A stretch of DNA of 52,028 nucleotides, from NCBI GenBank assembly GCA_030747075.1, contig JASLLL010000017.1:1-52028 (forward strand), in the 5' to 3' direction. Source of the DNA: Gemmatimonadota bacterium (lineage in GTDB: Bacteria > ARS69). The position numbers and the translations under genes were made by a program. The notes under the pieces are model-generated. The model did no database searches and was not told where the DNA came from. It worked only from the letters and a program-made list of their open reading frames with translations. Positions 1-52,028 of the stretch are shown in pieces; within the stretch, counting starts at the first letter, position 1, and each line of letters starts with the position of its first letter.

Positions 1-1567
1 TCTGCACCTGCCGGATGACCGCATCCACCCGGTGCTGTCCGCCGCCCACCGCTTCCGACGACCAGCCGTACTCGTACACCGGATGCCCGGACCCGTAGCA
101 CCACGGGTCGAAGAACCAGCTCATGTCCTGACCGACCGTCGCGGAGGCGTCCGCGATGAAATCCGCCGTCACCGCGTTCCCGTACGCGTGCGCGGCCAGG
201 TAGTCGGTCATGACCTGCCAGAAGAGCGTGTCATTGTCCAGCACTCCGCGCAGCATATGCAGCACGCACGCACCCTTCTCGTAGTTCGTCACGCCCCACT
301 TGTCCGTCGGGTCGTACACGCCGTCCGGAACCCCCGAATTGATCACGCGATTCAGGAGGAAGCTCGTCACATACGAATGATAAGCTGCCAGACCGTCCCG
401 GTATTCGCGAAAGACCGCCTCGCTGTAGGTCGCGAACCCTTCTGAGAGCCAGATATCCCGCCAGTCTCCGTAGGTCGCGCAGTCGCCGTACCATTGATGG
501 GCCATCTCGTGCGAGAGAATGTCGTCGTAGTTGTTCGTGCTGTCCACGAGGGCCAGCTTGTGGCTCACGCAGGTCTGGTGTTCCATGTCGCCCTTGGCCG
601 TCGTCATGTACGCGAACTTGTCGAAGGGATAGGGCCCGTAGCGCGCTTCGAAGGCGGCCATCATCTGGTCGCAGAACCGGAAGCTGACCAGCGACTTCTT
701 CTTGTACCCCGGGTGATGGTAGTAGGTGATCCGTGCATCGTCCGAATCCGGCAGCGCCTTGTACGGCGCCACCGACATTGCCATCAGATAGGTGGAGGTC
801 GGGAAGTCGTGTGACCATCGCCAGGTGTGATCGGTCGCTGTGGAATCCACCGAAGTGTTCAGACCGTTCGCCACCGCGACAAGATCCAGCGGGACCGTCA
901 CATGGATGTCCACGGTGGCCTTGTCGCACGGCCAGTCGTAGCAGGGGAACCAGGTCTTCCCCATGGACGGCGGGTCACTGTAAAGCCCCACGCCCATCGA
1001 ATAAGCGTTTGCCGGATAGGGCGTAAACCAGAATCCGCCGAACCCGCCACCGCCTTCATTCTCCGGAGTACCGCCGTACGAAATGTCGACGGAAACCGTG
1101 TCGCCCATTCCGGCCGCTGCGGCCAGCGTGATGTCCAGCGCGTCCGACGCATGCGTGAAGGCCAGGGCGCTGCCGCCCACTTCCGTGACGGAGTACACGG
1201 TCAGTTCCGAGGTCAGGTCCAGCACCACGCTCGCAAGGCCGCTCGCCATCGAGACAAAGCGAACCACCGTGTTCCCCTCCAGGTTCGTTCCCGAAATGTC
1301 CACCTGCGAGAAGTTCAGTTCGTAGTGCAGCACATCGTAGTCGTGAGGACAGCCCTCCAGCACGCCGCGATGCGCACGCGCGCCCTCCGTGCCCGTTCGA
1401 AGGGCGGACCACGGGTCCCGCGCGTCGGGAACGCGCAGGCCTGCCAGCAGGCGGTCACGCGGATGATCGCCGGACCATGCCGGACGCGGCGCTGCGAGAG
1501 CGCCTGAGGACAGCGAGAGAAGTAACGAGGCGACGAGCACAACGGACGGGGCGATGCGGGCGTTCAT
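1..1567 (-). CDS. Secreted M1-family zinc aminopeptidase, C-terminus beyond window edge
   Basis: The protein is a gluzincin metallopeptidase that would remove N-terminal residues from peptides outside the cytoplasm. It begins with a signal peptide (residues 1-25, ending SGALA). The zinc site HEMAHQW lies at residues 353-359 and the third zinc ligand E376 follows in LSEGFATY, giving the HEXXH-(18)-E spacing of family M1. The exopeptidase motif upstream reads GDMEH. The ATG at 1567 has GGAGG five bases upstream. 522 codons are inside the window and no stop is reached, so any C-terminal domain is unseen. Related secreted proteins in this window end in a FlgD-like tail, so one may follow here (inference). 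The family is secure; the substrate is not known. Confidence 0.93.
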   Translation of the reverse strand, partial: MNARIAPSVVLVASLLLSLSSGALAAPRPAWSGDHPRDRLLAGLRVPDARDPWSALRTGTEGARAHRGVLEGCPHDYDVLHYELNFSQVDISGTNLEGNTVVRFVSMASGLASVVLDLTSELTVYSVTEVGGSALAFTHASDALDITLAAAAGMGDTVSVDISYGGTPENEGGGGFGGFWFTPYPANAYSMGVGLYSDPPSMGKTWFPCYDWPCDKATVDIHVTVPLDLVAVANGLNTSVDSTATDHTWRWSHDFPTSTYLMAMSVAPYKALPDSDDARITYYHHPGYKKKSLVSFRFCDQMMAAFEARYGPYPFDKFAYMTTAKGDMEHQTCVSHKLALVDSTNNYDDILSHEMAHQWYGDCATYGDWRDIWLSEGFATYSEAVFREYRDGLAAYHSYVTSFLLNRVINSGVPDGVYDPTDKWGVTNYEKGACVLHMLRGVLDNDTLFWQVMTDYLAAHAYGNAVTADFIADASATVGQDMSWFFDPWCYGSGHPVYEYGWSSEAVGGGQHRVDAVIRQVQ

Positions 1568-1676
1568 GGAATCCTCCGGGTGCGGGAACTCCCCCAAGGG
1601 TACCATGCCGACCGCCCGCATTTCTCGCGCAAGTCAGGCTTCCGGCGAGGCCGGGCGGCAAGTGGGCAGCCCCCCC

Positions 1677-2390
1677 CTACACCAGCGTCATCACCAGGAT
1701 CCCGGCGAAGAGCGCCGCGAGGCCCGCCGCACGCCCCCCTTCTCCCGAATGAACCTGCGGGAGAAGATGCGCCGTCGCGATGGCCAGGAAGGTTCCGGCG
1801 GAGACCGCCACCGCTGTGTGGACGAGCAGCGGCGAAAGTCCCTCCAGGACTGAGAACGCCAGGACTGCGCCCACCGGTGTCGCCAGCGAGAACCCGACAA
1901 TCAGAAGCGCAATTCGCGTCCGGGAGTACCCGCAGTGAAGCAGGATTCCGCTCAGCGACAGCGATGCCGGGAACTTGTGCAGAATGATCGCGGCCGCCAC
2001 CGCCCAGGACAGCTCCGGGATGGCAACGGCCGCTCCCAACGCCAAGCCGTCGATCAACGAATGAACCGTGATGCCGATGAACGCCGCCACTCCCATCCGG
2101 TGAAACGCGCACCCCTCCTCTTCGCAGGGATGGACCATAACGAACCGCTCGAGCACATAGATCAGGAGAAAGCCAGCGAGTACCGGCGGCCCCACATCCG
2201 GCCCGAGAAGTCCCACGGCTTCCGGAATCATATGCGTGAATGCGGCACCCAGAAGGACCCCCGTCCCGAATGCCAGAAGGAGACGGAGGGTCGCGCGGGG
2301 CCATTCCCTCGCAAGCGGGGCCAGCCCGCCCGCCAGTGTGAACAACACCGTGATCGCCAGAAGCCCGCCGAGACGAGTCAGGTCGTCCAT
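1677..2390 (-). CDS. ZIP-family metal transporter
   Basis: This 237-residue polytopic membrane protein belongs to the ZIP (zinc/iron-regulated transporter) family, which moves divalent metals into the cytoplasm. The family's metal-site helices are visible: HSLIDGLALG in the fourth helix and ILHKFPASLSLSG in the fifth, with an early HMIPE. A short loop with HPCEEEGCAFH adds possible metal-binding Cys and His. The ATG at 2390 is preferred over an in-frame start 78 bases upstream because it begins at the first hydrophobic stretch, has an AGGAAAGG-type ribosome site and lies 7 bases after the stop of the HflK-like gene. It is the last gene of the SPFH/metal operon. The metal and direction of transport are not shown by the sequence. 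Confidence 0.9.
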   Translation of the reverse strand: MDDLTRLGGLLAITVLFTLAGGLAPLAREWPRATLRLLLAFGTGVLLGAAFTHMIPEAVGLLGPDVGPPVLAGFLLIYVLERFVMVHPCEEEGCAFHRMGVAAFIGITVHSLIDGLALGAAVAIPELSWAVAAAIILHKFPASLSLSGILLHCGYSRTRIALLIVGFSLATPVGAVLAFSVLEGLSPLLVHTAVAVSAGTFLAIATAHLLPQVHSGEGGRAAGLAALFAGILVMTLV

Positions 2391-2397
2391 GAAGCGC

Positions 2398-3321
2398 CTA
2401 CCTTTCCTGCGGAAGGTCGATGATACGCAGGCCGAAGTTCGGGCCCTCCGCGCCGCGGTCCAGCACATATCGCTTCACGCGCGGCAGCACCACCTCCAGC
2501 GTCTCCAGGTACAGGCGTCGACGCGTGGCATCCGGGTTGTGGCGGTACTCTTCGCGCACTGCGTCCAGCCGACCCATCTCCCCCTCCGCCTGCGCGACCC
2601 GGGCGTCCGCGACCCCGTGCGCTCTCTCCAGCGTCCAGGTGGCTTCGCCCCGTGCACGAGGCAACACGGAGTTTGCATAGCCGGTCGCCTCGTTGATGAT
2701 GCGCTCCCTGTCCGCCGATGCGTTGGAGACATCGCGGAAGACATCGAGCACCTGACTTGGCGGGTCTACGGAGAGCAGGTTCATCGAGCCGATGGAGATC
2801 CCGACCCCCAGGTCATCGAGCCGTGCCTGCGTCTTTTCGCGAGCGACCCGCGTGATCTCCGGGCGACTCACGGTCAGGGCATCGTCCACGCCCATCCCGC
2901 CGAGGAGAGCGGTGAGTTCCGCCTCCACGATCCTCGCCATCAGGAACTGCGCCTCTTCCGAACGGTAGAGGTATCCCGGAAGGTCCACCACCGTGTACTG
3001 GATCATCATCTTCATCGAGAGGATATTCGTGTCGCCCGTCAACCAGAGCGAAAGCTCCTCCGGCGACGGGATCCCGCGAAGGAAGTCGCGCGTGATCATC
3101 CCGACACCCATCTTGTAGGCCGTCGTCGTGCGGAACTTCTCGTGCGACTCCACCGGCCACGGCACCCGATAGTGAACGCCGGAAGGCACCGCCCGTGCGA
3201 CGACCCGTCCAAACCGTTTGACGACGGCCTGCTCCTCGGGAGCCACGGTATAGATACCGCTCCCCAGCCAGACCAGCACGAGAAGCGCCCCCACCCCCCG
3301 GGCCAACTTGACGCGCGTCAT
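2398..3321 (-). CDS. HflK-like SPFH (band 7) membrane protein, second copy
   Basis: The 307-residue protein has one N-terminal membrane helix (about residues 8-25), then an SPFH/band-7 domain starting at TVAPEEQAVVKRFG and an Ala/Arg/Glu-rich coiled region (about residues 210-260). This is the layout of HflK, which with HflC forms membrane rings around the FtsH protease in well-studied bacteria. The ATG at 3321 has GGAGG seven bases upstream and overlaps the TGA of hflC by one base; a GTG three bases earlier is possible. It is a second HflK-type protein beside the HflK domain fused to the permease in the same operon. Its exact partner is unknown. Confidence 0.85.
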   Translation of the reverse strand: MTRVKLARGVGALLVLVWLGSGIYTVAPEEQAVVKRFGRVVARAVPSGVHYRVPWPVESHEKFRTTTAYKMGVGMITRDFLRGIPSPEELSLWLTGDTNILSMKMMIQYTVVDLPGYLYRSEEAQFLMARIVEAELTALLGGMGVDDALTVSRPEITRVAREKTQARLDDLGVGISIGSMNLLSVDPPSQVLDVFRDVSNASADRERIINEATGYANSVLPRARGEATWTLERAHGVADARVAQAEGEMGRLDAVREEYRHNPDATRRRLYLETLEVVLPRVKRYVLDRGAEGPNFGLRIIDLPQER

Positions 3322-4217
3322 CACTTCGCCTCCGCCATGCCGTCCACGCCCTCGGTCAGAAGCCGCATGATCTCCGCATCCGCCGGGAGGATGAGCGTGG
3401 TGTTGTCATCCAGGAAAGTCCGATACGCCTCCAGAGTTCGGGTGAACTCGTAGAAGCCGGGGTCTCGGGCGATGGCCTCTCCGTAGATGCGCGTGGCCTC
3501 GGCCTCTCCCCGTCCGCGAATGATCTCCGCGTCCCGGTATGCCTCCGAGAGAATCCGGCTCTCCTCGCGATCCGCCTGCGCACGGATCTTCCGCGCTTCT
3601 TCTTCTCCCTCCGACCGGTATCGGCGCGCAATCATCTCGCGCTCCGCCCGCATTCGTTCGAAAACACTCCGCCGGTTCTGATCCGGAAACGCCAGTCGCT
3701 TCACATCGAAATCCACGACCTCGATCCCGAACTCCTCGCCCGCCACCTTGTGCACCGCCTCTTCGATCGAATCCACCATCTCGCGGAGCCGCCGCGCGGA
3801 CGCGTCGGTGTTGATCAGTTCGTCGAAGGGAATCGCTCCGAGAGACGCCCCCAGTTCGGAGGAGATCACATCCGTCATCTGCCCCAGCGCGGCCGCTTCG
3901 GAAGGGATGGCCCGGTAGTACCTCAGTGGATCTCCCACGCGCCACAGCGCGAAGGACGCCACGACGATGTTCTTCTTGTCCTTCGTGAGGTACTCGGCCT
4001 GTACCGGTTCAAACAGGCGAAGCCGGGCGTCAAAGTGGCGCACCTGCTGTACAAACGGAATGCGAAACCGAAGCCCCGGTTCGGTGACCACCTGAACCGG
4101 ATCTCCGAACTGTGTCACCACGGCGGACTCCGTGACATCCACCGTGAATACCGACGCATAGATCACGACGCCCGCGACCACCGCGCCGAGGACGGCATTC
4201 CTCGTTCCTGATGTCAC
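3321..4217 (-). CDS. hflC: HflC-like SPFH protein (FtsH modulator type)
   Basis: This 298-residue protein resembles HflC: a single N-terminal transmembrane helix, the SPFH start VDVTESAVVTQFG, the HflC-typical FDARLRLFEP, and a basic helical run with RMRAEREMIARRYRSEGEEE near residues 190-210. HflC pairs with HflK and modulates the FtsH membrane protease. I chose the GTG at 4217 because GGAGG lies eight bases upstream; the frame is open further upstream but would run into the preceding gene. It follows the permease-HflK gene by 40 bases and overlaps the next HflK-like gene, so all are probably one transcript. HflC identity is strong. A link to FtsH here is inferred, since no ftsH is in the window. 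Confidence 0.88.
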   Translation of the reverse strand: MTSGTRNAVLGAVVAGVVIYASVFTVDVTESAVVTQFGDPVQVVTEPGLRFRIPFVQQVRHFDARLRLFEPVQAEYLTKDKKNIVVASFALWRVGDPLRYYRAIPSEAAALGQMTDVISSELGASLGAIPFDELINTDASARRLREMVDSIEEAVHKVAGEEFGIEVVDFDVKRLAFPDQNRRSVFERMRAEREMIARRYRSEGEEEARKIRAQADREESRILSEAYRDAEIIRGRGEAEATRIYGEAIARDPGFYEFTRTLEAYRTFLDDNTTLILPADAEIMRLLTEGVDGMAEAK

Positions 4218-4257
4218 CTCACTCACCTCCGTTCGCGTGCTAAGTCTTTCGTGTCGA

Positions 4258-6390
4258 TCAGTTTTCCGCGCCTCCCGCGGACGGAGGCGACGCTCCCTCG
4301 AAAACCCGCGTGCCGCCGCCACTCTCAACCCCGGGCGAACCCGGGATCCACAGATCCAGCGCTCCTGCCTGAACTCCTCCGGGACGAATGACCTTCCGGC
4401 TGCCGCTCAACACATCCTCGATGGCTTCCAGATACATCCTGAGGCGCGATGCCTCCTCGTGGGCGCGAAAGGCCTCCGCTCTCTGGAAGAGGCTCCTGGA
4501 CTCCCCTTCGGCCATCCGAATGGTGCGGTCCGCCTGGCCCTCGGCCGCGGCCCGATCCCCCGCAGCCTCGCCGCGCGCGAGAATCACCGTCTCCGCCTGG
4601 TACCGCCAGGCGATGTTCACAGCCGTCTGCTTGTCCTCCTGCGCGCTCGCGACATCCCGGAACGCCGCGTGAACCTCCGGCGGCGCGTGGACGGACCGCA
4701 CGCCGAACGCCAGCACATCCACTCCCAACCCGATCTCCTGCACGCGCCGCCGCACGCCTTCTCGAACGCTCTCCTCCAGGCTCCTCCGCTCTTCGGTGTA
4801 GACTCCGTCGATGGGCCGCGCCGCCAGTTCGTCGAGAAGCTCCCCCATCGTCTCTTGCCGAAGCACCTCCTCTGGATCAGCGAAGCCCCAGACGAACGCG
4901 CCCGCGTCCGACACCCGATACCGAAGGACCGCCTTGGCGTCGAGAATGTTGCCGTCGCCCGTCAGGTGGAGAGACTCCTCCTCCAGGCGGCGATTGCCCA
5001 CGGCACCCGGATACAGCGACTCGGCGCCACCCGGAGTCCGGGAGCGAAAGCCAATCTCCACACGCCGCACGCTTCCCGTGGACACGAGCCGCGCCGTCTC
5101 CAGCGGGATGGGAAGCTTCGCGTGGATCCCTTCGGCCAGCGGCCCGCCGCGCGGCGCCCCGAAACGCTGCACCAGCCCCTGATACCCCGGCGGCACCACG
5201 AGCACGCAGGTGGACGCGACGAAGAGGAGAAGCGCGACCAGCACCAGAATGAGAAAGGCGCGACCCGACGGACGAAGACCGGTCACCCGCGCGATCCCGT
5301 TCCCGACGGCACGAAACTCCGCAGGGGCGGACGCTCGACGGAACGACCGCACCAAAAGCCCCGTGAACACCACGACCGCAGGCCAGACGATCCACCCCGG
5401 AAGACCCCGGGCGGCGGCGGACACTTCGGCCAGATCCATGCCCGACGCACCATAGACCCCATCCAGGAGTGTCCCGAGCAGAAGACTCATCCCGGCGATC
5501 ATCGAGATGTAGATCACCATGACCCGACGCCCGAAGCTCCGGGCAAGGATGGCCAGTGACCCAATGTTCGTGGCCGGTCCCGCCAGCAGAAACACCAGCG
5601 CCGCGCCCGGTGAGAGTCCTTTCAGCACGAGAGCCGCGGCGATCGGCGTGGAAGCGGAAGCGCAGATGTACATGGGGATCCCGATGAGCAGCATGATGAC
5701 CATCGGCGCCGCCCCTTCCGACAAATACCGCGTCACGATCTCCGCGGGCAGAAAGACGGAAATCAACGCGGAGATCACCAGTCCGCCCAGCATCCAGTGC
5801 GAGGTCTCGTCGAACAGTTCCCGGAAGGCCCCGGGGAAGCCCCGGCGAAGCCGGACGCCGATGCTCCCGGCGGGCGGCGCATCCGCCTCGGGCTCCTCCG
5901 CCACGCAGTCCGCGCAGGAAATCTCCTCCGGGGGCGCTTCGTCTTTCGATTCGGGCTCGGGTTCGCGCTCCGAACGCCCCCCGAACGCTTCGACCGCAAA
6001 CCCCGCGCTGAGCGCGGTCACCAGCGCCGAGAATGGCCGGAACAGCGTCATCACCGGATCCATGAGGCCGTAGGTGAGCGCGATCGAGTCGATACCGGTC
6101 TCCGGGGTGGAAATCAGAAAGGAGATGGTCGCGCCGCGCCCCGCGCCCCGCTTGCGGAGAGCCAGCGCCGTGGGCAGGACGGAGCAGGAGCAGAGCGGGA
6201 GCGGAATCCCCAGGAGCGACGCCAGGAAGATGGACCGCACTCGGCCACCACCCAGAAGCCTCTGGACCGCGCCCACCGGCATGAGCACCTGGATGCACCC
6301 GGCGACTGCGAATCCCAGAAGGATGAAGGGCGATGCCTCGCGGAAGACGGCGAGCAGTTCGCGCGGGAATGCGGTAAGAACCTCGGGCAC
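4258..6390 (-). CDS. Cu/Zn-efflux-type permease fused to an HflK-like SPFH domain
   Basis: The 710-residue protein joins two families. Residues 1-355 are a permease of the DUF318/ArsP superfamily, closest in motif to the SO_0444 Cu/Zn efflux type: GIPLPLCSCSVLP (Cys67, Cys69), FLISTPETGIDSI, MYICASAST (Cys243) and AGPATNIGSLA. A cytosolic acidic linker (about 138-175) carries a CADC pair (Cys159, Cys162). A further transmembrane helix (about 378-398) leads into an SPFH domain starting VVPPGYQGLVQRFG, followed by a helical Ala/Glu/Arg region and a Gly/Pro-rich tail. The start is the GTG at 6390 with GGAGG ten bases upstream; nothing before it resembles the family. Metal export with SPFH scaffolding is inference. 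The open frame is continuous, with no sign of a sequencing fusion. Confidence 0.88.
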   Translation of the reverse strand: MPEVLTAFPRELLAVFREASPFILLGFAVAGCIQVLMPVGAVQRLLGGGRVRSIFLASLLGIPLPLCSCSVLPTALALRKRGAGRGATISFLISTPETGIDSIALTYGLMDPVMTLFRPFSALVTALSAGFAVEAFGGRSEREPEPESKDEAPPEEISCADCVAEEPEADAPPAGSIGVRLRRGFPGAFRELFDETSHWMLGGLVISALISVFLPAEIVTRYLSEGAAPMVIMLLIGIPMYICASASTPIAAALVLKGLSPGAALVFLLAGPATNIGSLAILARSFGRRVMVIYISMIAGMSLLLGTLLDGVYGASGMDLAEVSAAARGLPGWIVWPAVVVFTGLLVRSFRRASAPAEFRAVGNGIARVTGLRPSGRAFLILVLVALLLFVASTCVLVVPPGYQGLVQRFGAPRGGPLAEGIHAKLPIPLETARLVSTGSVRRVEIGFRSRTPGGAESLYPGAVGNRRLEEESLHLTGDGNILDAKAVLRYRVSDAGAFVWGFADPEEVLRQETMGELLDELAARPIDGVYTEERRSLEESVREGVRRRVQEIGLGVDVLAFGVRSVHAPPEVHAAFRDVASAQEDKQTAVNIAWRYQAETVILARGEAAGDRAAAEGQADRTIRMAEGESRSLFQRAEAFRAHEEASRLRMYLEAIEDVLSGSRKVIRPGGVQAGALDLWIPGSPGVESGGGTRVFEGASPPSAGGAEN

Positions 6391-6548
6391 GGTCGCCTTG
6401 CCTCCGAAAATGGGGAAATGAACGCTCCCCCGACCCCCGGTCACGGTAGTGCCTGAACCCGGAAGAGGCAAGGACGCCGTCCGAACGACATCCACGGACC
6501 ATGTCAGCGTCATGAACGACGGGTATGGTCCGAAACGGCCGAAAGCCC

Positions 6549-6554
6549 TACAAT
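6549..6554 (+). promoter_or_regulatory. Possible -10 element (TACAAT) for the membrane/TPR gene
   Basis: TACAAT lies 36 bases before the chosen ATG in the 199-base divergent gap between this gene and the permease-HflK gene. No convincing -35 hexamer stands at 17-18 bases upstream, so this is only suggestive. Confidence 0.3.
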
Positions 6555-6589
6555 GTCGCGTTCTTGTCGCGCCTCGCATGGAGAGACTC

Positions 6590-8374
6590 ATGAAACGACT
6601 GCCGGATTGGGACATGGCCGCACTGTTCGCCTTCGCGCTGGTTGTCCGCGGGCTGGGTCTCGCGGAGCCGACGCCGGAGTCGATCACCCGCGTTCTCGTG
6701 GCGGGGATCTCCTGCGCGGCACTGGGGGCGGCAGGCCGGGTTCTCTCCGGCCACCGCATCGGGCTGCTTGCGGGAGCGCTCCTGGCCGCCTCCCCGCACG
6801 CCGTTCAGGATGCGCTCCTGGACTCGGCGGGCATCGGCGTCGTGGCGCTGGTTTCCGCGGCCCTTGCGGCACTGGCATCCTATGCTCGCAAGCCGGGGCT
6901 TCCGCTGGCGATCGCCACCGGCGCCTTCGTCGGTGGCGCGGCCGCGTTCCGCCCGGGTGCCCTGGCGCTTCTCGTGGCGCTCCCCTTCGCCCCGGGCAGC
7001 CGCGCCCGCTTTGTCGCAGCGGCCTTCGCGGCGGCGGTCGCCGTCTTTTTCGCCGCCGACTCCTCCGGCCCGCTGAACTTCGCAGGTTCTCTTGCCACAG
7101 GATTCCCCGCGGCCATGCCCGGTGGGCCGTCTCCGCTGATCGCGGCGGCCCGCGCGCTTCTTCCGGCAGCCGGGGCTGCCACGCTGCTCCTTGCGCTCCC
7201 GGGCGCAGCCGCCATATTCCGCCGCCGCGACCGCAGCGCGGGCGTGGTGATCTGGGCCGCGCTCTTCCTGACACTGGGAATGCTCCTCGACAAGACTCAC
7301 GGCCCGGCGGGGGTCTTCCCGATCGTGCCGACCATTCAGCTTCTGGCCGCCTACGGAGTGGCGCACGCCGCCTCGCTCACCGGTCGCAGGCATCTCCCGC
7401 CCCCCCTGACCGCGGGAGTCGTGGCGGTCCTTCTGGCGCTGTCGCTCCACGGGTCCGTGCGCGGGGCCGCGGGGCATCACGCACCCACGCCGGGGGAAGA
7501 AGCGCTCCGCTGGATCCGCGCAAACCTCACCCCGGGAGACGCGATCCTTGCGGAGTCGGGCAGCCTCCCGAAGGACCGGGGCGGACTTCCCATTCACGAC
7601 ACGATTCCCCGCACCTCGGGGGCTCTGGAGTCGGGCATCGTCAAGGATCCTCATCTGTCCCAGATGTTCCCCTACGCACTGCTCTCGCTTCCGCCGTCCA
7701 CCGAACCGGCGCGACCCGACCCCATCCAGAACGCATGGGCAACTTTCCTCACCGATGAATGGGAAGCAGCCGCCCGCTTCGAGGCACGCTACCCGCGGGA
7801 GCCGTCGCTCCTTCTGCTGCGCCGCCCGGAGGGCTTTCGCGTGGAAGGGACACGCGTGAAGGACTTCGTCGCGATGCTCCGCGACTCCACCCTCTCCGCC
7901 GCCCGGGACACCAGCAGCCTCTTTACCGACTGGCTTCTGGACGGAGGCACTCTCCTCCGCGCCACCGGATCGCTGCGCCAGGCCCGTGTTTTTCTGGCAA
8001 TGGCGGTCGAGCGCTCCCCGGCCCTCGAAACCCACTACCAGCTCGCTCTGGCGCTCCTGCTTCTGGAGGAAGAGGACGCAGCACTGGAGGCGTTCCTTCT
8101 GGCGCTGGCCGACGATCCCTTCCACGGTGGATGCCACTTCAATGTCGGGACCATTCTGGAAAAGCAAGAGGACTACCAGGGCGCCGCCATCGAGTACGAA
8201 GCCGCGATCAAGTCTCTGGAAGACCCGTCCCCCGCGCTCGCGCGGTTGGGTGCACTGCTCGCCATGCTGGGAGATCGTGAGGGAGCGCAAGCACAACTCG
8301 AAGCGCTCTCCACGATTGCACCCGCCAGCGAAGCGGAGTCTTTCCTCCGGAGTTTCCTGAACGAAACGCCCTGA
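6590..8374 (+). CDS. Polytopic membrane protein with C-terminal TPR repeats
   Basis: The N-terminal 300 residues of this 594-residue protein form many Ala/Leu-rich membrane segments (starting DMAALFAFALVVRGLGL). Their overall look is that of a GT-C/ArnT-type glycosyltransferase, but I do not see a convincing catalytic acidic motif in the first loop. A periplasmic section follows, and the last 120 residues read as tetratricopeptide repeats (for example ETHYQLALALLLLEEEDAALEAF in pieces, then GTILEKQEDYQGAAIEYEAA). I chose the ATG at 6590, preceded by GGAGAG, over upstream in-frame ATGs that would add non-membrane sequence. It is divergent from the metal operon. Function not assigned: a protein-glycosylation or envelope-assembly role is possible. 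Confidence 0.75.
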   Translation: MKRLPDWDMAALFAFALVVRGLGLAEPTPESITRVLVAGISCAALGAAGRVLSGHRIGLLAGALLAASPHAVQDALLDSAGIGVVALVSAALAALASYARKPGLPLAIATGAFVGGAAAFRPGALALLVALPFAPGSRARFVAAAFAAAVAVFFAADSSGPLNFAGSLATGFPAAMPGGPSPLIAAARALLPAAGAATLLLALPGAAAIFRRRDRSAGVVIWAALFLTLGMLLDKTHGPAGVFPIVPTIQLLAAYGVAHAASLTGRRHLPPPLTAGVVAVLLALSLHGSVRGAAGHHAPTPGEEALRWIRANLTPGDAILAESGSLPKDRGGLPIHDTIPRTSGALESGIVKDPHLSQMFPYALLSLPPSTEPARPDPIQNAWATFLTDEWEAAARFEARYPREPSLLLLRRPEGFRVEGTRVKDFVAMLRDSTLSAARDTSSLFTDWLLDGGTLLRATGSLRQARVFLAMAVERSPALETHYQLALALLLLEEEDAALEAFLLALADDPFHGGCHFNVGTILEKQEDYQGAAIEYEAAIKSLEDPSPALARLGALLAMLGDREGAQAQLEALSTIAPASEAESFLRSFLNETP

Positions 8375-8387
8375 TCGCGGCCCGCCC

Positions 8388-8416
8388 TTGACCCGTGTTC
8401 GGCACCTGTCTATCTT
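8388..8416 (+). promoter_or_regulatory. Sigma-70-type promoter of the superoxide dismutase gene
   Basis: TTGACC (8388-8393) and TATCTT (8411-8416) are separated by exactly 17 bases. This is the best promoter match I found in the window. It sits 41 bases before the dismutase ATG and just after the stop of the upstream gene, so the dismutase can be transcribed alone. Confidence 0.72.
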
Positions 8417-8456
8417 CGCCGGGTTCTGTCAATCACGCCCCTGCCGGAGACTACTC

Positions 8457-9071
8457 ATGGCCCACACTCTTCCGCCGCTTCCCTACGACTACGACGCACT
8501 CGAACCCCACATCGACGCAGAGACCATGCGCCTCCATCACGACATCCACCATCAGGGATATGTGAATGGACTGAACGCAGCCGAAGAGAAGCTGGCCGCG
8601 ATGCGAGACGGCGGAGACTTCGCCGCCATCCAGGCCGTGGAGCGGGCGCTGGCCTTCCACGGATCCGGCCACTTCAATCACTGCATCTTCTGGGAGAACA
8701 TGAGCCCGGACGGTGGAGGGGAACCCACCGGGGACCTCGCGGCGAAGATCGGCGCGGACTTCGGAAGCCACGACGCCTTCCGCGCACACTTCAGTCAGGC
8801 CGCGGCCACTGTGGAGGGGAACGGCTGGGGCATCCTCGCATGGAATCCCGCGACGGAGCGTCTGCAGGTGCTCGCCGCCATGAACCACCAGAACCAGGGT
8901 ATTCACGGAAGCATCCCGTTGCTTGTGCTGGATGTCTGGGAGCACGCGTACTACCTCAAGTACCAGAACAAGCGCCCGGCCTATATCGAGGCCTGGTGGA
9001 ATGTCGTGAACTGGAAGAATGTCGCGGACCGGTTCGACCGGGCCACTTGCCTCGCCGGGCAGTCCGCCTGA
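8457..9071 (+). CDS. sodA: Superoxide dismutase (Mn/Fe family)
   Basis: The 204-residue enzyme converts superoxide to hydrogen peroxide and oxygen in the cytoplasm; there is no signal peptide. All four metal ligands of the Mn/Fe superfamily are present: His27 in LHHDIHHQGYVN, His75 in HFNHCIFWENM, and Asp159 and His163 in LDVWEHAYY. The family signature DVWEHAYY and the Trp-rich WWNVVNW end are intact, and the length is normal. The ATG at 8457 has GGAG seven bases upstream; an in-frame upstream start would add 23 non-family residues. Whether it uses Mn or Fe cannot be fixed by eye. It has its own promoter and a strong hairpin after the stop. Confidence 0.97.
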   Translation: MAHTLPPLPYDYDALEPHIDAETMRLHHDIHHQGYVNGLNAAEEKLAAMRDGGDFAAIQAVERALAFHGSGHFNHCIFWENMSPDGGGEPTGDLAAKIGADFGSHDAFRAHFSQAAATVEGNGWGILAWNPATERLQVLAAMNHQNQGIHGSIPLLVLDVWEHAYYLKYQNKRPAYIEAWWNVVNWKNVADRFDRATCLAGQSA

Positions 9072-9088
9072 CCCGGTTCCGTGAATCG

Positions 9089-9124
9089 CCCGGGTGCGGG
9101 GGGGAGACTCTTCCCGCGCCCGGG
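9089..9124 (+). terminator. Long GC hairpin after the superoxide dismutase gene
   Basis: Bases 9089-9100 pair with 9113-9124 over 12 positions, the only imperfection being one T-G wobble, with an 11-12-base loop. No T-run follows, so it is not a textbook intrinsic terminator. It may act as a 3' stabiliser, or it could be a leader structure for yqgE, whose ribosome site begins four bases later. Confidence 0.55.
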
Positions 9125-9144
9125 AACGGAAGGGGATTCCGCCT

Positions 9145-9714
9145 GTGAAGCCTGTCGAAAAGCCCGGACGCGGAGTTCTGCTGCTGGCAAGCCCCCGCCT
9201 TCAGGATCCGAACTTCTCGCGCACGGTGGTTCTCATCTGCGACCACGGTGCCTCCGGAACCTGGGGGCTGGTCTTGAATCGACGAACTCGCTTGACCTAC
9301 GGCGAACTCATCGACGACATCCCCTTCCCCGGCGCCTCCGCCGGACCCGTTCACTGGGGTGGCCCGTGCAGCGTGGGGAGCTTCCAACTGCTGCACCGCC
9401 TCCGTCGTCCCATGGAGCCGGACCTCACCATCGGCCGGAACATCCGCCTCGGTGTGGATCCGGAAGCGCTGCGGGAACTCCTGGGCGAAAGCCTGCTGCC
9501 GGGCGAAGCGCTCCGCGCGTTCGTCGGACACGCGGGCTGGGGCGAGGGCCAGTTGGATGCGGAAATGAAGACGGGCTCCTGGATACTGGCCCGGGCGTCG
9601 TCGTCGCTGGTGTTCGACACGGAACCCGCCGCGATGTGGGCCGAGGCGCTCCGGTCTCTCGGGAACCAGTACGCCGGTCTCGCTGATTTTCCCGCCGATG
9701 TCCGCTACAACTAG
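9145..9714 (+). CDS. yqgE: YqgE/AlgH family protein (UPF0301)
   Basis: This 189-residue protein has the family hallmarks: a start like GRGVLLLASPRLQDPNFSRTV, then GLVLNRRT, WGGPC and FVGHAGWGEGQLDAEM. The biochemical function of YqgE/AlgH is not established; it was linked to alginate regulation in Pseudomonas. The start is the GTG at 9145, ten bases after GGAAGGGG. An upstream in-frame start lies inside the hairpin and adds basic residues not seen in the family. It stands alone between the dismutase hairpin and the lysine-degradation promoter. Confidence 0.92.
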   Translation: MKPVEKPGRGVLLLASPRLQDPNFSRTVVLICDHGASGTWGLVLNRRTRLTYGELIDDIPFPGASAGPVHWGGPCSVGSFQLLHRLRRPMEPDLTIGRNIRLGVDPEALRELLGESLLPGEALRAFVGHAGWGEGQLDAEMKTGSWILARASSSLVFDTEPAAMWAEALRSLGNQYAGLADFPADVRYN

Positions 9715-9743
9715 AGACACTCCGCCACCCCGTCTGGTATCCT
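9714..9743 (+). promoter_or_regulatory. Possible promoter of the lysine-degradation/Mrp gene string
   Basis: GAGACA (9714-9719) and TATCCT (9738-9743) are 18 bases apart, about 55 bases before the ATG. The same TATCCT -10 form recurs upstream of yggX and rho, which raises my confidence slightly. Confidence 0.42.
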
Positions 9744-9798
9744 CCCTGCCCGCCGGTCGACCCCGGCCTGGATCTGTCCCGGAAGGAGCGTCCGGCTC

Positions 9799-11145
9799 AT
9801 GACCGTCATCGGCATCCGAAGCGAGAAGGGCAAGGCGGGAGAGCGCCGCGTCCCCCTCATTCCACAGGATGTGGCCGCTCTCATTCGCGACCACAATCTG
9901 CGGTTTGTGGTGGAGAGTTCCGACACGCGAATCCACCCGGACGGGGAGTATGCCCACGCGGGCGCGGAGATCGCCGAAGATCTCTCCTCATGCGACATCA
10001 TCGTGGGCGTCAAGGAAGTCCCGGCGGAACGGTTGCTCCCGAAGCGCACCTATGTCTTCTTCTCGCACACGATCAAGGGCCAGCCTTACAACATGCCGCT
10101 CCTGCGTCGAGTACTCGACACAGGCTGCAACCTTCTCGATTACGAACTGATGACCGACGAAGACGGGCGGCGCACGATCGCTTTCGGACGGCACGCGGGG
10201 CTGGCCGGAGCGGTGGAGACACTGTGGGCTCTCGGTCAGCGACTGGAGTGGGAGGGCATCAAGACCCCTTTGGCCAGAGTCCGTCGCCCCGCGGAGTACG
10301 GAGGGCTGGAGGCGGCGCGTGAGGCCATCGCTTTGGTCGGTGAGGAAATCTGGTCGGATGGGTTTCCCGCCGCCGCCACGCCTGTGGTGATCGGCGTCGC
10401 CGGGTACGGTCTGGTGTCGAGCGGCGCACAGGAGATCCTCGACCTGCTTCCCGTGACGGAGACCACGGCGGAAGAACTCCCGGACGCCGTGAAGGACACG
10501 AATCCGAACTCCCTCGTGAAGGTGGTCTTCCGGGAAGAGGATCTCGTGGTTCGAAGGACGGGCGGGGAACCCTTCGACCTTCAGGAATACTATCGTCACC
10601 CGGACCGCTACCGATCCCGATTCGAAGACCACGCCGTTCACCTGACGGCTCTCATCAACTGCATCTACTGGGATGCCCGTTACCCGCGGCTGGTAACGCT
10701 CGACTTCCTGCGTCGCGCCTGGGCAGACGGAGCGCGACCGAATCTCCGTGTGATGGGAGACATCAGCTGCGACATCGACGGCTCCGTCGAGTGCACGGTC
10801 CGCGCGACGGACCCCGCGAATCCCGTGTATGTATACGATCCCGCCACCCACACCACCACAGACGGCCTGGAAGGGAACGGACCCGTGGTTCTGGCGGTGG
10901 ACATTCTCCCTGCCGAGATCCCCGCGGATTCGTCGCGACACTTCAGTTCGCTGCTCGCACCACTCATTCCGGGACTGGCGGGCGCCGACGCAGAGCAGGG
11001 GCCGGATGCTCCCGGTCTCCCCGGAGAACTGCGAAGAGCTTTCATCGCCTCCCGGGGGAGGCTCGTTCCACCATGGGACGAGCGCCTTCGAGAGGCTCTC
11101 GAACTCCACGGATCAGGCGCCGCGGGCGCGACGGAGGAATCGTGA
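9799..11145 (+). CDS. Lysine-ketoglutarate reductase (saccharopine dehydrogenase, lysine-forming type)
   Basis: This 448-residue enzyme joins lysine and 2-oxoglutarate into saccharopine using NADPH, the first step of the saccharopine route of lysine breakdown. It resembles the N-terminal half of the bifunctional eukaryotic enzyme AASS: the AlaDH/PNT-like start IGIRSEKGKAGERRVPL, the signature FFSHTIKGQPYNMPLL, and the downstream LLDYELM and IAFGRHAGLAG segments. The ATG at 9799 has GGAAGGAG ten bases upstream. Its last codon overlaps the GTG of the saccharopine dehydrogenase gene (GTGA), so the two halves of the eukaryotic fusion are here separate but translationally coupled. Direction (breakdown rather than synthesis) is inferred from the pairing with the AASS-like dehydrogenase. 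Confidence 0.88.
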   Translation: MTVIGIRSEKGKAGERRVPLIPQDVAALIRDHNLRFVVESSDTRIHPDGEYAHAGAEIAEDLSSCDIIVGVKEVPAERLLPKRTYVFFSHTIKGQPYNMPLLRRVLDTGCNLLDYELMTDEDGRRTIAFGRHAGLAGAVETLWALGQRLEWEGIKTPLARVRRPAEYGGLEAAREAIALVGEEIWSDGFPAAATPVVIGVAGYGLVSSGAQEILDLLPVTETTAEELPDAVKDTNPNSLVKVVFREEDLVVRRTGGEPFDLQEYYRHPDRYRSRFEDHAVHLTALINCIYWDARYPRLVTLDFLRRAWADGARPNLRVMGDISCDIDGSVECTVRATDPANPVYVYDPATHTTTDGLEGNGPVVLAVDILPAEIPADSSRHFSSLLAPLIPGLAGADAEQGPDAPGLPGELRRAFIASRGRLVPPWDERLREALELHGSGAAGATEES

Positions 11146-12470
11146 GTCGGGTCGTTATCTTCGGGTCGGGACGGGTCGCCCGACCGGCTGTTCGCCTCCT
11201 TCTGGAAAGAGGGCAGGATGTCACCATCGCCACTGACCAGCCCGAAGCCGGCGCGCTCCTTGTGGGCGGGCACCCGAACGGGCGCGTGCTAGCGATCGAT
11301 GCGCGGCAGGAGGATGAGGTCCTCCCCGCCGTCCGGGACTCCGACATCGCCGTGAGCCTTCTGCCCGTGTCGCTGCACGAACGCATCGCGGAGGCATGCG
11401 TCTCCGAGAGGCGGCCGTTTGTGACCACCTCCTATGTCAGCCCGCAGATGGGCGGCCTCGACGACGCCGCCCGCCAGCACGGCGTTCTTCTGCTCAACGA
11501 ATGCGGAGCGGACCCGGGAATCGATCACATGGTCGCCATGGAGATGATCGACCGGATTCATGAAGCCGGAGGGCGCGTCACCGGATTCTGGTCCGTATGC
11601 GGGGGGATTCCCTCGCCGGAGTCCAACACCAACCCCATGGGCTACAAACTCTCGTGGAGTCCACGGGGGGTGGTGATGGCGGGGATGCGTCGCGCCCGCT
11701 ACATGGAAGACGGCCACATGATCCATGTGGAGCCGTACCACGCCTACGATGTCCCCCGTACCATCGCCGTCGGGGATGTGGGCGTTCTGGAGCACTATCC
11801 CAACGGCGACTCCATGAAGTACCTGGGCACTTACGGGCTGTCCGATCTCAACAACATGTACCGCGGGTCATTCCGGTGGCCCGGCTGGTGCGAAACCTGG
11901 CGGGCGATGTCACGAATCGGCCTCCTGGACAACGCGCCCGACACGGCGCTGGCGAAGCTCTCCTTTGCGGAAGCTCTCCGGCGCGCGACCGGAGCCCGTG
12001 ACGGAGTCGGCCCCGGACAGGCCGCTGCCGAAGCCCTGTCGCTCCCGCCGGATCACGAGATCCTCCAGCGCTTCGAGTGGCTGGGGCTGTTCTCCGAAGA
12101 CCGCATTCCCGAATGGGTCGAGTCCGGCGTGGACCTCCTGACCGTCCGCATGGAGAAGACCATGCACTACGCCGAAGACGAAACGGACATGCTCGTGCTG
12201 CACCACGCCATTGACTTCGTCGATGCGGACGGGCGGGAAGGGCGCGGCACCGCCACCCTCCACGAGACGGGAATCCCCGGAGGAGACTCGGCCATGGCCC
12301 GAACCGTCGCACTGCCCGCGGGCTTCGCGGTGCTTCGCATTCTGGACGGGACGATCCACGCCACGGGCGTGCGCGTGCCGGTGGAGAAGTCCATCTACGC
12401 CCCGCTCCTCGAGGACCTCACCACTTCGGGGATTGTCGCGAAGCAGGAGTGGACGGGAGACGCCTCATGA
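11142..12470 (+). CDS. Saccharopine dehydrogenase (glutamate-forming, AASS C-terminal type)
   Basis: This 442-residue enzyme oxidises saccharopine to glutamate and aminoadipate semialdehyde with NAD(P). The nucleotide-binding start VVIFGSGRVARPA is at residues 4-16. The saccharopine-site signature LLNECGADPGIDHM is present, followed by CGGIPSPE and YKLSWSPRG, all as in the C-terminal domain of eukaryotic AASS. The start is the GTG at 11142 with GGAGG four bases before it, overlapping the reductase stop. Its own stop overlaps the ATG of the first mrp gene, tying Fe-S genes into the same transcript. An aminoadipate semialdehyde dehydrogenase, the next step, is not in this window. Confidence 0.9.
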   Translation: MSRVVIFGSGRVARPAVRLLLERGQDVTIATDQPEAGALLVGGHPNGRVLAIDARQEDEVLPAVRDSDIAVSLLPVSLHERIAEACVSERRPFVTTSYVSPQMGGLDDAARQHGVLLLNECGADPGIDHMVAMEMIDRIHEAGGRVTGFWSVCGGIPSPESNTNPMGYKLSWSPRGVVMAGMRRARYMEDGHMIHVEPYHAYDVPRTIAVGDVGVLEHYPNGDSMKYLGTYGLSDLNNMYRGSFRWPGWCETWRAMSRIGLLDNAPDTALAKLSFAEALRRATGARDGVGPGQAAAEALSLPPDHEILQRFEWLGLFSEDRIPEWVESGVDLLTVRMEKTMHYAEDETDMLVLHHAIDFVDADGREGRGTATLHETGIPGGDSAMARTVALPAGFAVLRILDGTIHATGVRVPVEKSIYAPLLEDLTTSGIVAKQEWTGDAS

Positions 12471-13522
12471 CCCACGCCTCTGCCGAGGACATCCTGACCG
12501 CGCTGGGCGGGCTTCTCCTGGAGAGAATCCCGGGGAACCCCGTTCGCAACGAGATCATTCGCAATGTGGAGAGCGGGCCGGACGGAGTTGAGCTGGAACT
12601 GAACATGCCGTCACCCGAGCACCCGCGCCTCGCGGAGGCCGAAGCCGCCATCCGGCGTGCGATCGCGGAAGTTCCCGGTGCGGGAAAGGTCCGTATCCGA
12701 TCCGGCTGGAGCGTTCGCACGCCGGAGCCGGGGACCGCGCCTCCGCTCCCCGGCGTGAAGACGGTGCTTGCGGTCGCAAGCGGCAAGGGCGGCGTCGGGA
12801 AATCCACGGTCAGCGCGTACCTTGCGGTCGCGCTCTCACGCATGGGGCTTCGCGTCGGCCTTCTGGACGCCGACATTCACGGCCCGTCCGCGGCGCTCGC
12901 GCTGGGTGATCCGGGAGCCCCCGGCATCCATGAGGGCCAGAAGCTCTCCCCCGCACGAATCCAGGGCGTGGACTTTCTCTCCATGAGCCACCTCATCCCG
13001 GAGGATCAGGCGGTCGTCTGGCGAGGCCCCATGCTGCATCAGATGGTGTTGCAGTTCGCGAGTGCCGCCTGGGAGGACCTGGACATCCTCGTGCTGGACC
13101 TTCCGCCGGGAACCGGAGATGTCCAGCTCACGGTGACGCAGTCTCTTCCGGTGACCGGAGCGCTCGTCGTGACGACACCGCAGGAGATCGCGCTCATCGA
13201 CGCGCGTCGTGGCCTGCGCATGTTCCAGGACGCGAAGATCCCCGTCGTGGGACTCGTGGAGAACATGGCCCACTGGGAATGCTCCTGCGGGAAGCGGCAC
13301 ACCGTCTTCGGAGAGGGCGGCGGAGAGCGACTGTCGCAAGAGGCGGATGTTCCCCTGCTCACCGGCATCCCGCTGGACCCGGCCGCGTACCAGAGTCCGT
13401 CCGGCCCGCCGGAGGGCGGCACGCCCGGAGCCGCGGTATTTCATGCGCTGGCGGTGCAGGTCGCCACCGCGCTCGGAGGCCTCGCCATGAAACGCAACCC
13501 GTTCCGCGTCCTCAGCGCCTAG
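12467..13522 (+). CDS. mrp: Mrp/ApbC-type Fe-S carrier ATPase with N-terminal MIP18 domain
   Basis: The 351-residue protein has an N-terminal MIP18/DUF59 domain (about 5-90) and a MinD-like ATPase domain with a deviant Walker A, SGKGGVGKST, at residues 105-114. The family's DADIHGPSAA, VWRGPM and LDLPPGTGDVQL motifs follow. Mrp/ApbC proteins hold and pass Fe-S clusters to target enzymes. The usual bridging CxxC is altered here to Cys272-Ser-Cys274 (ECSCGKRH), one residue shorter. The ATG overlaps the stop of saccharopine dehydrogenase (ATGA). A second, different Mrp follows after nine bases, suggesting that the two may form a heterodimer (inference). Confidence 0.93.
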   Translation: MTHASAEDILTALGGLLLERIPGNPVRNEIIRNVESGPDGVELELNMPSPEHPRLAEAEAAIRRAIAEVPGAGKVRIRSGWSVRTPEPGTAPPLPGVKTVLAVASGKGGVGKSTVSAYLAVALSRMGLRVGLLDADIHGPSAALALGDPGAPGIHEGQKLSPARIQGVDFLSMSHLIPEDQAVVWRGPMLHQMVLQFASAAWEDLDILVLDLPPGTGDVQLTVTQSLPVTGALVVTTPQEIALIDARRGLRMFQDAKIPVVGLVENMAHWECSCGKRHTVFGEGGGERLSQEADVPLLTGIPLDPAAYQSPSGPPEGGTPGAAVFHALAVQVATALGGLAMKRNPFRVLSA

Positions 13523-13531
13523 GAGGCCGCC

Positions 13532-14725
13532 ATGTCTTCGCCCGCACCCGCGGTACTCACCGGCATCCACGATGTTCTGGCGGTCCACAGCGCCAAGGGA
13601 GGCGTCGGCAAGTCCACGGTCGCCGTCAACCTCGCGGTGAGCGCAGCTCGCCTCGGCCTGAAGGTCGGCCTTCTGGACGCCGACATCCACGGCCCCTCTG
13701 CGGCCACCATGTTCGGCTCGGGCGAGCGCCCGGAGATCTCCTCCGACGGGCTGCACGCCGTCCCGATCACACGGCACGGCGTTCGCTATCTCTCTGTCGC
13801 GAATGTCGCCCCTCCCGGTGCGCCCGTCATCTGGCGGGGCCCGATGGTCTCCTCCGCGCTGCGCCAGTTGCTGACCGAAGTGGAGTGGGGCGAACTGGAC
13901 CTTCTGGTTCTCGACCTGCCTCCGGGAACCGGCGACGCGATCCTCGCGATTTCGCAGGAGGTCGCGCTCTCCGGCGCCGTCCTCGTGACGACCCCGCAGG
14001 ACATGAGCGTCGCGGACACCCGCCGCGGGATCGGCGCGTTTCGCGTGCTCCGGGTTCCGATCCTCGGGCTGGTGGAGAACATGTCCGCTTTCGCGTGCCC
14101 GGACTGCGGGGAGTCGGCGGACCTCTTCGGAGCGGGCGGCGGAGAACGCGCTGCGAGAGAACTGGAGCTGCCCTTCCTCGGCCGCATTCCCGTCGACCCG
14201 GCGGTCACGGCATCCGGCGACGACGGCGTCCCGCTGGCCGCGGCAGACCCGGAGAGTCCGGTCAGCGTGGCCATGGACACCATCACGCGCACGGTCGTGG
14301 CGGAGATGGCGCGCATCCGCGACGATGCGCCCGGCGAGTTCCGAGTGGACTGGACCGATCTCGGCGACAGGCAGGTCCCCGACCCGCCCGACGCACCGGA
14401 CGCGCCGGGCGCTCAGGCGGACCCGGCCACGCCTTCCCGCGTCTGGCAGGCGGCGGACGATCTTCTGGGAATCCAGTGGGCCGACGGTGAGAAGACCTTC
14501 CACCGCGCCTACGATTTGCGGATGGCCTGCCCTTGCGCCGAGTGCGTGGAAGAGTGGACCCGTGAAAAACTCCCGAGTCTGGACCGCGTCCCGAGAAGTG
14601 TTCGTCCGGTCGTCCTTCGCTCGCTGGGTCGCTACGCGCTCCAGCCGTCCTGGACCGACGGACATTCCACCGGGATTCACTCGTTTGCGGATCTCCGTCG
14701 GACTGGAAGCGACAAGCCGGAGTGA
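13532..14725 (+). CDS. Second Mrp-type ATPase with C-terminal DUF971 domain
   Basis: This 397-residue paralog starts directly with the MinD-like ATPase (SAKGGVGKST at 20-29, DADIHGPSAA, IWRGPMVSSAL, LDLPPGTGDAIL) and lacks the MIP18 domain. It keeps the canonical Cys189-Pro-Asp-Cys192 pair that binds the bridging cluster. A Pro/Asp/Ala-rich linker (about 285-305) leads to a DUF971 domain (about 310-392) with LLGIQWADGEKTFHRAYDLR and CPCAECVEEW. DUF971 is often encoded beside or fused to Mrp, and its role is unsettled. GGAGG precedes the ATG by six bases. The neighbours mrp and yggX point to Fe-S assembly or repair. Confidence 0.92.
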   Translation: MSSPAPAVLTGIHDVLAVHSAKGGVGKSTVAVNLAVSAARLGLKVGLLDADIHGPSAATMFGSGERPEISSDGLHAVPITRHGVRYLSVANVAPPGAPVIWRGPMVSSALRQLLTEVEWGELDLLVLDLPPGTGDAILAISQEVALSGAVLVTTPQDMSVADTRRGIGAFRVLRVPILGLVENMSAFACPDCGESADLFGAGGGERAARELELPFLGRIPVDPAVTASGDDGVPLAAADPESPVSVAMDTITRTVVAEMARIRDDAPGEFRVDWTDLGDRQVPDPPDAPDAPGAQADPATPSRVWQAADDLLGIQWADGEKTFHRAYDLRMACPCAECVEEWTREKLPSLDRVPRSVRPVVLRSLGRYALQPSWTDGHSTGIHSFADLRRTGSDKPE

Positions 14726-14750
14726 CCTGTCCTCAATGCGCGGACTTCCC

Positions 14751-14780
14751 GCGACACAGCCCACCGGGTCGGGTTATCCT
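14751..14780 (+). promoter_or_regulatory. Possible promoter of yggX
   Basis: GCGACA (14751-14756) and TATCCT (14775-14780) stand 18 bases apart, 40 bases before the yggX ATG. The geometry matches the candidate upstream of the lysine genes. Confidence 0.42.
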
Positions 14781-14819
14781 TCCGGGCGAACGCCGACCTT
14801 CACCGATGGAGAACCGCCC

Positions 14820-15089
14820 ATGACCCGCATGATCCGGTGCGCAAAGCTCGGCCGGGAGGCCGAGGGCCTCGAGCATCCTCCGGTCCCCGGAGAACTCGGA
14901 ACGCGCATCTTCGAAGAGATCTCCCAGGACGCCTGGGAAGAGTGGACCCGTCACCAGACGATGATCATCAATGAATACCGTCTGAATCTCGCCACGGACG
15001 CGCATCAGAAGATCCTCCTGAGAGAGATGGAGGCCTTCTTCTTCGGCGCCGGGGCGAACACTCCGCCGGACTTCGTCAAGCCGGAGTAG
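14820..15089 (+). CDS. yggX: YggX-type iron-trafficking / Fe-S protection protein
   Basis: This 89-residue protein matches YggX over its whole length: MIRCAKLGREAEGL with the single conserved Cys7, then PGELGTRIFEEIS, AWEEWTRHQTMIINE and the final LLREMEAFFFG. In enteric bacteria YggX protects Fe-S enzymes from oxidative damage and is proposed to traffic ferrous iron. The ATG has GGAG about nine bases upstream. It follows two mrp genes and may also have its own promoter. Length is normal for the family. Confidence 0.93.
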   Translation: MTRMIRCAKLGREAEGLEHPPVPGELGTRIFEEISQDAWEEWTRHQTMIINEYRLNLATDAHQKILLREMEAFFFGAGANTPPDFVKPE

Positions 15090-15097
15090 ACAGCAAA

Positions 15098-15126
15098 GCG
15101 GGGGCGGACGCCCGGTCCCCCCCCGC
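15098..15126. terminator. Bidirectional hairpin between convergent yggX and the DUF4920 gene
   Basis: Bases 15098-15109 pair with 15115-15126 at 11 of 12 positions (one C-C mismatch) around a five-base loop. It lies 9 bases after the yggX stop and 24 bases after the DUF4920 stop on the other strand. Only a short T-run (TTT) follows on the minus strand, so termination on the plus strand may need Rho. Confidence 0.7.
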
Positions 15127-15149
15127 CTGCTCTCATCAAGACACCCGGA

Positions 15150-15662
15150 CTAGGACTTCGCGGATTCCTCCGCTCCCGGGAGAATGACGCATGCCGTCGC
15201 GTTGATCTCGAACGCCTTGCCCGCGATCTCCTCCGCCGTCATGCCGCCGCTCTCCTCCGCGATGTGCTCCGCATCCTCTTCAGAGATCTCCTTCGGATAG
15301 ATCGATCCCTCCAGAAGCACGCGCTTCCCCGCAATGTCCTTCGGGAAAGCGAACTCCCCGCCACAGCCTTCGCCCCAGCGAACCCAGACGATCTCGCCTT
15401 CGCCCTCGCGAACAGTCATCCAGCAGCCCATGGACTGGCAGACGGACTCCGCGGTGGCAGCGACGAGGATCGTCTGTTCGAAGTAGGTTTCCGGCGCGCT
15501 CTGGACCGTCGCCAGCGTCACGGGCTCAGTTCGCGTGAGTTCCTGGCCGATCACCACGGCCCCTTCAGGAACCGCGGACTTCGGCGAAGGGGCCTCTCCC
15601 CCGCCCCCGCAACCCACGAGCAGCGGAATCAGAAACAGCAAAGCCAGGGTTTTCAGATGCAC
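15150..15662 (-). CDS. DUF4920-type lipoprotein
   Basis: This 170-residue protein has a lipoprotein signal ending in LLVGC (Cys18), then a Gly-rich spacer and a small beta-rich domain. That domain contains ESVCQSMGCWMTV, VWVRWGEGCGGEFAFP and KRVLLEGSIYP, the pattern of DUF4920 proteins, whose function is not established. The paired cysteines suggest a redox or metal role (inference). The GTG at 15662 has GGAGG six bases upstream. It starts 20 bases after the stop of pckA on the same strand and may share its transcript. It ends near the bidirectional hairpin. Confidence 0.82.
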   Translation of the reverse strand: MHLKTLALLFLIPLLVGCGGGGEAPSPKSAVPEGAVVIGQELTRTEPVTLATVQSAPETYFEQTILVAATAESVCQSMGCWMTVREGEGEIVWVRWGEGCGGEFAFPKDIAGKRVLLEGSIYPKEISEEDAEHIAEESGGMTAEEIAGKAFEINATACVILPGAEESAKS

Positions 15663-15682
15663 GGATTTCCTCCTTGTCCGGA

Positions 15683-17257
15683 TCAGGTCCGGGGTATGGC
15701 GGCGATCACCTCGGGTGTCGCCTCCGAACGGTACTTCTCGAAGTTCTTCACGAAGAGCTGCGCGAGGTGCGCGGCCTTGGCATCAAAGGCGTCCTTGTCC
15801 GCCCAGGTATTCCGCGGAGTCAGCACTTCGGAAGGAACCCCGGGACAGGATGCCGGGACTTCGAAGTGGAACACCGGGTCTTTCGTGTACTCCACGCCGT
15901 CCAGATCTCCGCTCAAGGCGGCGGTGATGAGCGCCCGTGTGTGAGCAATGGACATCCGTGCCCCTACGCCGTACGGGCCGCCCGACCACCCCGTGTTCAC
16001 GAGGTACACATGAGCGCCGTACTCCTCCATCCGCTCGCCCAGCATCCGGGCGTAGCGGGTGGGATGCAGCGGAAGGAAAGGGGCTCCGAAGCACGCGCTG
16101 AATGTGGCCGTCGGCTCCGTAATGCCCGCCTCCGTACCCGCCACCTTCGCCGTGTACCCGGAGATGAAGTGGAACATGGCCTCCCCGGGTGTGAGCCGGG
16201 CAATGGGAGGCAGCACGCCAAACGCATCCGCCGTGAGGAACATGATGTTCCGCGGATGCCCGCCGACCCCGGGGATCACGCAGTTGTCGATGTACTCCAC
16301 CGGGTAAGTGGCGCGCGTGTTCTCCGTCTTGGTGTCGTCATCGTAGTCGATGACGCGAGGCCCATCCGAAGTGATCACATTCTCCACGATGGAACCGAAC
16401 CGGATGGCATCGTAGATCTGCGGCTCGGCTTCCCGGGACAGGCGAATGACCTTCGCGTAGCAGCCGCCCTCGAAGTTGAAGACGCCGCGATCACTCCAGC
16501 CGTGTTCATCGTCTCCGATGAGCCGACGGGCGGGATCTGCGGAGAGGGTGGTCTTGCCCGTGCCGGACAGCCCGAAGAAGAGCGCGGTGTCGCCGTCCTC
16601 TCCAATGTTCGACGAGCAGTGCATCGGGAGGACATTCCGCCCCGGGAGCAGGTAGTTCATCACGGAGAAGATGGACTTCTTGATCTCTCCGCCGTAGTGC
16701 GTCCCGCCAATCAGAACGGTCCGCCGTTCCAGGGAGACCACGACGAAGACATGGGAGTTCGTGCCGTCCGTCCTGGGATCCGCGCTGACTTCACACGCAT
16801 TGATGACGGTGAACTCCGGCGTGTGGGATTCCAGTTCCTCCGGCGTCGGGCGAACGAACAGCGTGCGCCCGAAGAGCGCGTGCCAGGCCTTCTCGCAGAT
16901 GATACGCACGGGCATTCGGTATTCCGGGTCCGCACCCGCAAAACCGTCGAAGACGAAGTGGTCTCGGTCCGCCATGTGCGGTTTGACCTTGGCGTAGAGC
17001 CGTTCAAAGACGGCTTCGTCCACGGCGACATTGATGTCCCCCCACCAGATCTCGTCGTGAACGGAAGGTTCATCCACGATGAAGCGGTCGTTCGGGGAGC
17101 GGCCGGTTCGTTCGCCCGTCTCGACGACGAGAGCCCCGTTGGCCGAGAGATAGCCCTCGGCGCGTGCAAGCGCCAGCTCCACGAGAGCCGGTGTCGACAG
17201 GTTCTGGTGGATCTTTCCGCTGGTGGGCAGCTCCAGCGGAGCAGTTTGAGTGGCCAT
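15683..17257 (-). CDS. pckA: Phosphoenolpyruvate carboxykinase (ATP)
   Basis: This 524-residue cytosolic enzyme converts oxaloacetate and ATP to PEP, CO2 and ADP, the first committed step of gluconeogenesis from amino acids or TCA intermediates. The kinase-1a P-loop [11 protein letters not shown] is at residues 229-239. The substrate stretch [13 protein letters not shown] (about 47-59) and the metal site region [10 protein letters not shown] are intact. Length fits the ATP-dependent class. The ATG at 17257 has GAGAGGA ten bases upstream. It lies downstream of glycogen phosphorylase on the same strand with a 152-base gap. An ATP rather than GTP enzyme is clear from the P-loop context. Confidence 0.97.
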
Positions 17258-17409
17258 GATTCTTCGATCCTCTCTGTATCCGCCGGGGGGAAGGCCCCAC
17301 GCCCGATCAGTCCGGCGCGGCAAGCCCGGTTCCCGGTGCTGCAGCAAAGGTATTCAGGAGGCCCTGCGGAGGGTAGCGCAATCCGCGGAGCAGCGTGAGT
17401 CCGTTCTTG

Positions 17410-20013
17410 TCAGCGGGTGATCGCCCCGGCCGCCTCGCGGGATCCTCGCGGGGGGTCCGAGTCCCAGCGGATGAGCCCCGGGAGGAACGGATGGGGCAGA
17501 TCGGCGTGCCTCGGCAGGACGCGAACGGCAAAGCCCCGCTGGCCGGTGACCGGACAGGGCACTTCGCCCGAGAACCACGCTTCGCCTGCCTCCAGAGTAC
17601 CGTCCATGATCATCCGGACACCTTCGGCACCTGCCAGTTCCCCCTGCGCGTCCACCGCGCCGTGGTAGATCTGGACGAGAAGATCCGATTCCGACAGGCC
17701 GCCCAGCGCCACGCGAGCGCGAACGCCCACCGTGGAGCCGACGGTCAGCCCCGCCGGATCACCGGTGCGAATCTCGCGGATCTCGACGGCGTCCCAGACC
17801 GATGCGACACGCTCCATCCACGCAGCCAGCTCCCGCGTGGCTCCGTTCCCGTTGCTGGCCAGTCGCGCGGACCGGTCCGCCACGGGGAAGTAGTACTGCT
17901 CCGCATACTCCCGCACCATGCGGTTGGTGTTGAACTCCGGGCAGATCCCCCGAATCGTCTCCTTCATCATGCCTATCCACTGTTCGGGGATGCCATCCCG
18001 GGACCGCTCGTAGAAGAGAGGCGCGATCTCATTCTCCAGCAGATCGTAGATGGCGCCGGACTCGATCGAATCCTGTGTGGTGGAGTCGTCGTAGACCTCG
18101 CCATTCCCGATCGACCACCCCAGCCGCTCTCCGGCGGCTTCGTCCCACCAGCCGTCGAGCACGCTCATGTTGAGCACGCCGTTGATGGATGCCTTCATGC
18201 CGCTGGTTCCGCTGGCCTCGAGCGGGCGGCGCGGAGTATTCATCCAGACATCGACTCCCTGAACGAGACGCGCGGCCACATCCATGTCGTAGTCCTCTAC
18301 AAAGACGACCCTCCCGCGAACCTCCGGCAGCCGCGAGAAGCGGACGATTTCCTGGATGAGCTTTTTCCCCGCGTCGTTGCGCGGGTGCGCCTTCCCCGCG
18401 AACACGAACTGCACAGGCCGGTCGGGATTCGTCAGGATCGCGCGCAGCCGATCGGGGTCCGCCAGCAGGAGATCCGCCCGCTTGTAGGGAGCGAACCGGC
18501 GCGCAAACCCGATCGTGAGCGCGGACGGATCGAGCACGCCCTCCGCTGCCGCGACCTCCACCGGAGTGGCATTCGCCGCGACCAGTCTCTCCCGAAGTCG
18601 AGAGCGAACCACGGAGACCAGACGCTGCCGCTGCACTTCGCGAGTGCGCCAGAGGATCTCGTCAGGAATGCGATCCACGCCGTCCCAGATCGTTCGGTCC
18701 TCCGGGTCCCGGCACCACCGGGGCCCGAGGTGGCGGTCGAACAGCTCCCGCATTTCGCGGGACACCCAGGTCTGGGAGTGAATGCCGTTGGTCACGGAAC
18801 CGATCGGCACATCTTCCTCCGGGAGCCCGGGCCACAGGAAGTTCCACATCCCGCGGGAGACCTTGCCGTGAAGCGCGCTCACCCCGTTGGCGTGACTGGC
18901 CATGCGCAACGCAAACACCGCCATGTTGAAAGGTGCGCCGGAGGCTCCCGGGTGCTCGCGACCGAGATCCATGAGTTCCTCGGAGGAGAGACCCAATGCT
19001 CCCCGCCACTCTCCGAAGACGCTCTCCATCTGTTCGGTGGAGAAGAGGTCGATGGCATCCGGAACCGGCGTATGCGTCGTGAACACCATCGAGGCGGACG
19101 CCGCGACGCGGGCCTCGGCGAAGGAGAGCCCCTCCTCCATCAGGACACGGATTCGCTCCAGGGCGAGAAACGCCGAGTGCCCTTCGTTCATGTGGCAGAC
19201 ATCCGGTGTCCTGCCAAGCGCCGCCAGCGCGCGCAACCCACCAACGCCAAGCACGAACTCCTGAAGAAGGCGGAGGTCTGCCCCCCCTCCGTAGAGATCG
19301 CTGGTAATGGCACGGAAGTCCGGGTCGTTGGTACTCAGGTTGGTGTCGAGAAGAATCAGCGGCACCCGCCCGATCTTCATCTCCCAGACGGCCACATTCA
19401 GGGTTCGTCCGTGAAGGTCCAGTTCGATGCGCAGTTCGCCTCCGGTTGCGCTCTGAGCCGGGCGAACCGGGAGGTTGTGAAAGTCATTCGCCGGATAGTT
19501 CTCCTGCTGCCACCCTTCGGAGTTCAGGTACTGTCGGAAGTACCCGCGCTGGTAGAAAAGCCCGACGCCGGTGAGCGGCAGCCCCAGATCGCTCGCGGAC
19601 TTGAGATGGTCCCCGGCGAGAATACCGAGCCCACCGGAGTAGATCGGCACGCAGGATGCCAGCCCGAACTCCGCGGAGAAGTAGCCGATCCGTGCGGGGG
19701 AGTCGGGGCGCTCCGACTTGGTGAACCAGGTCCGGTCGCTCGCAAGATAGCGCGAATGATCGCGCCAGACCTTTTCGAGATTGGCGAGGATGGCATCGTC
19801 GGTGCCGCACTCCTCCAGGCGGCACTGCGGAACGCTCCCGAGAAAGAGCACCGGATTCCGTCCGCACTGCTCCCACAGATCCCGGTCAATCATCCGGAAG
19901 AGGTCCACCGTCGCGTGGTCCCAGCTGAATCGGAGATTGCCGGCAAGCTCCCCCAGGCGTGTCAGGGATTCGGGCAGACGGGGGACCACGGGGAATGTAC
20001 GATGCGGACGCAT
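17410..20013 (-). CDS. glgP: Alpha-glucan (glycogen) phosphorylase, short GlgP type
   Basis: This 867-residue enzyme releases glucose-1-phosphate from glycogen with phosphate and PLP. It is of the type found in mycobacteria and many non-enteric bacteria: an N-terminal DUF3417 segment (about 1-110), then YFSAEFGL, YSGGLGILAGDHLKSASD and HMNEGHSAF. The PLP-binding Lys607 lies in EASGTSGMKASINGVLN. A beta-rich tail of about 110 residues follows. The ATG at 20013 has GGAAAGG five bases upstream; the longer open frame upstream overlaps the divergent lipoprotein gene and lacks family sequence. Only 40 bases separate it from that divergent gene, so they share a control region. Confidence 0.95.
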   Translation of the reverse strand: MRPHRTFPVVPRLPESLTRLGELAGNLRFSWDHATVDLFRMIDRDLWEQCGRNPVLFLGSVPQCRLEECGTDDAILANLEKVWRDHSRYLASDRTWFTKSERPDSPARIGYFSAEFGLASCVPIYSGGLGILAGDHLKSASDLGLPLTGVGLFYQRGYFRQYLNSEGWQQENYPANDFHNLPVRPAQSATGGELRIELDLHGRTLNVAVWEMKIGRVPLILLDTNLSTNDPDFRAITSDLYGGGADLRLLQEFVLGVGGLRALAALGRTPDVCHMNEGHSAFLALERIRVLMEEGLSFAEARVAASASMVFTTHTPVPDAIDLFSTEQMESVFGEWRGALGLSSEELMDLGREHPGASGAPFNMAVFALRMASHANGVSALHGKVSRGMWNFLWPGLPEEDVPIGSVTNGIHSQTWVSREMRELFDRHLGPRWCRDPEDRTIWDGVDRIPDEILWRTREVQRQRLVSVVRSRLRERLVAANATPVEVAAAEGVLDPSALTIGFARRFAPYKRADLLLADPDRLRAILTNPDRPVQFVFAGKAHPRNDAGKKLIQEIVRFSRLPEVRGRVVFVEDYDMDVAARLVQGVDVWMNTPRRPLEASGTSGMKASINGVLNMSVLDGWWDEAAGERLGWSIGNGEVYDDSTTQDSIESGAIYDLLENEIAPLFYERSRDGIPEQWIGMMKETIRGICPEFNTNRMVREYAEQYYFPVADRSARLASNGNGATRELAAWMERVASVWDAVEIREIRTGDPAGLTVGSTVGVRARVALGGLSESDLLVQIYHGAVDAQGELAGAEGVRMIMDGTLEAGEAWFSGEVPCPVTGQRGFAVRVLPRHADLPHPFLPGLIRWDSDPPRGSREAAGAITR

Positions 20014-20053
20014 GGCAACCTTTCCGGAGAACAGGAGAGAGGACCGAGGGATC

Positions 20054-21148
20054 ATGCTCGATCCGGCGAAAACCCGGCGCGGATGGTACCGGAATCCGGA
20101 CCACCCTGTCCGGGTGAATCGGCACTCCGGCCTCGTCTCTCCACCCTGCGGAGGGCTGGTTCGGCGCGTTTCTTCTCTCTTGACGGTTTTGCCCGCTCTT
20201 CTGGCCGCCTGCTCCCCTCCCGGCCCCACCGCATTCGACCCGCCCGGTGAGCCGCAGATGCTCTTCTTCGACACCTATGACGGTGCCGGACAGGTGGTCC
20301 ATCCGGATGTTGCCCGGTTCCCCGGCAACGGCCCGCTCTGGATGGCCGTCACCCCCTACCCCTGGGCCGGGGAGAAGTACGAGAACCCCTCCGTCTACCG
20401 CAGCGGGGACGGGATCGTCTGGAAGGAACCCGCGCCGGGAGTAAACCCCATCGTGGGGCGCCCCCCGTACGATCACAACTGCGATCCCGATCTGGTCGTA
20501 TCCGGAGACGAGCTCCTTCTCTTTTTTCTGGAGACTCAAAGGCGGGAGTACCGTCCCGACAGCCTTCACTTCCAGGACCTCCGCGTTGTCCGAAGCCCGG
20601 ACGGCATCGCCTGGTCGGACCCGGAGACCGTTCTGCGCTGGGATCTGGACACGGACCCGCTCTCCCTCTCTCCGGCAATCGTTCGCGTCGGGGAGAAGTG
20701 GCGGCTGTACGCGGTTCAGCCGGGTCGGCAAAGGATCATCTGGCTGCCGTCGGCGGACCTGACTCACTTCGGCGAACCCGCCGGAGAACTCACGACCGGT
20801 CTTCCCGGCATTCGCCCTTGGCACATCGATCTCTTCCCGATTGAAGGCGGATGGTGCGCGCTGCTGTGCGCAAGAAGGACGGATGCGGAGGACCCGTTCG
20901 ACCTGCACCTGTGGCTGGGGGCCAGCGTCGATCTCAATCGCTGGGCATTTCGCCCGGAACCGTTGCTCGAAAACGGGCCGGAGTTTCTGGACACCAACGC
21001 CATCTACCGATCGACGGGACTGGTGGAGGGCGGACGGCTGGCCGTCTGGTTTTCGGCTCGCACGGCGGCAGGTCGATGGTTTGTCGGGAGTGCATCGTGG
21101 GATGCCGCCCTCGTGACGAAGCTCCTGACCGCCTCTGCTGCGAGGTGA
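20054..21148 (+). CDS. Lipoprotein with a five-bladed-propeller, glycosidase-like fold
   Basis: A hydrophobic segment near residues 42-55 ends in LLAACS, a lipobox; the preceding 40 residues are unusually long for a lipoprotein signal. The body has repeated W and aromatic-acidic patterns typical of GH43/GH32-type propellers: ENPSVYRSGDGIVWKEP, NCDPDLVV, VVRSPDGIAWSDP and PWHIDLFPIEGGW. I cannot identify a full catalytic triad, so enzyme activity is uncertain. The ATG at 20054 gives 364 residues. A GTG at 20114 would shorten the N-terminus to a more normal signal and may be the true start. It is divergent from glycogen phosphorylase, which hints at glycan handling (inference). Confidence 0.7.
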   Translation: MLDPAKTRRGWYRNPDHPVRVNRHSGLVSPPCGGLVRRVSSLLTVLPALLAACSPPGPTAFDPPGEPQMLFFDTYDGAGQVVHPDVARFPGNGPLWMAVTPYPWAGEKYENPSVYRSGDGIVWKEPAPGVNPIVGRPPYDHNCDPDLVVSGDELLLFFLETQRREYRPDSLHFQDLRVVRSPDGIAWSDPETVLRWDLDTDPLSLSPAIVRVGEKWRLYAVQPGRQRIIWLPSADLTHFGEPAGELTTGLPGIRPWHIDLFPIEGGWCALLCARRTDAEDPFDLHLWLGASVDLNRWAFRPEPLLENGPEFLDTNAIYRSTGLVEGGRLAVWFSARTAAGRWFVGSASWDAALVTKLLTASAAR

Positions 21149-21314
21149 GCGATGCGAACTCCAGCTCACTCCGTCCGGTGCCGATAAGAAGAGAGTGGAC
21201 TCGCCTTCAAACCGCTGCCGATGGTGCTTGCCGGGGGCGGATGAATGGTGTATTCGGATGGACTGAGGAGCGGCTCCGGCAAGATTCGGGGCTGGAATCG
21301 CACGGGAAATCGTG

Positions 21315-21320
21315 TATCCT
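21315..21320 (+). promoter_or_regulatory. Possible -10 element (TATCCT) upstream of the rho leader
   Basis: TATCCT matches the -10 form seen at two other candidate promoters here, but the hexamer 17-18 bases upstream is a poor -35. If used, it would start the transcript just before the run of hairpins at 21346-21433. Confidence 0.3.
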
Positions 21321-21345
21321 GTATGGGAATCCAGTCCGGGAAGAT

Positions 21346-21433
21346 GGGTGAATCCCGTCGCCCGTAGACGGACCCGACAATCGGGTCGATTCCCGCTCCC
21401 GACCGGGGAGCGTCGGACGGCGAGGGGCTGTCC
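21346..21433 (+). ncRNA. Structured RNA region in the rho leader (five consecutive stem-loops)
   Basis: The 483-base gap before rho has no coding sequence I can support. Within it, five hairpins follow almost without spacing: 21346-21356 (3 bp), 21355-21371 (CCGTC/GACGG), 21371-21387 (GACCCGA/TCGGGTC, 3-base loop), 21394-21412 (CGCTCCC/GGGAGCG) and 21415-21433 (7 bp with one G-T). The first two and the second and third share end bases, so they may be alternatives. A sixth, GCGGGA/TCCCGC, is at 21561-21577. This could be a leader that controls rho or a separate small RNA. I recognise no known RNA family. Confidence 0.5.
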
Positions 21434-21631
21434 GGAGAGTGTCCCCGGTACGCCCTGAGCAAGTTCCTTGTTCCCGGCCGAGTTCCTCGCCTGCGCGTCT
21501 TGGTGCGCTCCGCGTGACGGCCTGATGAGAACGACAGGATTGATGGCAAAGCACTTCAGCGCGGGATACACTCCCGCAACGGATCACCCCTACCAGTCCG
21601 GCTCGGTCCCCGCCGATGCCGTGGAGAACTC

Positions 21632-22858
21632 TTGACCCAACCCAACTCCAACCAGCGTTCCCGCAGATCGCGTTCGCGCAGGTCGCGCTCGTCTCAGAGG
21701 GGAAACTCCCCAAAACGCTCCGGCGAGGGTTCGCCCCAGAGCGGAAACGCCGGAGGAGCCGACGGCAACCGGCGCGGCGGCAACTCCGGGAACCGACGCT
21801 CCGGGAACTCCGGCAACTCCGGGAACTCGCGCAACCCCTCCCGTTCGCGAGGGGGCATCTACGATTCGCGCGCGGCAGACGGCACGACACGCGGACAGGG
21901 GAATACCCGCCGGGGGAACGGTTCCTCCGGAGGACGCCGCCGCTCGGGAGGTGCCCGGAAACCGCGCGTCCCGATCGGCGAGATCCCGGCGCTCAAGCTC
22001 CTTCAGCAGGGCATCAGCATCGACCCGTTCGAGCGCCTCCGGATGGAGACCACGCCGGAGGAGGTCACCACCCGGGTGCTGGACCTGGTCACTCCCATCG
22101 GGCGCGGACAACGCTGCCTGATTGTCGCGCCACCCATGGCGGGAAAGACCACGCTTCTCATCAACATGGCGAACGCGATCGGCGAGAATCACCCGGACAT
22201 CAGACGGTATGTGCTCCTTGTGGACGAGCGCCCGGAAGAGGTCACACACTTCCGCAGGAACACCACCGCCGAAGTGCGCGCGGCCTCCAGTGACATGTCC
22301 ACGGGCGACCACATCCAGGTCTCCGAAGCGTGCGTCAATGAAGCGCTTGAGCATGTCCTCAAGGGCGAGGATGTCGTTCTGCTTCTGGACTCCATCACAA
22401 GACTGGCCCGCGCATACAACACCATGGTGGATTCCGGCGGGCGGACACTTTCCGGCGGGCTGGACTCTCAGACCATGCTCGTCCCGCGTCAGATCTTCGG
22501 CTCGGCCCGCAAAATCGAAGACGGGGGCAGCCTGACGATTGTCGCCACGGCACTGATTGACACGGGTTCCCGAATGGACGAAGTCATCTTTCAAGAGTTC
22601 AAGGGCACCGGGAACATGGAACTGTTCCTCTCCCGTGAACTCTTCACAAAGCGCATCTTCCCGTGCGTGGACATTGAGAAGTCCGGAACCCGGAAGGAAG
22701 AAAAGCTGGAGAACGCCGAGGCTCTCGGCCGCATCCACCTGCTTCGCCGACACATGACGGCCATGAAACCCCATGAAGCCATGAGTTTCCTGCTGGAACT
22801 GCTCTCCCGCTATCCCACGAACGAGAAACTGCTCTCCAGCATGACGGTGAAGCGCTGA
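21632..22858 (+). CDS. rho: Transcription termination factor Rho with a non-canonical N-terminus
   Basis: From about residue 110 the 408-residue protein is a clear Rho ATPase/translocase core: [17 protein letters not shown]-like TPIGRGQR, Walker A APPMAGKT (166-173), [41 protein letters not shown] and [15 protein letters not shown]. Residues 1-108 are low complexity (R, S, G, N). The usual helical N-terminal domain and the cold-shock RNA-binding domain are absent. The in-frame sequence back to the previous stop (21515-21517) does not encode them either. The start is a TTG at 21632 with GGAG five bases upstream. In the Walker A loop a Met replaces the Lys found in E. coli Rho (K181). Termination activity is likely, but RNA capture must differ. 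Confidence 0.93.
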
Positions 22859-22864
22859 CGGAGT

Positions 22865-23173
22865 TCAGTCCCGGTAGAGCCTGGCAAGTTGAGCCGGGCC
22901 GACCCCGAGCGCGTAGGCCAGACGAAGACGCCACATGAGGAGGATGGTTCGGAAGACGCCGTTCTCCTCCCAGCGGCGACTGGAAGTCACAACCGGTTCC
23001 CGAATGCACAAGGGTGGACTCAGCCGCTTGAGGGCGCGACTCACGGCAACATCCTCCATGACCGGGATCGCGGGATACCCCCCGACTTTCGCGAAGTCAT
23101 CTCGCCGAATGAAGATGGCCTGATCTCCGGTCGCGATTCCGGAGAGTCGGGACCGCGCATTGTCGCGAAACAC
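22865..23173 (-). pseudogene. C-terminal remnant of a TIGR04283-type glycosyltransferase
   Basis: The 102 codons encode only the last third of a family-2 glycosyltransferase of the rSAM/selenodomain-associated type: RSRLSGIATGDQAIFIRRDDF, GGYPAIPVMEDVAVSRAL in pieces, then REPVVTSSRRWEENGVFRTI and WRLRLAYALGV. The N-terminal nucleotide-sugar half is missing: the match stops at about base 23150, and the 240 bases upstream hold nothing like it in any frame. I read it as a 5' deletion. It converges on rho with six bases between stops. A short functional peptide cannot be excluded but seems unlikely. Confidence 0.75.
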
Positions 23174-23413
23174 TCACCGCGGCGAGATCCCGCTGTAAGG
23201 CCCTTTCCGGGCCACGCGAGCGCGTAGGCATTGCCTGCGCAATGTTGAACGCAAACTGCGTGCCAGCGAAGTTCGGGGAGAGGGCAGAGGCTGAGCAGAC
23301 GGCGCAATCAGATCGCCGGGGGACATCCGTGGCGGAGAGTGCGGAGAGTGCGGTGCGTGAAGCGCCGTCGGTCGACATCCAGTGCCGACCGACGACGTCG
23401 TTCCGGCGAATGG
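23174..23413. other. Non-coding gap between glycosyltransferase remnant and nuclease gene
   Basis: No coding sequence is supportable. It holds the hairpin at 23366-23394, a short direct repeat (GCGGAGAGT twice near 23332-23350) and probably the deletion scar of the truncated glycosyltransferase. Confidence 0.5.
23366..23394 (-). terminator. Hairpin after the secreted nuclease gene
   Basis: CGTCGGTCG (23366-23374) pairs perfectly with CGACCGACG (23386-23394) around an 11-base loop. It lies 19 bases past the nuclease stop on the minus strand. No T-run follows. Confidence 0.6.
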
Positions 23414-25354
23414 TCAGCGGATGCGGACAATCCGTCGCACATCCGACCCGTCCGGAGTGGTGAGGCGGGCGAAGTAGATCCCGGGCGCCATCATCCGGTG
23501 GCGGGCATCGCGTCCGTCCCAGCGAACCGTGTGGTCGCCGCGACCCTCGGACTGCTTCACCAGCGTCCGCACGAGCCGCCCGGCAATGTCGTGAATCTGG
23601 AGCGAGACCGCACCCGGCTGCTCCAGCCCGTACTGAATGCCGGTGTCCGCACGGAAGGGGTTGGGAGCCACCCACACGAAACCCGCTCTCGTCGGACCGG
23701 TCTCCAGCTCCACGCCGGTTCCGTCGCCGGAGATGGTCACGGTGAAGTTCCAGACCACATCCGTAAGGCCCGTGGCGCCGGAAAGCCCCGGTTCGTCCCG
23801 CGTGGACAGCGTGAGCGAGGCTTCATAAAGCCCCCCGGGAGCGCCGGAGCCATCGAACTCCACGCTCCACAGCGCCGGACTTCCGCCCACGGTCTGCGGA
23901 ACCGACCCCGCCACCAGCGAAAAGCGCGGGTCTCCGGTAAGCGACGCGCCATCCACTTCCAGAAGCGCTTGAAGAGATCCGTAGCCGAAGTTGTGCACGA
24001 GAGCAGCCGCTTCGAGAAACGCGCCCGGAAGCTGAACGCCGAAGTCCACGCTCTCCGAAGCCGTCTCCGACCCGGCGCTCGTACTCGGACGGGCGTGCGC
24101 CACCACGGTGCCGGAAAGCGCGACCGCCTCCGCCGGGTGATCCGGGTCGTCCGAGGTGACGGTGACGGAGCCGGCGTAATCCCCCGGAGTCGTTTCGGTC
24201 AACGCGACTGCGTGCGCATTCCCCGGAACGCCCGCCGCCGCGACAAACGACCCGCCCGGCGCGGAGAACGAGCCGCCGGAAGAGAGCGAGTAGTCCAGAT
24301 CGTCCGCCGGGGGGAGGGCGGCGTTCGCCACGGCCAGATCCGCCGATGCGGACCCTCCCGTGACTGCGCGTCCCAGATTCAAAGACGACGGGACGGAGAG
24401 GACCGCCGGGATCTCCAGGTCCACATAGACCGGCAGGTGATCGGAACAATCGTGAATGGCCTGCGCGACCGCCTGCGGGACGACCCCGTTCGTCGGGGGG
24501 TCCGTCAGCGCGACATTGTAGTGCAGCCCGTCATTCCCGTGCGAGGTGTAGGTAGCCGGGAGCACATCCCAGCCCTGCCCGTCCTGGAAAGCGGGCGACA
24601 CGAGAATGATGTCGAAGCGATCATCCATGCCGCCATTCGCCCCGCCGCCGAACTGCGTGGTTCGGGGCGACTGCGTGTGGATCCACGACATCCCGGCGTT
24701 GTTATGCCAGTTCCCCGGTGACGAAATGGGATCCTGCACCACACCCGCCGTCCCCCCGCCCGTGGAGAGCATGTACTGATAGGCGGATTCCGAGCTGTAG
24801 TAGATGTTGAAGTCTCCGATCACGCAATACGTCTCCCCCGCCGGGAAGGTCTCCATGCGCGTTCGCATGGCGGTCACTTCCGCAAGACGCTTCGCCTGAT
24901 TCGACGAACCCTGGCTCGCCTTCAGATGCACGACATAGAGGCGGACATTCGCCGACGGGCTGGTCACGCCTGCCGGGCGGATCGTCCATTCGTCGATGTC
25001 GCGAAGTGCGGTCCCGACCACATAGTGGGAAATGAACTGCGCGCTGGAAGTTCGGTAGAAGATCCCGTTGTCGGTGTCGTAGCCGTTCACAAACGGGCCG
25101 GCCGCCCATTCACCCGGCTCCAGCGTATTCAGCACCTGCGAGAGATAACGATCCACCCCGCTCTGCGAGAGAATCTCCTGCACCACCAGCACATCCGGCT
25201 GGGCATCCGCGATGACGGTTCGGAAATCCGCTTCCCTGCCCGAGGAGTAGTTCAGGATGTTGAAGGTCATGAGCCGGAGCGCATCCGCCGAACCGGACAG
25301 CGCCACCGACAGGAGAACTGCGAGGACCGCAATGCGAGAATGCGTGCGAAACAT
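23414..25354 (-). CDS. Secreted endonuclease/exonuclease/phosphatase-family protein with FlgD-like tail
   Basis: The 646-residue protein has a signal peptide (1-25, ending SADA). Residues 26-335 form an EEP-fold hydrolase: LRLMTFNILNYSSG, DVLVVQEIL (catalytic Glu), VIGDFNIY (Asp-x-Asn), DDRFDIILVS and the final CSDHLPVYVDL (Asp-His). This fold cuts phosphodiesters in DNA, RNA or phospholipids. Beta-sandwich segments (about 340-540) follow. The C-terminal FlgD-like domain has IHDIAGRLVRTL, VRWDGRDA and PGIYFARL, ending RIVRIR. The ATG at 25354 has AGGA upstream. All catalytic motifs are present, so an active extracellular or surface nuclease is likely; the true substrate is open. Confidence 0.9.
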   Translation of the reverse strand: MFRTHSRIAVLAVLLSVALSGSADALRLMTFNILNYSSGREADFRTVIADAQPDVLVVQEILSQSGVDRYLSQVLNTLEPGEWAAGPFVNGYDTDNGIFYRTSSAQFISHYVVGTALRDIDEWTIRPAGVTSPSANVRLYVVHLKASQGSSNQAKRLAEVTAMRTRMETFPAGETYCVIGDFNIYYSSESAYQYMLSTGGGTAGVVQDPISSPGNWHNNAGMSWIHTQSPRTTQFGGGANGGMDDRFDIILVSPAFQDGQGWDVLPATYTSHGNDGLHYNVALTDPPTNGVVPQAVAQAIHDCSDHLPVYVDLEIPAVLSVPSSLNLGRAVTGGSASADLAVANAALPPADDLDYSLSSGGSFSAPGGSFVAAAGVPGNAHAVALTETTPGDYAGSVTVTSDDPDHPAEAVALSGTVVAHARPSTSAGSETASESVDFGVQLPGAFLEAAALVHNFGYGSLQALLEVDGASLTGDPRFSLVAGSVPQTVGGSPALWSVEFDGSGAPGGLYEASLTLSTRDEPGLSGATGLTDVVWNFTVTISGDGTGVELETGPTRAGFVWVAPNPFRADTGIQYGLEQPGAVSLQIHDIAGRLVRTLVKQSEGRGDHTVRWDGRDARHRMMAPGIYFARLTTPDGSDVRRIVRIR

Positions 25355-25379
25355 GGGCGGTTCCTGACCGGCGGGGAGG

Positions 25380-25397
25380 CACGGGTTCATACCCGTG
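25380..25397 (-). promoter_or_regulatory. Hairpin in the nuclease gene leader
   Basis: CACGGGT (25380-25386) pairs perfectly with ACCCGTG (25391-25397) around a four-base loop. It lies just upstream of the ribosome site of the nuclease gene and could tune its translation. Confidence 0.4.
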
Positions 25398-25400
25398 AGT

Positions 25401-25429
25401 GCGGTGCCGCCGGGGTGGCAGCGCACCGC
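25401..25429 (-). terminator. Hairpin after the leucine-degradation operon
   Basis: GCGGTGC (25401-25407) pairs with GCACCGC (25423-25429); TGCC/GGCA inside the loop extends it. On the minus strand it lies 16 bases after the mvaB stop. No T-run follows. Confidence 0.5.
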
Positions 25430-25433
25430 AGGT

Positions 25434-25442
25434 ATTCTACCA
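25434..25442 (-). promoter_or_regulatory. Possible extended -10 for the nuclease gene
   Basis: On the minus strand TGGTAGAAT reads as an extended -10 (TGn plus TAGAAT, 25439-25434). No -35 is evident. A start here would place the 25401-25429 hairpin at the very 5' end of the message, so the two calls compete. Confidence 0.3.
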
Positions 25443-25445
25443 CAC

Positions 25446-26375
25446 TCAGGAGTCGGATGCCCGCCCCCTGCTGCCCCGGAAGGCGGCGAGGGCACGGGAG
25501 GGGAGCGGGTGAGCCAGTTCCCGCCCGATGAGGCCGGATGCGCGCGCGACACCCGAAAGGGACGCCTCCGTCCCGATTCCCGTCCCGTGGAGGAGGTGGA
25601 GGAGATCCTCCGTCGCCAGGTTGCCCGCCGCGCCCGGAGCGAAGGGGCACCCCCCCAGCCCCCCGGCAGAGGCATCGAACACCGTGATCCCTTCCGTCAG
25701 CCCCGCCCAGACATTCGCGAGCGCCGTTCCGCGCGTGTCATGCAGATGCAGCGCGAGGCGGCTTCGCTCCACACCGGCCGCGTCGTGCGCCTCCAGCACG
25801 CGGGGAATGTCCGTCGGCACCGCCACGCCGATGGTATCGCCCAGCGACACTTCTGAGCACCCCATGTCGAAGAGCGCCTTCGTCGCGCGGGCGGCCTGCC
25901 GGGGGGGGACCTCTCCATCGTAGGGGCACCCGAACACCGTGGAGACATAGCCGCGGACCTCCGCCCCCGCGTGCCGAGCCAACGCAACGACCGGCTCCAG
26001 ACTCGTCAGTGCTTCACCCGCACCTGCGTTCACATTCGCACGGGAGAAGCCCTCCGTCGCCGACGCCAGCACGGCGATGTGGCGCACCCCGACTTCCAGT
26101 GCCCGACGGAGTCCGGTCTCGTTGGGGACAAGCGCCCAGTAGCGCACGCCCGGCTTCTCGTCCAGTGCGGCGAAGACCTCGTCCGCGTCCGCGAGTTGCG
26201 GCACGCGATCGGGCCGAACGAAACTGCTCACCTCGATGTCGGTCAGTCCGGATTCCGCCAGTGCTTCGACGAAGTCCAGCTTCACGCGGGTCCCAAGCGC
26301 ACGGGGTTCGTTCTGCAGTCCGTCCCGCGGCCCGACCTCCACCACACGCACCCGCTCGGGAAGCGGCGCGCTCAT
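25446..26375 (-). CDS. mvaB: Hydroxymethylglutaryl-CoA lyase
   Basis: This 309-residue TIM-barrel enzyme splits HMG-CoA into acetoacetate and acetyl-CoA, the last step of leucine breakdown. The start EVGPRDGLQNE carries the catalytic Arg-Asp. The metal/substrate segments VSSFVRPDRVPQLADA and LHLHDTRGTALAN follow, and the catalytic cysteine lies in the signature GGLGGCPFAPGAAGN. The ATG overlaps the stop of the biotin-carrier gene by four bases (ATGA). It is the last gene of the five-gene leucine/isovalerate operon. Length and motifs are normal. Confidence 0.95.
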   Translation of the reverse strand: MSAPLPERVRVVEVGPRDGLQNEPRALGTRVKLDFVEALAESGLTDIEVSSFVRPDRVPQLADADEVFAALDEKPGVRYWALVPNETGLRRALEVGVRHIAVLASATEGFSRANVNAGAGEALTSLEPVVALARHAGAEVRGYVSTVFGCPYDGEVPPRQAARATKALFDMGCSEVSLGDTIGVAVPTDIPRVLEAHDAAGVERSRLALHLHDTRGTALANVWAGLTEGITVFDASAGGLGGCPFAPGAAGNLATEDLLHLLHGTGIGTEASLSGVARASGLIGRELAHPLPSRALAAFRGSRGRASDS

Positions 26376-26872
26376 TCCTCGCTCCCGACAGGCTCCACTT
26401 CCGCCAGAACCTGATCCGCGTCGCAGGGGTCTCCGGCGGCCACATGCAGCGCAGTGACGGTTCCCGCGAAGGGCGCCGTCACTGCGATCTCCATCTTCAT
26501 CGCCTCGACCGCGAGGAGAGCCTGCCCGTTCGCCACCTCTTCCCCGACCGAGACATGCACTTCCGTCACGGTGCCCGGCATGGGCGAAACGAGTCCGCCC
26601 TCGGGAACTTCATGGCGACGCGGACGCCCGCCCCCCTTCTCCAGGACGGCGTGCCCTTCGCCGAGGATGGTCACATGGCGCGCGGAATCCGCGGCGTCCA
26701 CGCGCACGCGCCACGACCCCCCGGCACCCGTCATCCGGAACGCGCCCGGGCCAAGCGGCGTGGCGCGGAACTCCCCGGAAAGCTCCCCCGACTCCACGAA
26801 CGCCGCGCCGTCGGGCGTGGTCTCCACGCGCACTTCCCGGTCTTCCCCTCCCGAGCGAAAGACGAGCTTCAC
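26372..26872 (-). CDS. Stand-alone biotin carboxyl carrier protein of methylcrotonyl-CoA carboxylase
   Basis: The 166-residue protein ends in a biotinyl/lipoyl domain (about 92-162). It has the biotin attachment motif EAMKME with Lys126 and the preceding VSPMPGTV hinge, as in acyl-CoA carboxylases. The N-terminal 90 residues are beta-rich and resemble the BT domain that links biotin carboxylase to carrier in methylcrotonyl- and propionyl-CoA carboxylase alpha chains. Thus the usual fused alpha subunit appears split after its carboxylase half. The GTG at 26872 has GGGAGG seven bases upstream and overlaps the carboxylase stop (GTGA), which would keep the two products equimolar. Confidence 0.88.
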   Translation of the reverse strand: MKLVFRSGGEDREVRVETTPDGAAFVESGELSGEFRATPLGPGAFRMTGAGGSWRVRVDAADSARHVTILGEGHAVLEKGGGRPRRHEVPEGGLVSPMPGTVTEVHVSVGEEVANGQALLAVEAMKMEIAVTAPFAGTVTALHVAAGDPCDADQVLAEVEPVGSEE

Positions 26873-28392
26873 GAGCCACCTCCCGCGCGTCCGCGAAGAC
26901 GCCAACCGACCATCGTGTCCCACGGATCGGGATGGGCGGGTGCCCCCTTCGCGCGATCGGTGCCCGCCCCCCCCGCGGCCAGGTTCATCGAATCCGCAAG
27001 AGCGGCGGCCACCAGAAGAAGATCCGCCGTACCTTCCTTCTCTTCAGCGCGACGCGGCAGGAACTCCTCTTCCACCATGGTGGTGTGGTACTCCCCGGAC
27101 GCCACCGCGTCGTCCGCGAGAAGGTCACGCAGGAACGGCAGGTTCGTGCCCGGCCCGTGGATCACGGTTTCGTCGAGCGCAAGGCGCAGCCGCCACCACG
27201 CTTCCGCACGATCCGCGCCCCAGGTGATCACCTTCGCGAGCATCGGATCGTACGAAGACGACACGCAGTCTCCCGTGGCCACGCCGGAGTCCACACGCAA
27301 CCACGGCCGCCGGGGGAACTCCACGCGCAGGAGTTCGCCGGCACGCGGCAGGAAGGCATCGTCGGGATCTTCCGCGTAGAGACGCGCTTCCACGGCGGCG
27401 CCGTGCCGCGTGACCTCCTCCTGCGCGAAGCCGAGTTCTCCGGTAACGGCCATCCGAAGCTGCTCCCGCACGAGATCCCGTCCCGTCACGAGTTCGGTAA
27501 CCGGATGCTCCACCTGAATGCGCGCGTTCACTTCCAGAAAGTAGAATCCGCCATTCGGATCGAGCAGGAACTCGCAGGTTCCGGCCGATCGGTATGCGGC
27601 CTCCCGCGCGACGGCCACTGCGGCATCGGTGAGCGCGGTGCGGAGCCGATCCCCAAGCGCGGGCGACGGGGACTCCTCCACGATCTTCTGATGACGCCGC
27701 TGGAGCGTGCACTCGCGCTCGAACAGGTGGACGACCCCGCCGCGCCCGTCTCCGAGAACCTGCACCTCTACATGGCGTGGCCGGGCGATCCACTTCTCCA
27801 GATAGAGCGACGCATCGCCGAACGCGGACGACGCCACCCGGGCCGCGCCTTCCATGGCGCTCGCCAGTTCGCCCGCGGACTCGACGCGCGCCATTCCCTT
27901 GCCGCCGCCGCCGAGCGCCGCCTTCACAAGCACGGGCCAGCCCATGTCCTCCGCCGCTGCGGTCGCACCGGCGATGTCGGACGCATCTCCCTCCCAGCCG
28001 GGCACGACCGGGACCCCCGCCGAGACTGCCGCGGCACGAGCACGACGCTTGTCGCCCAGAAGCGCGATCGTCTCCGGCGCCGGGCCGATGAACACAAGCC
28101 CCGCGTCCTCCACCGCCGCGGCAAAGTCCGCGTTTTCCGCAAGGAACCCGTAACCCGGATGCACGGCGTCGGCTTCCACCTCGCGTGCGGCCTGGAGGAT
28201 TCGCTCCGCGTTGAGATACGACTCCGCAGGCGATTCCGGCCCGATCTCGACGGCCCGATCCGCCGCGCGAACATGAGCCGCCTCCCGGTCGGCTTCGCTG
28301 TAGACAGCGACCGAGTCCATTCCTTCCTCGCGAAGCGCGGCCATCACCCGGCACGCGATCTCGCCTCGATTGGCCACCAGTACGCGCTTCAT
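26869..28392 (-). CDS. Biotin carboxylase subunit of methylcrotonyl-CoA carboxylase
   Basis: This 507-residue ATP-grasp enzyme carboxylates biotin on the separate carrier using bicarbonate and ATP. The start KRVLVANRGEIACRV, the HPGYGFLAEN loop, the glycine-rich lid LGGGGKGM (160-167), RRHQKIVEESPSP and EVNARIQVEHPVTE (about 290) are all intact. It lacks the C-terminal carrier domain normally fused in MCC alpha subunits. The ATG at 28392 overlaps the hydratase stop (ATGA). The operon context, not the sequence itself, assigns methylcrotonyl-CoA as the final acceptor. Acetyl- or geranyl-CoA carboxylase roles are less likely. Confidence 0.92.
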   Translation of the reverse strand: MKRVLVANRGEIACRVMAALREEGMDSVAVYSEADREAAHVRAADRAVEIGPESPAESYLNAERILQAAREVEADAVHPGYGFLAENADFAAAVEDAGLVFIGPAPETIALLGDKRRARAAAVSAGVPVVPGWEGDASDIAGATAAAEDMGWPVLVKAALGGGGKGMARVESAGELASAMEGAARVASSAFGDASLYLEKWIARPRHVEVQVLGDGRGGVVHLFERECTLQRRHQKIVEESPSPALGDRLRTALTDAAVAVAREAAYRSAGTCEFLLDPNGGFYFLEVNARIQVEHPVTELVTGRDLVREQLRMAVTGELGFAQEEVTRHGAAVEARLYAEDPDDAFLPRAGELLRVEFPRRPWLRVDSGVATGDCVSSSYDPMLAKVITWGADRAEAWWRLRLALDETVIHGPGTNLPFLRDLLADDAVASGEYHTTMVEEEFLPRRAEEKEGTADLLLVAAALADSMNLAAGGAGTDRAKGAPAHPDPWDTMVGWRLRGRAGGGS

Positions 28393-29186
28393 GAGGCGTC
28401 CTCCTCCCGCTCCGGAGCCCACGACGGGCGGCGGCGCTCCGAGAATGCCGCCAGCCCCTCCTGCCCGTCTGCCGAGGCCCGCGCCCGGGCGATCATGGCC
28501 GGGGTCCTGGCCGCGGCCTCCGTCGGCGTCGCGCCGGAGAGCGCACGCAGCAGTTCCTTGATGCGCCGCTGCGCGTCCGGGCTTCCCGCGAGAAGAAGGG
28601 CCAGCAGCCGTTCCACCGCGGTGTCCAGTTCGTCGCTCGCCACGACCTCACCCACCAGTCCGATGTCCGCCGCCGCCTCTGCTCCGAACCGCTCTCCCGT
28701 CAGGAAGAGCCGACGCGCGTTGGCTTCGCCGATTCTGCGCACGACATAGGGGCTGATCACGCCGGGGAGGATTCCCAGCCGGACCTCGGAAAAGGCGAAG
28801 CGCGCGCCGCGTTCCGCAATCGCCATGTCCGCCGCCGCCACGAGACCGACGCCGCCGCCGAAGACATTTCCGTGAACACGCGTGATGACGGGGCGCGGGA
28901 ACGCATGGATCGACTCGAAGAGACTCTGGAGCGTCTGCGCATCGGCCAGATTCTCCTCGCGGGAGGCGGCCCCCGTTGCCTTCATCTCCGCGATATCCGC
29001 ACCCGCACACAGGTCCTGACCTTCGCCGCGAAGCACGACCGCGCGCACGGATTCATCCGCGGCGGCCTCCGTCAACACGGATGTCAGTTCCCGAATGAGC
29101 GCTGCCGAGAGCGCGTTTCGCGCGTCGGGCCGATTCAAAGAGAGCCGAAGAACGCCTCCCTCCCGACCACTGCGGACGAGTCCCAT
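28389..29186 (-). CDS. liuC: Enoyl-CoA hydratase, probable methylglutaconyl-CoA hydratase
   Basis: This 265-residue crotonase-fold enzyme would hydrate 3-methylglutaconyl-CoA to HMG-CoA. The fold markers are LNRPDARNALSAALI, the oxyanion-hole loop LCAGADIAEM, and HGNVFGGGVGLVAAADMAIA with FSEVRLGILPG, which holds the catalytic Glu positions. The ATG at 29186 overlaps the stop of the carboxyltransferase gene (TGATG); the frame is open upstream but runs into that gene. Its place between carboxylase subunits and HMG-CoA lyase supports the specific substrate; the fold alone would not. Confidence 0.9.
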   Translation of the reverse strand: MGLVRSGREGGVLRLSLNRPDARNALSAALIRELTSVLTEAAADESVRAVVLRGEGQDLCAGADIAEMKATGAASREENLADAQTLQSLFESIHAFPRPVITRVHGNVFGGGVGLVAAADMAIAERGARFAFSEVRLGILPGVISPYVVRRIGEANARRLFLTGERFGAEAAADIGLVGEVVASDELDTAVERLLALLLAGSPDAQRRIKELLRALSGATPTEAAARTPAMIARARASADGQEGLAAFSERRRPSWAPEREEDAS

Positions 29187-30793
29187 CACATACGGAACAC
29201 GCCGTAGGGCGTGTCGGGCACGGGGGCATTGAGCGACGCGGACAACGCCAGCGCCAGTACATCGCGCGTGTTGCGCGGATCGATGATTCCGTCGTCCCAC
29301 AAACGCGCAGTCGAATAGTACGGGCTGCCTTCCGCTTCGTACTTTTCGAGAATCGGGCGCATGAACTCCTTCTGCTCTTCGGGCGACATCTCCACGCCCT
29401 TCGCCGCAAGCTGCGCCACCTTGACCGCGCGCAGCACTTCCGCGGCTTGCTCGCCGCCCATCACGCTGATGCGCGCATTCGGCCACATGAAGAGGAAACG
29501 CGGTGAGTACGCGCGTCCGCACATGCCGTAGTTCCCCGCACCGAAGCTGCCGCCGACCATCACCGTGATGCGTGGCACGCGAGCGTTCGCGACGGCGTGG
29601 ACCATCTTCGCGCCATCCTTCGCGATGCCGCCGTGTTCGGCGTCCTTCCCGACCATGTAGCCGGTGATGTTCTGGAAGAAGAGCAGCGGGGTCCGGCGAA
29701 GCGTGGCGAGTTGAACGAGATGCGCCGCCTTCTGGGAACTCTCCGAGAAGAGCACGCCGTTGTTCGCAAGCACGGCCACCGGAAACCCGTGGATGTGTCC
29801 GAACCCGGCGATGAGCGTGCGGCCATAGCGCGGTTTGAACTCGTGAAGCCGCGACCCGTCCAGGATGCGCGCAAGGACTTCTCGGAAGTCATACGGCGTC
29901 CGCACATCCTTCGGGAGGATGCCGGGAATCTCCTCGGGACTGTAGAGCGGATCTTCGGGCGCGGCGCGAACCACCGTGTCCGGCTTGCGATGGTTCAGAT
30001 GCCCGACGATGGTCCGCGCGATCTCCAGCGCCTCGCCGTCGTCCGCTGCCAGGTGATCCGCCACGCCGGAGATGCGCGTGTGGACATCTCCGCCACCGAG
30101 TTCCTCCGCGGTGACCTCTTCTCCCGTGGCCGCCTTCACGAGCGGCGGCCCGCCGAGGAAGATCGTCCCCTGCTCCTTGACGATGACGGCTTCGTCACTC
30201 ATCGCCGGAACATAGGCGCCGCCTGCCGTGCACGACCCCATGACGACCGCGACCTGCGGGATCCCTTCCGCCGACATTCTGGCCTGATTGTAGAATATGC
30301 GGCCGAAGTGCTCCCGGTCGGGGAACACATCCGCCTGCAGGGGAAGAAACGCTCCACCGGAATCCACGAGATAGATGCACGGGAGGTGGTTCTGCCGGGC
30401 GATCTCCTGCGCGCGAAGGTGCTTCTTCACCGTCATGGGAAGGTAGGTGCCGCCCTTCACCGTGGCGTCGTTGGCGACGACCATGACTTCGCGACCCGCG
30501 ACGCGCCCGATCCCCGTGACGATCCCGGCCGCAGGCGCCGCCCCCCCGTAGAGGCCGTCCGCCGCGAGCGGCGACAGCTCCAGAAACGGGCTCCCGTCAT
30601 CCAAAAGAAGCCGCACGCGCTCCCGCACGAAGATCTTGCCGCGCTTCTCGTGACGGGCGCGAAGTTCCGCACCCCCTCCTTCGCGCACCGCATCCATGCG
30701 GTCGGCGAGTTCAGCGGAAACCCCACGATGATGTTCCTCGTTCTCCGCAAACGCGGGAGAGGAAGGATCGACATGGCTTTCGAGAACTTCCAC
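29186..30793 (-). CDS. mccB: Methylcrotonyl-CoA carboxylase carboxyltransferase (beta) subunit
   Basis: This 535-residue protein transfers the carboxyl group from biotin to methylcrotonyl-CoA in leucine breakdown. The two crotonase-like halves are clear: N-half [41 protein letters not shown] and [18 protein letters not shown]-half [42 protein letters not shown] and [10 protein letters not shown]. These are typical of MccB rather than PccB. I chose the GTG at 30793, preceded by AGGAGAGAGG, over a GTG 18 bases upstream. It is the first gene of the operon and lies 64 bases after rsgA on the same strand. Confidence 0.94.
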
Positions 30794-30857
30794 GGCCTCT
30801 CTCCTTCGCACCCGTTTCCGTGTACCAGACCCCCCCCGTCAGGACAAGGAGGATCGG

Positions 30858-31964
30858 TCACCCTCCGGGACGACTCCCGGAGCGAACCTCTTCCATGAGC
30901 GTCCGGAAGCTCTCCAGGCGCTCCCGTGACACGCGCCCTGCCCGGACCTCACCTTCCACCTCGCATCCCTTGTCGCCGTCATGGCGGCAGTTGGAAAACG
31001 CGCACGACTCTCCGGCTTCCGCGATCTCGGGGAAGAACCGAGCGACATCCTCCTCCCCCCCCACCGCCAGAAGAAAGCTGCGGACTCCCGGCGTGTCGAT
31101 GACGGATCCGCCGAACGGGAAATCGTACAGCATCGAACTGGTGGTGGTGTGCCGTCCCTTTCCGGTCTGCGCGTGAACATCTCCGACGGGAATGTTCTCT
31201 TCCGGGAGCAGGCGATTGAGAAGCGACGACTTCCCGACACCCGACTGCCCGGAGAAGACCGAGGTCTTCCCCGCCAGGATCTCCGCAAGTTCCGGAAGGC
31301 CCTCCCCTGTTTCGGCGGAAACTGCCGCGCAGGGAATCCCGAGCCCCCGGTAGACGGCGAGAAACCGATCCACTTCCGGGGGAGAGGACAGATCCATCTT
31401 GTTGAGCACAAGCACCGGCGAAAGCCCCCCCCGGCCCGCCGCGACCAGATAGCGGTCCACGAGTCGGGGCTTGAACGGCGGCTGGTCCGCGGAGGCGACC
31501 ACCACCGCCAGATCCACATTGGCGCAAAAGACCTGCTCTTCGCGGCCTCGCCGAATGCGGGAGAGCTGTGTCTCGCGCGGAAGCACTTCCGTCAGGACAT
31601 GGGGCGGTGCGCCGTCGGCGAGAAACCGCACGCGGTCCCCCACGGCCACCGGGGACGCATCGGGATGCGGCACACGAGTGGAGCGGCGAAGCGCACACGA
31701 GATGGCGCGCTCCTCCCCCTCCGGCACGACGCTCACCTCCCGGCGACGAAGCGACACGACGCGCCCAAAGCGGACATCGCCCTCCTGCTCGGTTCGGGAT
31801 GCCTCCTCCGGAACGGCCCCTTCATTGTCGCGGCCGCGGAGGATCTTCTCCCGGGATGGCCCATGGTCCAGTCTGGGGTCCCCTCTGCGAATACGACCCC
31901 GACTTCCGCCGCGGGAGCGCGGAGTTCCTCTTCGTGTGCGTTTGCGTCTGGGTCCGCTCTTCAA
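30858..31964 (-). CDS. rsgA: Ribosome small-subunit-dependent GTPase RsgA
   Basis: RsgA is a circularly permuted GTPase that aids 30S ribosome maturation. An OB-fold-like part (about 60-135) precedes the G domain, where the G4 motif VLNKMDL comes before the P-loop SGQSGVGKSSLLN and the G3 motif DTPGVRSF. The zinc knuckle CAFSNCRHDGDKGC and a helical tail close the protein. The N-terminus is basic (RRKRTRRG, then REKILRGRDNEGAVPEEASR), as in many RsgA proteins. I chose the TTG at 31964 with GGAG six bases upstream, giving 368 residues. An in-frame GTG at 32033 lacks a good ribosome site but cannot be ruled out. Confidence 0.93.
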   Translation of the reverse strand: MKSGPRRKRTRRGTPRSRGGSRGRIRRGDPRLDHGPSREKILRGRDNEGAVPEEASRTEQEGDVRFGRVVSLRRREVSVVPEGEERAISCALRRSTRVPHPDASPVAVGDRVRFLADGAPPHVLTEVLPRETQLSRIRRGREEQVFCANVDLAVVVASADQPPFKPRLVDRYLVAAGRGGLSPVLVLNKMDLSSPPEVDRFLAVYRGLGIPCAAVSAETGEGLPELAEILAGKTSVFSGQSGVGKSSLLNRLLPEENIPVGDVHAQTGKGRHTTTSSMLYDFPFGGSVIDTPGVRSFLLAVGGEEDVARFFPEIAEAGESCAFSNCRHDGDKGCEVEGEVRAGRVSRERLESFRTLMEEVRSGSRPGG

Positions 31965-32165
31965 GGCGCGCTCCGGCAGCCCCCGGTCATCGGAAGGCGT
32001 CTCATCGTAGCAGCGGATGCATGGAATCTCCACCTCTGCGCTTTCGGCCCGTTCCTTGCGGAAGAGGCTCCTCCAGAACGCAGCCGGCGAATCCGGCGGG
32101 GTTTTGCAGCATCGGGTGGCCGATTTCGACAGTCGCGGCCGACCGATTGATCACAAACTGAACAG

Positions 32166-32186
32166 GCGGTTCGAATGATGAACCGC
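32166..32186 (+). promoter_or_regulatory. Hairpin abutting the ribosome site of the WDGD-repeat gene
   Basis: GCGGTTC (32166-32172) pairs perfectly with GAACCGC (32180-32186) around a seven-base loop. The next base starts the AGGAGG ribosome site. It could be an operator or an RNA stem that affects translation. The rest of the 236-base gap to rsgA shows nothing else firm. Confidence 0.45.
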
Positions 32187-32200
32187 AGGAGGTTGACAAG

Positions 32201-32938
32201 GTGGCACTTCGATTCCGCTCTCTCGGCTTTCTCCCGGCTTTCGCGGGAGCGATCCTGCTGATTGCCGGTCTCTCCGACACCCACGCAGCCGGACTTGAAT
32301 ACACGGATCTTTCGATGGACGGCGACCGTCGCACCGACCTTCCCTGGGACGACGACTTTCCCCCGGTCCTTCCTGAAACGCCGGGCGCGCCCGATGCGGT
32401 CCTTGAGAACCGGGAAATCCCGTGGGACGGCGACCGTCCGGCGGATGACTTCGACGCCCAACTCCACCGGGAAGAGGAGCCCTGGGACGGAGACCGCGAC
32501 AGCCGCGGCGCGTACCTCGGCCCGGAAGAGGCGGTGTGGGACGGAGAGCGTCCGTTCGCCCCGCCCCCGGCTCCCGCCGCATCGAACCCGCCCGAAGAAA
32601 TGGCGTGGAACGGAGACCACCCCGGAGCGCAGAGCGGAAACCAGGCCTCGCAGTTCGCCGGACCCGCGGCCGGAGAGCCGGAGGCCCCGTGCGTCGTCTT
32701 CCCGAACCCGTCATTCGCGAACATGACCTTCCAGATGGGATCCGGAGCAGTGTCCGTTTCCGTGTTTGATGTGACGGGCCGCGAGATCGCGTCGGTCGAC
32801 GGGGAACACGGCCGCGTCGGCTGGGACGGAAACAGCGCGTCAGGGAGTTCGGTTGCGCCGGGCGTGTACTTCGCGCGGGTTCTTGCCGAATCGGACGGCG
32901 CCCGAACCGTCGAGACGGTGCGGATTGTGCGACGGTAG
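32201..32938 (+). CDS. Secreted WDGD-repeat protein with FlgD-like tail
   Basis: This 245-residue protein has a signal peptide (1-30, ending THAA). Residues 38-142 are an acidic region with six spaced copies of a short motif built on W-(D/N)-G-(D/E)-(R/H): MDGDR (39), WDDDF (49), WDGDRP (75), WDGDRD (95), WDGERP (113) and WNGDHP (136), about 20 residues apart and mostly preceded by Glu and Pro. I recognise no family for this part; calcium or carbohydrate binding are guesses. Residues 151-245 form a FlgD-like domain (VFDVTGREIASV, RVGWDGNS, PGVYFARV, ending RIVRR). The GTG at 32201 has GGAGG eight bases upstream. It meets queF tail to tail with no bases between. Confidence 0.82.
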   Translation: MALRFRSLGFLPAFAGAILLIAGLSDTHAAGLEYTDLSMDGDRRTDLPWDDDFPPVLPETPGAPDAVLENREIPWDGDRPADDFDAQLHREEEPWDGDRDSRGAYLGPEEAVWDGERPFAPPPAPAASNPPEEMAWNGDHPGAQSGNQASQFAGPAAGEPEAPCVVFPNPSFANMTFQMGSGAVSVSVFDVTGREIASVDGEHGRVGWDGNSASGSSVAPGVYFARVLAESDGARTVETVRIVRR

Positions 32939-33319
32939 TCAGTCGTCAGAGGCGGGGGGCGCCCCACCCCCACTGCCGAGCGATGGATACTCCGCCGTCA
33001 CGACCGTCGTGATGCCCCCGCGAACGCTGAACTCCCCCCGGACGCGCATCCGGCGGGGCGAGCAGCTCTCCAGGAGATGATCGAGAATCTCGTTGGTGAC
33101 CGCTTCGTGGAAAACGCCGCGGTCCCTGAACGAGTGCATGTAGAGCTTCAGCGACTTCAGCTCCAGGCACAGCCGGTCGGGAATGTAACTGATCTCGATC
33201 ACCGCGAAGTCGGGCTGCCCGGTAATCGGGCAGAGCGCGGTCCACTCCGGCGCACGGATGTCGATCCGGTAGTCCCGCTCCGGGCTCGGGTTGGGAAAGG
33301 TCTCCACGCGTTCGCTCAT
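32939..33319 (-). CDS. queF: NADPH-dependent preQ0 reductase QueF (short type)
   Basis: This 126-residue enzyme reduces the nitrile of 7-cyano-7-deazaguanine to preQ1, the precursor of queuosine in tRNA. The nucleophile Cys30 and the acid Asp37 are in [11 protein letters not shown], and the substrate/NADPH region [17 protein letters not shown] is intact. It is the short unimodular class known from Bacillus. The ATG at 33319 has GGAGG upstream and overlaps the queD stop (ATGA). It is the last gene of queCEDF. Making preQ1 here implies that the organism finishes queuosine with enzymes elsewhere on the genome. Confidence 0.95.
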
Positions 33320-33690
33320 CGTTCCCCTCCGTCCGGGCCGTCGTACACGCACCGCGAAGTACAGGTCTCATGGACAACGACCCGCGCAAGTCCCGGAAGA
33401 CGCGGCGCGAGTTCCTTCCAGATCCATCCGGCGATCGCCTCTGAAGTCGGGTTCTCCAGACCTTCCACATCGTTCAGATATCGATGGTCCAGCGCATCGT
33501 GAACCGGGCGGAAGGCCTTGCTCAGGTCCGAGTAGTCGGCGACCCAGCCGGTCTGAGCGCCCAGCGGCCCCGCGACGCGCACATCCACCCGAAACGAATG
33601 CCCGTGCAACCTGCGGCACTTGTGCCCCTCGGGCACATTCGGCAACAAGTGCGCCGCCTCAAACCGAAAGGACTTCTCGATCGCGAACAT
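33316..33690 (-). CDS. queD: 6-carboxytetrahydropterin synthase QueD
   Basis: This 124-residue PTPS-family enzyme turns 7,8-dihydroneopterin triphosphate into 6-carboxy-5,6,7,8-tetrahydropterin, the first committed step to preQ0. The zinc ligands His14 (FEAAHLL), His29 and His31 (RLHGHSF) and the catalytic Cys25 are present, with the later DHRYLND and HETCTSRC segments. It overlaps queE (TGATG) and queF (ATGA). The length is typical of QueD. Confidence 0.95.
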
Positions 33691-34334
33691 CAGACCTCCC
33701 GGAGAACTCCCGGCCAGAGAATGCGGTGCAGTTGAAGCTGCAGCGTGGCCTCAATGCCGGACGCCAGAAGCCACTCCGCCAGAAGCGACGGAGCCAGACG
33801 ACCCGACACGGCCGAGAAGAGAATAGTGCAGCGACCCTCCAGACGAAAGTCCCGGATTCGGCCCAGCGACCAGTCGAAGTCCGCCCGGTCCGCGATGACG
33901 AACTTGACTTCGTCCGTCTTCCGGGGCGGGTCGAAGTTCGCGCGGAAGACCTTCCCCGATTCCCCGGACGATGGTGTCTTCACATCCACAACACGCAGGA
34001 CTCGTTCGTCCACTCCGCGAATGTCACGGTGCCCGCCCGTTTCGATCATCACTTCCCGGCCTGCGTCCAGCAGCTGCCGAAGGAGGTCGTGGACAGCCTC
34101 CTGCAGGAGCGGCTCTCCGCCCGTCACGAGCACAAGCCCCTCGCCAAGCCCGAGCGCCTCCGCGACGATGTCCTCCACCGCGCGTCGCGTCCCCCCGTGA
34201 AAGGCGTGCTCCGTATCGCACCATGCGCAGCGAAGGTCGCAGCCGGTCAGGCGAACGAAGACACACGGCCGCCCGGCGCGGGTGGACTCTCCCTGGATCG
34301 ACCGGTAGATCTCGTGAACGAGGAGCGTGCTCAC
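33690..34334 (-). CDS. queE: 7-carboxy-7-deazaguanine synthase QueE (radical SAM)
   Basis: This 214-residue radical SAM enzyme contracts the tetrahydropterin ring to 7-carboxy-7-deazaguanine. The cluster motif is Cys32-x3-Cys36-x2-Cys39 ([12 protein letters not shown]), with the substrate loop YRSIQGEST before it and VTGGEPLLQ after it. The start is the GTG at 34334 with GGAG eight bases upstream, overlapping the queC stop (GTGA). Much of the longer open frame upstream is opposite-phase queC sequence and not part of the protein. The ring-contraction role is family knowledge. Confidence 0.95.
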
Positions 34335-35029
34335 GGTGTCCGCTCCTTCCGGGAGGGCAGGGCCGGATCCGGCACACCCGCCTCCGCGAACCCACGGACG
34401 CGAAGGACACACGCATCGCATTCCCCGCACGGCGTACCCGAGCGGGAGGGGTCGTAGCAGCTCGTGGTTCGTGCGAGGTCCACGCCCAGTTCCACGGCCC
34501 GCCGCACGATCTGCGCCTTCGTCATGCGAAGGAGCGGCGCGTGGACGCGAATGCGGTCGTCCGGGCCCGCCGACACGCCAAACCGCGTCGCGAGGTTCGC
34601 GGTGCGCTCGAACGCTTCGAGAAAGTCCGCCCGGCAGTCCGGATACCCGGAATAGTCCAGCGCGTTCACGCCGATGAAGAGGTTCCGCGCATTCAGCGTC
34701 TCCGCCCATGCCAGCGCCAGCGAAAGGAAGACCGTGTTCCGCGCGGGGACATAGGTCACGGGGATCTCCCCGTCGCTCCCGGGGCCGCCCTTCGGGACCG
34801 GGATGTCCGCCGTCAGCGCCGACCCCCCGAAACCGGCCAGATCCACGCACACGACGCGATGCACCACCCCCGAGGCACGCGCAATCTCCTCCGCGCGCTC
34901 CAGCTCCAGCCGGTGGCGCTGCCCGTAGTCAAAGGAGAGCGCATACGCCTCGAAGCCCGCGTCCAGCGCGTGCGCGAGCACCGTGGCGGAATCCAGCCCT
35001 CCACTCAGGAGGACGACGGCTCGTCTCAT
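34331..35029 (-). CDS. queC: 7-cyano-7-deazaguanine synthase QueC
   Basis: This 232-residue ATP-dependent enzyme converts 7-carboxy-7-deazaguanine and ammonia to preQ0. The PP-loop is [10 protein letters not shown] (SGGLDS at 9-14), and [12 protein letters not shown] and [17 protein letters not shown] follow. The zinc cysteines are in [18 protein letters not shown] near the C-terminus. The ATG at 35029 follows a GGGGGA stretch. It is the first gene of queCEDF, so the operon covers every step from the pterin to preQ1 except GTP cyclohydrolase. Confidence 0.95.
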
Positions 35030-35054
35030 GACGATCCCCCTTTCCAGAACCGGC

Positions 35055-35060
35055 ATTCTA
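35055..35060 (-). promoter_or_regulatory. Possible -10 element (TAGAAT) for queCEDF
   Basis: On the minus strand TAGAAT stands 26 bases before the queC ATG, in the 84-base divergent gap with yjbQ. No clear -35 is seen. I see no preQ1 riboswitch in the gap. Confidence 0.3.
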
Positions 35061-35113
35061 CCCGAGATTGGGTTCGTTCCGGAGGCTTTCCACGCCGTGC
35101 GAGGAGGAGACTC

Positions 35114-35530
35114 GTGGTTTATCAGAGGGAGATCCGGGTGGACGCGGGAGGCCCGGGGCTTTTCGACATCAGCGACCGCGTCACCGCCGTCATCGCCGGG
35201 AGCGGCATCCGCACCGGGAGCTGCCATGTGTTCGTCCGGCATACATCCGCCAGCCTTCTGATTCAGGAGAACGCGGACCCGTCCGCCCGGAAGGACCTGG
35301 AGGAGAGCTTCCGGCGGTGGGCGCCGGAGAACGCCCCGCACTACACGCACACTTCCGAAGGGCCGGACGACATGCCGTCGCACCTGCGCGCGGCGCTCAC
35401 TTCCACCTCGGAGACGATTCCCGTAACGGAGGGGCGTGCCGGGCTGGGCACCTGGCAGGGACTCTACCTCTTCGAGCACCGGCGCCACCCGCGCCCGCGT
35501 CACATCCTTGTGACCATCAGCGGGGAATGA
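35114..35530 (+). CDS. yjbQ: YjbQ family protein (UPF0047)
   Basis: This 138-residue protein matches the YjbQ/UPF0047 family: [28 protein letters not shown] with the conserved His-Thr-Ser, [16 protein letters not shown], and [12 protein letters not shown] near the end. The family is annotated as a secondary thiamine-phosphate synthase from complementation, but its true role is unclear. The GTG at 35114 follows a strong GAGGAGG site. It is divergent from queC and precedes the symporter gene by 69 bases. Confidence 0.92.
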
Positions 35531-35599
35531 CGGAAGCACCCCCCCACGCCGCCATTTCCCCGTGGCGCATTGCGCGCGCGCCGGGGTAGGGTCGCCGCC

Positions 35600-36847
35600 A
35601 TGGAACTCCGTCCCGCACCGCGCTGGTACCTCCGGCTTCATTGGCAGATCTTCCTCGCGATGGCCGCCGGGATCGCGGCGGGCGTGATCGGCGGGGAGCC
35701 TTTTGCGAATCGTGTGGAATGGCTCGGCCAGCTCTTCGTGCGGCTCCTGCGCATGGTCATCGTGCCGCTGGTCGTGACCTCGATTGTCTCCGGCGTGGCA
35801 TCGGTGGGCGGCGCGGGGCTTCGCCGACTCTTCACGAAGACGATGGGCTACTACCTTCTCTCCAGCGCGCTCGCCATTCTCATCGGGCTTTCGCTGACGA
35901 ACCTCATCCGTCCGGGTGACGGCGCGGATATCGGGGGCGCGGCCGCACGCGAACTCCCCCAGCTCTCGCCGCCGGGATCGGTCATGGACATCCTGCTCAG
36001 CATGGTCCCCGACAACCTCCTCCAATCCGCCGCGAAACCCGACATGCTCCCGCTGATCGTCTTTTGCATTCTCTTCGGCGTCGCCGTCGCCGGGCTTCCC
36101 GAGCGGCCACGCACCACGCTCACCGCGTTCTTCGACGCCGCCTTCCGCGCGATGATGCGCCTCACCGGGGGCGTCATCCGGCTCGCACCGATCGGCGTCT
36201 TCGGACTCATTGCCCGTGTGGCGGGGACTTCGGGGATCGCCACCTTCAAGGCGCTGGCGCTCTACATGGCGACGATCGCGGCGGGACTCACGCTGCATCT
36301 GTTCGTGGTGCTTCCGCTGTTGCTCCTGCTGCTCGGGCGAATCCGCCCCGCTGTCCACTTCCGCAACATGCTCGAACCGCTGGCGATGGCCTTCTCCACC
36401 TCTTCGTCGGGCGCCACGCTCCCCGTCACGATCCGCGCCGTGGAGAACCGCGTCGGCGTATCGAACCGCGTGTCGAGCTTCGTACTGCCGATGGGCGCGA
36501 CCGTCAACATGGACGGCACGGCCCTCTACGAGTGCGCCGGTGTGCTCTTCATCGCGCAGGTTCTCGGCGCGGACCTCGGCTTCATGCAGCAGCTGCTCGT
36601 GGTCATCACGGCGCTTCTGGCGTCTATCGGCGCTGCTGCGGTGCCGTCGGCGGGGCTCGTCATTATCTTCCTCGTGCTGGAAGCCGTGAACCTGCGCGGG
36701 CCACAGGTGGATCTGATTGTCGGAACGATGCTCGCGATCGACCGCCCGCTGGATATGTACCGCACGGCGGTCAATGTCTTCAGCGACTCGTGCGGCGCGG
36801 CCATCATCGCCCGATCGGAGGGGGAAGACGGTGTCGACGCCTCCTGA
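35600..36847 (+). CDS. Dicarboxylate/amino-acid:cation symporter (DAACS family)
   Basis: This 415-residue inner-membrane protein imports glutamate, aspartate or C4-dicarboxylates with Na+ or H+. The family signatures are present: the serine-rich hairpin [12 protein letters not shown], the substrate helix [14 protein letters not shown], and the last core helix with [22 protein letters not shown]. Eight hydrophobic core segments and two re-entrant loops fit the length. The ATG at 35600 begins a typical basic-hydrophobic start. Its only local partner is the flippase-like gene 28 bases downstream. Substrate preference cannot be read with confidence. Confidence 0.94.
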
Positions 36848-36875
36848 TTCCCGCACCGGGCGGGTTCGCTGACCG

Positions 36876-37874
36876 ATGCCCGCCGCAAACGACAGCGCTC
36901 CCCCGCCGGGGGGCTTCACGGCACGCACCCACCTGATCCGCACGGCGCGGATTCTCGTGAGCGCCGGGCTCCTCGCATGGGTGCTCACGCAGGCGGACCT
37001 CAACGGGCTTCGCGACGCGCTCGGCAATGTGCGCGTGGAGTGGCTTCTCGCGGCGTTCGCCGTCAACACGGCGGGGAATCTGCTGGGTGCGTGGCGCTGG
37101 CAGATCCTGCTCCGAAGCCAGGGCCGGAACATCCCCATCCCCACACTCTTCGGCTCCTACATGGTGGGCCTGTTCTTCAACAACTTCCTGCCGTCTTCGA
37201 TCGGCGGCGATGTCGTGCGGGCCGCCGATGCCCGGCGCGAAGGAGGCGGGACACTCACCGAGTCGCTCACGGTCATCCTCGTGGAACGCCTGATCGGGCT
37301 GATCGCCACGCTCTCGCTCGGGGGGATCGCCGTCGTGGCGGGCGCGACCGCGCGTCTCGACCCGCGCATCACGGCCGCACTCGCCCTCGCCATGGTGATC
37401 GCCGGGGGCGGACTTCATTTCGCACTCGACAACCGCTTTCGCCGCCTTGCTGAGCGTATCGCCCCAAAGCTCCCCGTCGCATTCGTTCGCGAGACCGTCA
37501 GCAAGATGCTGGCCGCCTTCGAACTCTTCTCCCGCGCACGCCGGGCGCTCCTCGCCAACTTCGCAATCTCGCTCGGCTTCCAGCTGCTGCTGATCGTCCA
37601 CTTCTGGCTGATCCAGTTCGCGCTGGGAGAGGACCTGCCGTTCATGACCTACCTCGCCACCGTACCGCTCGTGTTCTGCGTAATGATGCTTCCCGTCGGC
37701 ATCAACGGGATCGGCGTGCGGGAAAAGGCGTTCGTCACGCTGCTTGCATTCGGAGGCATGGCTCCGGAGAAGGCGCTCGCGCTGTCGCTGCTCTCGTACG
37801 GGATCGCGGTCGGGCAGGGGCTGCTCGGAGGGCTCGTCCACCTGAAACGCGAACTCGCCGGGCGGAGGGCGTGA
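36876..37874 (+). CDS. Flippase-like membrane protein (YbhN / LPG synthase TM region family)
   Basis: This 332-residue protein has about eight membrane segments and the family marks [15 protein letters not shown] and [15 protein letters not shown]. These belong to the lysylphosphatidylglycerol synthase TM-region/UPF0104 family, whose members include proposed lipid flippases. There is no aminoacyl-transferase domain, so it is not a full MprF. The ATG at 36876 is 28 bases after the symporter stop. It runs tail to tail into modC with ten bases between. Lipid substrate unknown. Confidence 0.88.
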
Positions 37875-37884
37875 CCCGGCCCGC

Positions 37885-38961
37885 TCAGAGGTGGTGCCGC
37901 CAGCGGAACGAGTACGCCTTCATCAGACAGTAGAGCTCCGCCCCCTCTTCCACGCCCAGCTCGCGCGCCGACTGCGGCGTGATCTCCGTGCGAAGGATGC
38001 CTCCGGCCTCCACGGCAACCAGAAGCCGCCCCAGCACGGGCGTCACGGACACGACCCGCCCGGGAATGCAGTTCCGCGCCGAAGTGGTCGTGACGGGTTC
38101 GCGAGTCAGGATCACATCCTCCGGACGAAGCCCGACCAGCGCACGCGTCCCGGGCGGCCGGTCCACCGGCGGCAGGATCAGCTCGCGCCCGCCGAGGTCC
38201 GCGCGGGTCACGCCCTCCGCGGAACCGCCACCGGTGATCGTGACCTCCAGCAGGTTCTCCAGTCCCAGCGATTCCGCCAGCCGGAACACCGCATCGGTTC
38301 CAAGCACATCGAAGAATTCACCCTGCCCGAGGACACGCCCCCCGTCCAGGACCGCGACGCGGGTCGTCAGTTCCAGCAGTTCCGGGACGGAGTGGCTGAC
38401 ATACACCATCGGAATGTCCAACGCCGCACGCACCTCCCTCAGAAGCGCCAGCACGCGGGCGCGGTGGCCTTCGTCCAGTCCCGCCAGCGGTTCGTCGAGC
38501 AGCAGCATCCTCGGTGATGCAAGAAGCGCGCGGCCGATGGCGACTCGCCGCGCTTCCCCGCCGGAGAGGTTCTGCGGGCGCCGGTCCAGAAGCGATCCCA
38601 GCTTCAGGAGTTCCACAATGCGGGCTTCCTCGAACCGCCGATGCTCCGGCGGCAGAAGCCGGTATCCGTAGCGGAGGTTCCCCGCCACCGAGAGATGCGG
38701 GAAGAGCCGCCCCTCCTGAAACACGAGCCCCACGCCCCGCTTCTCCGGCGGAAGATCCACGCCTTCGTCCGAGTCGAAGAGAACTTCGCCGTCCATCGTG
38801 ATGCGCCCCGCATCCGGCCGTTCCAGCCCCGCGATCACTCGCAGAAGCGTGGACTTCCCCGCACCGCTGGGTCCGAAGAGCGCGGTGACCGGATCCAGGA
38901 TGGACAGTTCCACATCCAGCGAAGCCGTGCCGCGGCTCCACAGCGCGCGCACTTCCAGCAT
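37885..38961 (-). CDS. modC: Molybdate ABC transporter ATPase ModC
   Basis: This 358-residue ATPase powers molybdate (or tungstate) import. Walker A GPSGAGKST, the Q-loop VFQEGRLFPHLSV, the ABC signature LSGGEARRVAIGRAL and Walker B MLLLDEPLAGLD are all intact. The C-terminal 120 residues form a regulatory Mop/TOBE domain (with CIPGRVVSV) that binds oxyanion and can inhibit transport. The ATG overlaps the modB stop (TGATG). It ends the six-gene operon. Confidence 0.94.
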   Translation of the reverse strand: MLEVRALWSRGTASLDVELSILDPVTALFGPSGAGKSTLLRVIAGLERPDAGRITMDGEVLFDSDEGVDLPPEKRGVGLVFQEGRLFPHLSVAGNLRYGYRLLPPEHRRFEEARIVELLKLGSLLDRRPQNLSGGEARRVAIGRALLASPRMLLLDEPLAGLDEGHRARVLALLREVRAALDIPMVYVSHSVPELLELTTRVAVLDGGRVLGQGEFFDVLGTDAVFRLAESLGLENLLEVTITGGGSAEGVTRADLGGRELILPPVDRPPGTRALVGLRPEDVILTREPVTTTSARNCIPGRVVSVTPVLGRLLVAVEAGGILRTEITPQSARELGVEEGAELYCLMKAYSFRWRHHL

Positions 38962-39653
38962 CAGGCCACCCCCCGGTTCCGCCGGTCCCGCCGCGCGAGC
39001 CATTCGCCCACGCCCAGCGCGGCGACTGCCACCAGGACCGACAGCCCCGCCAGACGCGCGGCCGCCGCCTCTCCGCCGGGAGTCTGGAGCAGCGTGTAGG
39101 TAGCCAGCGGCAGTGTGCGGGTCGCCCCGGGGATGTTTCCGACAAAGGTGATCGTGGCACCGAACTCACCCAGGCTCCGCGCGAAGGCCAAGAGCGCGCC
39201 CGAGAGGATCCCCGGCACGGCCAGCGGAAGCACCACCGTGCAAAAGACGCGCAGCGGCCCCGCACCGAGTGTCCGGGCGGCCTGCTCCAGCGCCGGGTCC
39301 ACACTCTCCATGGAGAGTCGGATGGCGCGCACCATCAGCGGGAACCCCAGCACGCCGGACGCGACGGCCGCCCCTTTCCATGTGAACGCCACCGACAGCC
39401 CCGCCGCCGCGAGGATCTTCCCGGCCGGACCATTCGTGCCCAGTACGACCAGCAGGAGGTAGCCCGTCACGACCGGCGGCAGGACCAGCGGCAACGCGAC
39501 CAGTGTCTCGACAAGTCCCTTGCCTCGAAACTCCCGCCGCGCGAGCACCCGCCCGAGGAGAATGCCCAGCGGGAGCGCGCAGGCGGTCGCGGCCGCCGCG
39601 ACTCGAAGCGAAAGCCCGACCGCCTCCCACTCTCCCGGGTGAAGCCATGTCAC
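38961..39653 (-). CDS. modB: Molybdate ABC transporter permease ModB
   Basis: This 230-residue permease has five to six membrane segments, the PLVLPPVVTGY stretch typical of ModB and the coupling-helix region AARTLGAGPLRVFCTVVLPLAVPG followed by FARSLGEFGATITF. The GTG at 39653 overlaps the modA stop (GTGA). It forms the channel for ModC and receives substrate from ModA. Confidence 0.94.
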   Translation of the reverse strand: MTWLHPGEWEAVGLSLRVAAAATACALPLGILLGRVLARREFRGKGLVETLVALPLVLPPVVTGYLLLVVLGTNGPAGKILAAAGLSVAFTWKGAAVASGVLGFPLMVRAIRLSMESVDPALEQAARTLGAGPLRVFCTVVLPLAVPGILSGALLAFARSLGEFGATITFVGNIPGATRTLPLATYTLLQTPGGEAAAARLAGLSVLVAVAALGVGEWLARRDRRNRGVA

Positions 39654-40450
39654 GGGCCGCCCCCTTCCGATGCGGCAAACCCGTGCGCGCGGAAGACGGC
39701 CTGCGCGGGAGGCTCCGTCATCCACGCGAGAAGTCGGTGCGCCGACGCCGGGGAAGACACGACGACGGCACCCGGATAGCGAACGGGCGGGTGGCTCGTC
39801 TCCGGCAGTTCCATCACCACCTCCACGCGTTCCGAGGCTTCGGCGTCCGTCGCGTAGACGACACCCGCGCCGCACTCTCCCCGCCCGACCAGCGCGACCG
39901 CGGCGCGCGCGTCCGCCGCACGCACGACACGCGGCTCCACGCCCGCCCACCAGCCGAGATGCTCCAGCGCGGCCCGGGCATACATCCCCGCCGGGACATG
40001 GTCAGGATCTCCCAGCGCGAACCTCCCCGCAAACGCTCCGGCAAGCGGCGCCCGCAGATTCGCCGCAAAGCCCCGCCCCTTCGGCGCCACGAGGACGAGC
40101 GCATTCCCCGCGACGACTCTCTCCGACTCCGCGGCCAGCCTCCCTCGCGTGGCAAGCCACTCCATCCACTCCGGGTGTGCCGACACAAAGACATTGGCGG
40201 GCGCGCCCGCATCGATCTGTTTCGCGAGGATGGAGGACGAGGCGTAGTTCCGCAGCACGCGAATCCCGTGTTCCGATTCAAAGGCATCACAGGTTTCATC
40301 CAGCGCGTCCGTGAGGCTGACGGCGGCGAAGAGCGTGAGCACTTCGCCCGCTGTGCCGGTTTCCGGAGCACCGTCCCTCTCCGCGCAGCCCGACAGAGCC
40401 AACCCCCAGGCCGCCAGAAGCGCGACCCCCGGGATGTGGCGCACGATCAC
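39650..40450 (-). CDS. modA: Molybdate-binding lipoprotein ModA
   Basis: This 266-residue substrate-binding protein has a lipoprotein signal ending LALSGC, so it is membrane-anchored as in Gram-positives and many FCB bacteria. The binding fold begins LTLFAAVSLTDALDE (the oxyanion-binding Ser region), with NYASSSILAKQI, VPAGMYARAALEHLGWW and GVVYATDAEA later, as in ModA. The GTG at 40450 overlaps the NUDIX gene stop (GTGA). Molybdate versus tungstate cannot be told by eye. No molybdoenzyme gene lies in the window. Confidence 0.92.
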   Translation of the reverse strand: MIVRHIPGVALLAAWGLALSGCAERDGAPETGTAGEVLTLFAAVSLTDALDETCDAFESEHGIRVLRNYASSSILAKQIDAGAPANVFVSAHPEWMEWLATRGRLAAESERVVAGNALVLVAPKGRGFAANLRAPLAGAFAGRFALGDPDHVPAGMYARAALEHLGWWAGVEPRVVRAADARAAVALVGRGECGAGVVYATDAEASERVEVVMELPETSHPPVRYPGAVVVSSPASAHRLLAWMTEPPAQAVFRAHGFAASEGGGP

Positions 40451-41016
40451 GCTCCCGGCCCCGGCGTCAGAAGGTCCGGGCGCTTCTGCGCGAGCAGCCA
40501 GAACGCGCACACGACCAGCGAGTGGGTGATCTCCCCGGATGCCACCAGTCCCGGGAGTTCCGCCAGCGGAACCCGCGCGACGCGGATGTCCTCGCCGGGA
40601 TCGGGCGACGGCTCCGCGACCTCGATACAGTCCTCCACGAGGAAGGTGTGGCAGAGGTTCGTGAGAAACGAAGGATTCGGACGAACACGCCCGAGCAGCT
40701 GCGGCTCCCCGCCCGCGTAGCCCGTCTCCTCCAGCAGTTCGCGAACTCCCGCGGCCGCCGGGTCCTCTCCGGCATCCACCAGTCCGCCGGGGATCTCCAG
40801 CGTCACCGCCTCGACGCCGTGCCGGAACTGCCGGACAAGCACGACCTCCGCGTCGGGCGTGATCGCCACGACATTCACCCAGTCGTTCGAATCCACCACC
40901 GTGATCTTCCGCTCCTCTCCCGTTCTCGGGGACCGCGCCCGGTGCGAGAAGATCCGGAAGATCCCCACGTCCATGACGCCCGGCTTGCCGGTGCGCTTCC
41001 ACGGAGGCGGCTTCAT
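40447..41016 (-). CDS. NUDIX hydrolase, ADP-sugar pyrophosphatase type
   Basis: This 189-residue protein carries the Nudix box GGLVDAGEDPAAAGVRELLE followed by ETGY, with the catalytic glutamates in place. The surrounding VVLVRQFRHGVEAVTLEIPGG pattern is that of ADP-ribose pyrophosphatases, which hydrolyse ADP-ribose or similar nucleotide sugars. Genes overlap on both sides: the ATG overlaps the arsenate reductase stop (TGATG) and the stop overlaps the modA start. Why it sits between arsenate reductase and molybdate transport is unclear. Confidence 0.9.
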   Translation of the reverse strand: MKPPPWKRTGKPGVMDVGIFRIFSHRARSPRTGEERKITVVDSNDWVNVVAITPDAEVVLVRQFRHGVEAVTLEIPGGLVDAGEDPAAAGVRELLEETGYAGGEPQLLGRVRPNPSFLTNLCHTFLVEDCIEVAEPSPDPGEDIRVARVPLAELPGLVASGEITHSLVVCAFWLLAQKRPDLLTPGPGA

Positions 41017-41459
41017 GACGCACTGCCTTTCTCTTCAAGCATCGCGGGGAGCGTCCGGACGAAGTCGCGAATCTCGTCACGCACGCGGCGGAAGACGCGC
41101 AGGACTTCTTCCTCCGTGCCGCGAGCCGACGCGGGATCATCGAACGAATGGTGGACGACGCGTGCGGCGCCCCGGGGGACGGGGCACGCTTCGGCTGCCG
41201 AATCACACACGGTGACCGCGAGATCAGGCGCATCGCAGTCCAGGTCCTCCACCGTCTTGGAAGCGTGTCCGGAGATGTCCACGCCCGCTTCCTCCATGAC
41301 GCGAACGGCGCGCGGATTCAGCCCGTGGGCCTCCGTTCCGGCGGAATGGACACTCACTTCGTCGCCCAGAAGCGCGCGCGCCCAGCCTTCGGCCATCTGG
41401 CTCCGGCAGGAGTTCCCGGTGCACAGGAACACGGCGACGAACCGGCGCTTCCCGGTCAC
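41013..41459 (-). CDS. arsC: Thioredoxin-coupled arsenate reductase / LMW phosphatase-like protein
   Basis: This 148-residue protein has the low-molecular-weight phosphatase loop FLCTGNSCRSQMAEG with nucleophile Cys13 and Arg19. The redox pair Cys85 and Cys92 in VTVCDSAAEACPVPRG relays disulfides in thioredoxin-type ArsC, and HHSFDDPA follows. It reduces arsenate to arsenite. The GTG at 41459 overlaps the stop of the FAD/NapH fusion gene (GTGA). No arsenite pump or ArsR regulator is nearby in this operon, so a role other than arsenic resistance is possible. Confidence 0.92.
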   Translation of the reverse strand: MTGKRRFVAVFLCTGNSCRSQMAEGWARALLGDEVSVHSAGTEAHGLNPRAVRVMEEAGVDISGHASKTVEDLDCDAPDLAVTVCDSAAEACPVPRGAARVVHHSFDDPASARGTEEEVLRVFRRVRDEIRDFVRTLPAMLEEKGSAS

Positions 41460-43732
41460 TTCCCCTCCTCCAGGCGAAGCGTGGCACGCACCCGGTCGAC
41501 CGCCGCCACCTCTCCGTTCGCGTTCACGCGACCGAAACTCAGCACGCCGGTCGGGCACGACACCACACAGGCCGAACACCGAACGCACTGCGGATCCTCC
41601 ATGGGAAGCCCCCGATTCGCGAAGCCCATGACATCGATGCCCTGATGGCAGACCGATGTGCACAGATTGCACGAAATGCACTTCTTCTTCTCGGAGAAGA
41701 TCCGGAATCGCCCGAACGCGCGGGCGTAGATGTGCATGAGCGCGGCCAGCGGGCACACAAAGCGACACCAGGCACGGCCGCTGAAGTGGAAATAAAGTCC
41801 GACGCCGATGATCCCCGACAGCAGAAGATCCACAAACCAGGCGTAGTTCAGATAGTTCCCCGGGAAGGGAAGTTCATTCCACGAAGCGTCGCGGCCCATG
41901 TGAAGCGCCATGTAGATCGTCTTCGCGATGGAGGCTTCAGGGAACGCCCAGGCGACAACACGCAGCAGAAGGAGGAGCGCGGCCAGCGCCAGAACCGCCT
42001 GCCCGACGGCGTTCATCTGATTGGTCCGGGGGCCGTGCGGCATACGGTGGCGGTGCGCGTCGCCGAGCGTCTCCGCAAGCGCGCCGCAGGAGCAGATCCA
42101 GCCGCAGTACGCGCCCTTGCCCCAGCGACGCACCAGCCACGGAATCAGCACGAAAGTCTGGAGCGAACCGATCAGAAGCCAGAGCCCCATCGGGCGGTCG
42201 GTGAAGGCGTTCCACAGGAAGAGCGGCCACGCCAGAATGAAGCCGGACGCGCGCCAGTACTCGCGACCGTGGGGGTCCCACTCGGTGATGGGAAAAAGTC
42301 CCTCCGCGATTGTCGCGCCGACCCCCTCGTCAAACCACCCCGCAGTTCCCATCCAGGGAAGGAGCAGATACGGGAGAAGAAACAGCGGCACGATCTGGAG
42401 GACTGCCAGCGACCATGTCTGTGCGCGGATATACGGCGTCGGGCGGCGGCGCACACGAAGCACTCCGAAGGCCGCCACGAGAATCGTGTATGCCAGCGAA
42501 TACCAGAAGCCGGGACTGGTGGCTGAAACAGCGACGGCCTCCCAGGGACCCGAAGGGTCGACAGGCGGCGTGAAGTGGAACGGGAAGAGCGCCCTCTCCC
42601 GGAACCACGCCGTCACCGCCCCCCCTGACTTCCAGTGATAGAGGAGCGTGCAGAAGGAGAGGACCGCCGCCAGCGAGACCGTTCGCCTGCGCGTCCACTC
42701 CCCAGAGATCGGCACGCCGGATCGGCGGAAGAAGTGGAGCGGCGGCTCGCTGCCGATCAGAACGAAGACGGCCTCCGCAGAAACCGTCTCCGGCCCGGTC
42801 GCCGTGACCAGCGACACCGATGTCGCCGCGATTTCCGTGATGCGCGACTCCATGATCACGCGAAGGCTCCCCGGAGCCGCCTCCCGCCCTTCCGCGAGAG
42901 CCGCCACGGCGCCCGCGTTCTCCGGCTTGGGGCGGGTGAATGCCGCACCGCGGTAGCTCAACACCACCTGCGCTCCCGCGCGCGCCAGTGCGGCCGCCGC
43001 CTCCAGCGCGGTGTCTCCCCCACCGGCGACCACCACCGCCTTCCCGCGATAAACCGCCGGATCGTGAAGGCGGTTTGTGACGGAATCTCCGTCCTCGCCC
43101 GGGACGCCAAGCCTTCGATAGTCGCCACTTCGACCGATCGCGACGACCACGCGACGCGCCGTCACATCGTCTCCGTTCGGCACCACGACGCGCAGGTGTT
43201 CTCCGTCGCGCAGCACACACTCCGCACGCGCCGTCACCGTCTCGATGCCCGCCGAGTGCGCCGCCCCCATCAGTTCCCGAAGAAGGCTCTCACGGTCGGA
43301 TGCCGTGATCGAAAGTCCCGACTGCGGGATCATCTCCGGAGGATACGCGAGGATCGGTTTGCCTGCGGGGAAGTGGGCGACGGTCGCAAAAGGACGCGCC
43401 GCTTCCAGCACGACGAAGGAGAGACCGAGACGCTTCGCCTCCAGCGCGGCCGACATTCCCGCCACGCCCCCGCCGACAATCGCGACATCCACCGGCTCAT
43501 CGGGTGACCCGGTCCCGGTCCCCGTCTCGCTCATTCCGCTCGCGATCGTCCGAACGATCCGGGCACCGGACTCGGCGGCGAACTTGAGGAGCGGCACGCC
43601 GCGGAGGTCTCCGGCGACAAGCAGGCCGTCCACGCGGGTGGTTCCATCCGGGCGCACTTCGGGCAGGCGGTTCACATCGCCGGACGGCCATCCGGTGTGC
43701 AGCCAGTGGATGTATCGGCGCAGAGCAGTCAT
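41456..43732 (-). CDS. Fusion of FAD/NAD(P) oxidoreductase, NapH-like membrane domain and 2x[4Fe-4S] ferredoxin
   Basis: The 758-residue protein reads in order: a short N-terminal segment like a thioredoxin-reductase end (LLVAGDLRGVP, about 37-47); an FAD/NAD(P) domain (about 79-350) with VAIVGGGVAGMSAA and VVVAGGGDTALEAA; then five or six membrane segments with NapH/RdxA-type cysteine motifs (CGWICSCGALAE and WCRFVCPLAALM); and a ferredoxin tail with CISCNLCTSVC and CVRCSACVVSCP, two [4Fe-4S] sites. It could carry electrons from NAD(P)H across or within the membrane (inference). The ATG at 43732 has no clear ribosome site, so a later start is possible. It heads the six-gene operon. Confidence 0.88.
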   Translation of the reverse strand: MTALRRYIHWLHTGWPSGDVNRLPEVRPDGTTRVDGLLVAGDLRGVPLLKFAAESGARIVRTIASGMSETGTGTGSPDEPVDVAIVGGGVAGMSAALEAKRLGLSFVVLEAARPFATVAHFPAGKPILAYPPEMIPQSGLSITASDRESLLRELMGAAHSAGIETVTARAECVLRDGEHLRVVVPNGDDVTARRVVVAIGRSGDYRRLGVPGEDGDSVTNRLHDPAVYRGKAVVVAGGGDTALEAAAALARAGAQVVLSYRGAAFTRPKPENAGAVAALAEGREAAPGSLRVIMESRITEIAATSVSLVTATGPETVSAEAVFVLIGSEPPLHFFRRSGVPISGEWTRRRTVSLAAVLSFCTLLYHWKSGGAVTAWFRERALFPFHFTPPVDPSGPWEAVAVSATSPGFWYSLAYTILVAAFGVLRVRRRPTPYIRAQTWSLAVLQIVPLFLLPYLLLPWMGTAGWFDEGVGATIAEGLFPITEWDPHGREYWRASGFILAWPLFLWNAFTDRPMGLWLLIGSLQTFVLIPWLVRRWGKGAYCGWICSCGALAETLGDAHRHRMPHGPRTNQMNAVGQAVLALAALLLLLRVVAWAFPEASIAKTIYMALHMGRDASWNELPFPGNYLNYAWFVDLLLSGIIGVGLYFHFSGRAWCRFVCPLAALMHIYARAFGRFRIFSEKKKCISCNLCTSVCHQGIDVMGFANRGLPMEDPQCVRCSACVVSCPTGVLSFGRVNANGEVAAVDRVRATLRLEEGK

Positions 43733-43790
43733 GCCCGGCAGTGTAGCCCCGGCCCCGCTCCCGCACCAGTCCGCAGATTCCCGGCCCGTG

Positions 43791-46211
43791 TCAGCGCAGC
43801 TTCACGGCACGCGAAGAGAGCCGAATCCCCTCCGACTCCAGCACAAGCAGGTAGATTCCGTTCGCAACCTCTCGCCCCGACTCGTCGGTCCCGTCCCATG
43901 AAATCATGTGCTGCCCCGCGCCCCGCCTCTCCGCAAGAAGCCGTCGAACGCGGCGGCCCGACACATCGAACACATCGATCCGGACCTCGCGCGCATCGGG
44001 AAGCCCGAAACGAATCATCGTTCCCGAGCCGAAGGGGTTGGGATGTCCGGGCTCCAGCGTGACCGTCGTCCATCGGGGCGCATCGGCTGCGAATGTGGCC
44101 CCCCAGTGCAGTTCCACCAGAGTGTCTATCCCCGAGAGTCCATCCACCAGAACGCTGCCATCCACAAAACTCCACGATGCGGGCACTCCGTTGACACGCA
44201 CGGATGAGGGGGTGCCGGGGGATCCGCACGCGATCTTCAGAAAGCCGTCGGTCCCGGCGTCTCCCGTGAGCGCGAAGCGATCGGGAAGATCGCTCGCGTC
44301 GACCGCCGTCCACAGAAAGTCGCGCGCCTGCAGAATCGACAAGTCCCCCAGCACCGCCGCGGCGCGTTCGGCCGGAATGCCACCGGGCGGAACATCCAGC
44401 AAGAGGAACAGCGGGTTCGAGAACGCAATCGCCTCGGTGGAAGAATGCGATACTTCCACGCGCACGAACGACGGGACCGTCGTGTCCACGGACACGGTGT
44501 CGAGAATCGAACCGGCCAGTGTGGGTGCCGCAAGAAGGGTGTCGCACAGGACCACGGGGTCGAGGTACTCCGACGGAGGATCGCCGCGCACCTCAAGCTG
44601 GAGAAGACGAACCGACGCGCTGTCCGCAAACCCCGCCACATCCACGACCACCTCGTGCGAGGCGCGATCGGTCACGACGACACGCCCCATCGGAAAACCC
44701 TCCGGCGTCCACAGGTCGATCGTTCCGCCGAAGAGAAACGGATCGCCGAAGAACGCCCGTCCCGCCTTCATCGCCCGGATGAAGCCCGGTTCATCCGGCG
44801 CGTCCACATGGAACCAGGTGGCGAAGTTGTTCTCCCGTGACGGAAGAGCCTCCCACGGCCCCCATCCGTAGAAGATGGAGGGCCCGTGGGTATCGGTGAC
44901 GCCACATCCGGTGGTGAAGACCGCGTTGGCGCTGAGCGCATCCCACGCCTCGACATGCCCGGCGAGGTCGATCCCGCCGCGCCAGCGATAGCCCACCTCC
45001 AGAAGGTCCGCCCCGTAGATGCGGGACTGGAGGAGCCACCGCTTGGTATTCGCAATGCGGACGGCCTTCTGCGACGCCGTTTCCCCGTTGTCCCCGTAGA
45101 TGCCCACCCCGAAGGCGTGGTTCATGGAAACCGCGCCGCCTGCGGTGTGGACCTGATCCGTGACATAGGAAATCGAATCCTGCCAGACATGCCCGGTATA
45201 GTCCGGAAGAAATGCCGTGGGCGTGAACGCGTTCAGATGCGGCTGCCCGGAGAAGAGCGACACCTCGGTTCCCTGAAAGTGCGACACGCCGGGATACGAC
45301 ATTCGGTAGAGATCCAGCGCGGACCGCTGCATCCCGATCAGCGGCCAACCCCCTTGCGTGCTGTCCGGGTCGATGGCGTATCCATCCAGAAAGACCGTAG
45401 CACTCTGCCCGTCCTTCACTTCCAGTGCGAAACGAACCTCCACCAGACTGTTGTCCAGAGCGGCCAGCGTGTCCGCGCCACCGCTGGAGAACCGCGCCAT
45501 GGCGTCCGCCGCCGGATCGACCTGCACCGGGTTCCAGACGCCCGGCGAGAGCGGCAACTGGATCGTGTCCGGACCCTCGCCGTACATGGACCCCATGACA
45601 TAGCGCAGCACATGCTGCCCCAGAGGGTGAACGCTCAGCTTGACCTGCAGCACGACTCGGGAAAAGGCCGGGTCGAGGTCCTCCGGGAAAAGCGCGAAGG
45701 AGATCTTCGGGCGCATGCCCAGCGAGTAGGCATTCTGCTTTCGGGATCCCGTCTGAACCACCGGAACGGAGCGAAAGGTCACCGAGCCCCACGGGTCCTC
45801 TCCGGAGATTCGAAGAGACCGCGTACCCGAGTACGCCATCGTGTCCACGAGGGAAATCGAGTGCGGCAGCGAGGACGGGGCCCTTTCGAAGTAGCGATAC
45901 TGGCCGGGGTAGGCATCGTCCACTTCGGCATAGCGGCCATACACCGGGTCGTAGACCGCGGTCTCAAAGTCGAACGAGCGCGTGTGCTTCCTGTGCTCGA
46001 TCCGCCAGTCATGATCGGTCCACCAGATCGCATCCACGCCGACCGACTCCGCCATCGCCGTGTGCCACTCCATGCTGCCGTCGCCTTCGCTGAGGCTCCC
46101 GTGAACATGGAGCGCGATGGAATGGGTCTCTTCCCCGGCACCGGGAAAGACGGCGGGCGCGGAACCGGCGGACAGCGCGAAGAAGGCCATCGTGGACAGG
46201 ACCCGCCTCAT
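43791..46211 (-). CDS. Secreted PHP-domain protein with inserted beta domain and FlgD-like tail
   Basis: The 806-residue protein has a signal peptide (1-20). The PHP metal-site start IALHVHGSLSEGDG and the second motif AIWWTDHD are near residues 32-68. A long insertion of beta-rich, carbohydrate-module-like sequence (about 80-290) follows before the fold resumes with SMNHAFG and TGCGVTDTHG, the later His and Asp-x-His positions. PHP domains hydrolyse phosphoesters. The C-terminus is FlgD-like (VFDVSGRRVRRL, ISWDGTDE, NGIYLLVL, ending VKLR). The ATG overlaps the stop of the beta-helix gene (ATGA). Substrate unknown. Confidence 0.82.
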   Translation of the reverse strand: MRRVLSTMAFFALSAGSAPAVFPGAGEETHSIALHVHGSLSEGDGSMEWHTAMAESVGVDAIWWTDHDWRIEHRKHTRSFDFETAVYDPVYGRYAEVDDAYPGQYRYFERAPSSLPHSISLVDTMAYSGTRSLRISGEDPWGSVTFRSVPVVQTGSRKQNAYSLGMRPKISFALFPEDLDPAFSRVVLQVKLSVHPLGQHVLRYVMGSMYGEGPDTIQLPLSPGVWNPVQVDPAADAMARFSSGGADTLAALDNSLVEVRFALEVKDGQSATVFLDGYAIDPDSTQGGWPLIGMQRSALDLYRMSYPGVSHFQGTEVSLFSGQPHLNAFTPTAFLPDYTGHVWQDSISYVTDQVHTAGGAVSMNHAFGVGIYGDNGETASQKAVRIANTKRWLLQSRIYGADLLEVGYRWRGGIDLAGHVEAWDALSANAVFTTGCGVTDTHGPSIFYGWGPWEALPSRENNFATWFHVDAPDEPGFIRAMKAGRAFFGDPFLFGGTIDLWTPEGFPMGRVVVTDRASHEVVVDVAGFADSASVRLLQLEVRGDPPSEYLDPVVLCDTLLAAPTLAGSILDTVSVDTTVPSFVRVEVSHSSTEAIAFSNPLFLLLDVPPGGIPAERAAAVLGDLSILQARDFLWTAVDASDLPDRFALTGDAGTDGFLKIACGSPGTPSSVRVNGVPASWSFVDGSVLVDGLSGIDTLVELHWGATFAADAPRWTTVTLEPGHPNPFGSGTMIRFGLPDAREVRIDVFDVSGRRVRRLLAERRGAGQHMISWDGTDESGREVANGIYLLVLESEGIRLSSRAVKLR

Positions 46212-48595
46212 CGAACAACCGTCACTCTTCGCACGGAGGATGGCCCGCCGTCGAGCATGACCCGTGCAAAGTACACGCCCGCGGCCACGCGCTGTCCGGA
46301 CGCGTCCCGCCCGTCCCAGACGATCTGATGACGCCCCGCGGGGAGTGTCCCCGGAGTCCGTTCACAGATCCGGCGGCCGCGTACATCGTGGAACGACACC
46401 TCAAGCCGGGAAGCCTCCGCGATGCCCACGAGAAGCGTGGCACCGCCACGAGACGGGTTCGATGCAATGGCGAGCGAAAGCGCCGGCGCGTCCGCCGATT
46501 CCGGCGCGGACAGCGCGTCCAGCGGGGCACAGAGCGACTTTGTGTGCGTGGAGTCGGTGATGGGACAGGAGCGCACGGGACCCGTGATCGTCTGGAGGAT
46601 GATGGAGTAGTCGTTCGTCCCCCACCAGTTGAGCGTGGCGTCCAGCGAGTCCGCGCCAATGCTCTCGTTCACGAGATTCGAAAGCCCCCCCGGCCCGTTG
46701 CCGAAGATGTCGTTGGCGCGGGAGAGATCACCGCCGAGAGTCGCATGAGACCCGGAGCGCAGGCGAATGCCGGTGGAAACCCCGCCGGTGATCCGCGTTT
46801 CCGACAGAACCAGTCCGGTGGAGAGGCCGTCCACAAGAACGACATCCTCCGCAAGGCTCGCGCCGTCCAGCGTCACATGGGAAACCACGGTCGGCTCCAC
46901 CAGAGCGGTCGCATGAAGGAGCGCCGGAGCGGCACTCCCCGCGGCAACGCGCGTGAGGTTCGTCCCCGCGCCGAGAAGGTGAATGCCGTCGGTCAGGGTG
47001 ATCGGTCCGGAATGGTCCCCGGCGCACAATCCCACGACATCTCCCGGAAGCGCGGCGGCCAATGCGGCGGCCAGCGTGGGATGATCGTCCGGCACCAGAA
47101 GCGTCGCGTTCCCCGGGCACCCGCACCCCGCCACGCGTGCGCCGATGAGCGTCCCGCACGGACTGTTCTCCGGCAGGCACGGGGATCCCGGCAGCGTCAG
47201 CGTGAAGACCCCTCCCGGGCCGTCGCAGAAGCCCGGGTCGGCGGAGAAGTTCCCCTCCGCGTCCAGTCGCGACGCCAGCGCTCCGGTCCAGTCGCCACCG
47301 GCATTTCCGAAGAAGTCCGAGCAGGACACGGCAAGCTGGCACGCGGGATCCACCGACACCGCCTCTCCGGCGGAGCCCGCCGCGACAATCGTCGCGTGGA
47401 TCTCCGGTGCGGAACCGGCCTCTCCGCGCACGCCTCCGCCGAGGCCTCCCGCCGCGTTCGCGTACAGCGTGCATCCGGCCACGACCGGGGCGGAGCCGTC
47501 GCCGCAGTGAAGTGCGCCACCGTCGCCGGGGGTCGAGTTGGCCAGAAGAAGACAATCGCGGAACTCCGGCGAGGAGTGGATCGCCGAGATCGCACCGCCG
47601 CGGACTCCAGCCGTATTCCCGGCCACGGTGCATTCCGTGATCGTTCCCGTCGCGTTCCAGAAATCGAACGCGCCGCCGCTGAACGGGGTCGCTTCGTTCG
47701 CGCTGATCTCGCAGCGGGCGACCTCCACCACCGATCGCTTCGCCACGAAGAACGCGCCCCCATTGGCCGCCGTGTTGGAGTCGACGCGGCAGTTCTCAAA
47801 CCGCGGGTAGGAGTACTCCACATAGACTGCCCCGCCGCTGCCCGCGCTGTTGCCGACGAAGTCGCACGCCTCTACGAAGCTCCGGTCCTTGCGGTAAAGA
47901 TAGAGCGCACCCGCTCCTGCGCCGGTCGCATTCGTGGAGAACTGACAGTCGGTCAGAGTGGTCCGTGTGGAATCCAGAAAGACGGCGCCGCCATCTCCCG
48001 GGAGTTCCGTGGCAAAGGCGGTGTTGCCGGAGAAGGAGCAGCCGGAGATCACGGGCGCGCCGCCGCGCGCAAAGACCGCGCCGCCCGCCGCCCAGTCGGA
48101 TGCGTACGCGGCGTTGCCCGTGAAGACGCACGCCGTGAGCGCCACCGAGGAACCGTCGCACCCGATGGCCCCCCCGTACTTGGCGTCGTGGTCGCGAAAC
48201 ACACAGTCCGTTGCCGAAACATCCGCGTCCGTGCAGCGGAGTCCTCCGCCCAGCCCGTCGGGGTATCCTCCCGCGGCCACCCCCCCCGCAATCGTCAACC
48301 CCACGAGCGCCGCGCCCTGCACCTGGTGGGCGTCAAACACGCGCCCCGCGCCTCCGGCATCGATCGTGACGCAGGCGGGGTCGCCGTCTGCGCTTCGGAT
48401 GGTCACGCCTTCCTTCAGCGAGATTCCCCACTCGGCATAGACTCCGCACGCCAGCTCCACCGCGTCCCCGGCGGAAGCCGAGTCCACCGCAGCGGCAATG
48501 TCGGGCGCATCGGCCGGAACCATCCATGTTCGAGCCGACACGGAAGTGCCGGCCAGAGAGAGGACCGCTCCGGCCAGAAGGAGAATCCGCGACAA
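46208..48595 (-). CDS. Secreted right-handed beta-helix protein with FlgD-like tail
   Basis: This roughly 795-residue protein has a signal peptide (SRILLLAGAVLSLAG, ending SVSA). About 400 residues of short repeats follow, such as GGAVFARGGAPVISGCSFSGN and GGAIS..SPEFRDCLLLAN types, the pattern of polymorphic outer-membrane/Chlamydia-like beta-helices. A second, shorter helix region starts near CPGNATLLVPDDHPT. The end is FlgD-like (FHDVRGRRICER, IVWDGRDA, AGVYFARV, ending VTVVR). The proposed TTG at 48595 has GGAAAGG six bases upstream. An in-frame ATG at 48658 lacks a ribosome site and would add a Pro-rich leader. Role: surface structure or glycan binding (inference). Confidence 0.82.
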   Translation of the reverse strand: MSRILLLAGAVLSLAGTSVSARTWMVPADAPDIAAAVDSASAGDAVELACGVYAEWGISLKEGVTIRSADGDPACVTIDAGGAGRVFDAHQVQGAALVGLTIAGGVAAGGYPDGLGGGLRCTDADVSATDCVFRDHDAKYGGAIGCDGSSVALTACVFTGNAAYASDWAAGGAVFARGGAPVISGCSFSGNTAFATELPGDGGAVFLDSTRTTLTDCQFSTNATGAGAGALYLYRKDRSFVEACDFVGNSAGSGGAVYVEYSYPRFENCRVDSNTAANGGAFFVAKRSVVEVARCEISANEATPFSGGAFDFWNATGTITECTVAGNTAGVRGGAISAIHSSPEFRDCLLLANSTPGDGGALHCGDGSAPVVAGCTLYANAAGGLGGGVRGEAGSAPEIHATIVAAGSAGEAVSVDPACQLAVSCSDFFGNAGGDWTGALASRLDAEGNFSADPGFCDGPGGVFTLTLPGSPCLPENSPCGTLIGARVAGCGCPGNATLLVPDDHPTLAAALAAALPGDVVGLCAGDHSGPITLTDGIHLLGAGTNLTRVAAGSAAPALLHATALVEPTVVSHVTLDGASLAEDVVLVDGLSTGLVLSETRITGGVSTGIRLRSGSHATLGGDLSRANDIFGNGPGGLSNLVNESIGADSLDATLNWWGTNDYSIILQTITGPVRSCPITDSTHTKSLCAPLDALSAPESADAPALSLAIASNPSRGGATLLVGIAEASRLEVSFHDVRGRRICERTPGTLPAGRHQIVWDGRDASGQRVAAGVYFARVMLDGGPSSVRRVTVVR

Positions 48596-48739
48596 GACGA
48601 CCCTTTCCGCCGGTCCGCGCACGGGTCTCACCGGGGGAGGCGGGACCTGAGGGGGCATCCGGCTCGGGGGGGAACTCCGAGAATGATAGCTGTGTGTGGA
48701 TAGATTCTACTGTATGTGGGGGATCCTGCTCAACTACGG

Positions 48740-48766
48740 CGGGCCTGACGGGGGACGCCAGGCCCG
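48740..48766 (-). terminator. Hairpin after the Asp-box propeller gene
   Basis: CGGGCCTG (48740-48747) pairs perfectly with CAGGCCCG (48759-48766) around an 11-base loop, 13 bases past the stop on the minus strand. No T-run follows. The rest of the gap up to 48659 shows nothing else. Confidence 0.6.
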
Positions 48767-48779
48767 GATTTCCTTGGAT

Positions 48780-51700
48780 TCACCGCATCAGGACCACTTT
48801 TCCGACTGCTGCCCCGATTTCGCGGCCCTCCGCGACCACTGCCACGCGCAAGAAATAGACTCCTGCCGCTACGCCCACCCCGTCCTGATCCCGGGCATCC
48901 CACACGGCCTGCCCCTCGCCCGGCGCGACGGGCTCACGGGAGATCCTGCGCACCCGTCTTCCGCTGACATCGTGGATGTCCACGGTGACCCGCTCCGCAC
49001 GCCTCGCAAGATGCCAGCGAATGCCCACCGTTCCCCGGACCGGGTTCTCCTGCGACAGAAGCTGAAGAACCGGCCCAGCCGGAACTGCGCCCGTCTCCGG
49101 TGCGCCGGTCATTTCGGAAATGTCGATCTGCCACCACTCTTCCCCGTTCGTTCCATACACAAGCTTCGACGAGTCGTGCGTGTCGAATCCGATCGCCTGA
49201 CAGTTCGCCAGCGGCGGCGTTCCGTTTCCGGCCATGGCCGTCCACACGCCGGTTCCGATCCGGTGCATCCAGACGCCGTTCTTCGGGTGGTAACGGGCCG
49301 CGGCCATTCCGGCGAACACGACATCCGGATCGTCGGGATGAACCGCCAGTTCGGCAAGGTTCGTCATGCGTCGTTCCAGCTCCAGCCCGGTCCAGTTTCG
49401 ATAGTAGACCTCATCGAACCCGAAGGACCCGCTCGTCCCGTCTTCATTGGCGTGCATGGTCCAGTCCGCCGGGACCGGTGCCGCCCCGGGGCCGACAAAC
49501 GGACCGCCGCCCGCGCGGAGCAATGTGCCGATGCCGGTGGAATGCCCGCGCGTTCCGACATACAGAGCGGACCCGTCCGGAGTTGCCGCGATGCTCCGTA
49601 CATCGCGGGCGGAATCTTCCAGCCACCCCGCGCTGCTCTCCGAACCGACGAGCCAACCCGCCCAGCTGGTGTCCTCGGTCGAGTCGAGACAGAACAGTCC
49701 ACCGCGGACCGCGGCCGACACGCCACTCGGCAGCGCCGAGTTCGAGTGGTCGGCGCTCCAGTGGATCGCGCCGAGCAGGACCTTCGTGGTTCCCGGAAGG
49801 AGGAAGAGCTGCTTGCCGTGGCGGCGAAGCGCGGGAGCCCATGCCGAGGTTGAATCCGTCGCCAGCCCGTCATTCACCTCCGTCCAGTACCAGGAGGAGA
49901 TGACTTCGTCCCAGTCGCCGCGCATGACCCCCATGTCACTCCAGACGAGCCGACCCGGATTGTACGGATGGTCCTCGAATCTCCAGTAGGCGGCGAAGAT
50001 CGTGCTGTCCGGCGTGACCACGAAGTCGCGGATCATGGAGTTCGTGATGTCCCAGGACGGGTTGTTCGTCGCGTTCTTCCAGAGAGAATCCGCGGGATCG
50101 AGAACCATGATCTTCGACCCGTTGTACGGACTCGAACCGATCTCACCGAAGGTCGTGAAGAGACCTCCCTGCCCCGGCCCGTGAAAGTCGGGCACGACAC
50201 GGACCCTGCCCGCCTCGCGCGTCCAGCTGTTGTTGTCCTCGGGCGTGGCGTGGGAAGACACCGGGGGATTCTGAACATTCCACGCGGACTCGGTGGCATC
50301 GGTGGCGATCACACATCCCTCGTCCGCATTGGTCTGCACCATGCGCCCGTCGGACAGAAACGCGACGGAGTGCGCGGTCATGAGGTTTGCCCCCCGGGAC
50401 ACCCAGCCGCCGTCGGGAACGGAGTCGCAGTACACCTGATCCCAGGAGTCCCCGCCGTCGGTGGTGGCGTGGATCTTGCCGGAGGTGATCATCCTGCGGT
50501 CGGAGTCCACGGGAGAGACCGCCGCCTGACACAGCATCACGATGGCCGAGGAGTTGTTCCATCCGATGGGAAGCGTCTGCGCGAAGCCGGACAGATCCAG
50601 GTAGTGGTATGTGAAGCTCGACCAGGTTCCCCGCAGATGGATGCAGTGCTCCCACTGCACCTCCCCTCCGGGGACCACGGGATACACCCGGGTGCGGTAG
50701 AGACCGCCCATCATGGTCATCCGCCGCTCCCCCACCAGGATCTCGTCGAAATCCCACGCGCCGGTCCCCTCTTTGACGGTGAGTGTGGTGAAGTGGCACC
50801 CGGGACCACCGCTGCCGGTGGCCGCGGTGAGCCAGGTCCATGTGCTGTCCGCGGAATGCGGCGCGACGGGATCGGTCTCACTGCCGATCCACTCCCACTC
50901 GGGCGAGGGCAGTTTCACATCCGCGCGGAACAGCCCGCATCCCGCGCCGGTGGTGTCGGTCTGCCCGAAGAGCGCGTAGAGGAACCCGCGGGAAGTGATC
51001 GCCACGCCCCACGCGTCCGGATGAAGCGGGTGCGTGGGCGGCGCGGGCAGAGTCTCGCTGACGCGAGCCCACGCGGAGTCCGATTCCGACTTCAGGTAGA
51101 TCCCGGTCTGGGTCGCCGCCGCCGCATACCGGACGCCGTTGACCATCGCTGCGGAGAGCTGCCGGGTGATCCCGAACCCTTCGGTCGACTCGTCCCACTC
51201 CCAGCCGAGGCCGGAGGACAGGTTGAATGTGCAGATTGAGTACTGCGCCGCCGGACCGGACTCGTGCTGTACAAAGTCCGGAGCCACCGGGTAGTAAGTG
51301 TGGCCGATGCTCGTGTCCCAGCGGCCGTAGCCCGCGCCTGCAAACAGCACGGTGTCTCCCGGAGCCCGCGCCAGTGACGAGAAGGGGATCATCGCCCCGC
51401 GCGATCCGCCCGCTCCCCCTTCGAACGAAAACGATACCGGCGGCGTCGTCAGCACCCACGCCGGAGCCCCCACGGGACGCAGGTACAGGCCCGCGTAGGT
51501 GGCGGCATACACGCCGTCGCGGCCGGTCCCCGCCACATCCAGAATCTCCTCGACATAGAACGACTTGGTCTCGTTCGAACTCGCGATCCCCTCCGCCCAC
51601 AGGTGCCAGCTCGACCCGTGATCGGTGGTGCGGAAAACACCGCACATGTCACCGCCCGTGTAGAGCACATCCGGATCGGACGCGCTGTACGCCAGCGCAT

Positions 51701-51827
51701 GAAGCTGGCCGGACTTTCCAATGGAGATCGGCGTGACGGCGGCGAACGCCGCGGGCGAAAACGCCAGCGACAGGAGAAGTGCGTGGAGGGGGGGAGAGTG
51801 AAGGAGACTGGACAGGCGCAGACGCAT
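48780..51827 (-). CDS. Secreted Asp-box (BNR/sialidase-like) propeller protein with FlgD-like tail
   Basis: This 1015-residue protein has a signal peptide (1-29, ending AAFA). Asp-box loops TTDHGSSWHLW and TTDGGDSWDQVY, with PDVLYTGGDMCGVFR and DVVFAGMAA around blades, show a large beta-propeller like xyloglucanase, VPS10 or sialidase relatives. I see no clear sialidase Arg triad, so enzyme activity is open. The end is FlgD-like (IHDVSGRRVRRI, AVWDARDQ, AGVYFLRV, ending VVLMR). The ATG at 51827 follows GGGAGG by eight bases; the upstream open frame carries no signal. It is followed by the beta-helix and PHP genes in the same direction. Confidence 0.88.
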   Translation of the reverse strand: MRLRLSSLLHSPPLHALLLSLAFSPAAFAAVTPISIGKSGQLHALAYSASDPDVLYTGGDMCGVFRTTDHGSSWHLWAEGIASSNETKSFYVEEILDVAGTGRDGVYAATYAGLYLRPVGAPAWVLTTPPVSFSFEGGAGGSRGAMIPFSSLARAPGDTVLFAGAGYGRWDTSIGHTYYPVAPDFVQHESGPAAQYSICTFNLSSGLGWEWDESTEGFGITRQLSAAMVNGVRYAAAATQTGIYLKSESDSAWARVSETLPAPPTHPLHPDAWGVAITSRGFLYALFGQTDTTGAGCGLFRADVKLPSPEWEWIGSETDPVAPHSADSTWTWLTAATGSGGPGCHFTTLTVKEGTGAWDFDEILVGERRMTMMGGLYRTRVYPVVPGGEVQWEHCIHLRGTWSSFTYHYLDLSGFAQTLPIGWNNSSAIVMLCQAAVSPVDSDRRMITSGKIHATTDGGDSWDQVYCDSVPDGGWVSRGANLMTAHSVAFLSDGRMVQTNADEGCVIATDATESAWNVQNPPVSSHATPEDNNSWTREAGRVRVVPDFHGPGQGGLFTTFGEIGSSPYNGSKIMVLDPADSLWKNATNNPSWDITNSMIRDFVVTPDSTIFAAYWRFEDHPYNPGRLVWSDMGVMRGDWDEVISSWYWTEVNDGLATDSTSAWAPALRRHGKQLFLLPGTTKVLLGAIHWSADHSNSALPSGVSAAVRGGLFCLDSTEDTSWAGWLVGSESSAGWLEDSARDVRSIAATPDGSALYVGTRGHSTGIGTLLRAGGGPFVGPGAAPVPADWTMHANEDGTSGSFGFDEVYYRNWTGLELERRMTNLAELAVHPDDPDVVFAGMAAARYHPKNGVWMHRIGTGVWTAMAGNGTPPLANCQAIGFDTHDSSKLVYGTNGEEWWQIDISEMTGAPETGAVPAGPVLQLLSQENPVRGTVGIRWHLARRAERVTVDIHDVSGRRVRRISREPVAPGEGQAVWDARDQDGVGVAAGVYFLRVAVVAEGREIGAAVGKVVLMR

Positions 51828-52028
51828 GGTGGATCCTCCCGGTTCGTCGGCCGGAAGGGGACGGCTCATTCGGACCGTCTTCCTCCGGCCGCGACACCAT
51901 TGTAAACCATGACCGGTCGGTAAGCATAGTCGGTCTTCCCCTTCGTGAGAGGCTCTTCGCGCCTCCAACAGGCGGTCTTCGTGCCCTTTCGCTACCGCGC
52001 GTCACTTCCGGCGGTCGTCGCCGTCATG
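51828..52028. other. Upstream region of the propeller gene, window edge
   Basis: This gap should carry the promoter of the propeller gene, but I see no pair of hexamers I would defend. An ATG forms the last three bases on the plus strand and cannot be judged. Confidence 0.3.

Follow-up and report, generated by a model that had tools for sequence, protein, structure and literature searches.

A metal exporter fused to HflK in a conserved three-gene SPFH operon: a candidate membrane assembly for metal transport

The ordinary HflK-HflC (HflKC) ring is known chiefly for caging FtsH. SPFH domains are oligomerizers, and SPFH proteins of the flotillin/stomatin type act as scaffolds that organize membrane proteins. 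According to one description, 12 HflKC dimers make up the cage (PMC12005517). Among metal exporters, SO_0444 of Shewanella is required when cells face Zn or Cu stress, as judged from mutant fitness (PMC3219624). Here, we describe an operon that joins these families, in which an exporter-HflK fusion (K1), an HflC, and an unfused HflK (K2) follow one another in this order on one strand. Each domain family is known, but we found no description of this trio or of its exporter fusions in the openly available literature searched, and the passages found in a 2009 survey of prokaryotic SPFH proteins and in a 2026 Pseudomonas survey do not mention transporter fusions.

The window, the whole stretch of 52,028 nucleotides analyzed from a Gemmatimonadota bacterium (contig JASLLL010000017.1), carries the trio on the minus strand at 1677-6390, followed by a ZIP family gene. 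An earlier sequence-only reading saw here four packed minus-strand genes encoding two metal-transport modules and three SPFH proteins, and this holds: all four genes are complete in the window sequence, no frame is broken, and the family profiles match. The features are as follows.

4258..6390, minus strand: gene A (K1), putative SO_0444-type Cu/Zn exporter joined to an HflK-like SPFH protein; 710 aa, read from a GTG preceded by GGAGG; NF033936 371 bits, Band_7 1.2e-18
5344..6354, minus strand: permease half of A, with PLCSCS and PETG motifs; NF033936 match and motif reading
5194..5250, minus strand: predicted HflK membrane helix at the fusion junction, preceded by a net-positive linker; hydropathy only
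4306..5262, minus strand: HflK half of A (SPFH core 4609-5199); PDB HflK 7vhp, E 7e-20
3321..4217, minus strand: gene B, the trio's HflC, starting at a GTG; TIGR01932 208 bits (cut-off 134), PDB HflC E 5e-49
2398..3321, minus strand: gene C (K2), unfused second HflK, with one base common to its start codon and the stop codon of B; TIGR01933 188 bits (cut-off 159), in the K2 clade
1677..2390, minus strand: gene D, putative transporter of the ZIP family, motifs HSLIDG and HKFPAS; PF02535 103.5 bits (cut-off 35.1)

A gap of 40 bp, with a GGAGG placed 8 bases ahead of gene B's GTG, separates A from B. Genes B and C share one base (TGATG), and 7 bp lie between C and D. No riboswitch or other Rfam element was matched near the operon. 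A longer frame of A, reaching to 6759, was rejected as mere open sequence, and the start was placed at the GTG at 6390. The permease half of A matches ArsP_1 as well as the SO_0444 model (371.5 bits against a curated cut-off of 300), and its family membership and motifs point to Cu/Zn export. The HflK half reaches 131 bits with TIGR01933, under the cut-off of 159.4, and so is HflK-like but divergent. The HflK and HflC proteins of the trio are homologous to the solved cage structures 7vhp and 7wi3. An AlphaFold2 model of the fusion, built from an alignment of four rows, had a pLDDT of 38 and was not used. No CDF was found in the organism's own genome, where the only P1B ATPase is CopA-like, and A is probably its main zinc exporter. 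Gene D scores 56 bits against the ZupT model, well below the cut-off of 252, and is assigned as a putative ZIP metal transporter by PF02535 and its motifs.

Conservation of this neighborhood had been set beforehand as a check on the sequence-only reading, and the neighborhood is conserved both within the phylum and in distant groups. The order A-B-C-D with A fused is shared by all five genomes of the small phylum to which the window belongs, at 49 to 75% protein identity (in one of the five the contig begins within A, so that the fusion is seen in part), and cannot be due to chance because it is kept in all five. In a domain-wide draw, the K1-HflC-K2 trio was found in 24 genomes from 16 families, and in another phylum at least 16 of 199 genomes have it. 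A further copy lies amid heavy-metal genes on a finished, conjugative Aquibium plasmid. The CDF-HflK fusion of this plasmid, part of the CDF trio of Aquibium oceanicum B7, is annotated merely as HflK. All K2-type genes retrieved by an independent search lie within trios, and all 20 unfused HflK genes sampled belong to plain two-gene K-C pairs with no third gene or exporter. The single exception to the trio arrangement is a permease-HflK fusion (L081) whose retrieved surroundings contain neither HflC nor K2, from a genome that also has a full trio (L080). A 650-aa HflK frame with an N terminus of no assigned family (L098) groups with ordinary pairs on the trees and was left out of the counts; another long frame (L076) was rejected as a fusion and resembles an ordinary pair whose frame has been spuriously lengthened.

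What K1 carries at its N terminus varies among an SO_0444 permease, a cation diffusion facilitator (CDF), and a P1B heavy-metal ATPase; in a fourth type of trio, K1 bears a membrane domain of no assigned family, and a P1B ATPase gene follows K2. The fused exporters keep their metal-site and catalytic motifs, and nearly every fusion has a net-positive linker ahead of the HflK helix. The usual C-terminal CDF dimer domain was not matched in those fused CDFs that were scanned. ZIP accompanies only the SO_0444 version of the trio and is optional there, being missing from 8 permease trios as well as from all CDF and all ATPase trios; where present, it follows the trio in the phylum of the window but precedes it in other groups, and the order of the trio itself stays constant. 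The link between the trio and metal transport is strong. The proposal of a role in metal transport for these SPFH proteins thus survives, in that the neighborhood is kept in relatives and distant groups, but its frame was too narrow: of the four-gene system with ZIP originally put forward, the trio with an exporter is conserved, whereas the ZIP is optional and the exporter interchangeable. The roles that the earlier reading suggested, with SPFH rings organizing or gating a pair for efflux and uptake or keeping the permease from being degraded, are candidate functions.

In quick trees, whose deep branches have moderate supports (84 to 98), K1, K2, and the HflC of the trio fall outside the groups that hold the ordinary pairs and the E. 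coli proteins. On the HflK tree, K1, K2, and ordinary HflK separate with only two changes, the fewest possible, and on the HflC tree the trio HflC stands apart from ordinary HflC. Distances among the trio members correlate (r of 0.89 to 0.91); the members are co-inherited, and the trio is a distinct family. The expectation that would have undone the earlier idea, that these SPFH proteins cluster as ordinary FtsH partners, is not borne out by the trees.

On balance, we favor the reading that the products of the operon make up a dedicated SPFH assembly bearing a metal exporter in its wall. As paralogues of HflK and HflC, the three SPFH proteins would probably form a similar large ring or cage, as one mixed oligomer in which HflC and K-type subunits alternate, with exporter-bearing K1 and bare K2 dividing the K positions between them; only some K positions would then bear a pump because K1 and K2 share them. 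The exporter is predicted to end in the cytosol and to lead from there into the single HflK membrane helix, which would tether it to the periplasmic SPFH wall. Pumps would thus be gathered in a single walled membrane patch and release the ion within or beside the periplasmic dome, and in the SO_0444 version, which ZIP often joins, traffic may run both ways at the same site. Against the cage model, many exporters in one ring may be sterically crowded. The wider claim, which we advance only tentatively, is of a widespread undescribed machine, an SPFH cage in which three unrelated exporter folds are swapped on a K1-HflC-K2 chassis; metal would leave into, or by way of, a walled space in the periplasm, and in some lineages ZIP would draw it back.

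Other explanations account for parts of these observations. The trio could be a second FtsH-associated HflKC complex that controls proteolysis, the exporter being shielded from FtsH or handed to it when metal is scarce; E. coli HflKC does enclose FtsH (PMC12005517), and the single FtsH of the organism's own genome could serve both complexes. We judge this unlikely, though it deserves consideration: the trio groups separately from the ordinary FtsH partners, no ftsH adjoins the operon, and an ordinary hflK-hflC pair is present besides the trio in all five phylum genomes and in others that were read (L102, L103, L111, L121, L132, and L139). Simple multimerization, with the HflK domain standing in for the oligomerization or regulatory domain of the exporter and with no cage or special site, would suit the unmatched dimer domain of the fused CDFs, but seems distinctly improbable, as it explains neither the kept, co-inherited HflC and bare HflK nor why P1B ATPases would need an HflK domain.

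Exporter/ZIP pairs on yeast vacuoles offer a likeness for a periplasmic metal store, in which the exporter would load a closed SPFH dome and ZIP would return metal to the cytosol on need. Families for efflux and for uptake do share an operon, in several groups and with two different gene orders; set against this are the CDF and ATPase trios without ZIP and a locus where ZIP and SO_0444 occur together without SPFH (L010), and we give the store still less credence. That the locus is an ordinary operon of unrelated genes, a run-on frame, or an assembly error has next to no probability: the genomes are mostly drafts and small families can retain gene order by descent, but this explanation is already refuted by unbroken fusions in more than 40 divergent loci, three exporter families, a finished plasmid, and unfused HflK genes in plain pairs without third gene or exporter. 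The continuity of those fusions also led us to reject an accidental run-on frame, and the shifting position of ZIP beside a fixed trio order led us to reject a chance or purely inherited order.

With the client attached covalently, the purpose of bacterial SPFH rings becomes testable: the cargo is named, a plasmid example exists in a named bacterium, and the pump is predicted to depend on HflC and K2. Annotation pipelines conceal the trio fusions.

By sequence, the trio resembles E. coli HflK-HflC with FtsH (PDB 7vhp, 7wi3, and 9cz1) in its HflK/HflC-type subunits, for which a single membrane helix and a periplasmic SPFH domain are expected; it differs in having three subunits, the first bearing an exporter, in forming separate tree groups, and in coexisting with the ordinary pair. 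HflC and K2 exceed the cut-offs of the ordinary HflKC signature while the HflK half of A falls under, and whereas ordinary HflKC is a two-gene unit without extra domains, the window has three SPFH genes, the first of them fused. The permease half of A exceeds the curated SO_0444 cut-off (NF033936) and keeps the cysteine motif, but it is fused to HflK within an SPFH operon, unlike most relatives met and a copy on an Aureibacter plasmid, which are unfused. Other versions of the trio share families and motifs with the CDF and P1B exporters FieF, ZitB, and ZntA; these are not SPFH-fused, and the fused CDFs differ in the unmatched dimer domain. Finally, flotillin and stomatin act on separate partners, whereas in the trio the client is built covalently into an SPFH subunit and is a metal exporter from one of three unrelated families.

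The four-gene minus-strand operon proposed in the sequence-only reading (permease-HflK, HflC, HflK, and ZIP) was recovered with all four genes present at 1677-6390.

1677-2390, minus strand: D, ZIP transporter
2398-3321, minus strand: C (K2), second HflK
3321-4217, minus strand: B, HflC; GTG start, with GGAGG 8 bases before the GTG
4258-6390, minus strand: A (K1), SO_0444-type permease fused to an HflK-type SPFH domain; GTG start
6449, plus strand: divergent TPR protein, the upstream neighbor of the operon
downstream of the operon: M1 peptidase gene

Because B and C share one base (TGATG), the gap from C to D is 7 bp, and GGAGG precedes B, the genes look translationally coupled. The neighborhood also proved to be conserved in relatives, as the same reading required: A-B-C-D occurs in this order, at 49-75% protein identity, in all five genomes that sample the phylum in the collection, in one of which the contig starts within A. 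Each of the five carries a separate ordinary hflK-hflC pair.

When A was used to search 199 genomes from the phylum of MAG ERR2206771_bin.185 (locus L010), which is not the window's own, the permease-HflK fusion appeared in 11 (L059-L069), each time followed by HflC and then HflK. Other long HflK frames of that phylum carry an N-terminal P1B heavy-metal ATPase (L070) or cation diffusion facilitator (CDF) exporter (L071, L073), and the K1-HflC-K2 trio is present in at least 16 of the 199 genomes. In four loci, one contig-cut, K1 has an N-terminal membrane domain of ~300 residues that matched no family in Pfam.

L072:4873-6687: K1 with the ~300-residue domain
L074:1101-3104: the same, contig-cut
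L075:5212-7122: the same
L077:5388-7352: the same

With a profile built from fused HflK domains, 386 genomes sampled from across the bacteria were searched, and long-frame matches were read. Among the matches listed were trios with the SO_0444 permease (L080, L082, L083, L085, L086, L089, L092, L093, L095), a CDF (L079, L084, L087, L088, L090, L094, L096, L097, L099, L100, L101), or a P1B ATPase (L091); representatives were confirmed with Pfam and NCBIfam. Since trio loci had been picked by long frames, two control checks were run. All 20 of the top-scoring unfused HflK genes fetched were in plain K-C pairs, and a neighboring exporter gene was seen in only one case, as a weak CDF match on the opposite strand. 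With a K2 profile, every additional K2-type gene belonged to a trio (L127 and L128, truncated at contig ends; L129 and L133, with CDFs), and the remaining fetched genes belonged to ordinary pairs; L127 has the window's order, K1(cut)-HflC-K2-ZIP. Together, the draw and the K2 additions place the trio in at least 24 genomes, from 16 families, beyond the window's phylum, including two (G440, G410) whose K1 is cut at the contig end and the fusion itself unseen.

The trio also occurs on a conjugative plasmid, NZ_CP018172.1, of Aquibium oceanicum B7.

WP_072608301.1: K1, annotated HflK, with Cation_efflux and Band_7 domains
WP_072608302.1: HflC
WP_072608303.1: K2 (HflK)

Upstream of these genes are a two-component system and an Nramp gene; downstream, the plasmid encodes a peptidylprolyl isomerase, a ZntA-like HMA-domain P-type ATPase, PCu(A)C, SCO, and DsbB.

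Metal exporters also adjoin other trios. A P1B ATPase gene directly follows K2 in L072, L075, and L077, an ArsP-like permease lies just upstream in L075, and a ZntA-like ATPase gene follows K2 in the CDF-fused L073; thus, every trio with a fully readable neighborhood has a metal exporter either fused to it or next to it. The ~300-residue domain may itself be another kind of transporter, or it may partner the P1B ATPase encoded after K2. Where permease trios have a ZIP, it is downstream in the window's phylum (all five genomes) and L089, and upstream of the trio in L059-L062, L064, L065, L068, L092, and L093; a profile from the window's phylum, which may miss distant ZIPs, found none in eight other permease trios or with CDF or ATPase trios. 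The two families also pair without the trio: ZIP and SO_0444 are adjacent, possibly in one open frame, at L010:2947-5607, where no SPFH gene is present.

Three permease trios have an extra trio-type HflC gene upstream of K1 (L080:11682-12620, L082:2958-3896, L083:10766-11713), in L082 with an FmdA_AmdA (acetamidase/formamidase-like) gene between. Read by eye, CDF trios of two different families adjoin MinD/Mrp-type ATPase-like and dinitrogenase-cofactor-like genes (L084:9861-14000; L097:1827-5130, 8844-9848), and the window holds two tandem Mrp/MinD-like P-loop ATPase genes (12449-14725), the second with a C-terminal extension resembling a DUF971-type domain.

The fused exporters retain characteristic motifs. 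In 13 of 15 fused CDFs, each of the two metal-site helices has HxxxD, the pattern of zinc/cadmium-type CDFs; both fused P1B ATPases retain CPC, DKTGT, TGES, and GDGxND; and the fused permeases checked all have PETG or PETS, with PLCSCS retained in most. The fused CDFs scanned match the family in its membrane portion alone, with no match to its C-terminal dimer domain. By hydropathy, the linker ahead of the HflK helix has a net positive charge in every fusion listed except one, which suits a predicted cytosolic exporter C terminus and periplasmic SPFH domain.

Six Band_7 genes occur in the genome that contains the window, whose completeness is rated at 100%: the operon's three, the two of the ordinary pair, and another SPFH gene. 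The last of these (G000:C7:88242-88751; L001), a 272-aa frame with the genome's best Band_7 match, belongs to neither the trio nor the ordinary pair. There is one FtsH and one ZIP besides D. Because a search for CDFs found none here (they are present in 14/14 control genomes) and the single P1B ATPase is CopA-like, the fused protein is the only recognized candidate zinc exporter among the families searched.

That the SPFH proteins might cluster as ordinary FtsH partners was not supported by quick trees with moderate deep support. In the tree of 118 HflK domains, the K2 proteins of 42 trios group together (SH-aLRT, 93), a second group (98) holds L098 and the 31 HflKs from ordinary pairs, including that of E. 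coli, and the fused K1s fall outside both; the labels K1, K2, and ordinary HflK need two changes, the minimum. All ordinary HflCs and L098 lie on one side of a branch of the HflC tree (support, 84). L098 (1161-3110, on a contig of only 4.4 kb) is an ordinary-clade HflK with ~330 extra N-terminal residues without a Pfam family. Distances among K1, HflC, and K2 of the 42 trios correlate at 0.89-0.91 (0 of 2,000 permutations as high): the three genes are co-inherited as a set. On the K1 tree, exporter types are to some extent intermingled (CDF needs four changes), so exchange of the exporter may have happened repeatedly.

In E. coli, HflKC forms a cage of 12 HflK-HflC dimers around FtsH (PMC12005517). 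The trio, being homologous, may assemble into a comparable ring in which HflC subunits alternate with subunits of either type, K1 or K2. Bare K2 would dilute exporter-bearing K1, and such sharing of positions would explain the retention of a bare HflK. The simplest function would be a walled cluster of exporters; rival explanations are that FtsH controls the trio's exporter, that the trio is a periplasmic metal store, or that the fusion brings mere multimerization.

For the trio, with its putative exporter cluster, the single domain families are already known, and individual proteins stand in databases under names such as HflK; a literature search found no paper on the trio or its exporter-HflK fusions. 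No other SPFH assembly known to us bears metal exporters that can be interchanged. More cautiously, the trio may be classed as a variant of HflKC-like assemblies.
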